Assembly (NCBI RefSeq): GCF_018390605.1
Contig: NZ_JAHBGD010000002.1
Span: 62,001-126,000, forward strand
Reading direction: 5' to 3'
Source: Ancylobacter defluvii
Lineage (GTDB): Bacteria; Pseudomonadota; Alphaproteobacteria; Rhizobiales; Xanthobacteraceae
Length of the DNA: 64,000 bases
Below the pieces are notes generated by a model. The model was not told the origin of the DNA. It worked only from the letters and a program-made list of their open reading frames with translations, and ran no database searches. Position 1 is the first letter of the stretch. Each line of letters starts with the position of its first letter. The position numbers and the translations under genes were made by a program. Shown in pieces: positions 1 to 64,000 of the stretch.

Positions 1-650
1 TCGCAGACATTGGCGATCATCTCCATATTGTGCTCGATCAGCAGCACGATGCGCCCTTCCGCCTTCAGCTCGTGCAGCAGCGCCGCCTGCTGCTCGATGA
101 GCACCGGGTTGACGCCGGCCGCCGGCTCGTCGAGCAGCAGCACGGCGGGATCGGACATCAGCAGCATGCCCATGGTGAGCAGCTTCTGCTGGCCGCCGGA
201 GAGGCTGCCGGCATAATCGTTTGCCTTGTGGGCGAGGCCGAGGCGCTTCAGCATCGCCTCGGCGCGGGTGGCGATCTCCGCCTCGCGGGAGGCCACCGCG
301 GCGGGGCGCAGGAACAGGTTGAACACCCCCTCCCCGGCCTGGTCGCGCTCGCCGGCCATCATGTTCTGAAACACGGTGAGCCGGTGCGCCAGCCGCGGCA
401 CCTGGAAGGTGCGGCCGATGCCGGCCGCCGCCACCAGCTCCGGCCTGCCATAGGCGAGCGGGCGGCCGTTCAGCGTCACCGCGCCAGCATCCGGCACATA
501 GACGCCGGCGACGATGTTGAGCAGCGTCGACTTGCCGGAACCGTTCGGCCCGATGATGCCGGTGATGCTGGCCGGCGCCGCTTCGAGCGACACCGCGCGC
601 AGCGCCTGGAAGCCGCCGAAGGACAGCGAGACGTCAGTGACGCTCAGCAT
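1..650 (-). CDS. livG: Branched-chain amino acid-type ABC transporter ATP-binding protein LivG (partial, cut by window edge)
   Basis: Cytoplasmic ATPase of a Liv-type (HAAT) importer, reading leftwards out of the window; about 216 residues are present and the C-terminus is missing. Read from the sequence, the protein opens MLSVTDVSLSFGG and carries Walker A GPNGSGKST near residue 34, the ABC signature LSGGQQ near 150, Walker B VLLLDEP and the Liv-specific GVNP after it, then the switch region LIEHNME. It starts at ATG 650 behind an AGGAGG-like site inside the end of livM, so the two genes overlap by 17 bp and are probably translationally coupled. livF, the usual second ATPase, should lie to the left. 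Family assignment is firm; the substrate (amino acid, amide, urea or nucleobase) cannot be read from the ATPase. Confidence 0.93.
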   Translation of the reverse strand, partial: MLSVTDVSLSFGGFQALRAVSLEAAPASITGIIGPNGSGKSTLLNIVAGVYVPDAGAVTLNGRPLAYGRPELVAAAGIGRTFQVPRLAHRLTVFQNMMAGERDQAGEGVFNLFLRPAAVASREAEIATRAEAMLKRLGLAHKANDYAGSLSGGQQKLLTMGMLLMSDPAVLLLDEPAAGVNPVLIEQQAALLHELKAEGRIVLLIEHNMEMIANVC

Positions 651-1506
651 CGCGGACCTCCTTGGTCTCGGGAATGAGACCCTGCGGGCGGAACAGGAAC
701 ATCAGCACCAGCACCAGGCCGAACAGCGCCAGCCGGCCATTGGCCAGCACGTCGGCCGGCAGGTCGATCCAGCCGGCGACGAAGCGCGAGGAGACGCTGA
801 GCAGCTGCACCGCCGCCGCGCCGATGACCACGCCGAGAGTGCTGCCCGGCCCACCGAGGATCAGCGCCGTCCAGACGATGAAGGTCTCGGTGACGGTGAA
901 GCTGCTGGGCGACACATAGCCGACGATGTGGGCGTAGAGCACGCCGGCCGCCGCCGCCATCGCCCAGCCGATGATCGACACCGTCCGCTGGTAGGTGACC
1001 GGGTTGCGCCCGAGGGTGGCGGCGAGCACCTCGTCCTCGCGCAGCACCTTCAGCATGCGCCCGAACGGCGAGCGGGCGATGCGGTGCGCCATAAACCAGG
1101 CGGCGGCCATCAGCGCCAGCGCGCAGGCGAGCGCCAGATGCGGATCGGCGAAGCGCGGCACGGTGAGGCCGTCGGCGCCGCCGAGGGCCGGCGCGTTCAG
1201 CGCGGTGAGGCGGAACAGCTCGCCGGCGCCCAGCGTGATCAGCGCCCAGTAGTCCTGCGACAGCCGGCGCGCCGGCAACAGCACCAGCAGCGAGACGACC
1301 ACCGCGAAGGCGAGGCCGAGCGCGGCGCCGGCCGGCCACGGCATGCCCGCCTGCGCGGCGAGCGCAGCGGCATAGGCGCCGAGGCCGAAGGGCAGGATCT
1401 GGCCGAAATTGACCAGGCCGGTAAGGCCGAACTGGATGTTCAGGCTGAGGCCGAGCACCGACCAGACGGCGACGATGGTGAGGCAGTAGATGGCGAAATC
1501 GAGCAT
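634..1506 (-). CDS. livM: Branched-chain amino acid-type ABC transporter permease LivM
   Basis: Inner-membrane permease of the Liv importer, 290 aa from ATG 1506 (MLDFAIYCLTIVAVWSVLGL). It has about eight to nine hydrophobic segments and the family signature around GLTGLVNFGQILPFGLGAYA, including the conserved short loop SPFGRMLKVLREDE that contacts the ATPase. A longer reading frame runs further upstream, but that extension is arginine-rich, overlaps livH and has no membrane character, so the start at 1506 is preferred. It lies 4 bp downstream of livH and overlaps livG by 17 bp, so livK-livH-livM-livG form one minus-strand operon. The substrate is not determined by sequence. Confidence 0.92.
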   Translation of the reverse strand: MLDFAIYCLTIVAVWSVLGLSLNIQFGLTGLVNFGQILPFGLGAYAAALAAQAGMPWPAGAALGLAFAVVVSLLVLLPARRLSQDYWALITLGAGELFRLTALNAPALGGADGLTVPRFADPHLALACALALMAAAWFMAHRIARSPFGRMLKVLREDEVLAATLGRNPVTYQRTVSIIGWAMAAAAGVLYAHIVGYVSPSSFTVTETFIVWTALILGGPGSTLGVVIGAAAVQLLSVSSRFVAGWIDLPADVLANGRLALFGLVLVLMFLFRPQGLIPETKEVRDAERH

Positions 1507-1510
1507 GCCC

Positions 1511-2395
1511 TCACCTCCCCGCCAGCGGCGACAGGCGCGGGCGCAGCAGCAGCACCACGACCAGCGCCAGCACGGCGACATAGTCGCGGAACTGGGTGGG
1601 GATCTGCCAGCTCTCGCCGCCGAGCAAGGCGCCGAAATCGATGTAGATCAGCAGGTTCTGCGCGAGCGAGAGGATCAGCGCGCCGAGCACCGCGCCGAAC
1701 ACGTTGGACAGGCCGCCAATGGTGACGGCGGCGAACACCGGCAGGAGAATGATCAGGTCCATGTTCGGCTGCAGCCGCGTCTCGAAGGCGAGCAGCGTAC
1801 CGCCGATGGCGGCGAGCGCGCCGGAGAGGAACCACATCAGCTTGATCAGCCGGTCGCCGGGAATGCCGCGCGTCACCGCGAGATCGGCATTGGAGGCAAG
1901 CGCGCGCAGGCCGGAGCCGACACGGGTGAAATTCAGGAACAGATGCAGCAGCAGCATCAGCACCGCCGCCACCACCACCACCAGCGCATCGAGGGTGGTG
2001 AACACGGCGTCGCCGACAGCGACGACATCATAGGAGAGATCGAACACCCGCGCGCCGCCGCCATAGATGATCGCCACCACCGAGCGCAGGAACAGCGCCA
2101 CGCCCCAGGACACGATCATCTTGCCCTCGGGCGTGATGTCGCGCAGGCGGCTGAAGACCAGGAAATCGACGAGGATGGCGATGAGGCCGGTCGCCACCGC
2201 GCTCAACGCCAAAGCGGCGGGCAGCGGCATGCCGGGAATGGCGGCGAAGCTATAGGTGAGATAGCCGCCGACCACCGCGAACTGGATATGCGCGAAATTG
2301 GCGAAACGCAGGATCGAGTAGCACAGCGCCACCCCGACCGCGATCACCGCGATCATGCTGGCATAGACGAGGGAATTTAACAGAACCTGGAGCAC
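1511..2395 (-). CDS. livH: Branched-chain amino acid-type ABC transporter permease LivH
   Basis: Second Liv permease, 294 aa if translation begins at GTG 2395 (reading V/MLQVLLNSLVYASMIAVIAV). Typical LivH proteins begin with exactly this sort of 'LLNGL..G..YAL.A.G' helix. The upstream in-frame extension to 2620 is low-complexity, overlaps the livK stop region and is rejected. Visible family features are the YSILRFANFAHI membrane motif, a GGLSNVFGAVLGALI helix near the C-terminus, and about eight transmembrane segments. It lies 109 bp after livK, with livM following almost immediately. The GTG start lacks a strong ribosome-binding site, so the exact start is uncertain by a few codons. Confidence 0.88.
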   Translation of the reverse strand: MLQVLLNSLVYASMIAVIAVGVALCYSILRFANFAHIQFAVVGGYLTYSFAAIPGMPLPAALALSAVATGLIAILVDFLVFSRLRDITPEGKMIVSWGVALFLRSVVAIIYGGGARVFDLSYDVVAVGDAVFTTLDALVVVVAAVLMLLLHLFLNFTRVGSGLRALASNADLAVTRGIPGDRLIKLMWFLSGALAAIGGTLLAFETRLQPNMDLIILLPVFAAVTIGGLSNVFGAVLGALILSLAQNLLIYIDFGALLGGESWQIPTQFRDYVAVLALVVVLLLRPRLSPLAGR

Positions 2396-2504
2396 GGGCG
2401 GGGACGGCTTCCCAAGAGCAGAACAGACGAGGAGCGGACGGACAGGGGGGACAGACGAAACCGTCCGGCGCGCCGCGGCACGCCGGACGGCATGGGCTTT
2501 CGCG

Positions 2505-3626
2505 TCAGTTGCGGGTGGCGGTGGTGACGAAGTCGCCGGCCTTGTACTCGATGACGTCGATCGGCGGGGCGATGCGCTGGCCGCGCGCGTCCCAGGCGAT
2601 CTTGCCGGTGGCGCCGTCATAGGCCTTCACCACGTCGGGCAGCGCCTTGGCGATGGCCGCGGGCTCGGCGCTGCCGGCCTTCTTGATCGCCGCGGCGACG
2701 ACCATCAGCGCGTCATAGCCGTAATAGACATGCGCCATCAGGTCGGCGGTGCCGTTGAACTTGGCGCCGTACTTGTCGGCGACCGCCTTGCCGGCCGGCT
2801 GCGAATAACCGCCATTGTCGACGCCGAACAGCTTGCCGTCGAGGAAGTCCTTGTTCTCGATCTCCAGGATCGAGGGATAGGCGGCATACCATTTGGCGGT
2901 GAGGCCGAGCTCGCGGGCGGCCTTCAGCATGGCGCGGGAATCGTCGCCATAGCCGGCGGTGATGATCACGTCCGGCTTGGCCGGCACCACCGGCTGGATG
3001 TCGGCGCGATAGTCCGGCTGGCCCTCGGTGAAGGCGACCTTCTTGACGATCTTGCCGCCCTTGGCTTCGAACGCCGCGGCGGCAGCTTCGGCGACGCCGA
3101 GGCCGAAGGTGGAGTTCGGTACCACGATGGCGGCGGTCTTGGCGCCGCTATCGGCCATCAGCAGGCCGAGTTCCTTGCCGACAATGTCGTCCAGCGGCAG
3201 GATCGAGAACAGCGTGCCGGGATAGTTGCCGAGCTTGGGCGAGGAGGAGGAGGTATTGACGAGCACCCTGCCCTTCTCCTTGGCCAGCTCCGCCACCGGG
3301 ATCATCAGGCCGGAACCGCCGAACATGATGGCGGCCGGTACCTTGTCGACATTGTAGAGCTTGTTGGCGGCGTTCAGCGCCTCCTGGGCGCGATTCTCCG
3401 AATCCTCGACGATCAGCTTCACCGGCCGGCCATCGATGCCGCCGGCGGCGTTGATGGCGTCGGCGGCGAGCTCGACGCCGCGGGTCATCTGCACGCTGGT
3501 CTTCACCGCCGAGCCGGTGAGATTGGCGATGACGCCGATTTCAATGGGGTCGGCGGCGCGGGCCGGGCCCTGCACCGCTGCGAGAGCGAGTGCACTGCAA
3601 AAGGCCAAAGACAGAATCTTCTTCAT
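2505..3626 (-). CDS. Liv-type periplasmic substrate-binding protein
   Basis: Periplasmic receptor of the Liv importer, 373 aa. A Sec signal peptide is clear (MKKILSLAFCSALALAAVQG, cleavage near ARA-ADPIE at residue 24). The mature part is a type I periplasmic-binding fold (Peripla_BP_6): IEIGVIANLTGSA at the start, the GVELAADAINAAGGIDGRPV helix, and the central AAIVVPNSTFGLGVAEA hinge segment. An AGAGAG site precedes ATG 3626. It is the first gene of the liv operon and is divergent from the nucleoside hydrolase, so the 245-bp gap should hold both promoters. The neighbouring nucleoside hydrolase makes a nucleoside, base or amide substrate conceivable, but this is inference only. Confidence 0.9.
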   Translation of the reverse strand: MKKILSLAFCSALALAAVQGPARAADPIEIGVIANLTGSAVKTSVQMTRGVELAADAINAAGGIDGRPVKLIVEDSENRAQEALNAANKLYNVDKVPAAIMFGGSGLMIPVAELAKEKGRVLVNTSSSSPKLGNYPGTLFSILPLDDIVGKELGLLMADSGAKTAAIVVPNSTFGLGVAEAAAAAFEAKGGKIVKKVAFTEGQPDYRADIQPVVPAKPDVIITAGYGDDSRAMLKAARELGLTAKWYAAYPSILEIENKDFLDGKLFGVDNGGYSQPAGKAVADKYGAKFNGTADLMAHVYYGYDALMVVAAAIKKAGSAEPAAIAKALPDVVKAYDGATGKIAWDARGQRIAPPIDVIEYKAGDFVTTATRN

Positions 3627-3871
3627 GACGATGTGCTCTCTGGTGAGGTCGCTTGCGGATTATTCTTTGGCGCAAGGGTGGTTTGCCGTCGCATTCGACG
3701 CGGAAAACCGCCCTGGCGCAGGATGCCATCACGTTAACGACGAGCCGTAGGAAGAAACATCCCGAATGACCGGAGATTGGCCGAAGGAATTTCGGGCAGG
3801 CGGGCGCCCGGTCTCCGGCTTTTCCTCGCGGAGGCGGCCTATCGTGCCAGCTCGGCAACAAGGGACGTTTC

Positions 3872-4816
3872 ATGACGCGGCGCAAGATCATCATCGACAC
3901 CGACCCCGGCCAGGACGACGCCTTCGCGCTGCTGCTGGCGCTCGGCTCGCCCGACGAGCTGGAGGTGGTCGGCGTCACCGCCGTGCACGGCAATGTGCCG
4001 CTCGCCCGCACCACCATCAACGCGCAGATGGTGATCGAGCTGGCCGGACGCGCCGATATCCCGGTCTATCCCGGCTGCCCGCGGCCGATGGTGAAGCCCG
4101 GCTTCACCGCCGAATATGTGCACGGGCCGAGCGGCCTCGACGGCTGCGAGCTGCCGCCGCCCTCGGCACCGCTCGGCGACCGCCACGGCGTCGACTTCAT
4201 CATCGACACGGTGATGGCGGCGGCGCCCGGAGAAATTTCGGTCTGCACGCTCGGACCGATGACCAATCTCGCGGTGGCGATGATCAAGGAACCGGCGATC
4301 ATCCCGCGTCTCGCCGAGGTGGTGTTCATGGGCGGCGGCTTCTTCGAGGGCGGCAACACCACCCCGGCGGCCGAGTTCAACATCTATGTCGATCCGCATG
4401 CCGCGCATGTGGTGCTGGCCTCCGGCGCGCCGGTGACGATGGTGCCGATCGACCTCACCTACAAGGCGGTGATGACGCCGGAATGGCTGCGGCGCCTGCG
4501 CGCCGTCGGCAAGCGCACCGCCGTCGAGGCGGCCGGCATGGCCGAGTTCTACCAGGACTACGGCAACAAGAAATTCGGCACCGACAGCTACCCGCTGCAC
4601 GACCCCTGCGTGATCGGCTACCTGCTGCGCCCGGACCTGTTCCAGGGCCGCAAATGCCATGTCGAGGTGGAGATCCATTCGCCGGTCACCTCCGGGATGA
4701 CGGTGGTGGACTGGTGGAACGTCACCAAGAAGCCGGCCAACTGCCTGGTGCTGCGCGACCTCGACAATCCGCCCTTCTACGAGCTGATGCTGGAGCGCAT
4801 TGCGCGACTGCCGTGA
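3872..4816 (+). CDS. Nucleoside hydrolase (IunH/Rih family)
   Basis: Cytosolic N-ribohydrolase, 314 aa, cleaving the N-glycosidic bond of ribonucleosides to base plus ribose. The Ca2+/catalytic aspartate cluster is at the very N-terminus (IIIDTDPGQDDAFALLLAL, Asp 9, 11, 15, 16). The family's second landmarks follow: LGPMTNLA near residue 127, FMGGGFFEGGNTTPAAEFN near 150-170, and the active-site His in YPLHDPCVIGYLL near 245. An AAGGGA site lies 8 bp before ATG 3872. It is transcribed away from the Liv transporter and converges on the cupin gene. The family is certain; purine versus pyrimidine specificity cannot be called from the sequence. Confidence 0.93.
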   Translation: MTRRKIIIDTDPGQDDAFALLLALGSPDELEVVGVTAVHGNVPLARTTINAQMVIELAGRADIPVYPGCPRPMVKPGFTAEYVHGPSGLDGCELPPPSAPLGDRHGVDFIIDTVMAAAPGEISVCTLGPMTNLAVAMIKEPAIIPRLAEVVFMGGGFFEGGNTTPAAEFNIYVDPHAAHVVLASGAPVTMVPIDLTYKAVMTPEWLRRLRAVGKRTAVEAAGMAEFYQDYGNKKFGTDSYPLHDPCVIGYLLRPDLFQGRKCHVEVEIHSPVTSGMTVVDWWNVTKKPANCLVLRDLDNPPFYELMLERIARLP

Positions 4817-4878
4817 CCGGCGTGCGCGGTTATGCCAAGGTCCAGTCGATTGCCGGCGGTGAAGACCCCTCACCCCAG

Positions 4879-4901
4879 CCCTCTCCCCGACGGGGAGAGG
4901 G
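4879..4901. terminator. Perfect 10-bp inverted repeat between convergent genes
   Basis: Arms CCCTCTCCCC and GGGGAGAGGG separated by only three bases (GAC). It lies in the 141-bp gap where the nucleoside hydrolase (+) and cupin (-) genes converge, so it could terminate both directions. There is no T-run, so factor-independent termination is not proven. The surrounding wording (CCCTCACCCCAGCCC before the stem) resembles a dispersed intergenic element common in rhizobial genomes; a weaker relative is seen at 33108-33123. Confidence 0.5.
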
Positions 4902-4957
4902 AGCGGCGGCGGGACTGACGTGCCGGGCGGGCCTTCGAGGCGAGGAGGTTCCCGGTC

Positions 4958-5434
4958 CTAGGAATGCGGCGCGTCGCCGATGAGCAGTTCGAGGCCGTTG
5001 CGGCGGGCGATCTCGACGAGGCGGGGGATATCCGGCGGCGCATCGGAGGGCGGCGGCAGCGTCGTGGTGCCGGGAGGCATCGGCTGGCCGACCTCGCTGA
5101 AAAAGCCGTCATGCACCAGGCCGGGCGTGTTGAGCACCAGAAGCCGCGCCGGCTCGGTGCCGACATTGCGGAAGGCGTGCGGCGCACCCGGCGGCACCTT
5201 GACGAAGCTGCCGGCAGCAGCGGGGACAACGGCGCCGTCGATCATGAACTCGAAACGGCCATCGAGCACATAGAACGCCTCGTCATCGCCGGGATGGCGA
5301 TTGGGCGGCGCGCCGGCGCCGGGGGCGACCAACGCCTCGGCGAGGCAATAGGCGCCGCCGGTCTCGCGGCTGCGTTGCAGGAAGCGCACGAGGACGCCGA
5401 AGAGATAATAGGTGTCGGTAGAGATATCCGGCAT
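4958..5434 (-). CDS. Cupin-domain protein
   Basis: Single-domain cupin of 158 aa, small and cytosolic (no signal peptide). Cupin motif 1 is visible as HPGDDEAFYVLDGRFEF (His 47, with Glu 52 positioned as a metal ligand) and motif 2 as VKVPPGAPHAFRNVG (His near 86). This matches the quercetin-dioxygenase-like or general conserved-barrel group. The tail after residue 110 (LPPPSDAPPDIPRLVEIARR) is characteristic of a subset of small cupins of unknown function. It sits 127 bp downstream of cofD and may be an outlier of that operon. Dioxygenase, isomerase and sugar- or hormone-binding roles are all possible; no specific reaction is claimed. Confidence 0.8.
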   Translation of the reverse strand: MPDISTDTYYLFGVLVRFLQRSRETGGAYCLAEALVAPGAGAPPNRHPGDDEAFYVLDGRFEFMIDGAVVPAAAGSFVKVPPGAPHAFRNVGTEPARLLVLNTPGLVHDGFFSEVGQPMPPGTTTLPPPSDAPPDIPRLVEIARRNGLELLIGDAPHS

Positions 5435-5561
5435 GGCGAAGCTCCCCCGGAAGCCCGCATGTCGCGCCCGGGCCTCGCCGCATCATGCCGCGAAACGCCC
5501 GGAGGTACAGCTGGATATTCCCTAGGGGAAGTCACCCCGAACCCGCAGAAGCGCGGGAGTC

Positions 5562-6533
<972 letters not shown>

Positions 6534-6540
6534 TCCACCG

Positions 6541-7716
6541 TCAGGGCTTGATCACCAGTTCACGCGGAAAATTCGTCAGCACCTCCGGCGCGCCGGAGGC
6601 GGTGATGCGGAAGGTCTCGCTGAGCTCATAGCCCCAATCGTCCATCCACATGCCGAGGATCATGTGGAAGCACATATTTTCTTCCAGAACCGCCCGCTCG
6701 CCTTCGCGCAGGCTTAGCGTGCGCTCGCCCCAGTCCGGCGGATAGTTGAGGCCGATGGAATAGCCGATGCGCGAGGGCTTCTCGTAGCCGGCGCGGGCGA
6801 TGACGCGGTTCCAGGCGCTCGCCACCTCATGCGCGGTGGTGCCGGCGCGGGCGGCATCGAGCGCCACGTCCATGCCCTCGGCGACCACCTTCACCACATC
6901 CAGCAGTTGCGCCGGCGGGGTGCCCATATACAGCGTGCGGGCCAGTGCGGCGTGATAGCGGGCATGGCAGCCGCCAAGCTCGAGATAGGCGACCTCGCCC
7001 TGCCGGTAGCGCTCGCCGGTCCAGGTGAGATGCGGCGCGGCGGTCTTCTCGCCATGCGGCACATTGGCGAGGGCGGCGGGATAATCGCCCCAGAAGCCGG
7101 CGGTACCGCGAAACTGCGCGGCAGTGATCTCGGCCACCGCGTCGCATTCGCGCACCCCCGACGCCACGGTTTCCATGCCGACCTTCATCGCATGGGAGAC
7201 GATGGCGGCGGCGCCGCGCATCAAGGCGACCTCCGCCTCGGATTTCACCAGCCGGACCCAGGCGACCAGCAGCTCGGTATCGACCAGGCGGGCGGCCGGC
7301 AGCGCCTTGCCGAGCTCGAGATAGGCGCGGGCGGTGAAATAGAAGGCGTCGAGGTCGACGCCGATGGTGGCGCGGTCCCACCCCAGATCGGCGATCACGC
7401 CGGCGAGGAACTGCGCCGGGTGCAGGGTCGGGGAATCGACATGGGTCTCGGGGTAGGCCCGGATGGACTCCGCGGCGAGGAAGCTGGTGAGGCGGGCGCC
7501 GGGCGCATCCATCGCCCGGCCGACCCAGAGCGGCTCCTCGCGGTCGAGGCCGACCACCACATATTGGTGCACGTAGAACGACCAGCCGTCATAGCCGGTG
7601 AGGTAGTTCATGCTCGCCGGATCGGCGCAGATGAGTATGTCGAGGCCGCGCTCGCGCATGCGCGCCTTCACCCGTTCGAGGCGGCCGAGATACTCCTCAC
7701 GCGCGAAAACCGGCAT
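6541..7716 (-). CDS. M24-family (creatinase / ectoine-hydrolase-like) hydrolase
   Basis: Pita-bread-fold protein of 391 aa with a creatinase N-terminal domain (residues about 10-140) and an M24 C-terminal domain. The start at ATG 7716 follows an AAGGAGAAAGG site. In metal-dependent aminopeptidases the first ligands lie in a 'DxG...SDxTRT' strand pair; here that stretch reads VAYLELGGCHARYHAALART, so both aspartates are replaced (Glu and His). A histidine in TAAPHLTWTG matches the catalytic His of creatinase, and Glu in VLEENMCFHM and in YELSETF are kept. This pattern suits metal-independent C-N hydrolases such as creatinase or ectoine hydrolase more than Xaa-Pro peptidases. It lies within an operon with an LLM oxidoreductase and an aminotransferase. 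Substrate unknown. Confidence 0.85.
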   Translation of the reverse strand: MPVFAREEYLGRLERVKARMRERGLDILICADPASMNYLTGYDGWSFYVHQYVVVGLDREEPLWVGRAMDAPGARLTSFLAAESIRAYPETHVDSPTLHPAQFLAGVIADLGWDRATIGVDLDAFYFTARAYLELGKALPAARLVDTELLVAWVRLVKSEAEVALMRGAAAIVSHAMKVGMETVASGVRECDAVAEITAAQFRGTAGFWGDYPAALANVPHGEKTAAPHLTWTGERYRQGEVAYLELGGCHARYHAALARTLYMGTPPAQLLDVVKVVAEGMDVALDAARAGTTAHEVASAWNRVIARAGYEKPSRIGYSIGLNYPPDWGERTLSLREGERAVLEENMCFHMILGMWMDDWGYELSETFRITASGAPEVLTNFPRELVIKP

Positions 7717-7739
7717 CCGCCTTTCTCCTTGCCCGCCGC

Positions 7740-8657
7740 TCAGAACAGATGCGGCAGCGCGGCGCGGAAGTGCCGGATCGCCTCGACATGCGCCTGCGGA
7801 TCCGACAGGCCGCCGATGGCCGCCTTGTTCCAGCGCTTCTCTTCCTCGACCCAGCGCTCCGGCATGGTGTTGACGGTGATGTGGGTGGCACCGATGGCGC
7901 GCCAGGCTTCCACCTCCTCCTTCAGCTCCGCCGGGGTGCGGTCGATGATGGTCATGGTCGCCTCGATGCCGATGGCGTCCGGGTCGCGGCCATAGGAGCG
8001 GGCCAGCTCGCGCATGGTCTCGATGCCGCGCCGGCCGGTATCGTCGGCCTGGAAGTTCGGCAGCCAGCCATCGCCGAGCCGGGCGACGCGGCGGATGGCA
8101 GCGTCCGAGACGCCGCCGATCCAGATCGGGATCGGCCGCTGCACCGGCAGCGGGTTGATGCCGCCATCCTCGATGCGGTGATACTTGCCCTCATAAGTGA
8201 TCAGATCGGCGCACCAGAGCTTGCGCAGAACATCAATCTGTTCGTCCATCCGCTTACCGCGATTGCCGAATTCCTCGCCGCAAGCCTCGAATTCCTCCGG
8301 CTTCACCCCGACCCCGACGCCGAGCCGCAGCCGGCCGCCGGAAAGCAGGTCCACCTCCGCCGCCTGCTTGGCGACCAAAGCGGTGCCGCGCATCGGCAGC
8401 ACCAGCACGCCGGTGACGAAATCGATCTTGCTGGTGACCGCTGCCAGATAGCCGAACAGCACGAACAGCTCGTGGAACATGTCCTCGGCGTCGTGCACAT
8501 AGGTCCAGCCCGGCCGGCTGGCCTTGTTGAGACCGATGATCTGGTCGAAGGCGGTGAGGTGGGTGTAGCCGAGCTCCTCGGCGACGACGGCGAATTCCTT
8601 GATGGTCTTCGGATCGGTGCCGATCTCGAATTGCGGGAACAGGGCGCCGATCTTCAT
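7740..8657 (-). CDS. LLM-class (luciferase-like) oxidoreductase, probably F420-dependent
   Basis: TIM-barrel luciferase-like flavin/deazaflavin oxidoreductase, 305 aa, cytosolic. The N-terminal strand is MKIGALFPQFEIGTDP, followed by ELGYTHLTAFDQI, the conserved GVLVLPMRGTALVAKQAAE (non-prolyl cis-peptide region) and GGRLRLGVGVGVKPEEF, which is typical of the F420-binding branch. The C-terminal part carries RPIPIWIGGVSDAAIRRVA. The overall pattern resembles the Rv2161c-type probable F420 family, and the cofD gene in the same operon supports F420 over FMN. It is separated from the M24 gene by 23 bp and from the upstream aminotransferase by 94 bp. The substrate is unknown; an FMN-dependent monooxygenase is the main alternative. 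Confidence 0.85.
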   Translation of the reverse strand: MKIGALFPQFEIGTDPKTIKEFAVVAEELGYTHLTAFDQIIGLNKASRPGWTYVHDAEDMFHELFVLFGYLAAVTSKIDFVTGVLVLPMRGTALVAKQAAEVDLLSGGRLRLGVGVGVKPEEFEACGEEFGNRGKRMDEQIDVLRKLWCADLITYEGKYHRIEDGGINPLPVQRPIPIWIGGVSDAAIRRVARLGDGWLPNFQADDTGRRGIETMRELARSYGRDPDAIGIEATMTIIDRTPAELKEEVEAWRAIGATHITVNTMPERWVEEEKRWNKAAIGGLSDPQAHVEAIRHFRAALPHLF

Positions 8658-8751
8658 AAGGCTTCTCCAAGCGGGTGGCGGGTCGCGAGAGGCCCCGCCG
8701 CTTTCATGTGTTTAGGACGTGGCAGGCGCCGGCAAAAGTCGGGGGAACCAC

Positions 8752-10143
8752 TCAAAGGCTGGCCGCGACGGCCTCGATCGCCTGCCGTGTGGCGTCGACG
8801 ACGATGTCGGCCTCCTCGCGGGTGAGGCATAGCGGCGGGGCGAAGCCGATAATGTCGCCCTGCGGCATGGCGCGGGCGATGACCCCGCGCTCCAGCATCG
8901 CGCTGGCGACACGCACGCTCACCTTGTTCGGCGGATCGAAGAACACCCGATCCGCCTTGTCCTTCACCAGTTCGACGGCGGCGAGCATGCCTTCGCCGCG
9001 CACCTCGCCGACCAGGGGATGATCGGCCAGCGCCTCGGCGAGCGCGCCGCGCAGATAGGGCCCGACCTCGCGGACATTGGCGAGCAGGTCGAGCTCGTCG
9101 ATCAGTTGCAGGTTGGCGACGCCGGCGGCGGCGCAGAGCGGGTGCGAGGAATAGGTCCAGCCATGGCCGATGGGCCCGAATTTGTCCGAGCCCTCGACGA
9201 GGATCTTCCACAGCTTCTCCGACACGATGACGCCGGAGAGCGGCGCATAGGCCGAGGTGAGGCCCTTGGCGATGGTGATCAGGTCCGGCTCCAGCCCGTA
9301 GAAATCCGAGCCGAACATGGTGCCGAGGCGGCCGAAGCCGGTGATCACCTCGTCGACCACCAGCAGGATGTCGTATTTCTTCAGCACCGCCTGGATCTTC
9401 GGCCAGTAGCCGGCCGGCGGCGGCACGATGCCGCCGGTGCCGAGCAGCGGCTCGCCGACAAAGGCGGCGATGGTGTCCGGGCCCTCGGCGAGGATCATCT
9501 CCTCCAGCCGGGCGGCGCAGAAATCGGCGAACTGTTCCTCGGTGAGGCTGCGGTCGGCGCGGCGGAAATAATACGGCGCCTCGGTGTGCAGGATCGGCCC
9601 GAGCGGCAGGTCGAACAGGTTGTGGAAGCCGGCAAGGCCGGTGAGGCTGCCGGTCATCAGGCCGGAGCCGTGATAGCCGCGCCAGCGCGAGATGATCTTC
9701 TTCTTCTCCGGCCGGCCGAGCACGTTGTTGACGTACCAGATCAGCTTGATGTTGGTCTCGTTGGCGTCCGAGCCCGACAGGCCGAAGAACACCCGGCTCA
9801 TGCCCTTCGGCGCGCGATCGATGACCATCTTGGCCAGCTCGATCGACGGCTCGGAGCCGTGGCCGGCATAGGCATGATAATAGGCGAGCTTGTGCGCCTG
9901 GTCGGCGATGGCGTCGGCGATGGATTTCCGGCCATAGCCGACATTTACGCAATAAAGTCCGCCGAAGGCATCGAGGCTGCGGCGACCGTCGCGATCGACG
10001 ATATAGACCCCCTCGCCGCCGGTGACGATGCGGTTCGGCGTCTCGCCGCGCGCATGCTGCGCCATATGGGTCGAGGGGTGGAAGAAGTGATCCCGGTCCC
10101 AGGCGTGGAGGTGGTTGTCGGTGGGGCCGGAATGGTCGAGCAT
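8752..10143 (-). CDS. Class III (omega) aminotransferase, PLP-dependent
   Basis: Omega-amine:pyruvate-type aminotransferase, 463 aa. Landmarks: the substrate/cofactor loop LDAFGGLYCVNVGYGR, the PLP phosphate loop GLSGSDANETNIKLIW (residues about 120-135), WRGYHGSGLMTGSLTG, the Asp-containing VVDEVITGFGRLG (near 260), and the Schiff-base lysine in LITIAKGLTSAYAPLSG (near 290). Length and motifs match beta-alanine/taurine/putrescine:pyruvate aminotransferases. It is the first gene of the minus-strand operon aminotransferase - LLM oxidoreductase - M24 hydrolase - cofD, so it probably handles an amine or omega-amino acid released or consumed by that pathway. The exact amino donor cannot be inferred. 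Confidence 0.92.
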   Translation of the reverse strand: MLDHSGPTDNHLHAWDRDHFFHPSTHMAQHARGETPNRIVTGGEGVYIVDRDGRRSLDAFGGLYCVNVGYGRKSIADAIADQAHKLAYYHAYAGHGSEPSIELAKMVIDRAPKGMSRVFFGLSGSDANETNIKLIWYVNNVLGRPEKKKIISRWRGYHGSGLMTGSLTGLAGFHNLFDLPLGPILHTEAPYYFRRADRSLTEEQFADFCAARLEEMILAEGPDTIAAFVGEPLLGTGGIVPPPAGYWPKIQAVLKKYDILLVVDEVITGFGRLGTMFGSDFYGLEPDLITIAKGLTSAYAPLSGVIVSEKLWKILVEGSDKFGPIGHGWTYSSHPLCAAAGVANLQLIDELDLLANVREVGPYLRGALAEALADHPLVGEVRGEGMLAAVELVKDKADRVFFDPPNKVSVRVASAMLERGVIARAMPQGDIIGFAPPLCLTREEADIVVDATRQAIEAVAASL

Positions 10144-10780
10144 GGTCTTCTCCCGTCACATCTGCGGCGCACGGCCCGTGGGGCCGGCGTCATGCGGCCC
10201 GATGATAGGCGCCGCCGCGACGAGACAGTCCCGCCAAGCCGGAGCATCTGCCGGTGACATTTCGGATAATACTTAAAAGCAGCTAATTTTTTTCGGCCCG
10301 CCGACCCGTTGGCTACCGTTGCCGGCGGCAGCCCGGAAAAAGGACCCGGACACAGCTCAACGGGCGTGTCGCCGGCATTTCCGGTCATGGGCGGCGGGTT
10401 GAAACGGCGTCCCGAAGTAGCAGGAAGACCGGGGGGACTGGCGTAGATCCATATGATCTTGCGGGTGTCGCCGAAGAATTTCAGCACGCCGGCTCACAGC
10501 TCGATGCGATAAGCGCCCGCTTCTGTGGAAGCATTGGGCCGACGTTAGCACGTCCACCTGGGAACGATCCTGTCCGGCGCCTGCCCGTTGATCGCCCATA
10601 CAGGCCTGCATGGTCCCACGCGCTGCGGAAAATATGGAGCCGATCGCGCATCTTTCTCTTGGAATCTGCGCGGGGAGCTTTTGTCTAGAATCGCCGGCTT
10701 CGAGCCTGAAAGGGATCAGTATGCTCCCACATACCCACCCCATTCAACCCAACAATCGCTATAATTATCAATGAGTTGAA
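10144..10780. other. 637-bp gap with no convincing gene
   Basis: Between the aminotransferase start and tRNA-Arg. Two overlapping minus-strand reading frames cross it, but neither shows a recognisable domain, a ribosome-binding site or plausible composition. The stretch 10260-10310 is AT-rich, with a run of seven T, and can hold the aminotransferase promoter. The end next to the tRNA contains an inverted repeat (separate entry). This may be decayed sequence at a tRNA gene. Confidence 0.5.
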
Positions 10781-10783
10781 TGG
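10740..10783. repeat. Inverted repeat abutting the 3' end of tRNA-Arg
   Basis: CCATTCAAC (10740-10748) and GTTGAATGG (10775-10783) are exact reverse complements with 26 AT-rich bases between them. The right arm overlaps the CCA end of tRNA-Arg. It could be a terminator-like stem for the tRNA transcript or a tRNA-linked attachment-site remnant; no integrase is visible nearby. Confidence 0.4.
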
Positions 10784-10857
10784 CGACCCCGCCTGGGCTC
10801 GAACCAGGGACCTGCCGCTTAGAAGGCGGCTGCTCTATCCAGCTGAGCTACGGGGCC
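10781..10857 (-). tRNA. tRNA-Arg (anticodon TCT)
   Basis: 77-nt cloverleaf on the minus strand with encoded CCA. The acceptor arm GGCCCCG pairs with CGGGGTC (one G-T wobble). The D-arm is AGCTCAGCTGGATAGAGC, the anticodon arm GCCGC-CTTCTAA-GCGGC gives anticodon TCT (decodes AGA), and the T-arm contains GGTTCGAGCC. Confidence 0.96.
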
Positions 10858-10926
10858 ACACACCGCTGGCGATGCAGAGGGCGCAGGACGCATCATTCCG
10901 CGCCGGCGGCGCGACCGGAATAGGCT

Positions 10927-11232
10927 TCAATGCGTCCACTGACCGACGCGGCGAAAGCTGAAATTGTCGGAATAGGCGATGCGGCGCCGGTTCGGCTCCT
11001 TCGGCTCCTGCAGCTGGAAGGCGATGCCGTGCCGCTCGGCATAGGCAACCGCCTCTTCCTTGCTGTCGAAGCCCAGCCGCAGCTGGCTCTTCATGTCGCC
11101 GGAGCTGGTGTAGCCCATCAGCGGCTCCACTTGGCGGGGCTGCTCAGGCTCGTAATCCAGCACCCACAGCTTGGTCTTGGCGGTGCCCGATTGCATCGCG
11201 TTGCGGCTCGGCTTGTAGATGCGTGCAACCAT
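10927..11232 (-). CDS. Complex I accessory subunit, NDUFS4-type (ETC complex I subunit conserved region)
   Basis: Small protein of 101 aa from ATG 11232 (MVARIYKPSRNAMQSGTAKT). It matches the alphaproteobacterial homologue of mitochondrial NDUFS4, an accessory subunit of the NADH:ubiquinone oxidoreductase matrix arm. Landmarks are the RIYKPSRNAMQSG opening, WVLDYEPEQPRQVEPLMGYTSS, the FDSKEEAVAYAERHG helix and the terminal block RIAYSDNFSFRR...QWTH. Upstream in-frame sequence up to 11814 runs through the tRNA-Pro gene and is rejected as coding. It lies between the two tRNA genes. No nuo genes are nearby, which is normal for this subunit. Confidence 0.92.
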   Translation of the reverse strand: MVARIYKPSRNAMQSGTAKTKLWVLDYEPEQPRQVEPLMGYTSSGDMKSQLRLGFDSKEEAVAYAERHGIAFQLQEPKEPNRRRIAYSDNFSFRRVGQWTH

Positions 11233-11323
11233 AGACCTGCGCTCCCAAATCCCCGCGAACCCAAGGCCCGCGACCCCGTTCTCTCCAGCGGCGAAGACGA
11301 CGAAGCGCGGCGCGTGTCCGGTC

Positions 11324-11400
11324 TGGTCGGGGCAGCAGGATTCGAACCTGCGACCTGAAGTTCCCAAAACTTCCGCGCTACCGGGCTGCGCTATACCCCG
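11324..11400 (-). tRNA. tRNA-Pro (anticodon TGG)
   Basis: 77-nt cloverleaf on the minus strand with encoded CCA. Acceptor CGGGGTA pairs with TGCCCCG, the anticodon arm GAAGT-TTTGGGA-ACTTC gives anticodon TGG, and the T-arm reads GCAGGTTCGAATCCTGC. It decodes CCN proline codons, mainly CCA/CCG. Confidence 0.96.
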
Positions 11401-11647
11401 CCGACCGAAACCGTTGTGCTCCAACGAAATCCGACGGCAGCAGCGCCACCGTCGGGGACATGAAATGGCACAGAGACGCCGGCAATGGCAAGGGCATGAA
11501 CCAAAACTCCCGACAAACCGAGACGCTGTGTTTCGGATATGCCGCTCCGAATGCAGCGCCCCTGGCCGCAAGCGGCAGCGCCCTCGCCTGCCGGCCGATC
11601 GGCACCCCGCGGCCAGAGCGGCGATTCCGGCGGAATCGGCCGGCACG

Positions 11648-12124
11648 CTATTTCGCGGTGAAGAAGCGGTGCTGGACGTGGTCGCCGACCGCAATGCCGC
11701 GCGCCTTCGCGGTGCCGGCCGGCAGTTCGAGCACGCCACGCACCGGCTCGCCGGATTCGATGGTCTGGGTGGAAAGCGGCGTTGTGTCGGCGGCGATGCG
11801 GGCGATGCGCCCATCGGCGCGGATGAACAGCATGTCGAGCGGAATATAGGTGTTCTTCATCCACATATAGACCGGCTGCGACACCGCGAAATCGAACAGC
11901 ATGCCTGTATTGGCGGCAAGCTCGGTGCGGTACATCAGCCCCTTGGCACGCTCCTCGGCGTTTACCGCGATCTCGACGTCGAAGGTGACCGGCCCCGAAC
12001 GGGTGATGATGGTCGCCTTCTCGAAGCTGGCCGCGCGAGCGGCCTGCGGCGCCAGCGCAACGAGGAGGATACCGAGCGCCAGCACAGCGGCCGGCAGGGC
12101 GGAGAGGCGGAAGGGAGCGATCAT
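11648..12124 (-). CDS. DUF192 family secreted protein
   Basis: About 158 aa from ATG 12124. An alternative in-frame start at 12181 would add a non-hydrophobic leader, so the inner start, which gives a clean signal peptide (MIAPFRLSALPAAVLALGI, cleavage near AARA-ASFEK), is chosen. The mature domain is the conserved DUF192 fold: FDVEIAVNAEERAKGLMYRT, then GMLFDF and the hallmark MWMKNTYIPLDMLFI, ending GVLELPAGTAKARGI. The molecular role is unknown; the family is widespread in bacteria and archaea. In many alphaproteobacteria it lies near the cold-shock gene, as here. Confidence 0.85.
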   Translation of the reverse strand: MIAPFRLSALPAAVLALGILLVALAPQAARAASFEKATIITRSGPVTFDVEIAVNAEERAKGLMYRTELAANTGMLFDFAVSQPVYMWMKNTYIPLDMLFIRADGRIARIAADTTPLSTQTIESGEPVRGVLELPAGTAKARGIAVGDHVQHRFFTAK

Positions 12125-12269
12125 GGCGTGATGGTCTTGCTGTGGCAGCCTGCAAGGCGAGGCGCAGGAGGCGCCTCGCATGCTCGGACGGAGAACCGGG
12201 AAGGCACCAGCGCAACATGGCGCCGATATGACCGGCCCGGCGGCCGGTGATCGTTCAAGGGTCGGGAAT

Positions 12270-12872
12270 TCAGTGCGAGGACGGCATTGAGGAACCGTCC
12301 GGCCGAACTTCGGCGGCCATCAGCCCCTTCGGCCCCGGCCCGAAGCGCACCAGCACCACCTGGCCGGGGCGCAATTCGGTGAGGCCGTGGCGGCGCAGCG
12401 TTTCCATGTGGACGAAAATGTCGGGCGTGCCGTCACCGCGGCTGAGGAAGCCGAAGCCGCGCAGGCGGTTGAACCACTTCACCGTGGCCCGCTCGAAGCC
12501 GCCGGTGGGCTGCACCGCGACATGGGTACGCGCCGGCGGCAGCTGCGAATGATGCAGCGCCGTCGTCTCGTCCATGGATATGACGCGCAGCGCCTGGAAG
12601 CCGCGCTCGCGCGCCACCACCTCGCAGACGACGCGGGCGCCCTCCTGCGCGGTCTGGAAACCGCCCCGGCGCAGACAGGTCACGTGCAGCAGTATGTCGC
12701 CGCCGCCCTGATCGGGAATGATGAAGCCGTAGCCCTTGGAGACGTCGAACCATTTGATGGAGCCGGCGACCTGGATGACGGCGGCATCCGCACCGGACGC
12801 CTCGTCGAGATCTCCAGCCGGCCCGCCACGCGCGTCCAGACCGTAACGTGGCGAAGATCCGTCGGACACCAT
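12270..12872 (-). CDS. Two-domain cold-shock protein
   Basis: Protein of 200 aa from ATG 12872 ([12 protein letters not shown]) with two cold-shock (OB-fold) domains, the arrangement typical of Hyphomicrobiales. Domain 1 has [18 protein letters not shown] followed by DILLHVT (RNP1- and RNP2-type motifs); domain 2 has [18 protein letters not shown] followed by DIFVHME. It probably binds single-stranded RNA or DNA as an RNA chaperone or antiterminator. A longer frame to 12965 exists, but its extension has no similarity to the family. A Ser/Pro/Gly-rich N-terminal 30 residues and a short linker separate the domains. Transcribed alone, towards the DUF192 gene. Confidence 0.9.
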
Positions 12873-13002
12873 CGACCCACCCCACTTGCGGCAGCGCCCC
12901 CGCCGCCGAGTTTCAGCATAGCCCGCGATTCCAGCAGCGGCGAGCATAGCACCCGATTCCGCCACGAAAACACCCCAATCGATTCAAAAAGCCGCACTGT
13001 GG

Positions 13003-13785
13003 CTATTGGATTTCATCCAAGATGTCGCCGATATCGGCATGGATCGCCAGATCGGCGAGCGTGTCGAACTTGGTCGGCTCGCGGTTGATGATCACCAGCG
13101 TCGCCCCGTTCCTCTTGGCTTCCAAGGGAAATCCGGCCGCGGGATATACCACGAGCGAGGAACCGATGGCCAGAAACACATCGCAACCCTGTGTAAACTG
13201 GCGGGCCCGCAGCATCGCCTCGGCCGGCATCGCCTGACCGAAGGAAATCGTCGCGGTCTTGACCGGCCCATCGCACGCCGGGCAATCCGGCGCCCGCCCG
13301 CCCAGCGCATCGAATCGCGTCCGCACCCAGGAAAGCTCGTGCCGCAACCCGCAGGCGAGGCAGGTGGCGTAGGTGGAATTGCCGTGCAGTTCGACGAGCC
13401 GCTCCTCCGGCACGCCGGACGCCTGGTGCAGCCCGTCTATGTTCTGCGTGACCACGGCGGCGAGACGTCCGTCGCCGACCATGCGGGCGAGCGAGCGATG
13501 GCCGCGGCCGGGCCGGGCGCCGCCGAACGCCTCCTCCATGGCGAAGCGCCGACGCCAGGCCTCGTCGCGCATCGGCTGGCTCGACAGGAAGGTCTCGAAA
13601 TCGATCGGCCGGTTGCGGGTCCACAGCCCGCCGGGCGAGCGGAAATCGGGAATGCCGCATTCGGTGGAGATGCCGGCGCCGGTAAACGCGACACCGGCGC
13701 GCATGCCGGCGAGGATATCGGCCAGCGCCTCCCGCCCGGACTTGATGTCGTCGTCGAGGACCATATGTTGCTGCCGCCTGTTCAT
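13003..13785 (-). CDS. Sirtuin NAD-dependent protein deacylase (Sir2/CobB family)
   Basis: Cytosolic NAD+-dependent lysine deacylase, about 260 aa. The NAD-binding motif [20 protein letters not shown] (residues about 33-52), the catalytic [12 protein letters not shown] with HG following (ELHGN, catalytic His) and a four-cysteine zinc module (CLACG ... CPACDG) are all present. The C-terminal NAD pocket reads [12 protein letters not shown] and INREPTKFD. Start is ATG 13785 ([13 protein letters not shown]) or ATG 13764; the Shine-Dalgarno evidence does not decide between them. It is divergent from glyoxalase I, 46 bp apart. Class III-like features suggest a general deacetylase; desuccinylase activity cannot be excluded. 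Confidence 0.93.
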
Positions 13786-13831
13786 TGTCCGGCCCGCAGG
13801 CCCGACATCCGCTGATTCAGCCGAGGAAGCC

Positions 13832-14254
13832 ATGAAATATCTGCACACCATGGTGCGCGTCACCGACATCGATGCCTCGCTCGACTTCTACGTCAACAAG
13901 CTCGGCCTCGAGGAGGTGCGTCGCAAGGAGGTTCCGCAGGGGCGCTATACGCTGATCTTTCTCGCCGCCCCCGGCCAGGCCGGCGTCGCCGAGGTCGAGC
14001 TGACCTATAATTGGGACCCGGAGGCCTATGGCGAAGGTCGCAATTTCGGCCACCTCGCCTATGAGGTGGATGACATCTACGCTACCTGCCAGAAGCTGAT
14101 GGACGCCGGCGTCACCATCAACCGCCCGCCGCGCGACGGCTACATGGCGTTCATCCGCTCGCCCGACAACGTCTCCATCGAGCTGCTGCAGAAGGGCGGC
14201 GCCAAGGAGCCGCAGGAGCCCTGGACCTCCCTGCCCAATACCGGCAAGTGGTGA
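13832..14254 (+). CDS. gloA: Lactoylglutathione lyase (glyoxalase I)
   Basis: Protein of 140 aa converting the methylglyoxal-glutathione hemithioacetal to S-lactoylglutathione. The metal ligands of the Ni-type E. coli enzyme can be placed: His5 ([10 protein letters not shown]), Glu56 (EVELTYNW), His74 ([11 protein letters not shown]) and Glu117 (SIELLQ). The short loop pattern also fits the Ni/Co class rather than the longer Zn class. The AGGAAG site precedes ATG 13832. Single-gene unit divergent from the sirtuin. One of two VOC-family proteins in the window (the other, at 56590-57012, is not a GloA). Confidence 0.95.
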
Positions 14255-14296
14255 GGTCCCCTCGCCCGGCTGGCGGGGCGGACGAGCCTCTCGCCC

Positions 14297-14803
14297 TCAG
14301 CGCTCCGGCCCGGTCCTGAACCGCGCGAAGGCGGCGCGCAACCGCGCCGCCAACCGGGTGCCGCCCTGCCAGAGCGCGCTGGTGCGCAGCACCTCAAGCA
14401 CCGCGCCGCGCATCTTCAGCATCAACCCGACGCCCCAGGCGAACCAGGGGAAGGTCATCAGCTTCGGCTTGCCGGCGCTGTAGATGCGCTCCACCACTAT
14501 GAAACTGGCGAGATAGGCCAGCCCGAGCGCGAGGGTGCCGGACGCGTAGTGGCCGCGCGCCGCCCAGACCAGCGCCAGGAACTTCATCGGCTCGACGATC
14601 GCCAGCGGCACCGCCAGCAGGATGAGGATGGCAAAACGCCCGTGCCCGGCCACCCAGGCCTCGAAGCGCTGCATCGGCCGCCACCGCGCCACCGTCGCGA
14701 TCAGCGGGCGATAGATCGGGCGCGCCAGCTCGTCGAGAACGACGATCAGCACGATGACGGCTTCGAAGAGAAGGCGCGGAAGCGATTTCAACAGTTTCAG
14801 CAT
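14297..14803 (-). CDS. Small conserved membrane protein of unknown function
   Basis: 168 aa. Hydrophobic segments are visible at about residues 11-30 (LLFEAVIVLIVVLDELARPI), 55-80 (FAILILLAVPLAIVEPMKFL) and 86-108 (ALGLAYLASFIVVERIY). The C-terminus is basic and probably cytosolic (AARLRAAFARFRTG). I do not recognise a named domain. The composition and codon use look like a real gene, and the pattern resembles uncharacterised rhizobial inner-membrane proteins. It stands alone between glyoxalase I and a long gap. Confidence 0.72.
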   Translation of the reverse strand: MLKLLKSLPRLLFEAVIVLIVVLDELARPIYRPLIATVARWRPMQRFEAWVAGHGRFAILILLAVPLAIVEPMKFLALVWAARGHYASGTLALGLAYLASFIVVERIYSAGKPKLMTFPWFAWGVGLMLKMRGAVLEVLRTSALWQGGTRLAARLRAAFARFRTGPER

Positions 14804-15304
14804 GGCAGGCGTGACAATCAGCAGCGCTAAGGCGGCGAGATTAAGCCCGAGGCACGACCGGCGCTATCGGCTTCGCCCGGAAGCCCGCCTGCCCGGTCGT
14901 TGCCTGCAAGAGCGGAGCGTCAGGGTCAGGCGGTTTCAACGGCAGCGGCGGAGACGCCGCGAGCCACCGCCATCCGCTCAGACGAGATGCCGCAGGGCTT
15001 GGGTGCCGTCGCGCATCGGCGCACCAATGCGGGGCAGGCTCCCAATGGCAACGCGCGCCATTCATGCCGCGATGCAATATACGACTTCCTGGAACGCCGT
15101 CCCCAGAGGAGGGCCGGTTTAGCGCCACTCCGGCATTTGTCGCGCCCATCTTCCGCCGTACGTTGCAGAAATTACTCTCCCTCAACCTGGCAGAGAGCGC
15201 TCAATTCATTTTCTTCCGTCTTGCCAAGGGGATCGAAGCTGGGTTAGCTTTATGCTGCGATTGCTCACTTGGGCCTTTTTGTATTTTATTATGGGGATAA
15301 GAAG
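14804..15304. other. 500-bp gap, boundary of the glycan block
   Basis: I see no gene with recognisable content. GC content falls clearly from about 15130 on. A weak promoter-like pair (TTGCCA at 15220, TTAGCT 17 bp later) lies ahead of the next gene, and a GGGGATAAG ribosome-binding site adjoins GTG 15305. Confidence 0.4.
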
Positions 15305-16042
15305 GTGGCTGATTTCTCTTGTCCGATTTGCGGGGGCGACAAGTTTGTCGACTTCCGGGGACGCACTCTGGAAGAGTGTAAGAAGTGCAAGTCGAAAGCC
15401 CGAGAGCGTGCCGAGATTCTTGCCCTGAAATGCCTCGGATATTTCGAGAGCAAGAAGAAAAAGATCCTGCATATCCTGCCGGATCGGGCGGCAGCGCGGT
15501 TTCTGAGCAAAACCTACGGCAAGGGCTACACTGCCAAGACGATCGACAGCATGGCCGTCGATTTCGTCGAGTGCGAGTCGTATCCTGATCTCGACGCGCT
15601 GATTGAATCGGCCAACGACAAGTACGACATCATCCTGCACAACAATGCGCTCGAAATTCTGAGCGGTCTGCCGATGGACGCCGTGACGAAGCTCGACGGC
15701 CTTCTCAAGCCGAACGGCATTCACCTGTTCACCGTGACCGTGCGCGGGCCGCGCACCGACGAAGGCGGCGGGCTCATGCTCGACGAAGCCGAGCGTTCGA
15801 AGCGGTTCGGTCGCGGCGATCGCAACCGGCTGTTCGGTGCCGCCGACTTCCCGCGCGCCCTGGCCACCGTGCGTCGCCAGAGCAACCCCCGCTTCAATTT
15901 CGCGGCGCGCTTCTCGGATTCGGACCTCGATCGCTGGCGCATTCCGCCGAGTGAGTTCCGTGACATCAATAGCAATACCGTGTTCTATTACGTAGCCCCG
16001 TCGTTTAGCGAGGTCGTCGTCGAGGCAACCGCGGCGGCTTGA
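15305..16042 (+). CDS. Zinc-ribbon / class I methyltransferase-like protein
   Basis: About 245 aa if translation starts at GTG 15305 (VADFSCPICGG), favoured by the GGGGATAAG site; ATG 15269 would add 12 residues. The N-terminus has a treble-clef or zinc-ribbon knuckle, CPICGG...CKKCKSKARER. The middle resembles a degraded SAM methyltransferase Rossmann core: ILHILPDRAAARFL, then VDFVECESYPDLDAL, and YDIILHNNALEILSG, the last matching the 'D.vi.n.vleHv' motif IV region. The end (LDRWRIPPSEFRDINSN) is conserved-looking but unknown. It lies 31 bp ahead of the giant glycosyltransferase and is probably co-transcribed. A catalytic methyltransferase role is uncertain because the Gly-rich motif I is not clear. 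Confidence 0.65.
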   Translation: MADFSCPICGGDKFVDFRGRTLEECKKCKSKARERAEILALKCLGYFESKKKKILHILPDRAAARFLSKTYGKGYTAKTIDSMAVDFVECESYPDLDALIESANDKYDIILHNNALEILSGLPMDAVTKLDGLLKPNGIHLFTVTVRGPRTDEGGGLMLDEAERSKRFGRGDRNRLFGAADFPRALATVRRQSNPRFNFAARFSDSDLDRWRIPPSEFRDINSNTVFYYVAPSFSEVVVEATAAA

Positions 16043-16073
16043 GGGTTGACGCCGCTGTAGTTGAAGGTCGCGC

Positions 16074-19000
16074 ATGAAGACGAATCTGGCCGAATCCTCC
16101 CTTGATGGCGTGCGGGTTTCCGGCGCGCGGGCTTTCGTACGGGGCGGATGGTCGATCGTCCTCAAGCAGGGAGCGACCAAGGCGGCGTATAGCACCGTCT
16201 CGATGCCGTTGATCGGTGACGGCGGCGGCGTCGTGGTGCCCGGCCTGCGCGTGCTGGGCATCCAGGATGATGGGTTTCTCCGCATCGAAGCGGAGATTCC
16301 CGTCGATCCCCAGGATCATCGTTTTCCGATTGCGGTCGCTTTCGTCATCGGCGGCGCCGACGGCGAGGAAGCCGGTATCATCGATGCGATCGAGATCGTC
16401 CGGCGCGGCAAGGGCGGCAAGCTGGTGTCTATCGTCGTCGCCGTCGACAACAATATCGATGTGACTCCCTACGCCGTCGGCCATGAGATCGCTCTCCGGC
16501 CGGAGGATCAGGAAGCGCTCAAGGAAGCCTATGACGACATCGCCACCAACCGGATTCCGGGTGGCGTCAGCGATACGCTGCATCTGGATTTCGTGATCCG
16601 CTCGCCGCGTGTCGCGGTGCGCCTCGGATTGGCGACGGTCGTCAAGGAAGGCGATCTGCAGAACGGTACGCAATATAATGGCGTTCCGCTCCCCTCCATC
16701 GGATCGCTGCGCGAAGAAGGCGCCCCGGCTGTCGCGGCACCGGCGATGGCCACGGTGCTGCCGCTGTTCTCCCCCGCCGTCGCGACTAAGCCGACGGTCG
16801 AGGCCGCGGCCGTGGAAGCGGCCCCGGCGGCCGTCACCGCGCCTGCTCCCCCTCCGCCGCCGGCTCCGAGCATCGCCTCCAAGGATCTCAAGGCGATCGA
16901 CAACGAGATCGGGCACCTCGAGCGGGCATTGTGGGGCGGCTATTCGCAGGTGGCGCAGGAAAGCCTGCTGCGCATCGCCAAGTCGCGCCTATCGCACCCG
17001 GAAGCACGGGTGCGGGCCAGCTGGGAGCTGTCGCGCTGGTTCTCGGTGAAGGGCGATTTTCGCCAAGTGGCGGAACTGCTCGGCGAAGTGCGCACGCTTT
17101 CCAAACCCTTCGCCCGTCGCAAGACCTTCCGGCTCGTCGAGATCAATGCGTTGTTGCAGATCGGCGACCTCGACACCGCCGCCAAGCGCGTCGAGGATGC
17201 GGCGAAGGGACGACCCGACGACAATGATTACCGGCTGATGGGTACCAACGTCGCCTATCTGCGCGCGGTCAACAATCCCGAGCGGCTGAAGGAGATGAGC
17301 GCGGAGCGCCTCGCGGCGTTCAACGCGATGTTCGCGCAGGACGGACTGGCGACGCTCATCGTCGATCTCGACAAGGAAGAGCTGAATATCAACAGCCTGC
17401 GCTGCGACGCGACCGACCGCTGGATCACCGACGGTCCGAAGATCAGCGTGCTCATGGCCGCCTACGGCGCGGAAGAACATCTGCACCTCGCGGTGGAATC
17501 GATCCTCGCCCAGACCTGGCGCAACCTCGAACTGGTCATCGTCGAGGATTGCAGCCCGGACGGCACTTGGGAGCGGATGCAGCATTTCGCCGCCCTCGAC
17601 GATCGCGTGCGTATCTTCCGCAACAGCGAGAACCAGGGCGCGTACATCACCCGCAACAACGCGCTGGGCTATGCCACCGGCGAGTACATCACCGTCCATG
17701 ATAGTGACGACTGGTCGCATCCCGAGATGCTGGCGGCGCAGATGAAGCCGTTCCTCGAACGCGACCCGGAGGAGGTGAAGGCCACCTTCACCATGATGTG
17801 CCGCGTGACGCCGGATCTGCGCTTCGGAATCCGCCCGAGCCGCCGCAATCTTGAAACCGTGCATCGCAGCTATCCCTCGCTGCTGGTGCGCCGCAGCGAC
17901 CTCGATCAGGTCGGCGTGTGGGACGGCGTGCGCGCCAATGCCGACGCAGAGATGGTCGCGCGCCTGCGCAACAAGTTCGGCCCCGAGCGGCTGGTCGACG
18001 CCCTGCCCAACACGCCGATGTCGTTCTTCCTGGTCCGTCCGGAATCGCTGACCGAGCAGGGCGAGACCAGCCTGCTCAGCCTCACCTTCGGCGTGCGCCA
18101 TGAATATGACCGCCAGGTCGAGTACATGCGGCGCAAGTGGGAGGCCGAAGGTGTCATCCCCGGCGAGCGTGCGAGCAAGAAGGAACCCTTCGCCTCGCCG
18201 CAGCTGCTGCTGCCCTATCATATGCGGCCGGAACCGAAATACGACATGATCCTGGTCTCGGATCTGTCGCTGCTCGGCGGCACGCGCGGCTGCAATCTCG
18301 GCTATATCGATGCCGCGGTGGCGGCGGGACAGCGTGTCGGCCTGTTCCACTGGCCGCGTGGCGATCTACGCCTGCTGCCGGACATCGACCCCGCCTATCG
18401 CGACCGCAACCAGCTCGAGCAGGTGGACATCATCACCTGCGAAGAAGAAGCTGAGTGCAACCTGCTGATCCTGCATCACCCGCCGGTGATGAAGTACATG
18501 CTGGACCGTTTCCCGCGGATCACCACCAAGCACGGGGTGATCCTGGTGAACCAGCTGCCCTATCAGGTGCTGGGCGGACAGAACGTCTTCTACGAGCCCT
18601 TGATCGCTGAACGCGATTTCCGGCGTCTGTTCGGGGTGCGGCCGCTCTGGGCGCCGATTTCAACCTTAGTGCGGCGCCATCTCGACGAGCAGGACAGCGG
18701 CCTGGCAATGACCGGCACCGACTGGCTGCCGCCGATCAACGTCCCGCTGCGAGACCCGCCGCCGCGCGACGCCTCCGGCCGGCCGCCGGTCATCGGCCGC
18801 CATGCCCGCGACCACTGGACCAAATGGCCGGAGCAGACCGCCTTGCTCTCGGCGGCCTATATGGTGGGAACCGATGTGCCGGTTAGGCTGCTGGGCGGCG
18901 CCAACACGCCGGAACGCCTGCTGAGCGGCATCCCGGAAAATTGGGAAGTGCTGGAGTTCGACAGCATCCCCGTGCTCGACTTCATCGATTCCCTCGACTT

Positions 19001-19289
19001 CCTCGTGCATTTCCCGCACACGCAATATATCGAGGAATTCGGTCGCAACGTTGCCGAGGCCATGGCTCGCGGCGTGCCGGCCGTGTTGCCGCCGGTGTTC
19101 CGCGAGACATTCCACGACGCCGCCATCTATTGCGAGCCGCAAGAGGTCGGCGAAACCATACGACGGATATGGACTGATCAGGATCTCTATATGCACTATG
19201 CGCGTGCCGGGCGTGATTTCGTGGCGCAGAACTGCCACGTGACCTCGCTGCAAAACCGCATGTCCGGCATTCTGGGAACGGCATCTTGA
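16074..19289 (+). CDS. Multidomain glycosyltransferase (GT2 plus C-terminal GT4-like domain)
   Basis: 1071 aa. Residues 1-215 form a unique N-terminal beta-rich region; 220-275 is an Ala/Pro linker (APAPPPPPAPS); 280-420 is helical and TPR-like (VRASWELSRWFSVKGDF, LLQIGDLDTAAKRVEDAAK). A GT2 domain follows at about 455-670: KISVLMAAYGAEEHLHLAVE, LVIVEDCSPDGT and the metal/UDP motif VHDSDDWSHPEM near 541. From about 720 on there is a GT-B-type C-terminal half with MILVSDLSLLGGTRGCN and the late donor-site pattern IEEFGRNVAEAMARGVPAVL. It is cytosolic with no transmembrane helix. It probably adds two sugars in one protein, to a surface polysaccharide or glycoprotein. The stop overlaps the TTG start of the next gene. 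Confidence 0.85.
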   Translation: MKTNLAESSLDGVRVSGARAFVRGGWSIVLKQGATKAAYSTVSMPLIGDGGGVVVPGLRVLGIQDDGFLRIEAEIPVDPQDHRFPIAVAFVIGGADGEEAGIIDAIEIVRRGKGGKLVSIVVAVDNNIDVTPYAVGHEIALRPEDQEALKEAYDDIATNRIPGGVSDTLHLDFVIRSPRVAVRLGLATVVKEGDLQNGTQYNGVPLPSIGSLREEGAPAVAAPAMATVLPLFSPAVATKPTVEAAAVEAAPAAVTAPAPPPPPAPSIASKDLKAIDNEIGHLERALWGGYSQVAQESLLRIAKSRLSHPEARVRASWELSRWFSVKGDFRQVAELLGEVRTLSKPFARRKTFRLVEINALLQIGDLDTAAKRVEDAAKGRPDDNDYRLMGTNVAYLRAVNNPERLKEMSAERLAAFNAMFAQDGLATLIVDLDKEELNINSLRCDATDRWITDGPKISVLMAAYGAEEHLHLAVESILAQTWRNLELVIVEDCSPDGTWERMQHFAALDDRVRIFRNSENQGAYITRNNALGYATGEYITVHDSDDWSHPEMLAAQMKPFLERDPEEVKATFTMMCRVTPDLRFGIRPSRRNLETVHRSYPSLLVRRSDLDQVGVWDGVRANADAEMVARLRNKFGPERLVDALPNTPMSFFLVRPESLTEQGETSLLSLTFGVRHEYDRQVEYMRRKWEAEGVIPGERASKKEPFASPQLLLPYHMRPEPKYDMILVSDLSLLGGTRGCNLGYIDAAVAAGQRVGLFHWPRGDLRLLPDIDPAYRDRNQLEQVDIITCEEEAECNLLILHHPPVMKYMLDRFPRITTKHGVILVNQLPYQVLGGQNVFYEPLIAERDFRRLFGVRPLWAPISTLVRRHLDEQDSGLAMTGTDWLPPINVPLRDPPPRDASGRPPVIGRHARDHWTKWPEQTALLSAAYMVGTDVPVRLLGGANTPERLLSGIPENWEVLEFDSIPVLDFIDSLDFLVHFPHTQYIEEFGRNVAEAMARGVPAVLPPVFRETFHDAAIYCEPQEVGETIRRIWTDQDLYMHYARAGRDFVAQNCHVTSLQNRMSGILGTAS

Positions 19290-20038
19290 CGGAAACCGCC
19301 GTGCCCATAGAGACGCGCATCAGGCGCGTCGCCATTCTCGGTACATGCGTCAGTCGCGATATGATTCGTATCGCGACTGACGAAGCCGTGCAGGTGAAGA
19401 AATATCTCGCCCGCGGCACGGTGCGCTCGATACTCGCCAAATCGCCGGGTAATTTGTCTTACGGCGATCCGGCTGATCTACCGGGCTTCGAGCGGCGGAA
19501 TTTCGAAACCGACATCGCCAAATCCGCCTTCAAGCAGCTGAGCAATGTCGAGGCCGATATCTGCATCGTCGACATGATCGACGAGCGGCTCGCCACCTGG
19601 AACAATGGCGATACCATTCTGGTGAATTCCAAGGGCTTCGAAGTGGCGGTGGGCAAGCTGCCGCCGCCCTGGAAGTACCGTTCCCCGTCGGCGATACGCG
19701 CGGAGACCTTGGAGCGGGCGCCCCTTTGGGCCACCAAGCTGAAGGAAGCGGTCGGAGCCATGCCGATCGTGATCCATCGCGCGGTGTGGGCGCCCGGTGG
19801 CGGCGCCGACGATGACGCCGTGCGTGATCAGAACGCCTTCCTCAACCAGCTTTACGACATTCTCTGCGCGACGCTGCCGGAGGCGGTGGCGGTACGCGCC
19901 GACGACGCCTTCCAGTACGCCGCGACGGAACATCAATGGGGCCCCGCCCCCTATCACTACATAGATCCGTATTACAAGAACGTCTGGGCGGCCATCGCTG
20001 CCCGTTTCCCCGCCGAAGCGCATTCGCAGCAGGATTGA
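19286..20038 (+). CDS. DUF6270-like protein (possible SGNH/polysaccharide-modification protein)
   Basis: 250 aa from TTG 19286, which overlaps the TGA of the glycosyltransferase gene, so coupling is very likely. The N-terminal signature RVAILGTCVSRDMIRIA fits the DUF6270 pattern of a 'GSC/GTCVSRD' loop, which resembles a block I GDS-like nucleophile segment. The rest has ICIVDMIDERLATW and the terminal HYIDPYYKNVW, where the His/Asp pair could complete a hydrolase triad. These proteins usually lie in surface-polysaccharide loci. A carbohydrate esterase or acyltransferase role is inference only; I have no proof beyond the motif and neighbourhood. Confidence 0.65.
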   Translation: MTETAVPIETRIRRVAILGTCVSRDMIRIATDEAVQVKKYLARGTVRSILAKSPGNLSYGDPADLPGFERRNFETDIAKSAFKQLSNVEADICIVDMIDERLATWNNGDTILVNSKGFEVAVGKLPPPWKYRSPSAIRAETLERAPLWATKLKEAVGAMPIVIHRAVWAPGGGADDDAVRDQNAFLNQLYDILCATLPEAVAVRADDAFQYAATEHQWGPAPYHYIDPYYKNVWAAIAARFPAEAHSQQD

Positions 20039-20186
20039 CCGCCAACTGCCGGTGCCGTACCCGACGACGAGCGGCGGACTTTTCCGCGCGCCCCGCCGCC
20101 TCGATCGGCGAAACCTCGCGACAACCTCGAGGGTGTCACCGGGGTAACACAGGCTTGGCTACCGACCCAGGACGATGCGGTCCTGC

Positions 20187-20969
20187 TCAGACCGAGGGCA
20201 TCGCGCCGGTCTCCGACACGAATTTCTCGGCCAGCTTGTTCAGCACCACGTTCACCACTTCTTCCCGGTCTTCTTTCCAGAAGCCGGTCACGTGGTAAAT
20301 GAAGGAGTCGGTCAGCTCGGAATCGCGCCAGTCCGTTCCAGGCTCGTTCATGAAGAGCGTGCTGTTGTTGAAACGCTTGTCAATTCGCTGCATCGAAACA
20401 TCGTACTTCCGAAGCAGGTAATAGGATAGCGTCTGGTGCGGATAGCGGGCGAACAGCAGCGGCGCCGCCTCGATGATGTTCTTCGCGAGGAAGGCCGGAG
20501 AATATACCGCATCATACAGCATGACGCCGGTATTGGCGTAGAGAGCGGGGTCATAGACCACCTCCTCCCAGCCGTTCTTTGCCGCTTCGGCCTGAATCAC
20601 TCGAAAGGAATCCTCGGCGTGATCCCGGCTGGTATGGGTATAGCCACACCGCCCCGGCTCGACGACGGAAAAGAGATCCGGCGCGGTGGGCGAGATGATG
20701 CAGGTGTCGTCCAGCATCAGCACGTTGGTGTAGCCCTCGTCCATCAGCTTGCCGACGCAATACTGCTTGAGAGCATACTCGAACTTATGCGGGCGCCCCG
20801 GCTTGTCAGGGAGATCGGGAAAAGGGAATTCGCTGCGCGACGGAGTGGTCTCGACTATCCGCAAATCCGCCTTGCACCGTTTCGCATAGCGTTCCATCCA
20901 ACTCAAACACGAAGCGAACCAAGGCCGATTGCCAATCGAGATGACAACTATGACGCGACCAATTCCCAA
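20187..20969 (-). CDS. Putative small glycosyltransferase (GT-A / GT8-like)
   Basis: 260 aa. Translation probably begins at TTG 20969 (MGIGRVIVVISIGNRP), because the in-phase ATG codons lie well inside the fold. The Rossmann-like opening VIVVISIG, the strand VLMLDDTCIISPTAPDLF with its DxD-like DD, and YANTGVMLYDAVYSPAF (the 'N.Gvml' acceptor motif of GT8-like enzymes) all support a nucleotide-sugar transferase. The end (FIYHVTGFWKED) also fits a GT8-like C-terminal His. It is the second gene of a minus-strand pair behind the FkbM methyltransferase, 15 bp apart. It is small and may be an acceptor-specific transferase of a surface glycan. Donor unknown. Confidence 0.7.
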   Translation of the reverse strand: MGIGRVIVVISIGNRPWFASCLSWMERYAKRCKADLRIVETTPSRSEFPFPDLPDKPGRPHKFEYALKQYCVGKLMDEGYTNVLMLDDTCIISPTAPDLFSVVEPGRCGYTHTSRDHAEDSFRVIQAEAAKNGWEEVVYDPALYANTGVMLYDAVYSPAFLAKNIIEAAPLLFARYPHQTLSYYLLRKYDVSMQRIDKRFNNSTLFMNEPGTDWRDSELTDSFIYHVTGFWKEDREEVVNVVLNKLAEKFVSETGAMPSV

Positions 20970-20984
20970 CGTTCTCTCCCATCT

Positions 20985-21710
20985 TCACTTTTGCGCAACA
21001 GCAGAACGGCTGTTGGATTTTTTATTGTTCATAATAACAGATGAAGAGATGAAAACAGGGTTGCTGCGACGAATGATCGGCCTTCCGTCCAATTCGAACG
21101 CAATATCATAGAGACTGAACAAATGATAATCACGTGCCGAAAAATAATTGAAGAAGGCAGCGAAAGGTACCCACTTCCGGTTCGTGATGTTCATAGAACA
21201 CCCGACCTGTACGATGTCGATCTTCTGTTGATCCCACATTGAACTGAAGCCCTCGACCACGTGAAAGTCGAAGCCTTCCGTGCCGATCTTGAGAAGCGAC
21301 ACCCGGTCGATTTTCTCGCGCTGGCAGAACTCGTCACCAGTCACCAGCTCGATGACGTCGGTTCCCTGGGTCTTGGCCGGCGACAGGTTGAGGATGGTGT
21401 TCTGCTTGTCGTTCAGCTGCGCATGACCGGACTTCGAGCCTAGCGCGACATTGAGGACGCGCGCGCGCGCGACCCCAGCTTGCTTTTTCTCGATTTTGGC
21501 GAAACTGGAACCGGAGAGCTCGAACCCGATCACCCGCGCACTTGTCAGGTGCAGGAAGCGGGACAATGATGTCCCGAGATTCGCACCGGTTTCGACGATG
21601 GTTTCCAGCTTCAGATTGGGGAGATGGGTCGCAATATCGTTCAAAATCTGGACTGATCCGCCCGCCTCGACATCGTGTGCGACGCGATGTCTATCGTCAG
21701 CTTTCAGCAT
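20985..21710 (-). CDS. FkbM-family SAM-dependent methyltransferase
   Basis: About 241 aa from ATG 21710 (MLKADDRHRVAH) behind a GGGAGACGAGG site; a TTG at 21749 is possible. Motif I is VETGANLGTSLSRFL and the acidic strand-2 end is VIGFELSG. The FkbM family's late motif, normally 'lKiDvEGaE..vl.G', reads LLKIGTEGFDFHVVEG, so the usual Asp is a Gly. FkbM proteins O-methylate sugars or glycan tails. The substrate is probably the glycan made by the neighbouring transferases. Oddities: base composition below the window average, and a (CG)7 run inside the coding region at 21458-21471. Confidence 0.78.
   Translation of the reverse strand: MLKADDRHRVAHDVEAGGSVQILNDIATHLPNLKLETIVETGANLGTSLSRFLHLTSARVIGFELSGSSFAKIEKKQAGVARARVLNVALGSKSGHAQLNDKQNTILNLSPAKTQGTDVIELVTGDEFCQREKIDRVSLLKIGTEGFDFHVVEGFSSMWDQQKIDIVQVGCSMNITNRKWVPFAAFFNYFSARDYHLFSLYDIAFELDGRPIIRRSNPVFISSSVIMNNKKSNSRSAVAQK
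21458..21471. repeat. (CG)7 dinucleotide run inside the FkbM gene
   Basis: Fourteen uninterrupted alternating C/G bases, encoding the Ala-Arg-Ala-Arg region after KKQAGVA. A gain or loss of one unit would shift the reading frame of the methyltransferase. Confidence 0.7.
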
Positions 21711-22226
21711 GCGCCTCGTCTCCCAAACCCGACTCGTACGGAACCGCAACCTCGCAGTCTCTCGGCCATTTGAGACACCCTAAAGCACAAGTGCAAGCGC
21801 AGTACCAGAATCCATGCTACTCTATCATCAGAGTTTTTCGATATCCGACCTTTGAGCGTTCGTGACTGCCGCCGCCGGAGCCGGAGCACCCTGCCATTCG
21901 GCCGAGTGCCCAGCGCAGCCACAACCATTTCGGCCCGGCACGGTAAGTGCCAAGATACCTTCCCGTTAAGACATTGAGAGAAGAACGGATGAAGTGGATG
22001 ACTTTCTTGAAATGTCCACTCGTCTCCATTTGGTCCCTTATGTTACCTGAACATCAGTTCTCCTCGACGTCAAGCGCATCGGGCTGAGCAGAGGAACAGG
22101 CAAAACACTCGGAAAATAATACCTCATTTTTCGCCATTATTCCGCATTCTTTTCTGTCAAATGTCTCCGGCGCGGGGAAGCGCCGTGCGCTGGATCTCCT
22201 TTGTAGTGGTATTGGATTAGATATTC
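21711..22226. other. Approximately 480-bp AT-richer gap between divergent genes
   Basis: Separates the FkbM gene (-) from the alginate-lyase gene (+); any gene-like content I can see is weak and unassignable. GC content is well below the window norm, notably 22080-22150, which has several AT-rich stretches that could hold promoters for both sides. It may mark the end of transferred DNA. Confidence 0.45.
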
Positions 22227-23219
22227 ATGCTGGAATCCGGACGTTTTCGTCACTTCACGTGCCTGGCCGCCGTGCTGGTCGTCGTCTGCACGCTTCTCGG
22301 CGAGCTGGGTGCCGCCCAGGCCCAGTCCTGCGAAAATCCTCCGCCCTTGCCGTCGGTCATCGACGTGCGGCGTCCCGACGCGGCAGCGCGCCCAGGCTCA
22401 GAGGAATTCGACAAGGAGCTGTCGGAGTATCGGGACAGCATCCGCGACGTCCGGCGATTCCTGTCTTTCGTGGCGCAGGCTTCCGATGCGGCCATCGCCG
22501 CCTCGAACGGTTCCGGCGTCGACTGCCTCGGCCAGGCCTTCGAGCGGGAACGGCGCGACCGCCGGCTGCTCAGAAAGACCGACGCGATGCAATCGGGCTA
22601 TGAGCAGCATTGGGCGCTCGCCGGCATGTCGCTGGCCGCGTTCAAGCTGCAGCGCGCCGGAAAACCACTGCCCGCCCCGGCCCTCGCATGGCTGGTCGAC
22701 ATCGCGCACCAGGTGATGGCGTTTCACGACCAGCATGGCCAATTGAACAATCACGTCCTCTGGGCGGCGCTTGGCGTCGGCACCACCGGCTATCTCAGCG
22801 GCCAGGCCGATCTGGTGCAATGGGCCAACACCAAAGTGGGTCTTTCGCTGGCCACCGCCCTGCCCGACGGCACGCTGCCGCGGGAAATGAGCCGCGGCGC
22901 CAAGGCCTCGCACTACCACTTCTTCGCGGCGCAGCCGGTCATGCTCTATGGCGATATCCGTGCGTGCTTCGGCGACCCGATGCCCGCGCAGGAACAGGCG
23001 ATCGTGACCAAGCTCGACGGCGTCCTGCGCCACATCCTGGCCGACCCGCAATGGCTCGCCGCCCACGCCGGTGCGCGGCAGGCAGATGTCGGCAACACTA
23101 TCTGGCTCGACGCGCTGGAAACCGGAAAGGTGCCGGCGAGCCTACAGAACGGCAAGGGGTCGAGCCGCCTTGGCGGTCGCCTGTCCACTCTCGTCGCCGC
23201 ATTGAGCTGCGCGCGGTAG
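22227..23219 (+). CDS. Secreted alginate-lyase-like protein (PL5/AlgL family)
   Basis: 330 aa with a signal peptide (hydrophobic residues 10-27, cleavage near AQA-QSCEN at about 32), so periplasmic or exported. The body matches the alginate-lyase (alpha/alpha toroid) fold. The catalytic NNH motif is present as LNNHVLWAALGVGTTGYLSG (residues about 171-190), and the later Tyr-containing block LPREMSRGAKASHYHFFAAQ aligns with AlgL's 'LP.El.R..ra..YH.ya'. Slightly shorter than AlgL (about 367 aa). A beta-eliminative cleavage of uronic-acid-rich polymer is likely; since no algD/alg8-like genes are visible, the substrate may be the host's own glycan or an external alginate. Confidence 0.85.
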   Translation: MLESGRFRHFTCLAAVLVVVCTLLGELGAAQAQSCENPPPLPSVIDVRRPDAAARPGSEEFDKELSEYRDSIRDVRRFLSFVAQASDAAIAASNGSGVDCLGQAFERERRDRRLLRKTDAMQSGYEQHWALAGMSLAAFKLQRAGKPLPAPALAWLVDIAHQVMAFHDQHGQLNNHVLWAALGVGTTGYLSGQADLVQWANTKVGLSLATALPDGTLPREMSRGAKASHYHFFAAQPVMLYGDIRACFGDPMPAQEQAIVTKLDGVLRHILADPQWLAAHAGARQADVGNTIWLDALETGKVPASLQNGKGSSRLGGRLSTLVAALSCAR

Positions 23220-23234
23220 TGCGGCTCACAGAAA

Positions 23235-23930
23235 TCAGCGCGGCTCGCTCTCCACCCAACGGCGCTTCGATTCGGCCAGATGCACGCGCATCAGCGCTTC
23301 GGCAAGCGGGCCGTCGCGCGCTTCCAGTGCCGCCAGGATCGCCTCATGCTCGGCCAATGCCGAGCGCCAGTTCGCCGGTGTGTCGAAATGCGCGCGAAAC
23401 TGCGAGGACATCGGGCTGTGCCGCTCGTCGAACAGCTCGGCGACCAGTCGAACGATGACGCTGTTTCCGGTCTGGCCGGCAATGGCGAGATGGAACTGCC
23501 GGTCGTGATCGAGCGGCTTGCGCCCCTCCTCAATATCCGACCGCATGGCGTCCAGAGCGAGGCGCAGCGCCTGCAGCATGATCGGCGTCACGCGGGTGGC
23601 GGCCAGTGCGGCGACCGCGCTCTCCACCGTCGCGCGCGCCTCCATGAGCTCCACCGGGCTCTCGCCGGTCGCCGCCGGGGTCAGAGCGCGGCGCTCCCCC
23701 GCACCAATCACATAGATGCCCGAGCCCATGCGAATCTCGACCGTGCCGTCGATCTCGAGCGCGATCAGCGCCTCGCGCAGCGAGGGGCGCGACACGCCGA
23801 GCTGCTGGGCGAGATCACGCTCCGCCGGCAGACGGCTACCAGCCGAGAAATGCCCGCTCTGGATCAGCCCGCGGATCTGATCGGCCACCTGCTGGTAGAG
23901 TCGGCGCTCGGCGGTGCGAATGATGTTCAT
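23235..23930 (-). CDS. FadR/GntR-family transcriptional regulator
   Basis: 231 aa from ATG 23930 (MNIIRTAERRLYQQ). N-terminal winged helix (residues 1-70) with the family signature SRLPAERDLAQQLGVSRPSL, the recognition helix SRPSLREALIALE and the wing GSGIYV. The C-terminal FCD domain is all-helical, with ligand/metal histidines in HDRQFHLAIAG and in ALAEHEAIL. It is divergent from the sugar operon 246 bp away. FadR-type regulators in sugar-acid clusters usually act as repressors relieved by a sugar acid; here the likely inducer is L-fucose or an oxidised intermediate (inference). Candidate operators lie in the gap. Confidence 0.9.
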   Translation of the reverse strand: MNIIRTAERRLYQQVADQIRGLIQSGHFSAGSRLPAERDLAQQLGVSRPSLREALIALEIDGTVEIRMGSGIYVIGAGERRALTPAATGESPVELMEARATVESAVAALAATRVTPIMLQALRLALDAMRSDIEEGRKPLDHDRQFHLAIAGQTGNSVIVRLVAELFDERHSPMSSQFRAHFDTPANWRSALAEHEAILAALEARDGPLAEALMRVHLAESKRRWVESEPR

Positions 23931-24007
23931 GGACAAGCCTCGTTTGGCCTTACCATAGGAGCCGCGGCCGGCAGGGGCAAGCAAGAGCCTTCCAGTCAAT
24001 AACCAAC

Positions 24008-24019
24008 TGTTTCGAAACA
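24008..24019. promoter_or_regulatory. 12-bp perfect palindrome TGTTTCGAAACA
   Basis: Self-complementary over its full length and located in the intergenic region between the FadR-type regulator and the sugar operon. A dimeric regulator could bind it. It differs from the TGG-CCA elements nearby, so it may serve another protein. Confidence 0.45.
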
Positions 24020-24030
24020 TAATTTCGATC

Positions 24031-24075
24031 TGGCCTGACCAAATCTTCTCAATACGGCAAAAATTGGCTTGACCA
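24031..24075. promoter_or_regulatory. Pair of 11-bp TGG-N5-CCA elements, candidate FadR-type operators
   Basis: TGGCCTGACCA (24031-24041) and TGGCTTGACCA (24065-24075) differ at one position and lie 34 bp apart, about three helical turns. Both have dyad-symmetric TGG...CCA arms, as expected for a GntR/FadR dimer site. The second copy overlaps a -35-like TTGACC, with CATAGAT about 19 bp further on, so binding would block the sugar-operon promoter. ACGGCAAAA is also repeated (24054-24062 and 24079-24087). Confidence 0.5.
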
Positions 24076-24175
24076 GTTACGGCAAAATGCCACCATAGAT
24101 CGGTAACCGGCCAACGAGCCGACAAGACCTGCTGCAAGCGGGCATTACGTCGCGATCGCGACATGGGAGGACGCC

Positions 24176-25741
<1,566 letters not shown>

Positions 25742-25752
25742 CGGAGCCGAGA

Positions 25753-26796
25753 ATGACCATGACCGTCACCACCCCGCCCGCCAAGTCGCCCGCTCGGTCT
25801 GGCGGCCGCCTGTCCGACCGGCAGAAGGACCTGCTGCAGAAATTCGCCGCCCTCGGCAGCCTCCTGGTGCTGATCGTGGTGTTCTCGCTGACCAGCAGCG
25901 CCTTCTTCACCGTCAATAACGGCATGACCATCGCCTTGCAGGTGACCTCCATCGCCCTGCTCGGCATCGGCGCCACCTGCGTGATCATCACCGGCGGCAT
26001 CGATCTTTCGGTCGGCTCGGTGCTGGCGCTGGCCGGCGTGGTGGCGGCGCTAGCGGTGAAGGAGCTCGGCATGCCGGTGCCGATTGCCATGATGATCGGC
26101 ATCCTCACCGGCTCGCTGTGCGGCGTTATAAACGGCGTGCTGGTGACCAAGATGCGGCTGCCGCCCTTCATCGCCACTCTCGGCATGATGCTGATCGCCC
26201 GCGGCGTCGCGCTGCAGATCACCGGCGCCCGGGCGGTGTCGGGCCTCGGCGAATCCTTTGGCGAACTCGGCAACGGCGCCTTGTTCCGCGTCGTCACCAT
26301 CGGCGATGACGGCTTCCCGAACGTGGCGTTCCCCGGCATCCCCTACCCGGTGATCCTCATGGTGGTGATCGCGCTCGCCGTCGCGCTGATGCTCAACCGC
26401 TCGGTGCTCGGCCGCCACATCTATGCGGTGGGCTCCAACGCCGAGGCGGCGCGGCTCTCCGGCGTCAACGTCTCCGGCGTCACCTGCTTCACCTACATCC
26501 TGTCCGGCAGCCTCGCCGGCCTCACCGGCTGCGTGCTGATGAGCCGCCTCGTCACCGCCCAGCCGAACGAAGGCGTGATGTACGAGCTCGACGCCATCGC
26601 CTCGGCGGTGATCGGCGGCACCTCGCTGATCGGCGGCGTCGGCACGATCTCGGGAACGTTCATCGGCTCCTTCGTGATCGGCATCCTGCGCAACGGGCTG
26701 AACATGAACGGCGTCTCCGCCTTCACCCAGCAGATCATCATCGGCCTGGTGATCCTGCTCACGGTGTGGATCGACCAGCTTCGCAACCGCCGCTGA
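25753..26796 (+). CDS. Sugar ABC transporter permease (RbsC-like)
   Basis: 347 aa from ATG 25753, inner-membrane homodimeric permease of the BPD_transp_2 family. Nine or so hydrophobic segments are visible from about residue 37 (LVLIVVFSLTSSAFF) on. The core motif ITGGIDLSVGSVLALAGVV and the C-terminal GGTSLIGGVGTISGTFIGS and RNGLNMNGV are hallmarks of ribose-type permeases. It is between the ATPase and binding-protein genes. A longer upstream frame exists inside the ATPase gene, but only the ATG at 25753 is preceded by a plausible AGAATG-adjacent site. The sugar is inferred from the operon, not the permease. Confidence 0.93.
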   Translation: MTMTVTTPPAKSPARSGGRLSDRQKDLLQKFAALGSLLVLIVVFSLTSSAFFTVNNGMTIALQVTSIALLGIGATCVIITGGIDLSVGSVLALAGVVAALAVKELGMPVPIAMMIGILTGSLCGVINGVLVTKMRLPPFIATLGMMLIARGVALQITGARAVSGLGESFGELGNGALFRVVTIGDDGFPNVAFPGIPYPVILMVVIALAVALMLNRSVLGRHIYAVGSNAEAARLSGVNVSGVTCFTYILSGSLAGLTGCVLMSRLVTAQPNEGVMYELDAIASAVIGGTSLIGGVGTISGTFIGSFVIGILRNGLNMNGVSAFTQQIIIGLVILLTVWIDQLRNRR

Positions 26797-26880
26797 CGGC
26801 GGCGCCCTCGCCTCTCCAACCGCCCGGCAACCGGAAAACCGGCGCCGATCCCTGACGAACGCCTGAATCTGGAGGAAACC

Positions 26881-27837
26881 ATGAAGAAGCTCGTCTCCGC
26901 CCTGCTTGCCTCGGCAGTGCTCATCGGCGCCGCCGCCACGGCGCAGACCGCCGCCCATGCAGGCGAAATCGCCGTCATCGTCAAGACGGTAAACTCCACC
27001 TTCTGGCAGAACGTGCAGAAGGGCGCCGACGCCGCGCTGAAGGAAGCCGGCGGCAAGAACACCCTCACCTTCCAGGGCCCGGCCTCGGAATCCGCCATCG
27101 CCGATCAGGTGAACATGGTGGAGAACGCGGTGAACCGCGGCGTGTCGGGCATCGTGCTCGCCCCCTCCGATCCCGACGCGCTGGTGCCGGCGGTGAAGAA
27201 GGCATGGGAGGCCCGCATCCCGGTGGTGATCATCGACAGCCAGCTCGCCAAGGGCGCCGAGCAGTACTACCAGTCCTTCCTCGCCACCGATAACCGCAAG
27301 GCCGGCGAGCTGGCCGCGAAGGCGCTGATCGAGAAGACCGGCACCGAGGGCAAGATCGCGGTGATGAGCTATGTCGCCGGCGCCGGCTCGGAAATCGGGC
27401 GCGTGGGCGGCTTTACCGACTACATAAAGGCCAATTCGAAGCTCCAGATCGTCGGACCGTTCTACTCGCAGTCGCAGATGGCGACGGCGCTGAACCAGAC
27501 CACCGACGTGCTGGCCGCCAATGCCGACCTGAAGGGCATCTTCGGCGCCAACGAGCCGACCGCGATCGGCATGGCCCGCGCCATCAAGCAGGCCGGCAAG
27601 TCCGGCAAGCTGGTCGCCGTCGGCTTCGACGGCAACCAGGACCTGCAGGAATTCGTCAAGGACGGCACCCTCACCGCCATCGTGGTGCAGGGCTCGTTCC
27701 AGATGGGCGATCTCGGCGTGAAGACCGTCTCCAAGCTGATCGACAAGCAGAAGGTCGACAAGTTCGTCGACACCGGCGCCGTCGTGGTGACGAAGGCGAA
27801 TATCGAGCAGCCGGACGCCAAGAACGTCCTCTACTGA
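26881..27837 (+). CDS. Sugar-binding periplasmic protein (RbsB-like)
   Basis: 318 aa with a signal peptide (MKKLVSALLASAVLIGAAAT, cleavage near AHA-GEIAV at 27). Type I periplasmic-binding fold (Peripla_BP_4): strand IAVIVKTVNSTFWQNVQKGA, then VEDAVNRGVS-type turn regions, VVIIDSQLAKGAEQY, the FTDYIK segment and IFGANEPTAIGMARA, with the final VAVGFDGNQD carrying the ligand-binding Asp. GGAGGAAACC precedes the start. Third component of the importer, giving ATPase-permease-receptor order. The pocket residues can't be assigned to a sugar by eye. Confidence 0.93.
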   Translation: MKKLVSALLASAVLIGAAATAQTAAHAGEIAVIVKTVNSTFWQNVQKGADAALKEAGGKNTLTFQGPASESAIADQVNMVENAVNRGVSGIVLAPSDPDALVPAVKKAWEARIPVVIIDSQLAKGAEQYYQSFLATDNRKAGELAAKALIEKTGTEGKIAVMSYVAGAGSEIGRVGGFTDYIKANSKLQIVGPFYSQSQMATALNQTTDVLAANADLKGIFGANEPTAIGMARAIKQAGKSGKLVAVGFDGNQDLQEFVKDGTLTAIVVQGSFQMGDLGVKTVSKLIDKQKVDKFVDTGAVVVTKANIEQPDAKNVLY

Positions 27838-27904
27838 TTGCCTCCCGCCTGCGGGGCGCGGGGGAATCCTGCGTCCCGCCCTTTCCGAACGGATACGGAT
27901 CATC

Positions 27905-28906
27905 ATGAAGGCCGGCGCTACCCGCATTCACGCCCGCACCCAGGTCGCCGTCACCGCGATGGGCCTCGGCTGCGCGCAGATGGGCAACCTCTACCGCGTC
28001 ACCAGCTACGCGGAATCCGCCGGCGCCTTCCGGGCGTCGTGGGAGGCGGGCATCCGCTATTTCGATACCGCGCCCTTCTACGGCTTCACCCGCTCCGAGC
28101 GCCGCCTCGGCACCATGCTCACCGACCTGCCGCGCGACAGCTACGCCGTCTCGACCAAGGTCGGGCGGGTGATGACGCCGGACCCGACCGTCGGCGCGAT
28201 GGAAGACGGCTATGCCGAGCCGCTGCCGTTCCGCCCGGTGTTCGACTACTCCCATGACGGCATCATGCGCTCCTTCGAGGCCAGCCAGCAGCGGCTCGGC
28301 CTGCTCACGCCCGACATCCTGTATGTGCATGACATTGGCCGCCTCACCCATGGCGACCGGCACGAGCACTACTGGAGCCAGCTGACTGGTGGCGGCTTCC
28401 GCGCCCTCACGAGCCTGCGCGAGCAGGGCGCCATCAAGGCGTTCGGCCTTGGCGTCAACGAGTTCGAGGTGATCGAGGAGGCGCTCACGGTCGCCGACAT
28501 CGATATCTGCATGTTGGCCGGCCGCTACACGCTGCTGGAGCAGCAGAGCCTCGGCTTCATGGACGAGTGCGCCCGGCGCGGCGTCGGCATCGTCGCCGCC
28601 GGCGTGTTCAATTCCGGCATTCTCGCCGGCAGCAACAAGTTCAACTATGGCGACGCGCCGGCCGAGATCGTCGCCCGCGTCGAGGCGCTGCGCGCCGCCT
28701 GCGCCGACGAAGGCGTGACGCTTCAGGCGGCGGCGCTGCAATTCCCGCTCGCCCACCCCGCTACGCTCACCGTGGTGTCCGGCGCCCGCAACGCCGAGCA
28801 GATCACCGCCAATATCGGCTGGTTCGAGGAGACGATCCCGGCTTCGTTCTGGAGCCGGCTGAAGGAGCGCGGGCTGATCGCCGACAGCGCTGCGGTCCCG
28901 GCGTGA
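27905..28906 (+). CDS. Aldo/keto reductase, likely L-fucose (D-threo-aldose) 1-dehydrogenase
   Basis: 333 aa TIM-barrel NAD(P)+ oxidoreductase oxidising the sugar anomeric carbon to the lactone, the first step of a non-phosphorylating sugar pathway. AKR catalytic tetrad residues are visible: Asp and Tyr in YFDTAPFYGFTRSE, Lys in VSTKVGR and His in ILYVHDIG. The opening TAMGLGCAQMGNLYR is characteristic of the D-threo-aldose 1-dehydrogenase/L-fucose dehydrogenase group. It follows the binding protein with a short gap and is followed by the lactonase, 8 bp later. Preference between L-fucose, L-galactose and D-arabinose is unresolved because the whole group is promiscuous. Confidence 0.85.
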   Translation: MKAGATRIHARTQVAVTAMGLGCAQMGNLYRVTSYAESAGAFRASWEAGIRYFDTAPFYGFTRSERRLGTMLTDLPRDSYAVSTKVGRVMTPDPTVGAMEDGYAEPLPFRPVFDYSHDGIMRSFEASQQRLGLLTPDILYVHDIGRLTHGDRHEHYWSQLTGGGFRALTSLREQGAIKAFGLGVNEFEVIEEALTVADIDICMLAGRYTLLEQQSLGFMDECARRGVGIVAAGVFNSGILAGSNKFNYGDAPAEIVARVEALRAACADEGVTLQAAALQFPLAHPATLTVVSGARNAEQITANIGWFEETIPASFWSRLKERGLIADSAAVPA

Positions 28907-28914
28907 GGCCCCCG

Positions 28915-29757
28915 ATGCGGATAGACGCCCACCAGCACTTCTGGCGCATCGCCGACCGGGCTGGCCAATGGCCGCCAGCCGAGCTCGCGCCGATCCATCG
29001 CGACTTCGGACCGGAGGACCTTGAACCACTGCTCACCGCCAATGGTTTCGATGGCACGGTGCTCGTGCAGACCATGGAGCGGGAGGCGGACACCGCCTAC
29101 ATGCTCGGGCTCGCTGCCCGGCACGACTTCATCAAGGCGGTGGTCGGCTGGACCGATCTCAAGGCGGCGGACGCGGCGGACGCCGTCGCGCGGCTCGCCG
29201 CCGATCCGAAGCTGAAGGGCATCCGCCCGATGCTGCAGGACATCGCCGAGAATGACTGGATCGATGATCCCGCGCTCGACCCGGCGATCGGGGCGATGAT
29301 CGCCCATGATCTCGCCCTCGACGCTCTGGTGCTGCCGCGCCATCTCCGCCCGCTCCTGGCCTTCGCCACCCGCCACCCGCAGCTTCGGATCGTCATCGAT
29401 CACGGCGCCAAGCCGCCGATCGCCTCGGGCACCATCACCGCCTGGCGTCAGGCCATGGCACGGCTGGTGGCGCTGCCGAATGTCTGGTGCAAGCTTTCCG
29501 GCCTGCTGACCGAGGCCGGCGGGCGCGGGCCGGCGGCAGTGCGCCCCTATGCCGAGACGCTGCTGGAACTGTTCGGTCCCGAGCGGCTGATCTTCGGCAG
29601 CGACTGGCCGGTGCTGCGACTGGCCGGCGACTATGTCAGCTGGGTGGAGCAGTGCCAGACCTTCGTGCCGAGCGAGCACCACGACGCGGTGTTCGGCGGC
29701 AATGCCATCACCTTCTACCGGCTCGCCGGCGCCACCTCGGCGTCGGTCGCGGCCTGA
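28915..29757 (+). CDS. Amidohydrolase-family L-fuconolactonase
   Basis: 280 aa from ATG 28915 (MRIDAHQHFWRIADR). Amidohydrolase_2 family, with HQHFW as the metal-binding N-terminal motif and GSDWPVLRLAGDYVSW near residue 229-245 as the terminal Asp block typical of lactonases. Residue His in IVIDHGAKPPI adds a further ligand position. It hydrolyses L-fucono-1,5-lactone (or the 1,4-lactone) to L-fuconate. It lies directly between the dehydrogenase and the mutarotase genes, so its place in the pathway is strongly supported by context; other aldonolactones remain possible. Confidence 0.87.
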   Translation: MRIDAHQHFWRIADRAGQWPPAELAPIHRDFGPEDLEPLLTANGFDGTVLVQTMEREADTAYMLGLAARHDFIKAVVGWTDLKAADAADAVARLAADPKLKGIRPMLQDIAENDWIDDPALDPAIGAMIAHDLALDALVLPRHLRPLLAFATRHPQLRIVIDHGAKPPIASGTITAWRQAMARLVALPNVWCKLSGLLTEAGGRGPAAVRPYAETLLELFGPERLIFGSDWPVLRLAGDYVSWVEQCQTFVPSEHHDAVFGGNAITFYRLAGATSASVAA

Positions 29758-29769
29758 GCGGAGAACCCG

Positions 29770-30114
29770 ATGCAAGGCGAGCCAATGCAACGCATGGGCA
29801 TGATGATCGGGCTCGAGCCCGACATGGTCGACACCTACAAGCAGCTGCACGCCGCCGTATGGCCGGAGGTGCTGGAGCTGATCAGCCGCTGCAACATCCG
29901 CAACTACACCATCTTCCTGCGCGAGCCGGAGAACATCCTGTTCGGCACCTGGGAGTATCACGGCAGCGATTTCGCGGCCGACATGGCCCGAATGGCCGCC
30001 GACCCGAAGAACCAGGAGTGGTGGCAGCTGACCATTCCCTGCCAGCGCCCGCTCGCCACCCGCAAGGACGGCGAATGGTGGGCGATGGCGGAAGAAGTCT
30101 TCCACCTCGATTGA
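29770..30114 (+). CDS. L-rhamnose/L-fucose-type mutarotase (RhaM family)
   Basis: 114 aa, small cytosolic. The RhaM/YiiL ferredoxin-like fold is shown by MGMMIGLEPDMVDTYKQLHA (with the conserved His), CNIRNYTIFLREPENILFG and the double-Trp DPKNQEWWQLT, ending WWAMAEEVFHLD. It equilibrates alpha- and beta-anomers so the dehydrogenase is always supplied with its preferred form. In fucose clusters a RhaM-like protein often replaces FucU. Start at ATG 29770, though ATG 29785 (MQRMGMM) would also serve. Embedded in the operon with 12-bp and 27-bp gaps. Confidence 0.87.
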   Translation: MQGEPMQRMGMMIGLEPDMVDTYKQLHAAVWPEVLELISRCNIRNYTIFLREPENILFGTWEYHGSDFAADMARMAADPKNQEWWQLTIPCQRPLATRKDGEWWAMAEEVFHLD

Positions 30115-30141
30115 CCGATAGCGAACAACGGAGAAGTGGCC

Positions 30142-30873
30142 ATGGCCAATCTTGAGGGCAAGACCGTCCTCGTCACCGCCAGCGGGCAGGGCATCGGCCG
30201 GGCGAGCGCCCTCGCCTATCTCGCCGCCGGCGCCAGGGTGTATGCGACGGATATCAACGAGGCGCTGCTCGCCGAGCTGCCGGCCTCGGACCGGCTGATC
30301 ACCGCCAAGCTGAACGTGCTCGACGACAAGGCGGTGGCGGATTTCGTCGCCGACATCGGCGCGGTCGACATACTGTTCAACTGCGCCGGCGTGGTGCATC
30401 CCGGCAGCATCCTGGAGATGAAGGACGGCGATCTCGACTTCGCGGTCGACCTCAACATCAAGTCGATGGTGCGCACCATCCGCGCCGTGCTGCCCGGCAT
30501 GCTGGAGCGCCGCGAGGGCGCCATCATCAACATGGCCTCCGTCGCCTCGTCCATCAAAGGCGTGCCGAACCGCTTCGCCTACAGCGTCACCAAGGCGGCG
30601 GTGATCGGCCTGACCAAATCGGTCGCCGCCGACTATGTCGCGCACAACATCCGCTGCAACGCCATCTGCCCCGGCACGGTGGAGAGCCCCTCGCTGCAGG
30701 ACCGGCTGCGCGCCCAGGGCGACTACGAGCAGACCCGCGCCGCCTTCATCGCCCGCCAGCCGATCGGCCGCATCGGCACGCCGGAGGAGATCGCCGATCT
30801 CGCCGTCTATCTCGCCGGCGCCACCTACACCACCGGCCAGGCCATCGCCATCGATGGCGGCTGGTCGCTCTGA
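30142..30873 (+). CDS. SDR, likely 2-keto-3-deoxy-L-fuconate dehydrogenase
   Basis: 243 aa classical short-chain dehydrogenase from ATG 30142 (MANLEGKTVLVTAS); GTG 30136 is an in-frame alternative. NAD-binding ASGQGIGRASA, the NCAG motif (LFNCAGVV), catalytic Ser in NMASVAS and Tyr/Lys in YSVTKAAV are present, and the C-terminus GRIGTPEEIADLAVYLAG is typical. It oxidises 2-keto-3-deoxy-L-fuconate at C4 to 2,4-diketo-3-deoxy-L-fuconate with NAD+. A GGAGAAGTGG site is 3-5 bp from the start. The assignment depends on the operon; family membership alone says little about substrate. Confidence 0.87.
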   Translation: MANLEGKTVLVTASGQGIGRASALAYLAAGARVYATDINEALLAELPASDRLITAKLNVLDDKAVADFVADIGAVDILFNCAGVVHPGSILEMKDGDLDFAVDLNIKSMVRTIRAVLPGMLERREGAIINMASVASSIKGVPNRFAYSVTKAAVIGLTKSVAADYVAHNIRCNAICPGTVESPSLQDRLRAQGDYEQTRAAFIARQPIGRIGTPEEIADLAVYLAGATYTTGQAIAIDGGWSL

Positions 30874-30897
30874 GCCACGCACGGAAGGGATAGTTCC

Positions 30898-31743
30898 ATG
30901 AAATTCGTGCGTTACGGCGAGGCGGGCCAGGAAAAGCCGGGCCTGATCGATTCCGAGGGCCGCATCCGCGACCTCTCGGCCCATGTACCGGACATCGCCG
31001 GCGCGACGCTGGACCCTGCCGCCCTCGCCAAGCTGTCCGGTCTCGATGCCACCGCGCTGCCGCTGGTCGCCGAGGGCACCCGCCTCGGCCCCTGTGTCGC
31101 CGGTGTCGGCAAGTTCATCTGCATCGGCCTGAACTTCTCCGACCACGCGGCGGAATCCGGCATGGAAATGCCGCCCGAGCCGGTGGTGTTCATGAAGGCG
31201 ACCTCGGCGATCGCCGGGCCCTATGACAACGTGCCGATCCCGCGCGGCTCCACCAAGACCGACTGGGAGGTCGAGCTTGCCGTGGTCATCGGCAGGAGCG
31301 CGAAATACGTCTCGCAGGACGAGGCGATGGACTATGTCGCCGGCTATTGCGTCTGCCACGACGTCTCCGAGCGGGAGTTCCAGCTCGAACGCGTCGGGCA
31401 GTGGACCAAGGGCAAGTCCTGCGACGGCTTCGGCCCGATCGGCCCGTGGCTGGCGACCAAGCAAGCCATTCCCGACCCGCACAATCTCGGCATGTGGCTG
31501 AAGGTGAACGGCGCGACCATGCAGAACGGCTCGACCAAGACCATGGTCTACGGCGTCGCCTATCTGGTCTCCTATCTCAGCCAGTTCATGTCGCTGCATC
31601 CCGGCGACATCATCTCGACCGGCACGCCGCCCGGCGTCGGCCTCGGCTTCAAGCCGCCGCGCTATCTCAAGGCCGGCGATGTCGTCGAACTCGGCATTGA
31701 GGGCCTTGGCTCGCAGAAGCAGACCTTCGTTCCCGACCTCTGA
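30898..31743 (+). CDS. Fumarylacetoacetate hydrolase-family protein, likely 2,4-diketo-3-deoxy-L-fuconate hydrolase
   Basis: 281 aa FAH-fold metal-dependent hydrolase. The N-terminal half (residues 1-65, MKFVRYGEAGQEKPGLIDSE) is followed by the catalytic region: GLNFSDHAAESGMEMPPEPV (near 81-100), the metal ligands in WEVELAVVIG (Glu pair near 124-126) and in CHDVSERE (Asp). The end has STGTPPGVGLGFKPP, the oxyanion loop. It cleaves the C-C bond of the diketo acid to pyruvate plus L-lactate, the last step of the pathway. It lies 24 bp after the SDR and 34 bp before the dehydratase gene. Confidence 0.88.
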   Translation: MKFVRYGEAGQEKPGLIDSEGRIRDLSAHVPDIAGATLDPAALAKLSGLDATALPLVAEGTRLGPCVAGVGKFICIGLNFSDHAAESGMEMPPEPVVFMKATSAIAGPYDNVPIPRGSTKTDWEVELAVVIGRSAKYVSQDEAMDYVAGYCVCHDVSEREFQLERVGQWTKGKSCDGFGPIGPWLATKQAIPDPHNLGMWLKVNGATMQNGSTKTMVYGVAYLVSYLSQFMSLHPGDIISTGTPPGVGLGFKPPRYLKAGDVVELGIEGLGSQKQTFVPDL

Positions 31744-31777
31744 TCCTCGCTCCACCGATCCTGCCGGAGGCTCCGCC

Positions 31778-33088
31778 ATGGCGAAAATCACCGATATGCG
31801 CATCGTCGACCTGCGCTTTCCCACCTCGCTGTCGCTCGACGGTTCGGATGCGATGAATCCGGACCCGGATTATTCCGCTGCCTATGTCATCCTGGAAACC
31901 GATGTTCCCGGCCTCGAAGGCCACGGGCTGACCTTCACCATCGGCCGTGGCAACGATATTTGCTGCATGGCGATCTCCGCCATGCGCCATCTCGTGGTCG
32001 GCACCGAGCTCGACACGGTGCGCGCGGCGCCCGGCAAGTTCTGGCGCCACCTCACCAGCGACAGCCAGCTGCGCTGGATCGGCCCGGAGAAGGGGGCGAT
32101 GCACCTTGCGACCGGCGCGGTGGTCAATGCCTTCTGGGACCTGCTCGCCAAGCAGGCCGGCAAGCCGGTGTGGCGCCTGGTGGCCGACATGTCGCCGGAG
32201 GAGATCGCCGACATCGTCGACTATCGCTACCTCACCGACGTGCTCGACCGCGACGACGCCCTCGCCATCCTGCGGCAGGCCGAAAGCGGCAAGGCGGCGC
32301 GCATCGCCACCCTCGAAGCCGAGGGCTATGCCTGCTACACCACCTCGGCCGGCTGGCTCGGCTATGACGACGCCAAACTGCGGCGCCTGTGCCAGGAAGC
32401 CATCGATGCCGGCTTCAACCATGTGAAGATGAAGGTCGGGCGCGACCTCCAAGACGACATCCGGCGCCTCACCATCGCCCGCGAGGTGATCGGGCCGGAC
32501 CGCTATTTGATGATCGACGCCAATCAGGTGTGGGAGGTGGACGAGGCCATCGACTGGGTGAAGCAGCTCTCCTTCGCCAATCCCTTCTTCATCGAGGAGC
32601 CGACCAGCCCGGACGATGTCGCCGGCCACCGCAAGATCCGCGAGGCCATCGCCCCGGTGAAGGTCGCTACCGGCGAGATGTGCCAGAACCGCATCATGTT
32701 CAAGCAGTTCATCGCCGAAGGCGCCATCGACGTGGTGCAGATCGACAGTTGTCGCATGGGCGGGCTCAACGAGGTGCTGGCGGTGCTGCTGGTGGCGGCG
32801 AAGTTCGGCCTGCCGGTGTGGCCGCATGCCGGCGGCGTCGGCCTGTGCGAATATGTGCAGCATTTGTCGATGATCGACTATATCGCCGTGTCCGGCACCA
32901 AGGACGGGCGGGTGATCGAGTATGTCGACCATCTGCACGAGCACTTCCTCGATCCCTGCGTGATCGAGAACGCCGCCTATATGCCGCCCCAGCGGCCGGG
33001 CTTCTCCATCGAGATGAAGCCGGAAACGCTGGAGGCCTTCGCCTATGCGCCGGTGGTGGAAGCCGCGCCGCTGGCTCGCACGGCCTGA
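31778..33088 (+). CDS. L-fuconate dehydratase (enolase superfamily)
   Basis: 436 aa from ATG 31778 (MAKITDMRIVDLRFPTSLSL), close to the 441-aa Xanthomonas enzyme. Mandelate-racemase-type motifs are all visible: the KxK base HVKMKVG (residues about 219-225), metal ligands in LMIDANQVWE (Asp), FIEEPTSPDD (Glu) and VATGEMCQNR (Glu), and PHAGGVGL carrying the catalytic His. The N-terminal capping domain has the family block SLDGSDAMNPDPDYSAAYV, which is distinctive for L-fuconate dehydratase. It converts L-fuconate to 2-keto-3-deoxy-L-fuconate. Last gene of the sugar operon; this is the most diagnostic single gene for the L-fucose reading. Confidence 0.92.
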   Translation: MAKITDMRIVDLRFPTSLSLDGSDAMNPDPDYSAAYVILETDVPGLEGHGLTFTIGRGNDICCMAISAMRHLVVGTELDTVRAAPGKFWRHLTSDSQLRWIGPEKGAMHLATGAVVNAFWDLLAKQAGKPVWRLVADMSPEEIADIVDYRYLTDVLDRDDALAILRQAESGKAARIATLEAEGYACYTTSAGWLGYDDAKLRRLCQEAIDAGFNHVKMKVGRDLQDDIRRLTIAREVIGPDRYLMIDANQVWEVDEAIDWVKQLSFANPFFIEEPTSPDDVAGHRKIREAIAPVKVATGEMCQNRIMFKQFIAEGAIDVVQIDSCRMGGLNEVLAVLLVAAKFGLPVWPHAGGVGLCEYVQHLSMIDYIAVSGTKDGRVIEYVDHLHEHFLDPCVIENAAYMPPQRPGFSIEMKPETLEAFAYAPVVEAAPLARTA

Positions 33089-33107
33089 GGTGCGCGCTTC
33101 CCTCCCT

Positions 33108-33123
33108 CTCCCCCATCGGGGAG
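33108..33123. terminator. GC-rich hairpin between convergent genes
   Basis: CTCCCC and GGGGAG flank CATC; the block is similar in wording to the 4879-4901 hairpin. It lies between the convergent fuconate dehydratase and trmJ genes. No T-run follows. Confidence 0.4.
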
Positions 33124-33181
33124 AAGGCAAGCCGAGCAGAGACGACGGCCATGTTGGGGGCAGGACGTTAGGCTCCGGCGG

Positions 33182-33979
33182 TCAGCCCTCGCGCTTGGCC
33201 CGGCGGGCGGCACGGCCCTCCCGCCCCTCGACCAATGCGGTGATCATGCCGTGCAGCGTAGCCAGATCCTGCCGGGTCAGGCCGACGCGATGGAAGATGT
33301 TGCGGATGTTGCGGGTGGTGGAAGGCTGCTTCTCCGGCGAGCGAAAGAATTCGGCGGATTCCAGCTCCTGCTCGACATGATCGAAGAAGGCGAACAGGTC
33401 GGCCTTGTCGGCGAGCGGCGAGCGCTCCGGCGGCTGGAACGGCAGTGCGCCGCCGGAGGCGAGCTTGTACCATTCATAGCCGACGATCGCGACGGCAGTG
33501 CCGAGATTGAGCGAGGCGAAGGCCGGGTTCACCGGCAAGGTGAGGATGGCGTCGGCAAGCGACACCTCCTCGGTATAGAGGCCGGTGCGCTCGCGCCCGA
33601 ACAGCAGGCCGACATCCTCATTCGCAGCGAGGCGGCCGGCGAGTTCGGCGGCCATGGCATCGGCGCCCATCACCGGCTTAGCCATGCCGCGCTCGCGCGC
33701 CGTGGTGGCGGCGATGAACTTCAGGTCCGACACCGCCGAGCGCACATCCGGGAACACCGTCGCCTGCTCCAGGATGCGGTCGGCGCCCGAGGCGAAGGTC
33801 ACCGCCTTCGGATTCGGCCACCCCTCGCGCGGATTGACCAGCCGCAGCCGCGACAGGCCGAAATTGCCCATGGCGCGCGCCGCCGCGCCGACGTTCTCGC
33901 CGAGCTGCGGCTCGACGAGGATCACCACCGGCCCGCCCTCGTGCCAGGGCTTGGTGCTGTCGGTTCCCGCGCCGGGCAT
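33182..33979 (-). CDS. trmJ: tRNA (cytidine/uridine-2'-O-)-methyltransferase TrmJ
   Basis: About 265 aa from ATG 33979 (MPGAGTDSTKPWHEGG), chosen for the GGGAGG site 7 bp upstream. SpoU/SPOUT superfamily: motif 1 VVILVEPQLGENVGAAARAM, motif 2 LLFGRERTGLYTEEVSLAD and motif 3 LPVNPAFASLNLGTAVAI are all clear, forming the trefoil-knot SAM site. It methylates the 2'-OH of wobble-adjacent position 32 in several tRNAs. The C-terminal extension (FFDHVEQELES) is the helical domain of full-length TrmJ. Stands alone between a hairpin and the sugar operon terminus. Confidence 0.92.
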   Translation of the reverse strand: MPGAGTDSTKPWHEGGPVVILVEPQLGENVGAAARAMGNFGLSRLRLVNPREGWPNPKAVTFASGADRILEQATVFPDVRSAVSDLKFIAATTARERGMAKPVMGADAMAAELAGRLAANEDVGLLFGRERTGLYTEEVSLADAILTLPVNPAFASLNLGTAVAIVGYEWYKLASGGALPFQPPERSPLADKADLFAFFDHVEQELESAEFFRSPEKQPSTTRNIRNIFHRVGLTRQDLATLHGMITALVEGREGRAARRAKREG

Positions 33980-34037
33980 CAGCGGGCCTCCCTCGAAAGC
34001 GGAAGGGGGCGGATGGCGGGCGTGATGATGCAAAGAA

Positions 34038-34073
34038 GCTCGGACATGCGCTCCTCCTAGAGCATGTCCGAGC
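34038..34073. terminator. Perfect 12-bp inverted repeat with 12-nt loop
   Basis: GCTCGGACATGC (34038-34049) and GCATGTCCGAGC (34062-34073) flank a CTCCTCCTAG-containing loop. It lies between the end of the beta-propeller gene and the start of trmJ, both on the minus strand. On that strand the stem is followed by TTCTTTG, a weak T-rich stretch, so termination of the beta-propeller transcript is plausible. The motif resembles dispersed rhizobial palindromes. Confidence 0.5.
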
Positions 34074-34131
34074 AAATTTGAACGGGCTTGGCGCCCGTCA
34101 GGCCCGCTCCGGGACGTCTATTCCAAGGATC

Positions 34132-34995
34132 TCACGGCCGCGGCGGCAGGCGGCTCACCGTCACGTCGTTTGGCCCGCCGGTCTTGTTGCGGATGAGCCC
34201 CCACACCACGCCGCGCTCGGCAGGATCGAAGGCGAAGCCCTGCCCGCCGATCTCGATCGGAATGGTCTCGATCCACTGCATGACCGATCCCATCTCCGGC
34301 GGGGCGACGACATAGAGCTCGGCATTGTCGTGGCCGGTAATATAGAGCCGCCCGTCCGGCCCGAAGGCGCCGCCGGAATTGCTCATGTCCTGGAAGCGCG
34401 CCACCAGCGCATCGGGATAGACCCACGCCTCGGCAATGCTCCAATCGGGATTGAAGCGCACGATCTGGGTGTTGAACTTGTTGCCATAGGCGAGCGGGCT
34501 CTTGTCGAACACCCGGTTGTAATTGGCGAAGGCGCCCCACCAGCGGCCCTGCTGGTCGCGGTCAAGCCAGGTGAACGAGCCGCGCTCGATGCCGAAGCTA
34601 TGGGTTTCCAGATGCTTCAGCGTCTCGGCGTCCCACACCTCCACCGAGCTCACCATCGGCCAGTCCGGATAGTTGGAATGGGCGGTGTAGAGCTTGCCGT
34701 CGCGCACCACGCCGCTGTCGAGATGCAGGATCGGCCCACCCTTCGGCCCCTCCCACTTGGCGACCTGCTTGCCGGTCTCCTTGTCGAACTTGGCAATGGT
34801 CCGGTTGTCGATCGCATAGAAGGAGCGCTCGGCGACGGCGACGGCCTGACGGGCCTCCGGCACCTGCAGGCGCCGGATCGTCTCGGCCGCCGGCCGTTGC
34901 TCCTGGGCAAGCGCGGGCACCGCGAGGGCGGCAGCCAGCAGCGCACCGGCAACGACTGTCCGGCGCCTCGTGGTGAAAACGGATCGATTGAACAT
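34132..34995 (-). CDS. Secreted beta-propeller protein (major royal jelly/Yellow-like or SMP-30-like)
   Basis: 287 aa from ATG 34995 (MFNRSVFTTRRRTVVAGALL). The N-terminus is a signal sequence with a weak twin-arginine look (TRRRTVV) and cleavage near ALA-QEQRP at about 33, so export by Sec or Tat. The body shows the WD/NHL-like beta-propeller rhythm, with FYAIDNRTIAKFDKETGK, ILHLDSGVVRDGKLYTA, WLDRDQQGRWWGAF and FGPDGRLYITGHDNAELYV. The group is mostly uncharacterised; lactonase or binding roles are possible. No partner gene nearby. Annotated only as a propeller, with an unknown ligand. Confidence 0.7.
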   Translation of the reverse strand: MFNRSVFTTRRRTVVAGALLAAALAVPALAQEQRPAAETIRRLQVPEARQAVAVAERSFYAIDNRTIAKFDKETGKQVAKWEGPKGGPILHLDSGVVRDGKLYTAHSNYPDWPMVSSVEVWDAETLKHLETHSFGIERGSFTWLDRDQQGRWWGAFANYNRVFDKSPLAYGNKFNTQIVRFNPDWSIAEAWVYPDALVARFQDMSNSGGAFGPDGRLYITGHDNAELYVVAPPEMGSVMQWIETIPIEIGGQGFAFDPAERGVVWGLIRNKTGGPNDVTVSRLPPRP

Positions 34996-35239
34996 GGACG
35001 TCTCCCATGGCGGCTTCGCGTACGCGACCGCCAAGCCTGTGTGACGTCCGCCGCCTAGCAGCGGCACATGAACCTCAGGCGACAATCCCCTGCCCGGTTA
35101 CCGACGACTTGCCAGAAAGTCGGTGTCCGAACGGCTTTCGTTTGACCCAAGGTCGCGGTATCACGCTCGCACCGGCGCCTGCCGCGCGGACTGGCGCCGA
35201 GGCCCCATTACGAAGCTGCTTCCGCGCGAGGTAGAACCC

Positions 35240-36451
35240 ATGGCGAAGATCAAAGTCGCGAATCCCGTCGTCGAACTCGACGGCGACGAGATGACCCGCA
35301 TCATCTGGCAGTACATCAAAGACAAGCTGATCCACCCCTATCTCGACATCGACCTGGAATATTACGATCTCGGCGTCGAGAACCGCGACCGCACCGAGGA
35401 TCAGGTGACGATCGATGCGGCGGAGGCGATCAAGCGGGTCGGCGTCGGCGTGAAGTGCGCGACCATCACCCCCGATGTCGGCCGGGTGAAGGAATACAAC
35501 CTCAAGAAGATGTGGCGGTCGCCCAACGGCACCATCCGCAACATTCTCGGCGGCGTGATCTTCCGCGAGCCGATCATCTGCAAGAACGTGCCGCGCCTCG
35601 TTCCCGGCTGGACCCAGCCGATCATCGTCGGCCGCCATGCCTTCGGCGACCAGTACCGCGCCACCGACTTCGTGGTCCCCGGCAAGGGCACGCTGACGGT
35701 CAAGTTCGTCGGCGAAGACGGCACCACCATCGAGCACGAGGTCTACAAGTTCCCGGGCTCGGGCGTCGCCATGGCCATGTACAACATCGACGAATCGATC
35801 GTCGAATTCGCTCGCGCCTCGCTGAATTACGGCCTGATGCGCAACTATCCGGTGTACCTCTCCACCAAGGACACCATCCTGAAGCAGTATGACGGCCGCT
35901 TCCGCAAGATCTTCCAGGACATCTACGAGGCCGAGTTCAAGGCCGAGTTCGAGAAGCGGAAGATCTGGTACGAGCACCGCCTGATCGACGACATGGTCGC
36001 CTCGGCGCTCAAGTGGTCCGGCGGTTATGTCTGGGCCTGCAAGAACTACGATGGCGACGTGCAGTCCGACATCGTGGCGCAGGGCTTTGGCTCGCTCGGC
36101 CTGATGACCTCGGTGCTGATGACGCCGGACGGCAAGACGGTGGAAGCCGAGGCGGCCCACGGCACGGTGACCCGCCACTATCGCGAGCACCAGAAGGGCA
36201 AGGAGACCTCGACCAATTCCATCGCCTCGATCTTCGCCTGGACGCGCGGTCTCGCCCATCGCGCCAAGCTCGACGACAATGCCGAGCTCGCCACCTTTGC
36301 CGCCACGCTGGAGAAGGTATGCGTCGACACCGTCGAGGCTGGCGACATGACCAAGGACCTCGCCTTGCTGATCGGGCCGGACCAGAAGTGGCTCTCCACC
36401 ACCGGTTTCCTCGACAAGATTTCCGATAATCTGCGCAAAGCCCTGGCTTGA
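35240..36451 (+). CDS. icd: Isocitrate dehydrogenase, NADP-dependent
   Basis: 403 aa from ATG 35240 ([18 protein letters not shown]), the usual size of the eukaryote-like NADP enzyme found in alphaproteobacteria. It catalyses isocitrate to 2-oxoglutarate plus CO2 in the TCA cycle. The substrate site [13 protein letters not shown] near residues 94-106, the metal-binding Asp motif [20 protein letters not shown], and the NADP loop [15 protein letters not shown] are intact. A further in-frame extension to 35123 is unsupported. It lies near alaS and recA, an arrangement common in Hyphomicrobiales. Converges with the K+-channel gene. Confidence 0.96.
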
Positions 36452-36575
36452 CGCAGATATTCATACAGCGGGGTGGGGGTCTCTCCCATCTCGCACGTTC
36501 CTGCCCCGCTCAAGCCGCAGGCGAACGCCGCCACCGAGCCACAGAGACCCGAGCGGCGGCACGGGTAGAAAACTG

Positions 36576-36622
36576 CTCCACAGATGTGGAGGGATCAAAG
36601 CCGGAAACGCTTACCAAGCGTT
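36576..36622. terminator. Two adjacent small stems between convergent genes
   Basis: CTCCAC-AGAT-GTGGAG at 36576-36591 and AACGCTT-ACC-AAGCGTT at 36606-36622, followed by CAAACCGG, which pairs with an upstream CCGG. They lie in the 207-bp gap where icd (+) and the channel gene (-) converge. Only short T-runs accompany them. Confidence 0.4.
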
Positions 36623-36658
36623 CAAACCGGCGCGCTCCAAGCCACATCCCGAGAGACC

Positions 36659-37909
36659 TCAGTCCCTCTCGTCTTTCTCCGGCACTTCACCGGCGGCGAT
36701 ATCGCTGCGCCGGCCGACAGCGTGCGGACCATCCTCGTCCTTAGCCATGCTGCGGATACGTTGGCCGATGTCCGGGTGATGACGAATAACCTCGGCCAGA
36801 TCCTCGGCATCGAGCGCCAGCAGCATGCAGCGTCGCCGGGCACGGGCGGTGGCGGCGCGGCGGGCATTGTGCAGCAGCGCCATTTCGCCGAAGAACTGCC
36901 CGGTGCCGAGCACCGCCGTCTCGTCGCCGAATTCCAGCTCCACCTCGCCCGAAGCGATGAAATACATCGAGCGGGCCGGCTCGCCGCGCCGGGCGATGAT
37001 CTCCCCCGGCTGCGCCGTGTGTGCGGACAGCGCCTTATGAATCTCGCCAATGGCGGCGGCGTCGAGATCGGCGAACAGGGGCACGCGTGCCACCATGCCC
37101 CAGGTGATCACGAAATCCCGCCGCTTGATGACGTCGACGAAGGCGGTGGCGATGATACCGACCGGCAGCGCGATCATGATGATGCCGGTGAGCATGGTAA
37201 GCCCCGCTATCATGCGCCCGGCTGGCGTGATGGGATAAACGTCGCCATAACCGACCGTCGTTACCGTCGACATGGCCCACCACATCGCCTGGGGGATCGA
37301 CCCCATATGGTCCGGCTGGACGCTGCCCTCGGCGACATACATCGCCGAGGCGGCGATGAGAACCGCCGCCACCAACAGCCACAGGCAGGCGAGCAGCGAT
37401 TGCCGCTCCGAGCGCAGCACTTCGAAAAGAGATTGCATGCCAGATGAATAGCGGGCGAGCTTCACAAATCTCATCAAGCGCAGGATCGCCAGCGTGCGCA
37501 GATTGACGCCCCACAATGCTGAAAGGACGAAGGGCAGCCACGCCGCCAGGTCGACCAGTGCCGGCAGGGAGCGTGCATAGCGCAGGCGGGCCGTGCGATG
37601 GCGCAGGCCGCGATAGCGGGGGTCCTCCGGCGCGATCCATAGCCGCAGCCCGTACTCCGCCGCGAAAGCTATCAGGGAAAAGGTCTCGAAGCCGTGCAAC
37701 AGCACGGTGTCGCGTAACAACAGGCTCGGCACGGTTTCCAGCACCGCCGCGACCACATTGGCCAGCACTAGGCCGATCAGCGCTGCATTGACCCAGCGAC
37801 CTATCCGATCCTCCGAGGCGTTCCCTTCCAGCACCTCGTAAAGCCGACGCCGCAAGCCGCGGCGCCCGGCGCTCGACAACCAGCCGCCATGCTGCCCGCG
37901 GGATGCCAT
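36659..37909 (-). CDS. Cyclic-nucleotide-gated potassium channel (MlotiK1-like)
   Basis: 416 aa from ATG 37909 (MASRGQHGGWLSSAG). Six membrane segments precede a pore: S1-S4-like helices around ALIGLVLANVVAAVLE to RLMRFVKLARYSSG, then the selectivity filter TVGYGDVYPITP with its pore helix WWAMSTVT, and S6 LTGIIMIALPVGIIATAF. The C-terminal cyclic-nucleotide-binding domain (residues about 285-390) has the phosphate-binding cassette FFGEMALLHNARRAATA, including the Glu and Arg that contact cAMP. It likely passes K+ when cAMP is bound. Longer than MloK1 (355 aa) by an N-terminal region. Alone between icd and alaS; the native role of the whole family is unknown. Confidence 0.9.
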   Translation of the reverse strand: MASRGQHGGWLSSAGRRGLRRRLYEVLEGNASEDRIGRWVNAALIGLVLANVVAAVLETVPSLLLRDTVLLHGFETFSLIAFAAEYGLRLWIAPEDPRYRGLRHRTARLRYARSLPALVDLAAWLPFVLSALWGVNLRTLAILRLMRFVKLARYSSGMQSLFEVLRSERQSLLACLWLLVAAVLIAASAMYVAEGSVQPDHMGSIPQAMWWAMSTVTTVGYGDVYPITPAGRMIAGLTMLTGIIMIALPVGIIATAFVDVIKRRDFVITWGMVARVPLFADLDAAAIGEIHKALSAHTAQPGEIIARRGEPARSMYFIASGEVELEFGDETAVLGTGQFFGEMALLHNARRAATARARRRCMLLALDAEDLAEVIRHHPDIGQRIRSMAKDEDGPHAVGRRSDIAAGEVPEKDERD

Positions 37910-37943
37910 GATGTCAGGTCCACTCCCCGAGAGACTGTTTGAA

Positions 37944-37963
37944 CCACCGCGCCGAGGCGGTGG
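37944..37963 (-). terminator. Hairpin after alaS
   Basis: CCACCGC ... GCGGTGG 7-bp perfect stem with a 6-base loop, followed on the minus strand by TTCAAACAG. It lies between alaS and the channel gene, both on the minus strand. Confidence 0.5.
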
Positions 37964-37970
37964 GCACCCG

Positions 37971-40622
37971 TCAGCCGGCGAGCGCCGCCTCGATGGCCTC
38001 CAGCGCCGCCGACGCATTGGCCCCGTCCGGTCCGCCGGCCTGCGCCATGTCGGCCCGGCCGCCGCCGCCCTTGCCGCCCAGCGCCTCGGCGCCCCGGCGC
38101 ACCAGGGCCACCGCGTCGTAGCGATCGGTCAGATCCGGCGTCACCCCGACCACCAACCCGGCGCGCCCTTCCTCGGTGACAGCGACGATCGCCACGATGC
38201 CGGAGCCGAGCCGCTTCTTGCCTTCGTCGGCGAGGCTCTTGAGATCCTTGAGATCGATGCCGGAGACCTGCCTGGCCAGCAGCTTGACGGAGCCGACCGT
38301 GCGGGCCGGCTCCTCGGCCGCCTCGCCGCCCCCCATCGCCAGGCGACGGCGCGCCTCGGCAAGCTCGCGCTCCAGCTTGCGCCGCTCCTCGACAAGCTGG
38401 GCGACACGCGCCTCGACCTCGCCGACCGGCGCCTTCAGCACCGCCGCCGTGGCCTGCAGCGCCTTGCCCTGCGCATCGAGATGGTGGCGCGCCGCATCCG
38501 CGGTCATCGCCTCGAGGCGCCGCACGCCCGCGCCAACCGCGCTCTCACCCAGCACGGTGACAAGGCCGACATCGCCGGTGCGGCCGACATGGATGCCGCC
38601 ACACAATTCGATCGAATAGGGCGCGCCATTGCCGGGATCGGTCCCCATCGAGACCACCCGCACCTCATCGCCGTATTTTTCGCCGAACAGCGCGCGGGCG
38701 CCGGAGGCGATCGCATCGTCGACCGCCATCAGCCGCGTCTCGACCGGCTCGTTGCGCAGGATCACCGCATTGGCGATGTCGGAGACCTCCGCGATCTCCG
38801 CTTCGCTCATTGGCTTGGGATGGCTGAAGTCGAAACGCAGGCGATCCGGCCCCACCATCGAGCCCTTCTGCGCGACATGGTCGCCGAGCACCCGCCGCAG
38901 CGCCTCATGGAGCAGATGAGTCGCCGAATGGTTGGCGCGAATGGCGCGGCGGCGGGCGTGATCGACCTCCAGCGCCAGCGCCATGCCGAGCGTCAGCGTA
39001 CCGCTCTCCACCTCCACCTCATGGACGAACACGTCGCCAAGCTTCTTCTGCGTGTCGAGCACCCGCGCCTTCACGCCGCCCTCGCCGGTGAGGAGGCCGG
39101 TATCGCCGAGCTGTCCGCCGGATTCGCCGTAGAACGGCGTCTGGTTGAGAACCAAAAGGCCGCGCCCGCCGGCACCGATTTCCGAGACCTCGATGCCATC
39201 GGCCAGCAAGGCGACGACCGATCCTTCAGCGATCTCGGTGCCATAGCCGAGAAATTCGGTAGCCCCCACCTTCTCGCGGATGCCGAACCAGACGGCATCG
39301 GTCGCCGCCTCGCCCGAACCCGACCACGAGGCCCGTGCGTCGGCCCGCTGGCGCTCCATGGCGGTGTCGAACGCCGCCGTATCGACGCTTATGCCGCGGG
39401 CGCGCAGCGCGTCCTCGGTCAGGTCGAGCGGAAAGCCAAAGGTGTCGTAAAGCTTGAAGGCGGTCTCGCCGGAGAACTTGGCACCGTCGCCCAGTCCCTC
39501 GCTCTCCGCCTCCAGGATCGACAGGCCACGTTCCAGCGTCTTGCGGAAGCGTGTCTCCTCGAGGCGCAGGGTTTCGGTGACCAGCGCCTCGGCGCGCACG
39601 ATCTCGGGATAGGCGCGCCCCATCTCGCGCACCAGCACCGGCACCAGCCGATGCATCAGCGGATCGCGGGCACCAAGCAGCTGGGCATGGCGCATCGCCC
39701 GGCGCATGATGCGGCGCAGAACATAGCCACGCCCCTCATTCGAGGGCAGCACGCCATCGGCTACCAGGAAGGTCGAGGCGCGCAAATGATCGGCGATGAC
39801 CCGATGGCTCGCCTTCTGCGGACCGTCGGCGGTGACGTCCGTGAGATCCTCGACCGCGCCGGTCAGCGCGCGCATCAGGTCGATCTCATAATTGTCATGC
39901 GTGCCCTGCAGCACCGCCGAGATGCGCTCCAGCCCCATGCCGGTATCGATCGAGGGCCGTGGCAGGTTGATCCGCTCGCCGCCCGGCAGTTGCTCGAACT
40001 GCATGAAGACGAGGTTCCAGATCTCGATGAAGCGGTCGCCATCCGCATCCGCCGAGCCGGGCGGACCGCCCGCAATGTGCGAACCGTGGTCGTAGAATAT
40101 CTCGGAACAGGGACCGCAGGGGCCGGTATCGCCCATCTGCCAGAAATTGTCCGAGGTCGGGATGCGGATGATCTTGCTGTCCGGCAGGCCGGCAATCTTC
40201 TTCCACAGGTCGAACGCCTCGTCGTCCTCGTGGTACACCGTCACCAGCAGCTTCTCGACGGGGAGCTCGAACTCGCGGGTGATCAGGTTCCAGGCGAACT
40301 CGATGGCATTCTCCTTGAAGTAATCGCCGAAGGAGAAATTGCCGAGCATCTCGAAGAAGGTATGGTGCCGGGCGGTGTAGCCGACATTATCGAGATCGTT
40401 GTGCTTGCCGCCGGCACGCACGCATTTCTGCGACGTCGCCGCCCGCGAATAGGGCCGCTTCTCCATCCCGGTGAAGACGTTCTTGAACTGCACCATTCCG
40501 GCATTGGTGAACATCAATGTCGGGTCGTTGCGCGGTACGAGCGGCGACGAGTCCACTACCTGATGACCGTTCTTCGCGAAATAATCGAGGAAGGCCGACC
40601 TGATCTCGTTGACGCCGCTCAT
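37971..40622 (-). CDS. alaS: Alanyl-tRNA synthetase
   Basis: 883 aa from ATG 40622, the normal length. It charges tRNA-Ala and hydrolyses mischarged Ser/Gly. Class II catalytic motifs start with [20 protein letters not shown] and [13 protein letters not shown] (motif 1-2 region). The editing domain has the zinc ligands [11 protein letters not shown] and [12 protein letters not shown] near residues 560-670, and the C-terminal C-Ala domain follows, ending [15 protein letters not shown]. The 209-bp gap to recA upstream shows no T-box, as expected outside Firmicutes. Adjacent to recA and close to icd, matching common alphaproteobacterial synteny. Confidence 0.97.
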
Positions 40623-40831
40623 CGAACACTGCCTGTAGAAAATAGACCACCGGCAGTTCCGCCGGCCCGCGCCGGAACAGCGCGAGCCCCGGTTCTAACG
40701 ACGCCGCAATAGCTTGTCCAGAAAGGCCGCGCGCCAAGCCCGCCTTGTCAACGACCAGGCCGTCATCTACCGGGAAGGCAGACGACCACCCGATGCGCGA
40801 AACCGCCCCGACCGTCTTCAGATGGACACCC

Positions 40832-41908
40832 TCAGGCGTCGGCGTCGTCCTCGCTCTCCGGTTCGCCGGCAAGGATCTGCTCGGCGATAAGCCCGGCATT
40901 CTGCCGGATGGTCGCCTCGATACGGCCAGCGGCATCCGGATTCTGGCGCAGGAAGTTCTTGGCGTTCTCGCGCCCCTGCCCGAGCCGCTGACTGTCATAG
41001 GAGAACCAGGCACCGGACTTCTCGACGACCCCCGCCTTTATGCCAAGGTCGATGAGCTCGCCCATCTTCGAGACGCCCTCGCCATACATGATGTCGAACT
41101 CGACCTGCTTGAAAGGCGGAGCGAGCTTGTTCTTCACCACTTTCACGCGGGTCTGGTTGCCGACCACCTCCTCGCGCTCCTTGATGGAGCCGATGCGGCG
41201 AATGTCGAGGCGAACCGAGGCATAGAACTTCAGCGCGTTGCCGCCCGTGGTGGTCTCCGGGCTGCCATACATCACGCCGATCTTCATGCGGATCTGGTTG
41301 ATGAAGATCACCATGGTATTTGAACGGCTGATCGAGCCGGTGAGCTTGCGCAACGCCTGGCTCATCAACCGTGCCTGCATGCCCGGCTGGTTGTCTCCCA
41401 TCTCGCCGTCGAGCTCGGCCCGCGGCGTCAGCGCCGCCACCGAATCCACCACCAGCACGTCGACCGCCCCCGAACGCACCAGCGTATCGGCAATCTCCAG
41501 CGCCTGCTCGCCGGCATCGGGCTGGGAGATCAGCAGATTATCGAGATCAACCCCGAGCTTGCGGGCATAGATGGGGTCGAGCGCATGCTCGGCATCGATG
41601 AAGGCGCAGACGCCACCCTTCTTCTGCGCCTCGGCGATGGTATGGAGCGCCAGCGTGGTCTTGCCGGACGATTCCGGCCCGAAGATCTCGACCACGCGCC
41701 CGCGCGGCAGGCCACCGATGCCGAGCGCGATATCGAGCCCCAGCGATCCAGTGGAGACCGTTTCGACCTCCATGATCTTGTCGTTTTTGCCGAGCCGCAT
41801 GATCGAGCCTTTGCCGAAATGCCGCTCAATCTGTGAAAGCGCCGCGTCCAGCGCCTTGGCCTTGTCCATGGAAGATCCTTCGACGAGTCGCAACGTAGAT
41901 TGAGTCAT
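40832..41908 (-). CDS. recA: RecA recombinase
   Basis: 358 aa from ATG 41908 ([20 protein letters not shown]), the start shape of rhizobial RecA. It forms the nucleoprotein filament for homologous recombination and for LexA autocleavage. Walker [10 protein letters not shown] near residue 80, the DNA-binding loop 1 ([20 protein letters not shown]) and loop 2 region ([20 protein letters not shown]) and the acidic C-tail ESEDDADA are all present. An SOS box lies 67 bp upstream. An in-frame extension to 42019 runs through that box and is rejected. Confidence 0.97.
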
Positions 41909-41974
41909 TGCCGGGCTCCGTGTCGCAAGCAAGCATTTTGCTGTGATTTCGCGAACGTACTCTGTTTGTTCCGT

Positions 41975-41989
41975 GTTCGCAATATGTTC
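41975..41989. promoter_or_regulatory. Alphaproteobacterial LexA/SOS box upstream of recA
   Basis: GTTC-GCAATAT-GTTC, an exact GTTC-N7-GTTC direct repeat, 67 bp upstream of the recA start and 34 bp downstream of the LytTR regulator stop. This is the established LexA site of alphaproteobacteria. Confidence 0.9.
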
Positions 41990-42022
41990 TCGAGCCGCGC
42001 CGGGATCGCCGAATTGCACCGT

Positions 42023-42736
42023 TTAAACCTCGCGGAAGCCCATCGCTTCGCGCAGCCGTGCCGCCGCGGCGCGACCGATGATGAGCGGATCGGCCATACC
42101 GAGCAACGTCAGCCGAACCTCGTCGCGCGAACGGGTGTCCACGCGCCGGAGGCGGTCACGGTTGATGATGATCGACCGCCCGATGCGGAAGAACGGCGGC
42201 GACGGCAGCATGGCCTGGAACTGCCCCACGCTGCCCAGCACCATCAGCGACGGCTGTTGCGCAAGGAAAAAATGGCTGAAATCGCCTTCCGCCCGCACCG
42301 CCACGATGTCCGCCGGCGCGGCAAAGACGACCCTGCTGGAGGAGCGGAGTTCCATTGTGGTGCCGACCTTCGTCGTTTCCGCCTCCAGCAGGCGTTCAAC
42401 CCGATCGATCGCGGCGTCGAGCCGTTCCGGCGTCACCGGCTTCAAAAGGTAGTCGACGGCATCGACCGCGAAAGCCTCGACCGCATATTCGGCATAGGCC
42501 GTCACGAAGATCACTTTCGGCGCGTTGGCCATGGCCGCCAGCAGTTCGAAGCCGTCGCCGCCATTCAGCCTGATGTCGAGAAAGATCAGATCCGGGCGGG
42601 CGCGACCGATCACCTCCAGGGTTTCGCTGACGCTTTCCGCCTCGCCGACGATCTCGATCCGCGGACGCGCGGCGAGCAGGCGGCGCATGGCACGGCGCGC
42701 CAGCGGCTCGTCATCGGCGATCACAACACGGAGCAC
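42023..42736 (-). CDS. LytTR-family response regulator
   Basis: 237 aa. Receiver domain with Asp pocket IADDE (8-9), phosphoacceptor Asp 54 in LIFLDIRLNGG and Lys in LKPVTPERLD near 104. The C-terminal LytTR DNA-binding domain spans about 130-235, with GDFSHFFLAQQPSLMV, FFRIGRSIIINRDRLRRVDT and the conserved strand EVRLTLLGMAD. Its reading frame overlaps the end of the kinase gene by 16 bp, so the pair is coupled. Divergent from the cellulase operon on the other side of the kinase. LytTR proteins often control exopolysaccharide, virulence and secreted enzymes; control of the cellulase is plausible. Confidence 0.92.
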   Translation of the reverse strand: MLRVVIADDEPLARRAMRRLLAARPRIEIVGEAESVSETLEVIGRARPDLIFLDIRLNGGDGFELLAAMANAPKVIFVTAYAEYAVEAFAVDAVDYLLKPVTPERLDAAIDRVERLLEAETTKVGTTMELRSSSRVVFAAPADIVAVRAEGDFSHFFLAQQPSLMVLGSVGQFQAMLPSPPFFRIGRSIIINRDRLRRVDTRSRDEVRLTLLGMADPLIIGRAAAARLREAMGFREV

Positions 42737-43833
42737 GGCTCACCTTCCAGCAGCAAGGTTGCAATCACATGCGCATCATCGGGGCGGCCGTCAGGGTTCT
42801 CGGCCTGTTGGATCGCGAAGCTGTGGCGATCGGGATAATGCACGTCGAGCCGCCGCCTCACATTCTGGAGACCCAGTCCATGATCGGGCCGCCGCTTGGG
42901 GTTTTCAACGAGGTGGCCGGTATTCTCGATCTCGATCTTCAGCGCCTCGCCGAGGACGCCGATGCGGATGTCGACATCGAGCCGAGCGGCACGGTCGCCA
43001 TGCTCGAAGGCATTCTCCACCAGCGGCTGCAACAGCAGATTGACAATGGACCGCTCGGCCGCCATCGGATCGACCTTGAGACTGGATCGTACCCGGGCGC
43101 CGAACCGCGACTGCTGGATGCGCAGATAGGCGGAGAGCCCCTCCACCTCCGACGCCACCGTCACCACCGGCGACCTTATCCCCGCCAGAAGATGCCGCAG
43201 ATGCTGGGTGAGATCGCGGATCATGGCGAGTGCCGCCTCGGGATGCTCGGGAACCTCCTCGGCGACCCCATTGAGCGCGTTGAAAAGGAAGTGCGGGTCG
43301 AGCTGGAGCTGCAACTGCCGGATCTCGGCCCGCAACGCATCCATCTGCGCCTCGACCGCATGCTGACGCTCGCGTTGCCTGTCGAGTTCGGCTCCGATCC
43401 AGAAATACAGGATGCTCCAGGCGATGAACGCCAGCGTGTAATGGCTGAACGGCATGACCAGTTCCTGCAGCGGCAGCCAGTCCGGGATAGTCCAGCCCAC
43501 CGCTATCCGCACCGTAGCGAGAATGCCCACCGCTATAGCCGCCGCCCCGCCGGAAAATCCAAGCACGATCCCGACCTTGGCCAGGGTCAGACGGGTATCG
43601 GGACAGATCCGGTCATAGATCCGGCGCAGCGCCACCGACAGCAGCAGAAGCAGCGGATAGCTGATCGCGGTCAGCACGAGAGCGGCGATGATATTTCGGT
43701 AGATGAGCTGACGGTCGACAAGGTCCACCAGCGCGAACAGCCCCCATCCGATCACCTGACCGCGCCAGACCGGCGACCATGAGGACCAGCGGGACGCCAG
43801 GCCGGCGCAGAGGCGCCACAGCCTCACCGGCAC
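42721..43833 (-). CDS. LytS-like sensor histidine kinase
   Basis: About 370 aa with the start placed at GTG 43833 (V/MPVRLWRLCAGLAS); a TTG at 43968 is in frame but the added segment is low-complexity. Four hydrophobic segments lie at about residues 30-180 (QVIGWGLFALVDLVDRQLIY, AALVLTAISYPLLLLLSVAL, FSGGAAAIAVGILATVRIAV, HYTLAFIAWSILYFWIGAEL). After a coiled linker, the His-kinase motif LQLQLDPHFLFNALNG carries the phosphorylated His, followed by ATP-binding LVENAFEHGDRAA and GLGLQNVRRRL. Membrane sensor of a two-component system, lying between its regulator and the divergent cellulase operon 268 bp away. Confidence 0.88.
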   Translation of the reverse strand: MPVRLWRLCAGLASRWSSWSPVWRGQVIGWGLFALVDLVDRQLIYRNIIAALVLTAISYPLLLLLSVALRRIYDRICPDTRLTLAKVGIVLGFSGGAAAIAVGILATVRIAVGWTIPDWLPLQELVMPFSHYTLAFIAWSILYFWIGAELDRQRERQHAVEAQMDALRAEIRQLQLQLDPHFLFNALNGVAEEVPEHPEAALAMIRDLTQHLRHLLAGIRSPVVTVASEVEGLSAYLRIQQSRFGARVRSSLKVDPMAAERSIVNLLLQPLVENAFEHGDRAARLDVDIRIGVLGEALKIEIENTGHLVENPKRRPDHGLGLQNVRRRLDVHYPDRHSFAIQQAENPDGRPDDAHVIATLLLEGEPCSVL

Positions 43834-44101
43834 GCTCGACCTGCCAGGCGCTGCCGAGGCGGCCGGACATGCTCCGCGTCGCAGGGATGACGAACGGCAA
43901 GATGGCGCATCACTTCCTCGAACCGGGAGCCGCGAAGCATGATGGAAAGGGTCGTCGGCAGCGGGCAAGCCCGCACTATGCCACGATCATCGATTTTTCT
44001 GCCGTGCTCGTCGAGTGGCCGCACGCCGACCGCTGACCTTGTCGTGGCCTCATGCCATCCCTTTCCCCAGCGCAATAGGCAGCGGGCACGGAGAGAAGGG
44101 C

Positions 44102-47100
44102 ATGGCAGGCATTTCCCCATCCGAGACGGAACGGCTTGTCACGCACGCCGCCGCACCCGGCATCGCCGCAGCGGGACGCATCCTCTCCGCCGACCTGCCC
44201 ACGAGCGGGACGCAGCGCATCATCCAGGACTTCGATCCGACCCGCGACAAGCTCGACCTTGGCGCCAACTCGGTCCATGCCTTCATCGTGGTCGACACGC
44301 CGGAAGGGGTGGCGTTCCGGGATCCGTGGAGCGGCCGGGAGGTGCTGATCGCCGGGATCTCGCTGGGCCAGCTCACGGTGGACAGCTTCGTGCCGGTGGA
44401 AAACGACCATCTCCGCCAGGATCTGAGCGGCGCCCTGGCCTGGGAGCACGGCATCCAAGCCGCGCCGCACACCGTCTATGCCCGTTCGCACGAAATCGGC
44501 CAGATCGACCGTGTCGCCTTCGATCCGCAAACCGACACCATCTACGGCACGCGCGAACAGATCTTCATGGTCGACAGCGCCGAAGGCGTGGTCATCGGCA
44601 ACTACACCACCGGCCAGGCGCTGATCCTGCTCAACGCTAAGGTGGCGGAGCTGTCGATCGACAATTTCGTGTTCCACAACGCGCAGGCGAAAGAAGACTG
44701 CCTGTGGTTGCAGCTCGGCTTCACCGCGATCCCGGAGTCGCAGATCCGCAGCCGTGCCGACATTCCCACCGCTGGCACCAATGCGTGGCCGACCGAAGCC
44801 GGTCCCGGCGATCCGCCCTCGGGGGAGGCCGGCACCACCTTTCTGATCGACTGGGACCACAGCAGCCACGTCGTGCTGGACTTCGACCCGGCCACCGACC
44901 GGCTCGACTTCAACTATTTTCGCCCGAACGGATTCACCGTTGCCGAGGCCGGCGGCTCGGTGGTGATCGCCATCGTCGGGCAGAACCAGAGCTATACGCT
45001 GGATGGCGTGGCGTTGGCGGAGCTCGATTACAACAACATCGTTGCCGTCGAGGACGCGACCTACCAGACCTGGCTCGCGCTCATCGACGAGGCGCGCAAC
45101 GATGCGCCACAGGCGGCGATCCCCGTCTTGTCGGTCGCCGATGCACAGGTCACCGAAGGCCAGTCTGGCGCAGGCATGCTGATGTTCACGGTGAGCCTGT
45201 CGGCGGCGGCGGCCGGCGTGGTGACGGTGGACTATGCGACGCTGAACGGCACCGCACAGGCGGGCTCGGACTACCAGGCGGCGCTCGGCACCCTCACCTT
45301 CCAGCCCGGCGAGACCTCGAAGATGGTGCATGTCGCCATCAATGGCGACACGACGTTCGAAAGCGATGAAACATTCCAGCTTGTGCTCTCCTCGCCGGCC
45401 GGCGCCGCGCTCGGCGACGGCAGCGCGGCCGGCACCATCCGTAATGACGACGCCACGCCGGCCGGCCGGCCACTGATCCGCGTGGGCGACGTCACGGTCG
45501 CAGAGGGGGACGATGGCGAACCGCACATGATGTTCCCCATCACGCTTTCCTTCGCGTCCGATACGCCGGTCAGCGTACGCTATTTGACGCGCGACGATGC
45601 CGCGAAAGCCGGCAGCGACTATGAGGCGATGTCCGGCACGGTGACCTTCGCGCCGGGACAGACCGTGGCCCATGTCCACGTGCCACTGATCGGCAACCGG
45701 ACGGTCGAAGCCGACGAGCGCTTCTATCTCCTGCTCGGCCATGCCAATGGCGGTACGATCGTCGATGGCATCGGGCAGGGGTTCATCACCAATGACGACG
45801 CCGTCACGCCTCCTCCCTCCGGCAGCGGCGACGAGGTGATTTTCACGGTGACCGACGACTGGACATCCGGCTTCACCGGCGCGATGACCTTGATGCCGGA
45901 GGACACGCTCAACGGCTGGACGGTCGAATTCGACGCGCCATTCGCCATCGGCAACATCTGGAACGCCGAGATCGTCAGCCATGTCGGCGATCACTATGTG
46001 GTCCGCAACGCTTCCTGGAACGGCAAGGTCGCGGCGGATGGCGCTGTGACATTCGGCTTCCAGGCCGCGCCCGGCGGCGCCAGCACGGCGGCCACTGGCT
46101 TCATCGTCAACGGCGTTTCCACCGGCGAGCCAAAACCGGAGCCGGAACTACCCATGCTTGCCGTCGCCGATACGCAGGTGAGCGAGGGCGACAGCGGCAT
46201 GGCGCATCTCACCTTTACCGTCAGCTTGTCGGAAGCCTCGACCTCGGCAGTGACCGTCCGCTACGCCACGGCCAACGCCAGCGCGACGGCCGGCAGCGAC
46301 TATTCCCCGCTCTCCGGCAGCCTCACCTTTGCGCCGGGCGAATTCACCAAGACAATCCATGTGATGGTCAATGGTGACACGCTTGTCGAGGCCAACGAGA
46401 CCCTGGCGCTCACCCTCTCCGATGCGACCGGCGCCACCATCGCCGACGCGCGGGCCACCGGCACCATCCGCAACGACGACGTGGCGGCGCCGGTGCCGAA
46501 GCCGGTCGTGTCGGTGTCCAATGTGTCGGTGACCGAAGGCGATCCGGGAACCGGCTCGGCCGCAGATGGCTGGTTCTCCACCTCCGGCAACCAGATCGTC
46601 GATTCCGCCGGCAATCCGGTGAAGATCGCCGGCGTGAACTGGTTCGGCTTCGAATCCACCAATGCCTCGCCGCATGGCGTGTGGACGCGCGGCTATCAGG
46701 ACATGATGGACCAGATGAAGGATCTGGGCTTCAACACCGTCCGCCTGCCCTTCTCCACCGACACGCTGCACGCCAGCAGCGCCGCCGGCATCGACTACGG
46801 CCAGAATCCGGAATTCCAGGGCCTGACGCCGCTGCAGATCATGGACAAGGTGGTCGAATATGCCGGCGATATCGGCCTGAAGGTGATCCTCGACCATCAT
46901 CGCTCCGGCTTCGGCGCCGGCGCGTCGGAGAATGGCCTGTGGTACGACAGCGCCCATCCGGAATCTCAGTGGATCGCCGATTGGCAGATGCTGGCCGAGC
47001 GCTATGCCGACGACCCCACCGTCATCGGCGCCGATCTGCACAATGAGCCGCATGCCGGCACCTGGGGCGGCGGCGGCGCCAATGATTGGGCGGCGGCAGC

Positions 47101-48997
47101 CGAGCGCGCCGGCAATGCCATCGGCGCGGTGAATGACAACTGGCTGATCTTCGTCGAAGGCGTCGGTTCCTATCAGGGCGAGAATTACTGGTGGGGCGGC
47201 AACCTCATGGGTGTGCGCGACCGCCCCATCGAGCTCGACGTGCCGAACAAGCTCGTCTACTCGCCGCATGACTACGGCAATTCGGTATATGCGCAGCCCT
47301 GGTTCCAGGGCTCGGACTTCGCCGCGGATCTGCCGGCGAAGTTCGACGAGATGTGGGGCTACATCTACCGGGAGGGCATCGCGCCGGTCTACATCGGCGA
47401 GTTCGGCACCCGGCTGCAGGACCCGAAGGACGCGCCCTGGCTGGAGGCGCTCACTTCCTACATGTCCGGCGACTTCGACAATGACGGCGCCCTCGACATC
47501 CCGGCGGACGAAGAGGGGATGAGCTGGACCTACTGGTCGTGGAATCCCAACTCCACCGATACCGGCGGCATCCTCAAGGATGACTGGCGCACGGTTCACA
47601 CCGACAAGCTCGCCTATCTCGAGCCGATCCAGTTCGATTTCGACGATGGCGTCTCCACCGACGCAACCTACGCGGTGTTCATGGTGGCCCTCTCGGAGGC
47701 TTCCACCGAAGCCGTCACGGTGGGCTTCCACACCATGGCCGGCTCCGCCGACGCCAGCGATTTCACAGCGGTCAGCGGCACGCTTACCTTCCAGCCGGGC
47801 GAAACCTCGAAGCTCATTCGCGTTCCCGTCACTCCCGAAACGCAGGGCGAGCCGGACGAGCAATTCACCCTGATGCTCACCGATGCCGACGGCGCGGTGA
47901 TCGGTGTCGCGGAGGGCGTCGCGACCATCGTCGACGACGACAAGGCGGTGCCGATCATGCCCAGCCTCAGCATCGCCGATGCGCGGGTGGAGGAAGGCCA
48001 TGCCGGACAGAGCGGACAGCTCGCCTTTACCGTGACGCTGTCAGCGCCGGCCACCGAGACGGTAACGGTCGGCTATCGCACGGTGGACGGCACCGCGGTC
48101 GCCGGGCAGGACTACACGCCGACTACAGGGTCCCTCACCATCGCCGCCGGGCAGACCACCGCGACCATCCATGTGCCGATCATCGGCGAAAACGCGGTGG
48201 AAACCGACGAGCGCCTCACCGTCGTGCTCACAAACGCGGTCGGGGCGACCCTCGGCGATGCTCAGGCGATCGGCACCCTCGTCAATGACGATGCCGCCGT
48301 GCCTCCGCCCTCCGGCGGCGGCGATGAACTCGTCTACACCGTGACCGACGACTGGACATCCGGCTTCACCGGCGCGATGACCCTGAACGCCGACGACGCC
48401 TTGAACGGCTGGGTGGTGGAATTCGAGGCGCCATTCGACATCACCAACATCTGGAACGCCGAGATCGTCAGCCATGTCGGCGATCATTATGTCATCCGCA
48501 ATGCGAGCTGGAACGGCAAGGTGGCGGCGGATGGCCAAGTGTCGTTCGGCTTCCAGGCCTCGCCGGGCGGCGCCAGCACGACGGCGTCGGATTTCGTCGT
48601 AAATGGCGAACCGGTGGGCGGCTCTGAGCCGCTGGCGCGGATGGTGGCGCTCGCCGAACCGGCTGACGACGAGGCCTCGCTGGAGAGCGGGGCCGGCCTG
48701 TTATTCGACGACGTGCTGACCCCGATGCTGTCGGATGTCACGACCTCCGAGGACGGCTTCAATGTTGAAGTGACGATCCACAACGACGGCGACGCCGCCA
48801 AGGGCTGGACGGTCGAGATCGGCACGCCCTTCGAGATCACCGAGGTGAGCAACGCCGAGATCATTGCTCGCACAGAGGATGGCTACATCATCGGCGGCAT
48901 CGGCGAGAGCAGCGCAGTCGGCGGGAAGGACGACATTACCTTCGAGATCGCCGGCCACGGCGTGTTCACCGCATCGCAGTTCGACCTTCTGATCTAG
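44102..48997 (+). CDS. Giant type-I-secreted protein: GH5 endoglucanase-type domain nested in Calx-beta, with CBM2 modules
   Basis: 1631 aa from ATG 44102, chosen for the GGAGAGAAGG site. No Sec signal peptide. Residues 40-325: three repeats of a 'DFDP..D.LDLG ... GV' module, related in wording to the serralysin/RTX C-terminal motif. Calx-beta domains lie at about 341-450, 458-567, 684-793, 801-820 plus 1186-1281 (split), and 1287-1397. CBM2 modules lie at about 576-672 and 1407-1503; a degenerate CBM2-like end spans 1540-1631. The GH5 domain (822-1175) has its acid/base Glu982 in LHNEPH and nucleophile Glu1100 in VYIGEFGT, so it is probably an active endo-beta-1,4-glucanase. No GGxGxD RTX repeats. 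Probably exported by the T1SS directly downstream. Confidence 0.85.
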   Translation: MAGISPSETERLVTHAAAPGIAAAGRILSADLPTSGTQRIIQDFDPTRDKLDLGANSVHAFIVVDTPEGVAFRDPWSGREVLIAGISLGQLTVDSFVPVENDHLRQDLSGALAWEHGIQAAPHTVYARSHEIGQIDRVAFDPQTDTIYGTREQIFMVDSAEGVVIGNYTTGQALILLNAKVAELSIDNFVFHNAQAKEDCLWLQLGFTAIPESQIRSRADIPTAGTNAWPTEAGPGDPPSGEAGTTFLIDWDHSSHVVLDFDPATDRLDFNYFRPNGFTVAEAGGSVVIAIVGQNQSYTLDGVALAELDYNNIVAVEDATYQTWLALIDEARNDAPQAAIPVLSVADAQVTEGQSGAGMLMFTVSLSAAAAGVVTVDYATLNGTAQAGSDYQAALGTLTFQPGETSKMVHVAINGDTTFESDETFQLVLSSPAGAALGDGSAAGTIRNDDATPAGRPLIRVGDVTVAEGDDGEPHMMFPITLSFASDTPVSVRYLTRDDAAKAGSDYEAMSGTVTFAPGQTVAHVHVPLIGNRTVEADERFYLLLGHANGGTIVDGIGQGFITNDDAVTPPPSGSGDEVIFTVTDDWTSGFTGAMTLMPEDTLNGWTVEFDAPFAIGNIWNAEIVSHVGDHYVVRNASWNGKVAADGAVTFGFQAAPGGASTAATGFIVNGVSTGEPKPEPELPMLAVADTQVSEGDSGMAHLTFTVSLSEASTSAVTVRYATANASATAGSDYSPLSGSLTFAPGEFTKTIHVMVNGDTLVEANETLALTLSDATGATIADARATGTIRNDDVAAPVPKPVVSVSNVSVTEGDPGTGSAADGWFSTSGNQIVDSAGNPVKIAGVNWFGFESTNASPHGVWTRGYQDMMDQMKDLGFNTVRLPFSTDTLHASSAAGIDYGQNPEFQGLTPLQIMDKVVEYAGDIGLKVILDHHRSGFGAGASENGLWYDSAHPESQWIADWQMLAERYADDPTVIGADLHNEPHAGTWGGGGANDWAAAAERAGNAIGAVNDNWLIFVEGVGSYQGENYWWGGNLMGVRDRPIELDVPNKLVYSPHDYGNSVYAQPWFQGSDFAADLPAKFDEMWGYIYREGIAPVYIGEFGTRLQDPKDAPWLEALTSYMSGDFDNDGALDIPADEEGMSWTYWSWNPNSTDTGGILKDDWRTVHTDKLAYLEPIQFDFDDGVSTDATYAVFMVALSEASTEAVTVGFHTMAGSADASDFTAVSGTLTFQPGETSKLIRVPVTPETQGEPDEQFTLMLTDADGAVIGVAEGVATIVDDDKAVPIMPSLSIADARVEEGHAGQSGQLAFTVTLSAPATETVTVGYRTVDGTAVAGQDYTPTTGSLTIAAGQTTATIHVPIIGENAVETDERLTVVLTNAVGATLGDAQAIGTLVNDDAAVPPPSGGGDELVYTVTDDWTSGFTGAMTLNADDALNGWVVEFEAPFDITNIWNAEIVSHVGDHYVIRNASWNGKVAADGQVSFGFQASPGGASTTASDFVVNGEPVGGSEPLARMVALAEPADDEASLESGAGLLFDDVLTPMLSDVTTSEDGFNVEVTIHNDGDAAKGWTVEIGTPFEITEVSNAEIIARTEDGYIIGGIGESSAVGGKDDITFEIAGHGVFTASQFDLLI

Positions 48998-49085
48998 AGC
49001 CTGCCCGAACCGCTTCAATTCCCATCGATCGGTCACATTGCCCGCTCGATGGTCGCCAGATGCCGACGGCCGTAACGCCCCCGCA

Positions 49086-49125
49086 TCCGCCCTGCCCCGC
49101 CCGCCTCCGCCCTGCCCCGCCCGCC
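49086..49125. repeat. Tandem repeat of a 20-bp unit, two exact copies
   Basis: The unit begins TCCGCCCTGCC and ends CCGCCCGCC; the two copies are adjacent and identical, and a third copy begins but diverges after TCCG. It lies in the 190-bp gap between the cellulase gene and the ABC exporter gene. It is not CRISPR-like (no spacers). Confidence 0.7.
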
Positions 49126-49187
49126 TCCGCGACCGGCGCGAGCCGCGTCCCGCTTTCCGCTGCCGGCTCGCAGCCGTAAGGTCTCCC

Positions 49188-50927
49188 GTGACGCACCGAT
49201 CCGCCACCCCCTCCTCGGCCTCCATCGTCGGACGGGCTTTGTCGACCTGCCGCGGTGCCTTCGCGGTGGTCGGAATGTTCTCCGCCGTCATCAACGTGCT
49301 GATGCTGTCGGGCTCACTGTACATGTTGCAGGTCTACGACCGGGTGCTGAGCTCGCGCAGCGTCGAGACCCTGATCGGGCTCTCTCTGCTGCTTCTGGCC
49401 GCCTACGCGCTTCAGGGGGTTCTGGATGCGATCCGCGTCAGGATGCTGGCGCGCATCGGCGCCCGCTTCGACGAGCAGGTGTCGCCTGCCGCCTTCGATG
49501 CGGTGCAGCGGCTTCCCCTGCTCGGTTGGCGGTCCGATCAATCGCTCCAGCCCATCCGTGACCTCGATCAGATACGCGGCTTTCTCTCGTCGCTGGGGCC
49601 GACGGCACTGTTCGACATGCCGTGGATGCCGCTGTTCTTTGCCGGCTGCTTTTTGCTGCATCCCTGGCTGGGCTGGCTGGCGCTGTCGGGCGGGGCGCTC
49701 ATCCTCCTGCTGACCGCGCTGACCGAGTTCGGCAGTCGCGCCGCCACGAAGGCGCAGCTGTCAAGCCGCCTCAGCCGTGATGCGGTGGTGGAAGCCAGCT
49801 GGCGCAATGCCGAGGCGCTCGCCGCCATGGGCATGGCCGCGTCCTTCCGGGACAAATGGCAAGACGCCAATCGGCACCACGTGCGCGACTGGCTCGCCGG
49901 CGCCGATCTCACCGGTTCTGCCGGCGCGGTGGCGAAGATCCTGCGCATGGCATTGCAATCGGCGGTGCTCGGGCTCGGCGCCTATCTCGCCATACGGGGC
50001 GAGATTTCCGGCGGTGCCATGATCGCCGCCTCGATCATGACCTCACGCGCCTTGGCGCCGATCGAGATCGCCGTCGCCAACTGGAAGGGCTTCGTCGGCG
50101 CCCGGCAGGGCGTCGCACGGCTACGGCAGATTCTGGACATGCCCGCCTTCGCGCGACGCGAGCGCACAACCCTGCCGGCGCCGTGCCGCCAGGTGACTGT
50201 GGAGAATGTCGTCGTCGCGGCGCCCGGACGCCAGGCGCCGATCCTGCAAGGGGTCGCGCTTCGGCTGGAATCCGGGCAGGGCCTCGGCATCATCGGCCCC
50301 AGCGCATCCGGCAAGTCGACGCTGGCGCGCGCGCTGGTCGGCGTCTGGCAGCCGCTCAAGGGGGAGGTGCGTATCGACGGCGCCGCCCTCGACCATTGGG
50401 ACCCCGCCGAGCTGGGCCGCCATATCGGCTATCTGCCGCAGGACGTCGAATTGCTCGACGGCACCGTCGCCGAGAACATCGCCCGTTTTGCCCCCGACGC
50501 AACCGACGAGGCCCTCGTCGCGGCGGCGTTGGCGGCAGGGGCGCATGAATTGATCCTTCGGTTGGAAAAGGGCTACCACACCCGCATCGGCGAGAATGGC
50601 GCCATGCTTTCCGCCGGCCAGCGCCAGCGCATCGGGCTGGCACGGGCACTCTATCGCGATCCGTTTCTGGTCGTGCTCGACGAACCGAACTCCAATCTCG
50701 ACACCGATGGCGACGAGGCGTTGACCACCGCCATTACCGGCATCCGTGCGCGGGGCGGCATCGTGGTGGTGGTCACTCACCGGCAGGCGGCGATCGCCGG
50801 GGTCGAACAGATCGCCATGATGGCGGACGGGCGCCTTCAAGCGATCGGGCCAAAGGACCAGATCCTTCAGAGAATGGCCAAGCAGGGTGGCCTGCCGAGC
50901 ATCCGACGCCCGGCGGTGGCATCATGA
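49188..50927 (+). CDS. Type I secretion ABC transporter (PrtD-like)
   Basis: 579 aa starting at GTG 49188 behind TAAGG (MTHRSATPSSASIVGR). An in-frame extension to 49038 is Pro/Arg-rich and rejected. Membrane domain about 25-300 (GMFSAVINVLMLSGSLYML, MPWMPLFFAGCFLLHPWLGW), then an ATPase with Walker A GPSASGKST near 370, signature LSAGQRQRIGLARAL near 474 and Walker B FLVVLDEPNSNLD near 500. It lacks the N-terminal C39 peptidase domain, as in PrtD rather than HlyB/bacteriocin exporters. It follows the cellulase gene and overlaps the fusion-protein gene by 4 bp. It likely exports the 1631-aa protein. Confidence 0.92.
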   Translation: MTHRSATPSSASIVGRALSTCRGAFAVVGMFSAVINVLMLSGSLYMLQVYDRVLSSRSVETLIGLSLLLLAAYALQGVLDAIRVRMLARIGARFDEQVSPAAFDAVQRLPLLGWRSDQSLQPIRDLDQIRGFLSSLGPTALFDMPWMPLFFAGCFLLHPWLGWLALSGGALILLLTALTEFGSRAATKAQLSSRLSRDAVVEASWRNAEALAAMGMAASFRDKWQDANRHHVRDWLAGADLTGSAGAVAKILRMALQSAVLGLGAYLAIRGEISGGAMIAASIMTSRALAPIEIAVANWKGFVGARQGVARLRQILDMPAFARRERTTLPAPCRQVTVENVVVAAPGRQAPILQGVALRLESGQGLGIIGPSASGKSTLARALVGVWQPLKGEVRIDGAALDHWDPAELGRHIGYLPQDVELLDGTVAENIARFAPDATDEALVAAALAAGAHELILRLEKGYHTRIGENGAMLSAGQRQRIGLARALYRDPFLVVLDEPNSNLDTDGDEALTTAITGIRARGGIVVVVTHRQAAIAGVEQIAMMADGRLQAIGPKDQILQRMAKQGGLPSIRRPAVAS

Positions 50928-52240
50928 CGGCCGAACTCCGCGTGGAACACGATGTCTGCCGCTCGCTCAAACGTCTCGCCGTGACAGGCGGGGGAGCGGT
51001 CCTGCTCTTTGCCGGCACCGTCGGCGTGTGGGCCATCACCACGACCCTGTCCGGTGCCGTGGTCGCTTCCGGCCAGTTCGTCGTCACCGGCAGCGTCAAG
51101 AAAGTCCAGCATCCCACCGGCGGCATCGTCGGGCAGCTCAATGTCCGCGAGGGCGACAAGGTCGAAAGCGGCGCCGTCGTCATCCGTCTCGACGACACGG
51201 TCACTCATGCCAATCTCCAGGTCGTCACCAAGCAACTCGACGAGCTGGCGGCGCGGCGTGGGCGCCTGAGGGCGGAGCGCGATGACCAGCAGGTCATTTC
51301 CATCGCGGCCGAACTGGCCGACCATACCGGGCAGGCGAACATTGCCGAACTGATCGCCGCGGAACAGCGCCTGTTCGACGCAAGGCGAGCCGCGCGCAGC
51401 GGACAGAAGGCTCAGCTCACCCGGCGCGTCGGCCAGCTGCGAGACGAGATCACCGGCCTGCGCGCCCAGCAGATCGCCAACGGTCAACAGGCCGAGCTGA
51501 TACGGGAGGAATTGAGCGGTGTGCGGGACCTCTATCGGCAGAAGCTGATCTCGATCAGCCGCAAATCCGTGCTGGAGCGTGAAGCCGCCGAGCTCGACGG
51601 CCAGAAGGGCCAGCTTCAGGCGGCGATAGCGCAGGCAGAAGGCAAGATCGCCGAGACCGAACTGCAGATGATCCAGATCGACGACGCGGTGCGCGAAGAG
51701 GTGATGAAGCAGTTGCAGGAGGCGGAGAGCAAGGCGGCCGAGCTCATGGAACGCCGCATCGCGGCCGAGGAAGAGCTGCGCCGCGTGGAAATCCGCGCAC
51801 CGGCTTCCGGCTATGTGCATCAGCTTGTGGTCCATACCGTCGGCGGCGTGCTCACGCCGGCCGAACCCGCGATGCTGATCGTCCCCGTCGAGGACACGCT
51901 GGAGATCGAGGCCCGCGTGAACCCTCCCGATATCGACCAGATCGCCCCGGGCCAAAGTGCGCATGTGAAGATCCATGCCTTCAACCAGCGCACCACTCCC
52001 GAACTGGCGGGCACCGTTTCGCGCATCGCAGCCGACACCAGCAGGGACGAGCGCACCGGCGCACCGTTCTATACGATCCGCGTCAGGCTTCCGGCCGACG
52101 AACTCGCGCGCATCGCCCCGCAGCGGGTCGCCGCCGGCATGCAGGCCGATGTCTTCGTGAGAACTGTCGACCGCACGCCGCTCGAATATGTCGTCAAGCC
52201 GCTGCTCGATCAGGTCGCCAAAGCGTTCCGCGAAAGATGA
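50924..52240 (+). CDS. Type I secretion membrane-fusion protein (HlyD/PrtE family)
   Basis: 438 aa. A single N-terminal transmembrane helix (residues about 20-42, LAVTGGGAVLLFAGTVGVWA) is followed by the barrel-lipoyl segment VKKVQHPTGGIVGQLNVREGD, then a long coiled coil from about 100 to 290 (heptad-rich, LTRRVGQLRDEITGLRAQQI), and the closing beta domain RIAADTSRDERTGAPFYTIRV. It bridges the ABC exporter and an outer-membrane TolC-type channel, which is not encoded here. Its ATG overlaps the stop of the ABC gene (ATGA). Converges with the DUF1501 gene. Confidence 0.93.
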   Translation: MTAELRVEHDVCRSLKRLAVTGGGAVLLFAGTVGVWAITTTLSGAVVASGQFVVTGSVKKVQHPTGGIVGQLNVREGDKVESGAVVIRLDDTVTHANLQVVTKQLDELAARRGRLRAERDDQQVISIAAELADHTGQANIAELIAAEQRLFDARRAARSGQKAQLTRRVGQLRDEITGLRAQQIANGQQAELIREELSGVRDLYRQKLISISRKSVLEREAAELDGQKGQLQAAIAQAEGKIAETELQMIQIDDAVREEVMKQLQEAESKAAELMERRIAAEEELRRVEIRAPASGYVHQLVVHTVGGVLTPAEPAMLIVPVEDTLEIEARVNPPDIDQIAPGQSAHVKIHAFNQRTTPELAGTVSRIAADTSRDERTGAPFYTIRVRLPADELARIAPQRVAAGMQADVFVRTVDRTPLEYVVKPLLDQVAKAFRER

Positions 52241-52285
52241 TCCTGCGCCGACAGCAATGGCCGGAAAGCGGCCCGGCGCCGAGCC

Positions 52286-53509
52286 TCAGGCCACCAGGTC
52301 CTTGAGCGGTGCCAGCCCGGCAGTGTCGGGGAACACGTCGCGCGCGAGATAGCCGGCCGGAGCGCCGAACAGGTCGGCGAGAATGCCCTTGGCTACGCTG
52401 CGCACATCGGTGGTCGGACGAAGGTCACGCCCGTCCAGCAGCGCCGCGTCGGACAGGCCCGGCCAGTCGGCGATCACCCGGCCGCCGCGAATGGCGCCGC
52501 CCGCCAGCAGCACCACGGTGCCGGTGCCGTGGTCGGTCCCCCGCGTGCCGTTGATTCGGGCGGTGCGGCCGAATTCCGTCACCACCATCAGCGCGGTATC
52601 CTTCCATGTCGGCCCCAGCGTCTCGGCGAAAACGCCGATGGCGTCGTCGAGCCCGCGCAGGCGGTTGGCGAGTTGCCCTTTCACACCCCCCTCATTGGCG
52701 TGGGTGTCCCAGCCTTCGAAGGCGAGGCCGGCAATGCGCGGACCGTCCTCCTGCGCCAGCAGGCGAGCGGCGCCGAGCGCGGTCCGGCTCATGCCCTTCG
52801 GGTCCGACAGGCCGCCCTGGCGCCGGATCGCCGGCCCGTTCATGGCGATGAGATCCTCGGTCTTCAAACCCTCGATCAACATCCGATGCAAAGCGGGGTC
52901 CCGCTCGGCATAGAGCGCGGCGAGACGGTCGGCGAGGTCGTCGCCGGCCGGGGGCAATACCGCCGGGCTCCAGCCAAGCACCGGCGCCGGCCCGCGCACC
53001 ACCAGCGGCGCCACCGGCCCGACGCCGAGCGCCCCGGCCGGGGCGATGCGATCGCCGGCTGGCAGGCCGGCAAGGAAGCGGTTCAGCCAGCCGGTCTCGA
53101 TCTTCCCCGGCGCCGGCTGGCCGCTTTCCAACACGTCCTGGCCGTCGAAATGCGAGCGCTCGCGATAGCCGGTTGCCGCCGCGTGCACGACGCTGGCCTG
53201 CCCTGCCTTGTAGAGCCGGGCAAAGTTCGGCATCGAAGGATGGAGCGCGAAAAAGCCGTCGAGCGGCAGCGCCGGGATCTCGCCATCGAGCGAAAGCGCG
53301 AGGTCGCCATGCAGACCGGCATAGGCAGGATCGCCCACCGGCGCCACGGCGGCGAGCCCGTCCAGCGCGCCACGCAGCACGATGCAGACGAAACGCGCAT
53401 CCCGCCCACCCGCCGCACGGGCTATGCGCGGCATGAAGGCCCAGGCGAACAGGGCGCCGGAGGTGCCCAGCAACGCGCGACGGGAGAGCGAGGTCTCGCA
53501 GAGGTCCAT
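52286..53509 (-). CDS. DUF1501 family exported protein
   Basis: 407 aa from ATG 53509. The N-terminus is a probable Tat signal (SLSRRALLGTSGALFAWAFM, cleavage near IARA-AGGRD). The DUF1501 (sulfatase-like alkaline-phosphatase fold) landmarks are RFVCIVLRGALDGLAAVAPV, SMPNFARLYKAGQASVVHA, ESGQPAPGKIETGWLNRFL and TDHGTGTVVLLAGGAIRGG. The family is of unknown function and is nearly always paired with DUF1800, whose gene ends 2 bp upstream. Annotated as exported, perhaps a cell-surface or polymer-handling protein. Confidence 0.88.
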   Translation of the reverse strand: MDLCETSLSRRALLGTSGALFAWAFMPRIARAAGGRDARFVCIVLRGALDGLAAVAPVGDPAYAGLHGDLALSLDGEIPALPLDGFFALHPSMPNFARLYKAGQASVVHAAATGYRERSHFDGQDVLESGQPAPGKIETGWLNRFLAGLPAGDRIAPAGALGVGPVAPLVVRGPAPVLGWSPAVLPPAGDDLADRLAALYAERDPALHRMLIEGLKTEDLIAMNGPAIRRQGGLSDPKGMSRTALGAARLLAQEDGPRIAGLAFEGWDTHANEGGVKGQLANRLRGLDDAIGVFAETLGPTWKDTALMVVTEFGRTARINGTRGTDHGTGTVVLLAGGAIRGGRVIADWPGLSDAALLDGRDLRPTTDVRSVAKGILADLFGAPAGYLARDVFPDTAGLAPLKDLVA

Positions 53510-53511
53510 GG

Positions 53512-54978
53512 CTATCTCCTCTGGAATTCGGGCGACATCAGCAGCAGCGCGATAGCCTGCGGCCGGCTCTCGGCACGACGCACCGCCCGCAACGTCTCGT
53601 CCGAAATCGTGGCGCCGAAGGCGGCTTCGGCGAGCGCCAGCGGATCGGTGGCGCCGGCGGCCCGGCCGATCTGGTCGGCGACATCGAGGCGCGTCTTGAT
53701 GCCGGTCGGCGACAGCCATTCGTCGCTGCGGTCGGTGAAACCCTTCGGACTGCCGGGATTCCACATCGGCTGCCCCATGGCGATGAGCTGGCCCAGCGCC
53801 ATCTTCACCTGGTCCGGCTTGCCGGTCAGCCGCAGCGCGGCAAACAGGAACTCCTGCGGCGAGCGCAGCTTGCCGGCAGTTGCGTCCCATGCCTCGGGAG
53901 ATTCCACCAGCGCCCGGGCGAGTTGCTTCAGGTCGCCGCCGCTGGTGCGGAAGCTCGCCGCCAGCCGGGCGACCAGAGCTGGCGGCGGATCGTCGGCGAC
54001 GAAATACGTGGCGAACTTGCCGGCGATATGGCGGGCGGTGGCTGGATGCGCCGCCAGCGCCAGCAGCGCCGCCTCCCCCTGCTCGACGCCGCCTTCCGGA
54101 TAGACGCGGCCGAGCAGCGTCTGGTCGCCGGGCTCGTGGCGGATCGGTGCAAAGGTGAAGCTCCCGCCATGGAAGGCGTCCTCATCCGCCGACGCCACCG
54201 TCCAGCCGGTGAGGATACGGGCCAGCGACGTGACATCGGCCTGCGTATAGCCGCCATTGACGCCGAGCGTGTGCAGCTCCAGCATCTCGCGCGCCAGATT
54301 CTCGTTGAGGCCGCGCTTGTTCTTCAGCGCCGTGTTGGAGGTCGGGCCGATGGACTGGTTGTTGTCGAGGTAGAACAGCATCGCCGGGTGCTGCTCCACC
54401 GCCTTCAGCATGTCGGCGAAGCGACCGAGCACATGCGGGCGGATGGCCTCGCGTTCGAAGGCACCGGCGGTGATGCGCATCGGCGCATCCTTGAGCGCGA
54501 TGGCGAAGTGATTGGCCCAGAACAGGACAAGACGTTCGGTGAAGCCCACCGGCGCATCGTGCATGCGGACGAGCCGTGCCGCCACCTCCTGCTCGTAGAC
54601 CGGAGTGTCCGACGACCGGCCGGCGCCGCCGCCGGCCATCGACGGGGCCGCCGCGTCCATCGCCGAGCCGGTCGATCGCTCCATGCCCTGCCCTGGCCGC
54701 GCATCCGCAGGCAACGCCACCGCCATCGGCCCGGCGGCCTCCGGCCCCGTCTGCCGCTGCTGGCGGGCGCGGGTTACTGCGCGCTGATAGGCGGCGTTGC
54801 GGGCAAGCGCCTGCTGGCTGGTCGGCAGCTCGGGAATGTCCAACCGGGCGGTGGCGGGCCGTGCCAGATCTTCGACGAGCGCCCCGCGCGGGTCGGACCG
54901 GATATGGGCGAGGTCGCCGGGACGAGGACCGAGCCCGAAACGGCGAAGGGCGGTGAGCGCGGCGAGGTCGTCGGACAT
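53512..54978 (-). CDS. DUF1800 family protein
   Basis: 488 aa. The DUF1800 pattern opens LTALRRFGLGPRPGDLAHI, with the conserved core WANHFAIALKDAPM, NNQSIGP followed by LNENLAREMLELHTLGVNGG, the YTQADVTSLARILTGW block and later ESPEAW. A Gly/Pro/Ala-rich linker sits near residues 75-125. There is no evident signal peptide. It is translated just before DUF1501 in a tight two-gene minus-strand unit, the standard pairing in proteobacteria and planctomycetes. Function unknown; the pair may work together on an extracellular polymer. Confidence 0.9.
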   Translation of the reverse strand: MSDDLAALTALRRFGLGPRPGDLAHIRSDPRGALVEDLARPATARLDIPELPTSQQALARNAAYQRAVTRARQQRQTGPEAAGPMAVALPADARPGQGMERSTGSAMDAAAPSMAGGGAGRSSDTPVYEQEVAARLVRMHDAPVGFTERLVLFWANHFAIALKDAPMRITAGAFEREAIRPHVLGRFADMLKAVEQHPAMLFYLDNNQSIGPTSNTALKNKRGLNENLAREMLELHTLGVNGGYTQADVTSLARILTGWTVASADEDAFHGGSFTFAPIRHEPGDQTLLGRVYPEGGVEQGEAALLALAAHPATARHIAGKFATYFVADDPPPALVARLAASFRTSGGDLKQLARALVESPEAWDATAGKLRSPQEFLFAALRLTGKPDQVKMALGQLIAMGQPMWNPGSPKGFTDRSDEWLSPTGIKTRLDVADQIGRAAGATDPLALAEAAFGATISDETLRAVRRAESRPQAIALLLMSPEFQRR

Positions 54979-55110
54979 GCGAACGGCCCTGCATGCAAGC
55001 GCATCGCCTCTGCCGCGCCGCGCAAACAGGCGTCACGGCAAGCCGACGCGCGGCGTCTCTCCCCCGAACGAGACGGTGAAAGCCATTTGGGGCGATTTGG
55101 CGACCTTCGG

Positions 55111-56499
55111 CTACGAAAGCAGCAGCCGCAACACGATGCCGGCGAAAGCGCAGCCGGCGAGCGTCGTGAACATGCCGAGCCGGAACCACAGCATAGCCAC
55201 CATGGCGGCAGCCGCCAGCAGTGCGGCACGCCAATCCACCGAGCCCAGAACCGGCAGATCCGGCCGCAGGCCGAGAATCTCCACGCTCTCCACCTGCCGG
55301 AACAGCACATGCAGCGAGAACCACAAAGCGAGGTTCAGGATGACGCCGACCACCGCCGCGGTGATCGCCGACAGCGAGGCCGACAGCGCGCGGTTGCCGC
55401 GCAGCGATTCTACGAAGGGGGCACCGAGGAATATCCAGAAGAAGCAGGGCGCGAAGGTCACCCATAGGGTCAGCAATGCGCCGAGGGCGCCGGCCAGCAG
55501 CGGGTCGAGCGGCCCCGGATTGCGGAACGCCGCCAGGAAGCCGACGAACTGCACCACCAGGATCAACGGGCCGGGCGTGGTCTCGGCGAGACCGAGGCCA
55601 TCGACCATATCGCCCGGCGCCATCCAGCCGAAGCTGTCCACCGCTGCCTGCGCCACATAGGCGAGCACCGCATAGGCGCCGCCGAAGGTCACCACCGCCA
55701 TGACGCTGAAGAACGCCCCGATCTGGGTCCACACGCTGGAAGATCCGGTCATCGCCCATAGCAGCAGCACCGGCCCCAGCCATAGCGGTAGCCATATCGC
55801 CGCCACCCGCAACGCCCGGCCCCACGAAGGAGCGGCATGGGCGAGCTCACCACGCTCGAACATCGCATCGACTACGCCGGGCGCTTCCGGCACATCCCCT
55901 TTCGCGCCCTGCCCGGCCGGGACGAACAGCGACGGCGCGTAGCGATTGCCGATCCAGCCTGTGAGCCCGGCCAATGCGATGATAAGCGGAAAAGGCAGGC
56001 GGAGCAGATAGATGGCCAGGAAGGCTGCGACGGCGATGCCGATCATCAGCCGGTTCCGGAGCGCGCGTCGCCCGATCCGCACCACCGCCTGCACCACGAT
56101 GGCGAGCACCGCCGCCTTCACGCCGAAGAATAGCGCATCGACCAGCGGCACGTGACGATACAGGGCATAGAGGGCACTCAGACCCAGCATGATCAGGGCG
56201 CCGGGTAGCACGAACAGCAGTCCGGCGATCAGTCCGCCCGCGGTGCGGTGCAACAGCCAGCCGATATAGGTGGCAAGCTGCTGCGCTTCGGGGCCGGGCA
56301 GAAGCATGCAGTAGTTGAGCGCGTGCAGGAAACGCTGTTCCCCGATCCAGCGGCGGTCCTCCACCAGCTCCTTGTGCATGAGCGCGATCTGCCCCGCCGG
56401 GCCGCCAAAGCCGAGCAGACCGATCTTCGCCCACACCCGGAAGGCTTCGGCCAGGGTCGGGGCGGTCGGGAGGGGGACACGGGCGGGGAGCACGGTCAT
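55111..56499 (-). CDS. chrA: Chromate transporter ChrA (long-chain CHR)
   Basis: 462 aa with two homologous CHR halves and about 10-12 membrane segments. The first half has GLLGFGGPAGQIALMHKELV and MLLPGPEAQQLATYIGWLLH; the second repeats the theme with VVTFGGAYAVLAYVAQAA and LAETTPGPLILVVQFVGFLA. The two GFGGP/TFGGAYA and LPGP/TPGP motifs are the family signature. It likely exports chromate by proton antiport; related proteins may carry other oxyanions. No chrB regulator nearby. Confidence 0.93.
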   Translation of the reverse strand: MTVLPARVPLPTAPTLAEAFRVWAKIGLLGFGGPAGQIALMHKELVEDRRWIGEQRFLHALNYCMLLPGPEAQQLATYIGWLLHRTAGGLIAGLLFVLPGALIMLGLSALYALYRHVPLVDALFFGVKAAVLAIVVQAVVRIGRRALRNRLMIGIAVAAFLAIYLLRLPFPLIIALAGLTGWIGNRYAPSLFVPAGQGAKGDVPEAPGVVDAMFERGELAHAAPSWGRALRVAAIWLPLWLGPVLLLWAMTGSSSVWTQIGAFFSVMAVVTFGGAYAVLAYVAQAAVDSFGWMAPGDMVDGLGLAETTPGPLILVVQFVGFLAAFRNPGPLDPLLAGALGALLTLWVTFAPCFFWIFLGAPFVESLRGNRALSASLSAITAAVVGVILNLALWFSLHVLFRQVESVEILGLRPDLPVLGSVDWRAALLAAAAMVAMLWFRLGMFTTLAGCAFAGIVLRLLLS

Positions 56500-56589
56500 G
56501 GCGATCGGATCCGACTGGAATCAGGGACGCGGCTTCCGCCGGGTGGCAAATAGCCGGGATCAAAACCATGGAAACGCGACAGCCGGAAG

Positions 56590-57012
56590 TCAGCCGGCCG
56601 AGCCAATTTCCCGCGCCTCCCCGCTCGCTTCCGGCCTGTCCTCATAGAGTTCGAGCGGCAGCCCGTCCGGATCGGCGAAGAAGGTGAACCGCCTGCCCGT
56701 ATAGGGATCGGTTCGCACCGGCTCGACATCGATGCCGAGTCGGGAGAGGCGCGCAATCTCCTCGTCGAGGTCGGCCGTGGCGAAGGCGAGGTGGCGCAGT
56801 CCGCAGGCTTCCGGGCGGCTCGGACGCGGCGCGGGCGCCGGAAACGAGAACAGCTCCAGCCGCGCATTGCCGGCGTCGAGGTCGCATTTCCACGAGGACC
56901 GCTCCGCGCGAAACACCTCGTGCAGCACCGGAAATCCCAGCGTTTCGCAATAGAAGCGCCGGGAACGTTGATAGTCCGAACAGATGATCGCGATGTGGTG
57001 AATGCCCCGCAT
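56590..57012 (-). CDS. VOC-superfamily protein (GloA2/YaeR-like)
   Basis: 140 aa. Vicinal-oxygen-chelate fold with paired beta-alpha-beta-beta-beta units: MRGIHHIAIICSDYQRSRRF, then DAGNARLELFSF (Glu), GLRHLAFATADLDEEIARL (His) and PDGLPLELYEDR (Glu). The ligand set fits the YaeR/SMU1112c group of lyase-like proteins of unknown substrate. Distinct from the glyoxalase I at 13832-14254. Divergent from the Opp operon 295 bp away, with a 20-bp palindrome between them. Confidence 0.87.
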   Translation of the reverse strand: MRGIHHIAIICSDYQRSRRFYCETLGFPVLHEVFRAERSSWKCDLDAGNARLELFSFPAPAPRPSRPEACGLRHLAFATADLDEEIARLSRLGIDVEPVRTDPYTGRRFTFFADPDGLPLELYEDRPEASGEAREIGSAG

Positions 57013-57183
57013 GAGGCGACCTTATCCGGAGTCGGATGCTCGGGACAGCAAGCTTACAACTGTAACGGACTGTCTGTGGAAGGGGGCTTTCCCGCCCACT
57101 CTCCCGGAGAGAAGATCATTTCTCACCGACCGGACTCGCCAGCTGAATCGCAGGCGTCGCCAGCGGTCATGGGCCGGATTATC

Positions 57184-57203
57184 CACCGATGCGTGCATCG
57201 GTG
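57184..57203. promoter_or_regulatory. 20-bp palindrome, candidate operator
   Basis: CACCGATGC and GCATCGGTG flank the central GT with perfect complementarity over nine bases. The 2-nt centre makes a terminator unlikely and a dimer-binding site more so. It lies 105 bp upstream of oppA in the gap shared with the divergent VOC gene. Confidence 0.45.
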
Positions 57204-57307
57204 AAACCGCTCCGTGCGAATTGGCAACGGATGACTTCGCACAAATCGTCGCCGTGCACTAGAACTGTGCATGTGCGACGCCAATCTCGCGTGAAAGGAA
57301 TGTTCAC

Positions 57308-58882
57308 ATGAGCCGCTTCCGATCTCTTCTCATCGCCACGCTCCTGCTCGGTACCGCCGCTCTGCCGGCCGCCGCCGAGAGCATCTACAACCGCGGCAAC
57401 TCCGCCGATCCGGAATCACTCGATCCGCACAAGACCTCGACCGTCTACGAGGCGCATATCCTGCGCGACGTCTTCGAGGGGCTGGTGATGCAGAATGCCA
57501 CCTCCGACCTTATTCCCGGCGTGGCGGAGAGCTGGACGGTTTCACCCGACGGCAAGACCTACACTTTCAAGCTGCGGCCGGATGCGGTCTGGTCGAATGG
57601 CGACCCGGTTACGGCGGAGGATTTCGTCTATTCGTTCCGCCGGCTCGAGGATCCCGCCACCGGCGCCGAATACGCCTCCATGCTCTACGTCATCAAGAAT
57701 GGCGAGGAGGTGAACACCGGCAAGGCGAAGCCGGAGGAACTCGGCATACGTGCCGTCGATGCCAAGACATTCGAGGTGACGCTCAAGTCGCCCACCCCCT
57801 ATTTCCTGGAAATGCTGACCCATCAGGCCGCCTATCCGGTGAACAAGGCGTCGATCGAAAAATTCGGCGCCGATTGGATCAAGCCCGGCAATCTGGTCTC
57901 GAACGGCGCCTTCACGCTCACCGAATTCATTCCCAACGACCACATCAAGCTGGTGAAGAACCCGAAGTTTCATGCCGCCGGTGAGGTGAAGCTCGACGTG
58001 GTGAACTACATCCCGACCGAGGATCGCTCCACCGCCATCAAGCGCTACGAGGCCGGCGAGCTGGATTCCAATGACGACCTGCCCACCGAGCAGCTCGCCG
58101 ATCTCAAGAAGAAATTCGGCGATCAGGTGAAGCTCGGCCCCTATCTCGGCACCTATTACTACGCCATCAAGACCGACAAGGCGCCGTGGAACAACCCGAA
58201 GCTGCGCCGCGCGATCTCGCTGATCATCGACCGCGACTTCCTGGCCGAGAAGGTGTGGCAGAACTCGATGCTGCCGGCCTATTCCATGGTGCCCCCGGGC
58301 ATCGACGGCTATACGCCGGCCGAGGCAGACTACGCCAAAACGTCCCAGTTCGACCGCGAGGACGAGGCCAAGAAGATCCTTACCGATCTCGGCTACGGCC
58401 CCGGCAAGCCGCTGAAGCTGGAGATCCGCTACAACACCTCGGAAAATCACAAGAACACCGCGGTGGCGATCCAGGAACAGCTCAAGCCGTTCGGCATCGA
58501 AGTATCGCTGATCAACACCGATACCAAGACCCATTACGGCCATCTGGAGCAGAAGGGCGATTACGACTATGCCCGCGGTGGTTGGATCGCCGACTACAAG
58601 GATCCCGAATCTTTCCTCGGCATCTCCCGCAAGGCGAGCGGCAACAATTACTCGAACTTCGACAATGCCGGCTTCGAGACGTTAATGGACGAGGCAGCAG
58701 CGGCCGGCGCCGATCCGGCGGCCCGCATGAAGAAGCTCGCCGAGGCCGAGAAGGTGCTCGTCGACGAGCTCGGCAACATGCCGCTGCTTTATTACAGCTA
58801 TCACGAGATCGTCTCGCCCAAGCTCAAGGGATGGGAGCCGAATGTGATGGCCGTCCATCCCTCGCGCTTCATCAGCAAGTGA
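57308..58882 (+). CDS. oppA: Peptide/oligopeptide ABC transporter substrate-binding protein (OppA-like)
   Basis: 524 aa with a signal peptide (MSRFRSLLIATLLLGTAALP, cleavage near AAA-ESIYN at 23). SBP_bac_5 family: NRGNSADPESLDPHKTST, the family block LIPGVAESWTVSPDGKTYTF, RPDAVWSNGDPVTAEDFVYS and the C-terminal KLKGWEPNVMAVHPSRFI. It delivers peptides to OppBC; the dipeptide versus longer ligand choice is not readable. AAAGGAAT lies 9 bp before ATG 57308. First gene of the oppABC(DF) operon. Confidence 0.93.
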   Translation: MSRFRSLLIATLLLGTAALPAAAESIYNRGNSADPESLDPHKTSTVYEAHILRDVFEGLVMQNATSDLIPGVAESWTVSPDGKTYTFKLRPDAVWSNGDPVTAEDFVYSFRRLEDPATGAEYASMLYVIKNGEEVNTGKAKPEELGIRAVDAKTFEVTLKSPTPYFLEMLTHQAAYPVNKASIEKFGADWIKPGNLVSNGAFTLTEFIPNDHIKLVKNPKFHAAGEVKLDVVNYIPTEDRSTAIKRYEAGELDSNDDLPTEQLADLKKKFGDQVKLGPYLGTYYYAIKTDKAPWNNPKLRRAISLIIDRDFLAEKVWQNSMLPAYSMVPPGIDGYTPAEADYAKTSQFDREDEAKKILTDLGYGPGKPLKLEIRYNTSENHKNTAVAIQEQLKPFGIEVSLINTDTKTHYGHLEQKGDYDYARGGWIADYKDPESFLGISRKASGNNYSNFDNAGFETLMDEAAAAGADPAARMKKLAEAEKVLVDELGNMPLLYYSYHEIVSPKLKGWEPNVMAVHPSRFISK

Positions 58883-58949
58883 GCCGGCCCGCCGGCGGCG
58901 GCGCTCCGCGCGCCGCCGGCTCCACCTCCCGGCTACGGGGACGATTCAA

Positions 58950-59873
58950 GTGCTACGCTATGTCCTGCGGCGGCTCCTGACCGCCATCCCGACGCTGTTC
59001 CTCATCGTCACCCTCTCGTTCTTCCTGCTGCGCGTCGCCCCGGGCGGGCCGTTCAGCCAGGAGCGCGGGCTGAGCCCGGAGGTGAGGGCCAATCTCGAGC
59101 GCGTCTACCAGCTCGATGCGCCGCTGTGGCGGCAATACCTCTCCTATCTCGGCAATCTCCTGCACGGCGATTTCGGCCCCAGCTACAATCTGCCGGATTT
59201 CACCGTGGCGGACCTATTCCGCGTCGGCCTGCCGGTCTCGGTACAGCTCGGCGCCTCCGCCCTGGTGCTGGCGCTGATCCTCGGCTCGATACTGGGCATC
59301 GTCGCCGCCCTGCGGCAGAACCGCGGCGTCGATTACGCCGTGGTCGCGCTCGCCACCGCCGGCTCCACCATTCCGACCTTCGTCATCGCCCCGCTCTACC
59401 AGCTCGTCTTCGCGCTTACCCTCGCCTGGGTGCCGGTGGCCGGCTGGGGCGGCGGGGCGCTCGTCAACAAGATCGGCCCGGCGCTGACGCTGGCTTTGCC
59501 GCAGATCGCCATCGTCGCCCGCCTCATGCGCGGGGCGATGATCGAAGCCTTGCGCGCCAACCACATCCGCACCGCCCGCGCGCTCGGGCTCGGTAGCTGG
59601 TCGGTGGTGGTGAAGCACGCTTTGCGGGGCGCCCTGCTCCCGATCATCTCCTATGCCGGCCCGGCCGCGGCGGCGCTGCTCACCGGCTCGGTGGTGGTGG
59701 AGACGGTGTTCGCGATTCCCGGCGTCGGCCGTTACTTCGTCGATGCCGCGCTCAATCGCGACTACACGCTGGTGATGGGCACCGTGGTGGTGATCGCGGT
59801 CTTCGTCATCATGTTCAATCTGATCGTCGATCTGCTTTACGCGCTGGTCGATCCGCGGGTGCGTTATGACTGA
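58950..59873 (+). CDS. oppB: Peptide ABC transporter permease OppB
   Basis: 307 aa starting at GTG 58950 (MLRYVLRRLLTAIPTLFLIV). Six transmembrane segments with the family's opening helix and the EAA-like loop near residue 205 (TARALGLGSWSVVVKHALRG). The end has VVVETVFAIPGVGRYFVDAA, the inter-family OppB/DppB motif. Second gene of the operon, 67 bp after oppA and overlapping oppC by 8 bp. Confidence 0.93.
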   Translation: MLRYVLRRLLTAIPTLFLIVTLSFFLLRVAPGGPFSQERGLSPEVRANLERVYQLDAPLWRQYLSYLGNLLHGDFGPSYNLPDFTVADLFRVGLPVSVQLGASALVLALILGSILGIVAALRQNRGVDYAVVALATAGSTIPTFVIAPLYQLVFALTLAWVPVAGWGGGALVNKIGPALTLALPQIAIVARLMRGAMIEALRANHIRTARALGLGSWSVVVKHALRGALLPIISYAGPAAAALLTGSVVVETVFAIPGVGRYFVDAALNRDYTLVMGTVVVIAVFVIMFNLIVDLLYALVDPRVRYD

Positions 59874-60984
59874 GCTTGTCCTCTCCCGGCCCGTCAAGGG
59901 ACGGTCGCTGTGGATCGACGCCTGGCGGCGCCTCACCGCCAACCGCGCTGCCGTGGTGAGCGTGGTCTATCTCCTGCTGATGGGCGTTGCCTGCCTCGTC
60001 GGCCCGCTGCTGACGGGCCATCACTACACCACCATCTACACGGACTATGTTCGGGTGCCGCCAAGCCTGACGGCCTATCCCAAGCCGGACCAGATCTCCG
60101 GCATGCTGGACGAACTGATCCGCCGCATGCGGGTCGACCTCGTCGCGTGGAACGATCAGGATGATCGCATCAGCCTGACCATCCGCTCCTCTCGGCCGAT
60201 CGATCCGCGGGTGGTGCGCTATTTCGACCGTTCGTCGAGCTTCGCCGACCCAAAGGTGGAGACCACCTCGCCCGACGGGCTGACCCTGACGCTCAGCACC
60301 GCGGTGGCCAAGCACTACTTCCTGTTCGGCACCGACAATACCGGCCGCGACCTGCTTACCCGCACCCTCATCGCCGGTCGGGTGTCGCTGGCGATCGGCC
60401 TGCTCGCCGGGCTCACCGCCGTGGTCATCGGGGTGATTTACGGCGCCACCGCCGGCTATCTCGGCGGGCGCATCGACGACATCATGATGCGCATCGTCGA
60501 CGTGCTCTATTCGCTGCCCTTCATCTTCCTCGTCATCATGCTGGTGGTGTTCTTCGGCCGCAACTTCGTGCTGATGTTCATCGCCGTCGGCGCGGTGCAA
60601 TGGCTCGACATGGCCCGCATCGTGCGCGGGCAGGCGCTGTCGATCCGCCGGCAGGAATATGTGCAGGCCGCCCTCGCCCTCGGCGTTTCCCCGCTCGGCA
60701 TATTGTGGCGGCACGTGGTGCCGAACACGCTCGGCCCGGTGGCGGTCTACATGACGCTGCTGGTGCCGCAGGTGATCCTCCTGGAGAGCTTCCTCTCCTA
60801 TCTCGGCCTCGGCGTGCAGGAGCCGCTCACCAGCTGGGGCGTGCTGATCGCGCAGGGGGCGAAGAACATTCCCTCCGCCACCTGGCTGCTGATCTTCCCG
60901 TCGATCTTCCTGACCTCGACGCTGTTCGCACTGAACTTCCTCGGCGACGGCCTGCGCGATGCGCTCGACCCGAAGGACCGCTGA
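59866..60984 (+). CDS. oppC: Peptide ABC transporter permease OppC
   Basis: 372 aa from ATG 59866. After a first helix (AVVSVVYLLLMGVACLVGPL, residues about 25-45) there is an approximately 110-residue periplasmic insert, then the permease core starting at FLFGTDNTGRDLLTRTLIAG and the EAA loop ARIVRGQALSIRRQEYVQAA. The insert makes it longer than E. coli OppC (302 aa); alphaproteobacterial OppC proteins often carry it. It is followed by the fused ATPase gene 1 bp later. Confidence 0.92.
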   Translation: MTELVLSRPVKGRSLWIDAWRRLTANRAAVVSVVYLLLMGVACLVGPLLTGHHYTTIYTDYVRVPPSLTAYPKPDQISGMLDELIRRMRVDLVAWNDQDDRISLTIRSSRPIDPRVVRYFDRSSSFADPKVETTSPDGLTLTLSTAVAKHYFLFGTDNTGRDLLTRTLIAGRVSLAIGLLAGLTAVVIGVIYGATAGYLGGRIDDIMMRIVDVLYSLPFIFLVIMLVVFFGRNFVLMFIAVGAVQWLDMARIVRGQALSIRRQEYVQAALALGVSPLGILWRHVVPNTLGPVAVYMTLLVPQVILLESFLSYLGLGVQEPLTSWGVLIAQGAKNIPSATWLLIFPSIFLTSTLFALNFLGDGLRDALDPKDR

Positions 60985-60985
60985 C

Positions 60986-62620
<1,635 letters not shown>

Positions 62621-62715
62621 CGGGCAGGGAACTCCCCTGCCCGTCCGGTCTTCAGGAGCAGGGAGACGCCGGGCGGGAAACATCCCGCCGCCGGCCTCCT
62701 CGCTACAGCCGGTTG

Positions 62716-63492
62716 TCACACGATGAAGTCGACCAGGCCGCCATCGACGCGCAGCGCGGCGCCGGTGGTGGCGGAGGCCAGCGGCGAGGCGATATAGACC
62801 GCCATGTTCGCCACCTCCTCCACAGTGGCCGGGCGGCCGATGAGCGAACCCGGCCGATGCGCCTTGACGAAATCGGCGCCGGCCTGCTCCAGCGTCTTGC
62901 CGGCGGCCACCTCTTCCTTGAGCATCGCCGCCACGCCTTCCGACAGCGTGGGGCCGGGGAGGATCGAATTGACCGTCACGCCGGTGCCGGCCATGCGCTT
63001 GGCCAGTCCGCGCGCCACGGCGATATCGGCGGTCTTGCTGACGCCGTAATGGATCATCTCCACCGGAATGTTGAAGCCGGATTCCGAACTGAGGAACAGC
63101 AGGCGCCCCCACCCCTTCTCCGCCATGCCCGGCAGATAGGCCCGCGCCACCCGCACGGACGCCATCACGTTCACCTGCCAGTGGCGTTCCCACACCTCGT
63201 CGTCAGCCTCGAAGAAATCAACCGGCTGGAAGATGCCGAGATTGTTGACCACGATATCGAAGGCCGGTTCGGCGGCGACGAGGGCCGTCACGCCTTCCGC
63301 CGTCGCAAGGTCGACCGCCCTGCCGCGCGCCGACCCGCCCAGTCGCGCCACGGCGGCGTCGACCTTGGCCTGGGTACGCCCGTTGATGACGACAGCGGCG
63401 CCCGCATCGTGCAACCCCTTGGCGATGGCGAAACCGATGCCCTCGGTCGAGCCGGTGACAAGAGCGCTCTTGCCTGAAAGATCAATCTTCAC
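62716..63492 (-). CDS. Short-chain dehydrogenase/reductase
   Basis: 258 aa, start at GTG 63492 (V/MKIDLSGKSALVTGS) preceded by AAGGA about 9 bp upstream. Classical SDR: cofactor motif TGSTEGIGFAIAKGL, VNNLG, catalytic Ser in LSSESGFN and Tyr/Lys in HYGVSKTADIAVARG, and the terminal VDGGLVDFI. 3-ketoacyl-ACP reductase-like annotations are common for this type but the substrate is unknown. No co-transcribed neighbour is obvious; convergent with the Opp operon. Confidence 0.88.
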   Translation of the reverse strand: MKIDLSGKSALVTGSTEGIGFAIAKGLHDAGAAVVINGRTQAKVDAAVARLGGSARGRAVDLATAEGVTALVAAEPAFDIVVNNLGIFQPVDFFEADDEVWERHWQVNVMASVRVARAYLPGMAEKGWGRLLFLSSESGFNIPVEMIHYGVSKTADIAVARGLAKRMAGTGVTVNSILPGPTLSEGVAAMLKEEVAAGKTLEQAGADFVKAHRPGSLIGRPATVEEVANMAVYIASPLASATTGAALRVDGGLVDFIV

Positions 63493-63696
63493 GATCCATG
63501 TCCTTGTTTGCGCGAGCCGAGGAGACCGCTCGGGCCTGCCCGCTCGCCGGAGATGGACCGGAGAATACCGCTCCGGGCGACGGCGAAAAGGCACGCCCGC
63601 CGCAATGTGATGCGCCCGCTCTCGTTCGCGACAGCAAAGGTCTCCCGCGACGCAAGAATCCTGTCGAAGAAAGCCGGCCGAGTGCACCCGCCTTGT

Positions 63697-64000
63697 CTAG
63701 GCGGGTTGCGGCGCCGCCAGTTGCCTGCCGAGCCGCAAGACCTCGGCAACGAGCAGATCGAGGTCGTCCCGGCGCGTGCGGTGATTGCAGATCGCGGCGC
63801 GCAGGCAATGCCGGCCGTGGATCGTCGTGTCGGAGAGTGCAGCCACGCCGGTCTCCTGAAGCCGCAGCATGATCTCGACATTCACCGCCTTGAGCCGTTC
63901 CTCGTCCAACCCGCCGGGATCGAAGCGGAAGCACACGATGTTGAGCTCGACCGGCATCTGCAACGACAACTGCTCCTCGTCCTCGATAAGGGAGGCGAGA
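63697..64000 (-). CDS. PLP-dependent (group II) amino-acid decarboxylase, C-terminal end (partial, cut by window edge)
   Basis: The C-terminal ~100 residues of a longer protein reading in from the right edge: the frame is open to the end of the window. LASLIEDEEQ is followed by MPVELNIVCFRFDPGGLD, NVEIMLRLQETGVAALSDTT and LRAAICNHRTRRDDLDLLVA, the terminal blocks of aromatic-L-amino-acid/tyrosine-type decarboxylases. The PLP-lysine region lies outside the window. An aspartate or glutamate decarboxylase, or a related aminotransferase-like protein, remains possible. Confidence 0.75.
   Translation of the reverse strand, partial: LASLIEDEEQLSLQMPVELNIVCFRFDPGGLDEERLKAVNVEIMLRLQETGVAALSDTTIHGRHCLRAAICNHRTRRDDLDLLVAEVLRLGRQLAAPQPA

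What the first reader, a model, noticed from the sequence alone, without database searches (positions are those of the whole stretch)
46562..47626. A GH5 glucanase domain inserted inside a Calx-beta domain
In the 1631-aa protein the GH5 domain (residues about 822-1175) interrupts one Calx-beta domain: the first beta-strand (PVVSVSNVSVTEGDPGTGSA) lies before it and the rest (TYAVFMVALSEASTEAVTVG...) after it. Every other Calx-beta copy in the protein is continuous. A catalytic domain tethered at both ends inside a Ca2+-binding beta-sandwich is uncommon and suggests Ca2+-dependent assembly after secretion. Both catalytic glutamates (Glu982, Glu1100) are kept, so the enzyme is probably active.
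Basis: partly seen in the sequence, partly recalled or inferred. Interest (0 to 1): 0.7.

Follow-up and report, generated by a model that had tools for sequence, protein, structure and literature searches.

The report
Cellulase nested inside a Calx-beta domain
A cellulose-cutting type of enzyme sits inside a loop of a calcium-binding-type beta domain, a layout shared by many soil bacteria, and related phages appear to share the same split domain between two neighbouring tail proteins, which may be how those proteins stick together.

Summary
In the 1631-aa protein a GH5 domain (residues 822-1178) lies between the first strands (A/A') and the remaining strands (B-G) of one Calx-beta domain; the other four copies are continuous. 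Structure models give the same strand order in split and continuous copies. In the fetched relatives 83 of 83 Calx copies directly after GH5 lack the first strand, against 4 of 294 others, and the two halves come and go together. The layout spans Alphaproteobacteria and Mycobacteriaceae. "GH_5 - CalX-beta" has been in print since 2011, as a linear order in the passages I saw. Ca2+-ligand-type residues on both sides of GH5 are conserved, but Ca2+-dependent assembly is unproven.

Unexpected lead: in phages the GH5 gene usually stops right after GH5, and a following gene begins at or just before Calx strand B (12 of 12 phages read; 20 of 22 IMG/VR loci). Fifteen of 35 phage GH5 ORFs (redundancy included) carry orphan strand-A-like motifs. 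This suggests that two tail proteins dock by completing a shared Calx-beta domain.

The parts
44102..48997 (+). 1631-aa multidomain endoglucanase-type protein, probably secreted
45122..45451 (+). Calx-beta copy 1, continuous (res 341-450)
45470..45799 (+). Calx-beta copy 2, continuous (res 457-566)
45818..46120 (+). CBM2-type module, about res 573-673, lying between continuous Calx copies
   Evidence: two CBM2 stretches; range
46151..46480 (+). Calx-beta copy 3, continuous (res 684-793)
46502..46561 (+). strands A/A' of the split copy 4 (res 801-820), with Glu812 at 46535-46537
46565..47635 (+). inserted GH5 catalytic domain (res 822-1178); Glu982 at 47045-47047, Glu1100 at 47399-47401
47657..47941 (+). 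strands B-G of the split copy 4 (res 1186-1280)
47960..48292 (+). Calx-beta copy 5, continuous (res 1287-1397)
48332..48610 (+). CBM2 module (res 1411-1503)
49038..50927 (+). ABC transporter of type I secretion kind
50924..52240 (+). HlyD-family membrane fusion protein

Best explanation
Shown by sequence and supported by models: a GH5 endo-beta-1,4-glucanase-type domain is nested in the A'-B loop of a Calx-beta sandwich, so that the strands before it and the six after it belong to one domain. Inferred: once outside the cell the two halves close around the Ca2+ end of the sandwich and hold GH5 by two short tethers (median 12 residues each side). This would fix the enzyme close to the Calx/CBM2 array and hide both of its ends from proteases. 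Ca2+ would stabilise the clamp rather than switch the enzyme on. The nesting probably arose once or a few times, spread between Alphaproteobacteria and Mycobacteriaceae, and was undone a few times.
For: Five strand-A hits, one orphaned before GH5. 83 of 83 post-GH5 Calx copies (window included) start at model position 7-20; 290 of 294 others start at 1-3, and one of the four exceptions is the broken-off post-GH5 half of L041. AF2 model with 79 rows, mean pLDDT 87: strands 2-5 and 8-11, then GH5, then six strands within 389-477; linkers 14-19 and 379-387 below 50. Context model: the same A, A', B-G order in copies 3, 4 and 5. The CelE2 construct 8fc0 (381 aa) carries the strand-A sequence but not the other half; chain C holds 364 residues and its match starts at its residue 17, so by count the strand-A segment is not modelled there; the other seven chains hold 346-362. 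Co-occurrence of the halves: 109 of 109 GH5 rows with the second half (96 distinct) score at least -1.1 for strand A (108 at least 16); 19 of 20 without it score -14.8 or less; the exception, L041, has a broken frame, and its second piece was too short to score. Ligand-type residues: E812 79/79, D1220 79/79, Asp at 1246 78/79 (not the window), E1250 77/79, E1253 78/79. Tethers 8-18 and 6-23 residues. ABC/HlyD next door.
Against: No strand-to-strand contacts were measured; only DSSP strings were available. The context model folds GH5 poorly (mean pLDDT of the whole 69). The joined-HMM test was neutral. GH5 relatives at about 50-61% identity exist beside Calx copies without being nested (L126-L128) or with no Calx half at all (L113, L114), so the nesting is not essential to the enzyme. 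The tether and clamp roles are inference. The window copy itself lacks one ligand-type Asp.
Confidence: 0.82

Rival explanations
1. The segment before GH5 is only a linker that resembles strand A, and the Calx copy after GH5 folds alone; a linear GH5-Calx tandem, as the 2011 description has it.
For: Pfam sees only the second half; PMC3245306 writes GH_5 - CalX-beta; joined-HMM score neutral.
Against: Strand-A motif with its invariant Glu, and coordinated presence or absence with the second half; strands predicted there.
Confidence: 0.1
2. The first strand is completed by a neighbouring copy: domain swapping along the Calx array rather than a nested domain.
For: The protein has four other copies; no contact map was available.
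Against: The neighbouring copies already have their own A strands in sequence and model. In several mycobacterial members the split copy is the last domain, with few residues after it.
Confidence: 0.05
3. The nesting is a neutral relic: GH5 landed in a loop that tolerates inserts, and selection keeps both halves only because a broken Calx domain would misfold.
For: Unsplit relatives persist (L126-L128, L113-L114); linkers vary more than GH5 (mean pairwise identity 0.45 and 0.30 against 0.73).
Against: Long retention across two phyla; no other insertion found in 165 sampled copies, so the loop is not promiscuous in that sample.
Confidence: 0.35

Closest known systems
CelE2, metagenome-derived endoglucanase with GH5 and Calx-beta domains (PDB 8fc0; Pimentel et al. 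2023, title seen only in the reference list of PMC12120621)
   Same: GH5 66% identical over 363 aligned residues; the construct begins with a strand-A sequence.
   Different: Only the GH5 part is in the deposited chain; whether the authors saw the split is unknown to me (text not held).
[quoted passage not shown]
   Same: Azospirillum plasmid members span both halves (L031, L134-L138).
   Different: Written as a linear order; no mention of a split in the passages seen.
Acidothermus E1 endoglucanase (PDB 1ece)
   Different: The deposited chain is the catalytic domain alone (358 residues), without Calx sequence.
NCX1 Ca2+-binding domain CBD1 (3gin)
   Different: No enzyme is inserted there (recalled); Ca2+ binding was not tested here.
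Erwinia phage S6 gp095 (GH5) and gp094 (Calx + GH48), PMC9544554 (passages seen)
   Same: Related GH5 and the same Calx B-G half; gp095 reported there to degrade a cellulose model substrate.
   Different: The two halves lie in two proteins instead of one; the passages seen do not mention a split.
Donor-strand complementation in chaperone-usher pili (recalled, no call)
   Same: A missing strand is supplied from elsewhere in sequence or from another protein.
   Different: Ig-like pilin fold with an N-terminal extension as donor; unrelated proteins. An analogy, not membership.

Membership tests
Glycoside hydrolase family 5 (PF00150) | Match over the curated cut-off along the whole profile | tested here: met
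   183.7 bits against 23.5, profile 1-272 of 272
Glycoside hydrolase family 5 (PF00150) | Both catalytic glutamates | tested here: met
   Glu982 and Glu1100, 79 of 79 rows; their catalytic roles are recalled
GH5 subfamily 1 | CAZy subfamily assignment | not tested
   Nearest solved chains are CelE2 and E1; that E1 is GH5_1 is recalled
GH5 endo-beta-1,4-glucanase | Activity on cellulose | not testable with these tools
   Needs an assay
Calx-beta (PF03160), split copy | Second half matches over the cut-off | tested here: met
   47.4 and 48.7 bits against 27
Calx-beta (PF03160), split copy | Complete strand set A-G | tested here: met
   A/A' before and B-G after GH5 in models and profile; the pairing itself was not measured
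Ca2+-binding CBD-type site | Acidic ligand-type residues | tested here: inconclusive
   E812, D1220, E1250, E1253 and D1278-1280 present, Glu at 1246 where 78 of 79 rows have Asp; ligand roles are recalled from NCX1
Ca2+-binding CBD-type site | Measured Ca2+ binding | not testable with these tools
   Needs calorimetry or a structure
Type I secretion substrate | ABC and HlyD genes adjacent | tested here: met
   both kinds also within the held flanks of 6 of 83 loci
Type I secretion substrate | RTX repeats, a common but not universal mark of such substrates | tested here: not met
   No HemolysinCabind match in the window protein, although the Roseibium relative has 15 stretches; so I say only that it may be exported this way

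The most novel reading that the evidence does not exclude
The same Calx-beta split is used between molecules in phage tails. One tail protein carries GH5 and one to three orphan strand-A motifs; the next tail gene, and sometimes further ones, begins with a Calx domain that starts at or just before strand B and lacks strand A. The donor strand of the first would complete the Calx domain of the second, docking GH48 or other tail enzymes on the GH5 protein. The bacterial nested cellulase would be the one-chain version of this assembly, or its source.
Probability: 0.4. Interest if true: 0.85.

Novelty: new variant of a known kind. Interest (0 to 1): 0.58.

Why it matters
Pfam sees only the second half of this Calx domain, so the protein reads as a linear GH5-Calx tandem; constructs cut at that border leave the Calx domain without its first strand and may mislead tests of what Calx-beta does for cellulases. 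If the halves close only outside the cell, this gives a simple Ca2+-tunable enzyme clamp to test. The phage pairs would add a new way of assembling multi-enzyme tails, checkable with two purified proteins, and would explain why some phage tail enzymes begin with a truncated Calx domain.

Tried and rejected
Rejected or neutral. Scoring the two halves joined, linkers included, with the Calx HMM gave no gain over shuffled segments; I replaced it with a linker-free strand-A profile and state the failure. In one search, 14 of 79 alignment rows scored under the highest shuffled score, which I put down to rows that start at residue 2-3; one search rescored all rows with 45 residues of upstream context. 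Pfam borders cannot show strand A, since continuous copies too mostly start inside the profile (e.g. positions 13-26). Other enzymes in a Calx loop: none seen among 165 copies in 63 ORFs from 60 regions that I chose from a truncated match list; 14 copies started at model position 9 or later, 13 were read by eye, and four could not be judged (L185 frame break; L196, L199 and the first copy of L224 at ORF or contig ends). In mycobacterial L069 a GH18-type match lies between continuous copies, not inside one. Whole-model fold searches were filled by GH5, so the split domain was not searched as one fold. The own genome's five Pfam Calx-beta matches all lie in this protein. No strand-A hit of note in phage gene 2 (best 4.5), so no chain of donors there. 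Paper searches; by titles and abstract starts none listed a paper on a GH5 nested in Calx-beta; passages were seen in PMC3245306, PMC6626019, PMC12120621 and PMC9544554. The CelE2 paper is not held.

Ascertainment. Loci L033-L112 were fetched with a query holding both halves, and only the best 80 of at least 593 were kept, which favours the split state. With GH5 alone as query, 4 of 398 and 7 of 385 genomes matched; among their matches of at least 50% identity three were split (window, L124, L125) and three not (L126, L127, L128). The raw table was 108 both, 18 neither, 2 and 2 mixed; the mixed ones are the two pieces of L041, L134 (diverged strand A) and L132 (taken as a chance pattern hit; profile score -26.5). 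L008, L014 and L022 were left out of A1, L041 and L095 out of A2, L041, rows under 300 residues and identical rows out of the tree. The census HMM was trained on continuous copies of the same loci, so their start at position 1 is partly by construction; the post-GH5 copies were not in the training set.

Full report
What is there. The window belongs to a genome of the same genus as Ancylobacter koreensis: G178 is marked same genus and its contig C11 has the length of NZ_JALKCG010000001. ORF 44015-48997 encodes, from the ATG at 44102, a 1631-aa protein with five Calx-beta stretches, one GH5 and two CBM2 modules. The five Pfam Calx-beta matches of the genome all lie in it.

The split. Alignment of the five copies shows that copy 4 is complete only if its start (801-820) is taken before GH5 and the rest after it. 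A 110-position model from 288 continuous copies matches copies 1, 2, 3 and 5 from position 1, and the post-GH5 part from position 15. A 13-residue strand-A profile made from continuous copies has five hits in the protein, one of them right before GH5; the next best scores -7.0.

Relatives. Of 248 genomes of the family, 27 match; 20 of these (window included) span both halves, six have only a GH5 of 38-40% identity, and one is a fragment. Of 53 plasmid records with a match, 19 cover at least 80% of the query. Eighty named loci came from Ancylobacter, Xanthobacter, Reyranella, Azorhizobium, Roseomonas, Mycobacterium and others. In these, three plasmid loci and the window, 83 of 83 Calx copies right after GH5 start at model position 7-20, while 290 of 294 others start at 1-3 (one of the four exceptions is the broken-off half of L041); 84 of 84 GH5 domains have a strand-A motif upstream. 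That set was chosen with a query holding both halves. With GH5 alone as query the picture is mixed: at 50% identity or more, three split and three not.

The halves go together. Among the GH5 rows scored, 109 of 109 with the second half (96 distinct) have the first strand, and 19 of 20 without it lack the strand; the one exception, L041, has a broken frame, and its second piece was too short to score. Two Azospirillum paralogues lack both halves and sit beside split relatives in the tree (support 98); L126 has an intact Calx copy, then GH5, and no second half. The tree of 115 GH5 domains (96 split) needs four changes of state, against 17.8 in shuffles, and well-supported branches force at least two. 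It is a quick tree, rooted at the midpoint for drawing, with long branches, so the number of gains and losses is open.

Ca2+. Positions taken as the equivalents of NCX1 Ca2+ ligands (recalled) are nearly invariant in split copies: Glu812 79/79, Asp1220 79/79, Asp at 1246 78/79 (the window has Glu), Glu1250 77/79, Glu1253 78/79, as in continuous copies (288/288, 287/288, 281/288, 283/288, 286/288). One lies before GH5 and the others after it, so a site would form only when the halves meet. The terminal Asp pair is often missing in mycobacterial rows.

Mechanism. Both GH5 tethers are short: 8-18 residues before, 6-23 after, medians 12. I think the two halves close outside the cell and hold the enzyme next to the Calx/CBM2 array. 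Closure and its use are inference. ABC and HlyD genes follow the gene, and relatives of both lie within the held flanks (at most 7 kb) of 6 of 83 loci; mycobacterial members, by eye, start with signal-peptide-like sequence instead. So whatever the export path, closure in the Ca2+-rich outside is possible, but nothing here measures it. The enzyme itself does not seem to need the clamp: unsplit relatives exist.

What is known. [quoted passage not shown] The CelE2 study's title names GH5 and Calx-beta domains (seen in the reference list of PMC12120621; text not held). By titles, abstract starts and the passages seen I found no paper that calls the Calx domain interrupted, in an open-licence library only.

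The phage lead. A fold search among viral proteins first pointed to phage GH5 proteins. tblastn of the split region against phages gives 34 records, 25 covering at least 80%; in 19 of these, all Erwinia phages, the match runs over a gene border, and in the six Klebsiella phages it stays in one gene. I read two genes in each of 12 phages, some of them near-identical (Fifi287 and Kuerle in gene 2). In 11 of 12, gene 1 (GH5 at its end) stops 2-4 residues after GH5; in Parlo it goes on for 214. In 12 of 12, gene 2 starts 9-81 nt later with Calx from model position 13-20; in S6 and pEp_SNUABM_01, the two Erwinia phages scanned, GH48 follows. An orphan strand-A motif is in gene 1 of six (scores 11.5-22.9; 0-2 of 2000 shuffles reach them), with an aligned but not significant counterpart in two more (Fifi287, Kuerle), and in none of Pavtok, Stean, PEp14, Parlo.

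In IMG/VR 22 loci were found, several of them the phages already read. In 20, a separate ORF with a strand-A-less Calx follows the GH5 ORF, in L253 after about 0.6 kb; the other two contigs end inside GH5. None of the 35 phage GH5 ORFs (L239-L273) holds a Calx itself at E 1e-3, and 15 of 35 have an 8-residue strand-A pattern outside GH5. It is in tandem in seven of these, with three copies at 455, 475 and 494 in L267, right before GH5 at 514; 0.02-0.31 hits are expected per ORF. Single hits are not significant on that pattern alone (chance 0.10-0.18), and a few hits, such as residue 89 of L267, 65 of L244 and 205 of L272, look like chance. Of nine further gene-2 proteins scanned, three carry GH48 (L253, L270, L271), five show only Calx, one nothing. 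PMC9544554 (passages) describes gp094 as Calx plus GH48 and gp095 as choice-of-anchor D domains plus GH5, with gp095 active on a cellulose model substrate; no split is mentioned in the passages seen.

Reading of the phage lead. A docking by strand donation would explain the orphan halves. Against it: 20 of 35 GH5 ORFs have the pattern nowhere, although most of them have an acceptor beside them; ligand positions are eroded in some gene-2 copies (by eye); there is no structure or binding test. I give it 0.4.

Verdict. It is a conserved variant of a known GH5-Calx cellulase type rather than a singular case; the Ca2+ story is open; the phage arrangement is the part that would surprise a specialist.

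Noticed in passing
L239-L241, L243-L251 and L252-L273: Phage tail genes: GH5 gene followed by a gene that starts with a Calx domain lacking its first strand; some GH5 proteins carry one to three orphan strand-A motifs.
   Followed up: partly
L267, residues 455-508 of the ORF segment starting at nt 1911: Three tandem strand-A motifs about 20 residues apart directly before GH5, in a contig of 360 kb, with the Calx half in the next ORF.
   Followed up: partly
L249, L250, L258, L262 and others: Further ORFs in the same phages also hold, near their start, a Calx domain without strand A.
   Followed up: no
L242, 4271-4800: Klebsiella phage ZX1: an open frame with a strand-A-less Calx near its start begins at 4283, just after the GH5 gene, while the annotated tail fibre gene starts only at 4793 in the same frame; the annotated start may be late.
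   Followed up: no
window 44102-45121: The N-terminal 340 residues hold, by eye, repeats of the type FDPxxDKLDLG; no Pfam match there at 0.01; role unknown.
   Followed up: no
window 48700-48997: The last 90 or so residues look, by eye, like a degenerate third CBM2-type module ending in FTASQFDLLI; Pfam lists two CBM2 stretches.
   Followed up: no
L176 (G945): GH5 of 61% identity placed after an intact Calx copy, followed by RTX-like repeats: a non-nested arrangement.
   Followed up: partly
L069: Mycobacterial relative with a GH18-type match between continuous Calx copies, besides the nested GH5.
   Followed up: no
L041 (Reyranella soli): ORF broken inside GH5; the rest of GH5 and the Calx half lie in another open stretch downstream. 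Described only.
   Followed up: no
window 37908-40712 and 52529-54103: Two long ORFs without a Pfam match at 1e-5; they may not be genes.
   Followed up: no
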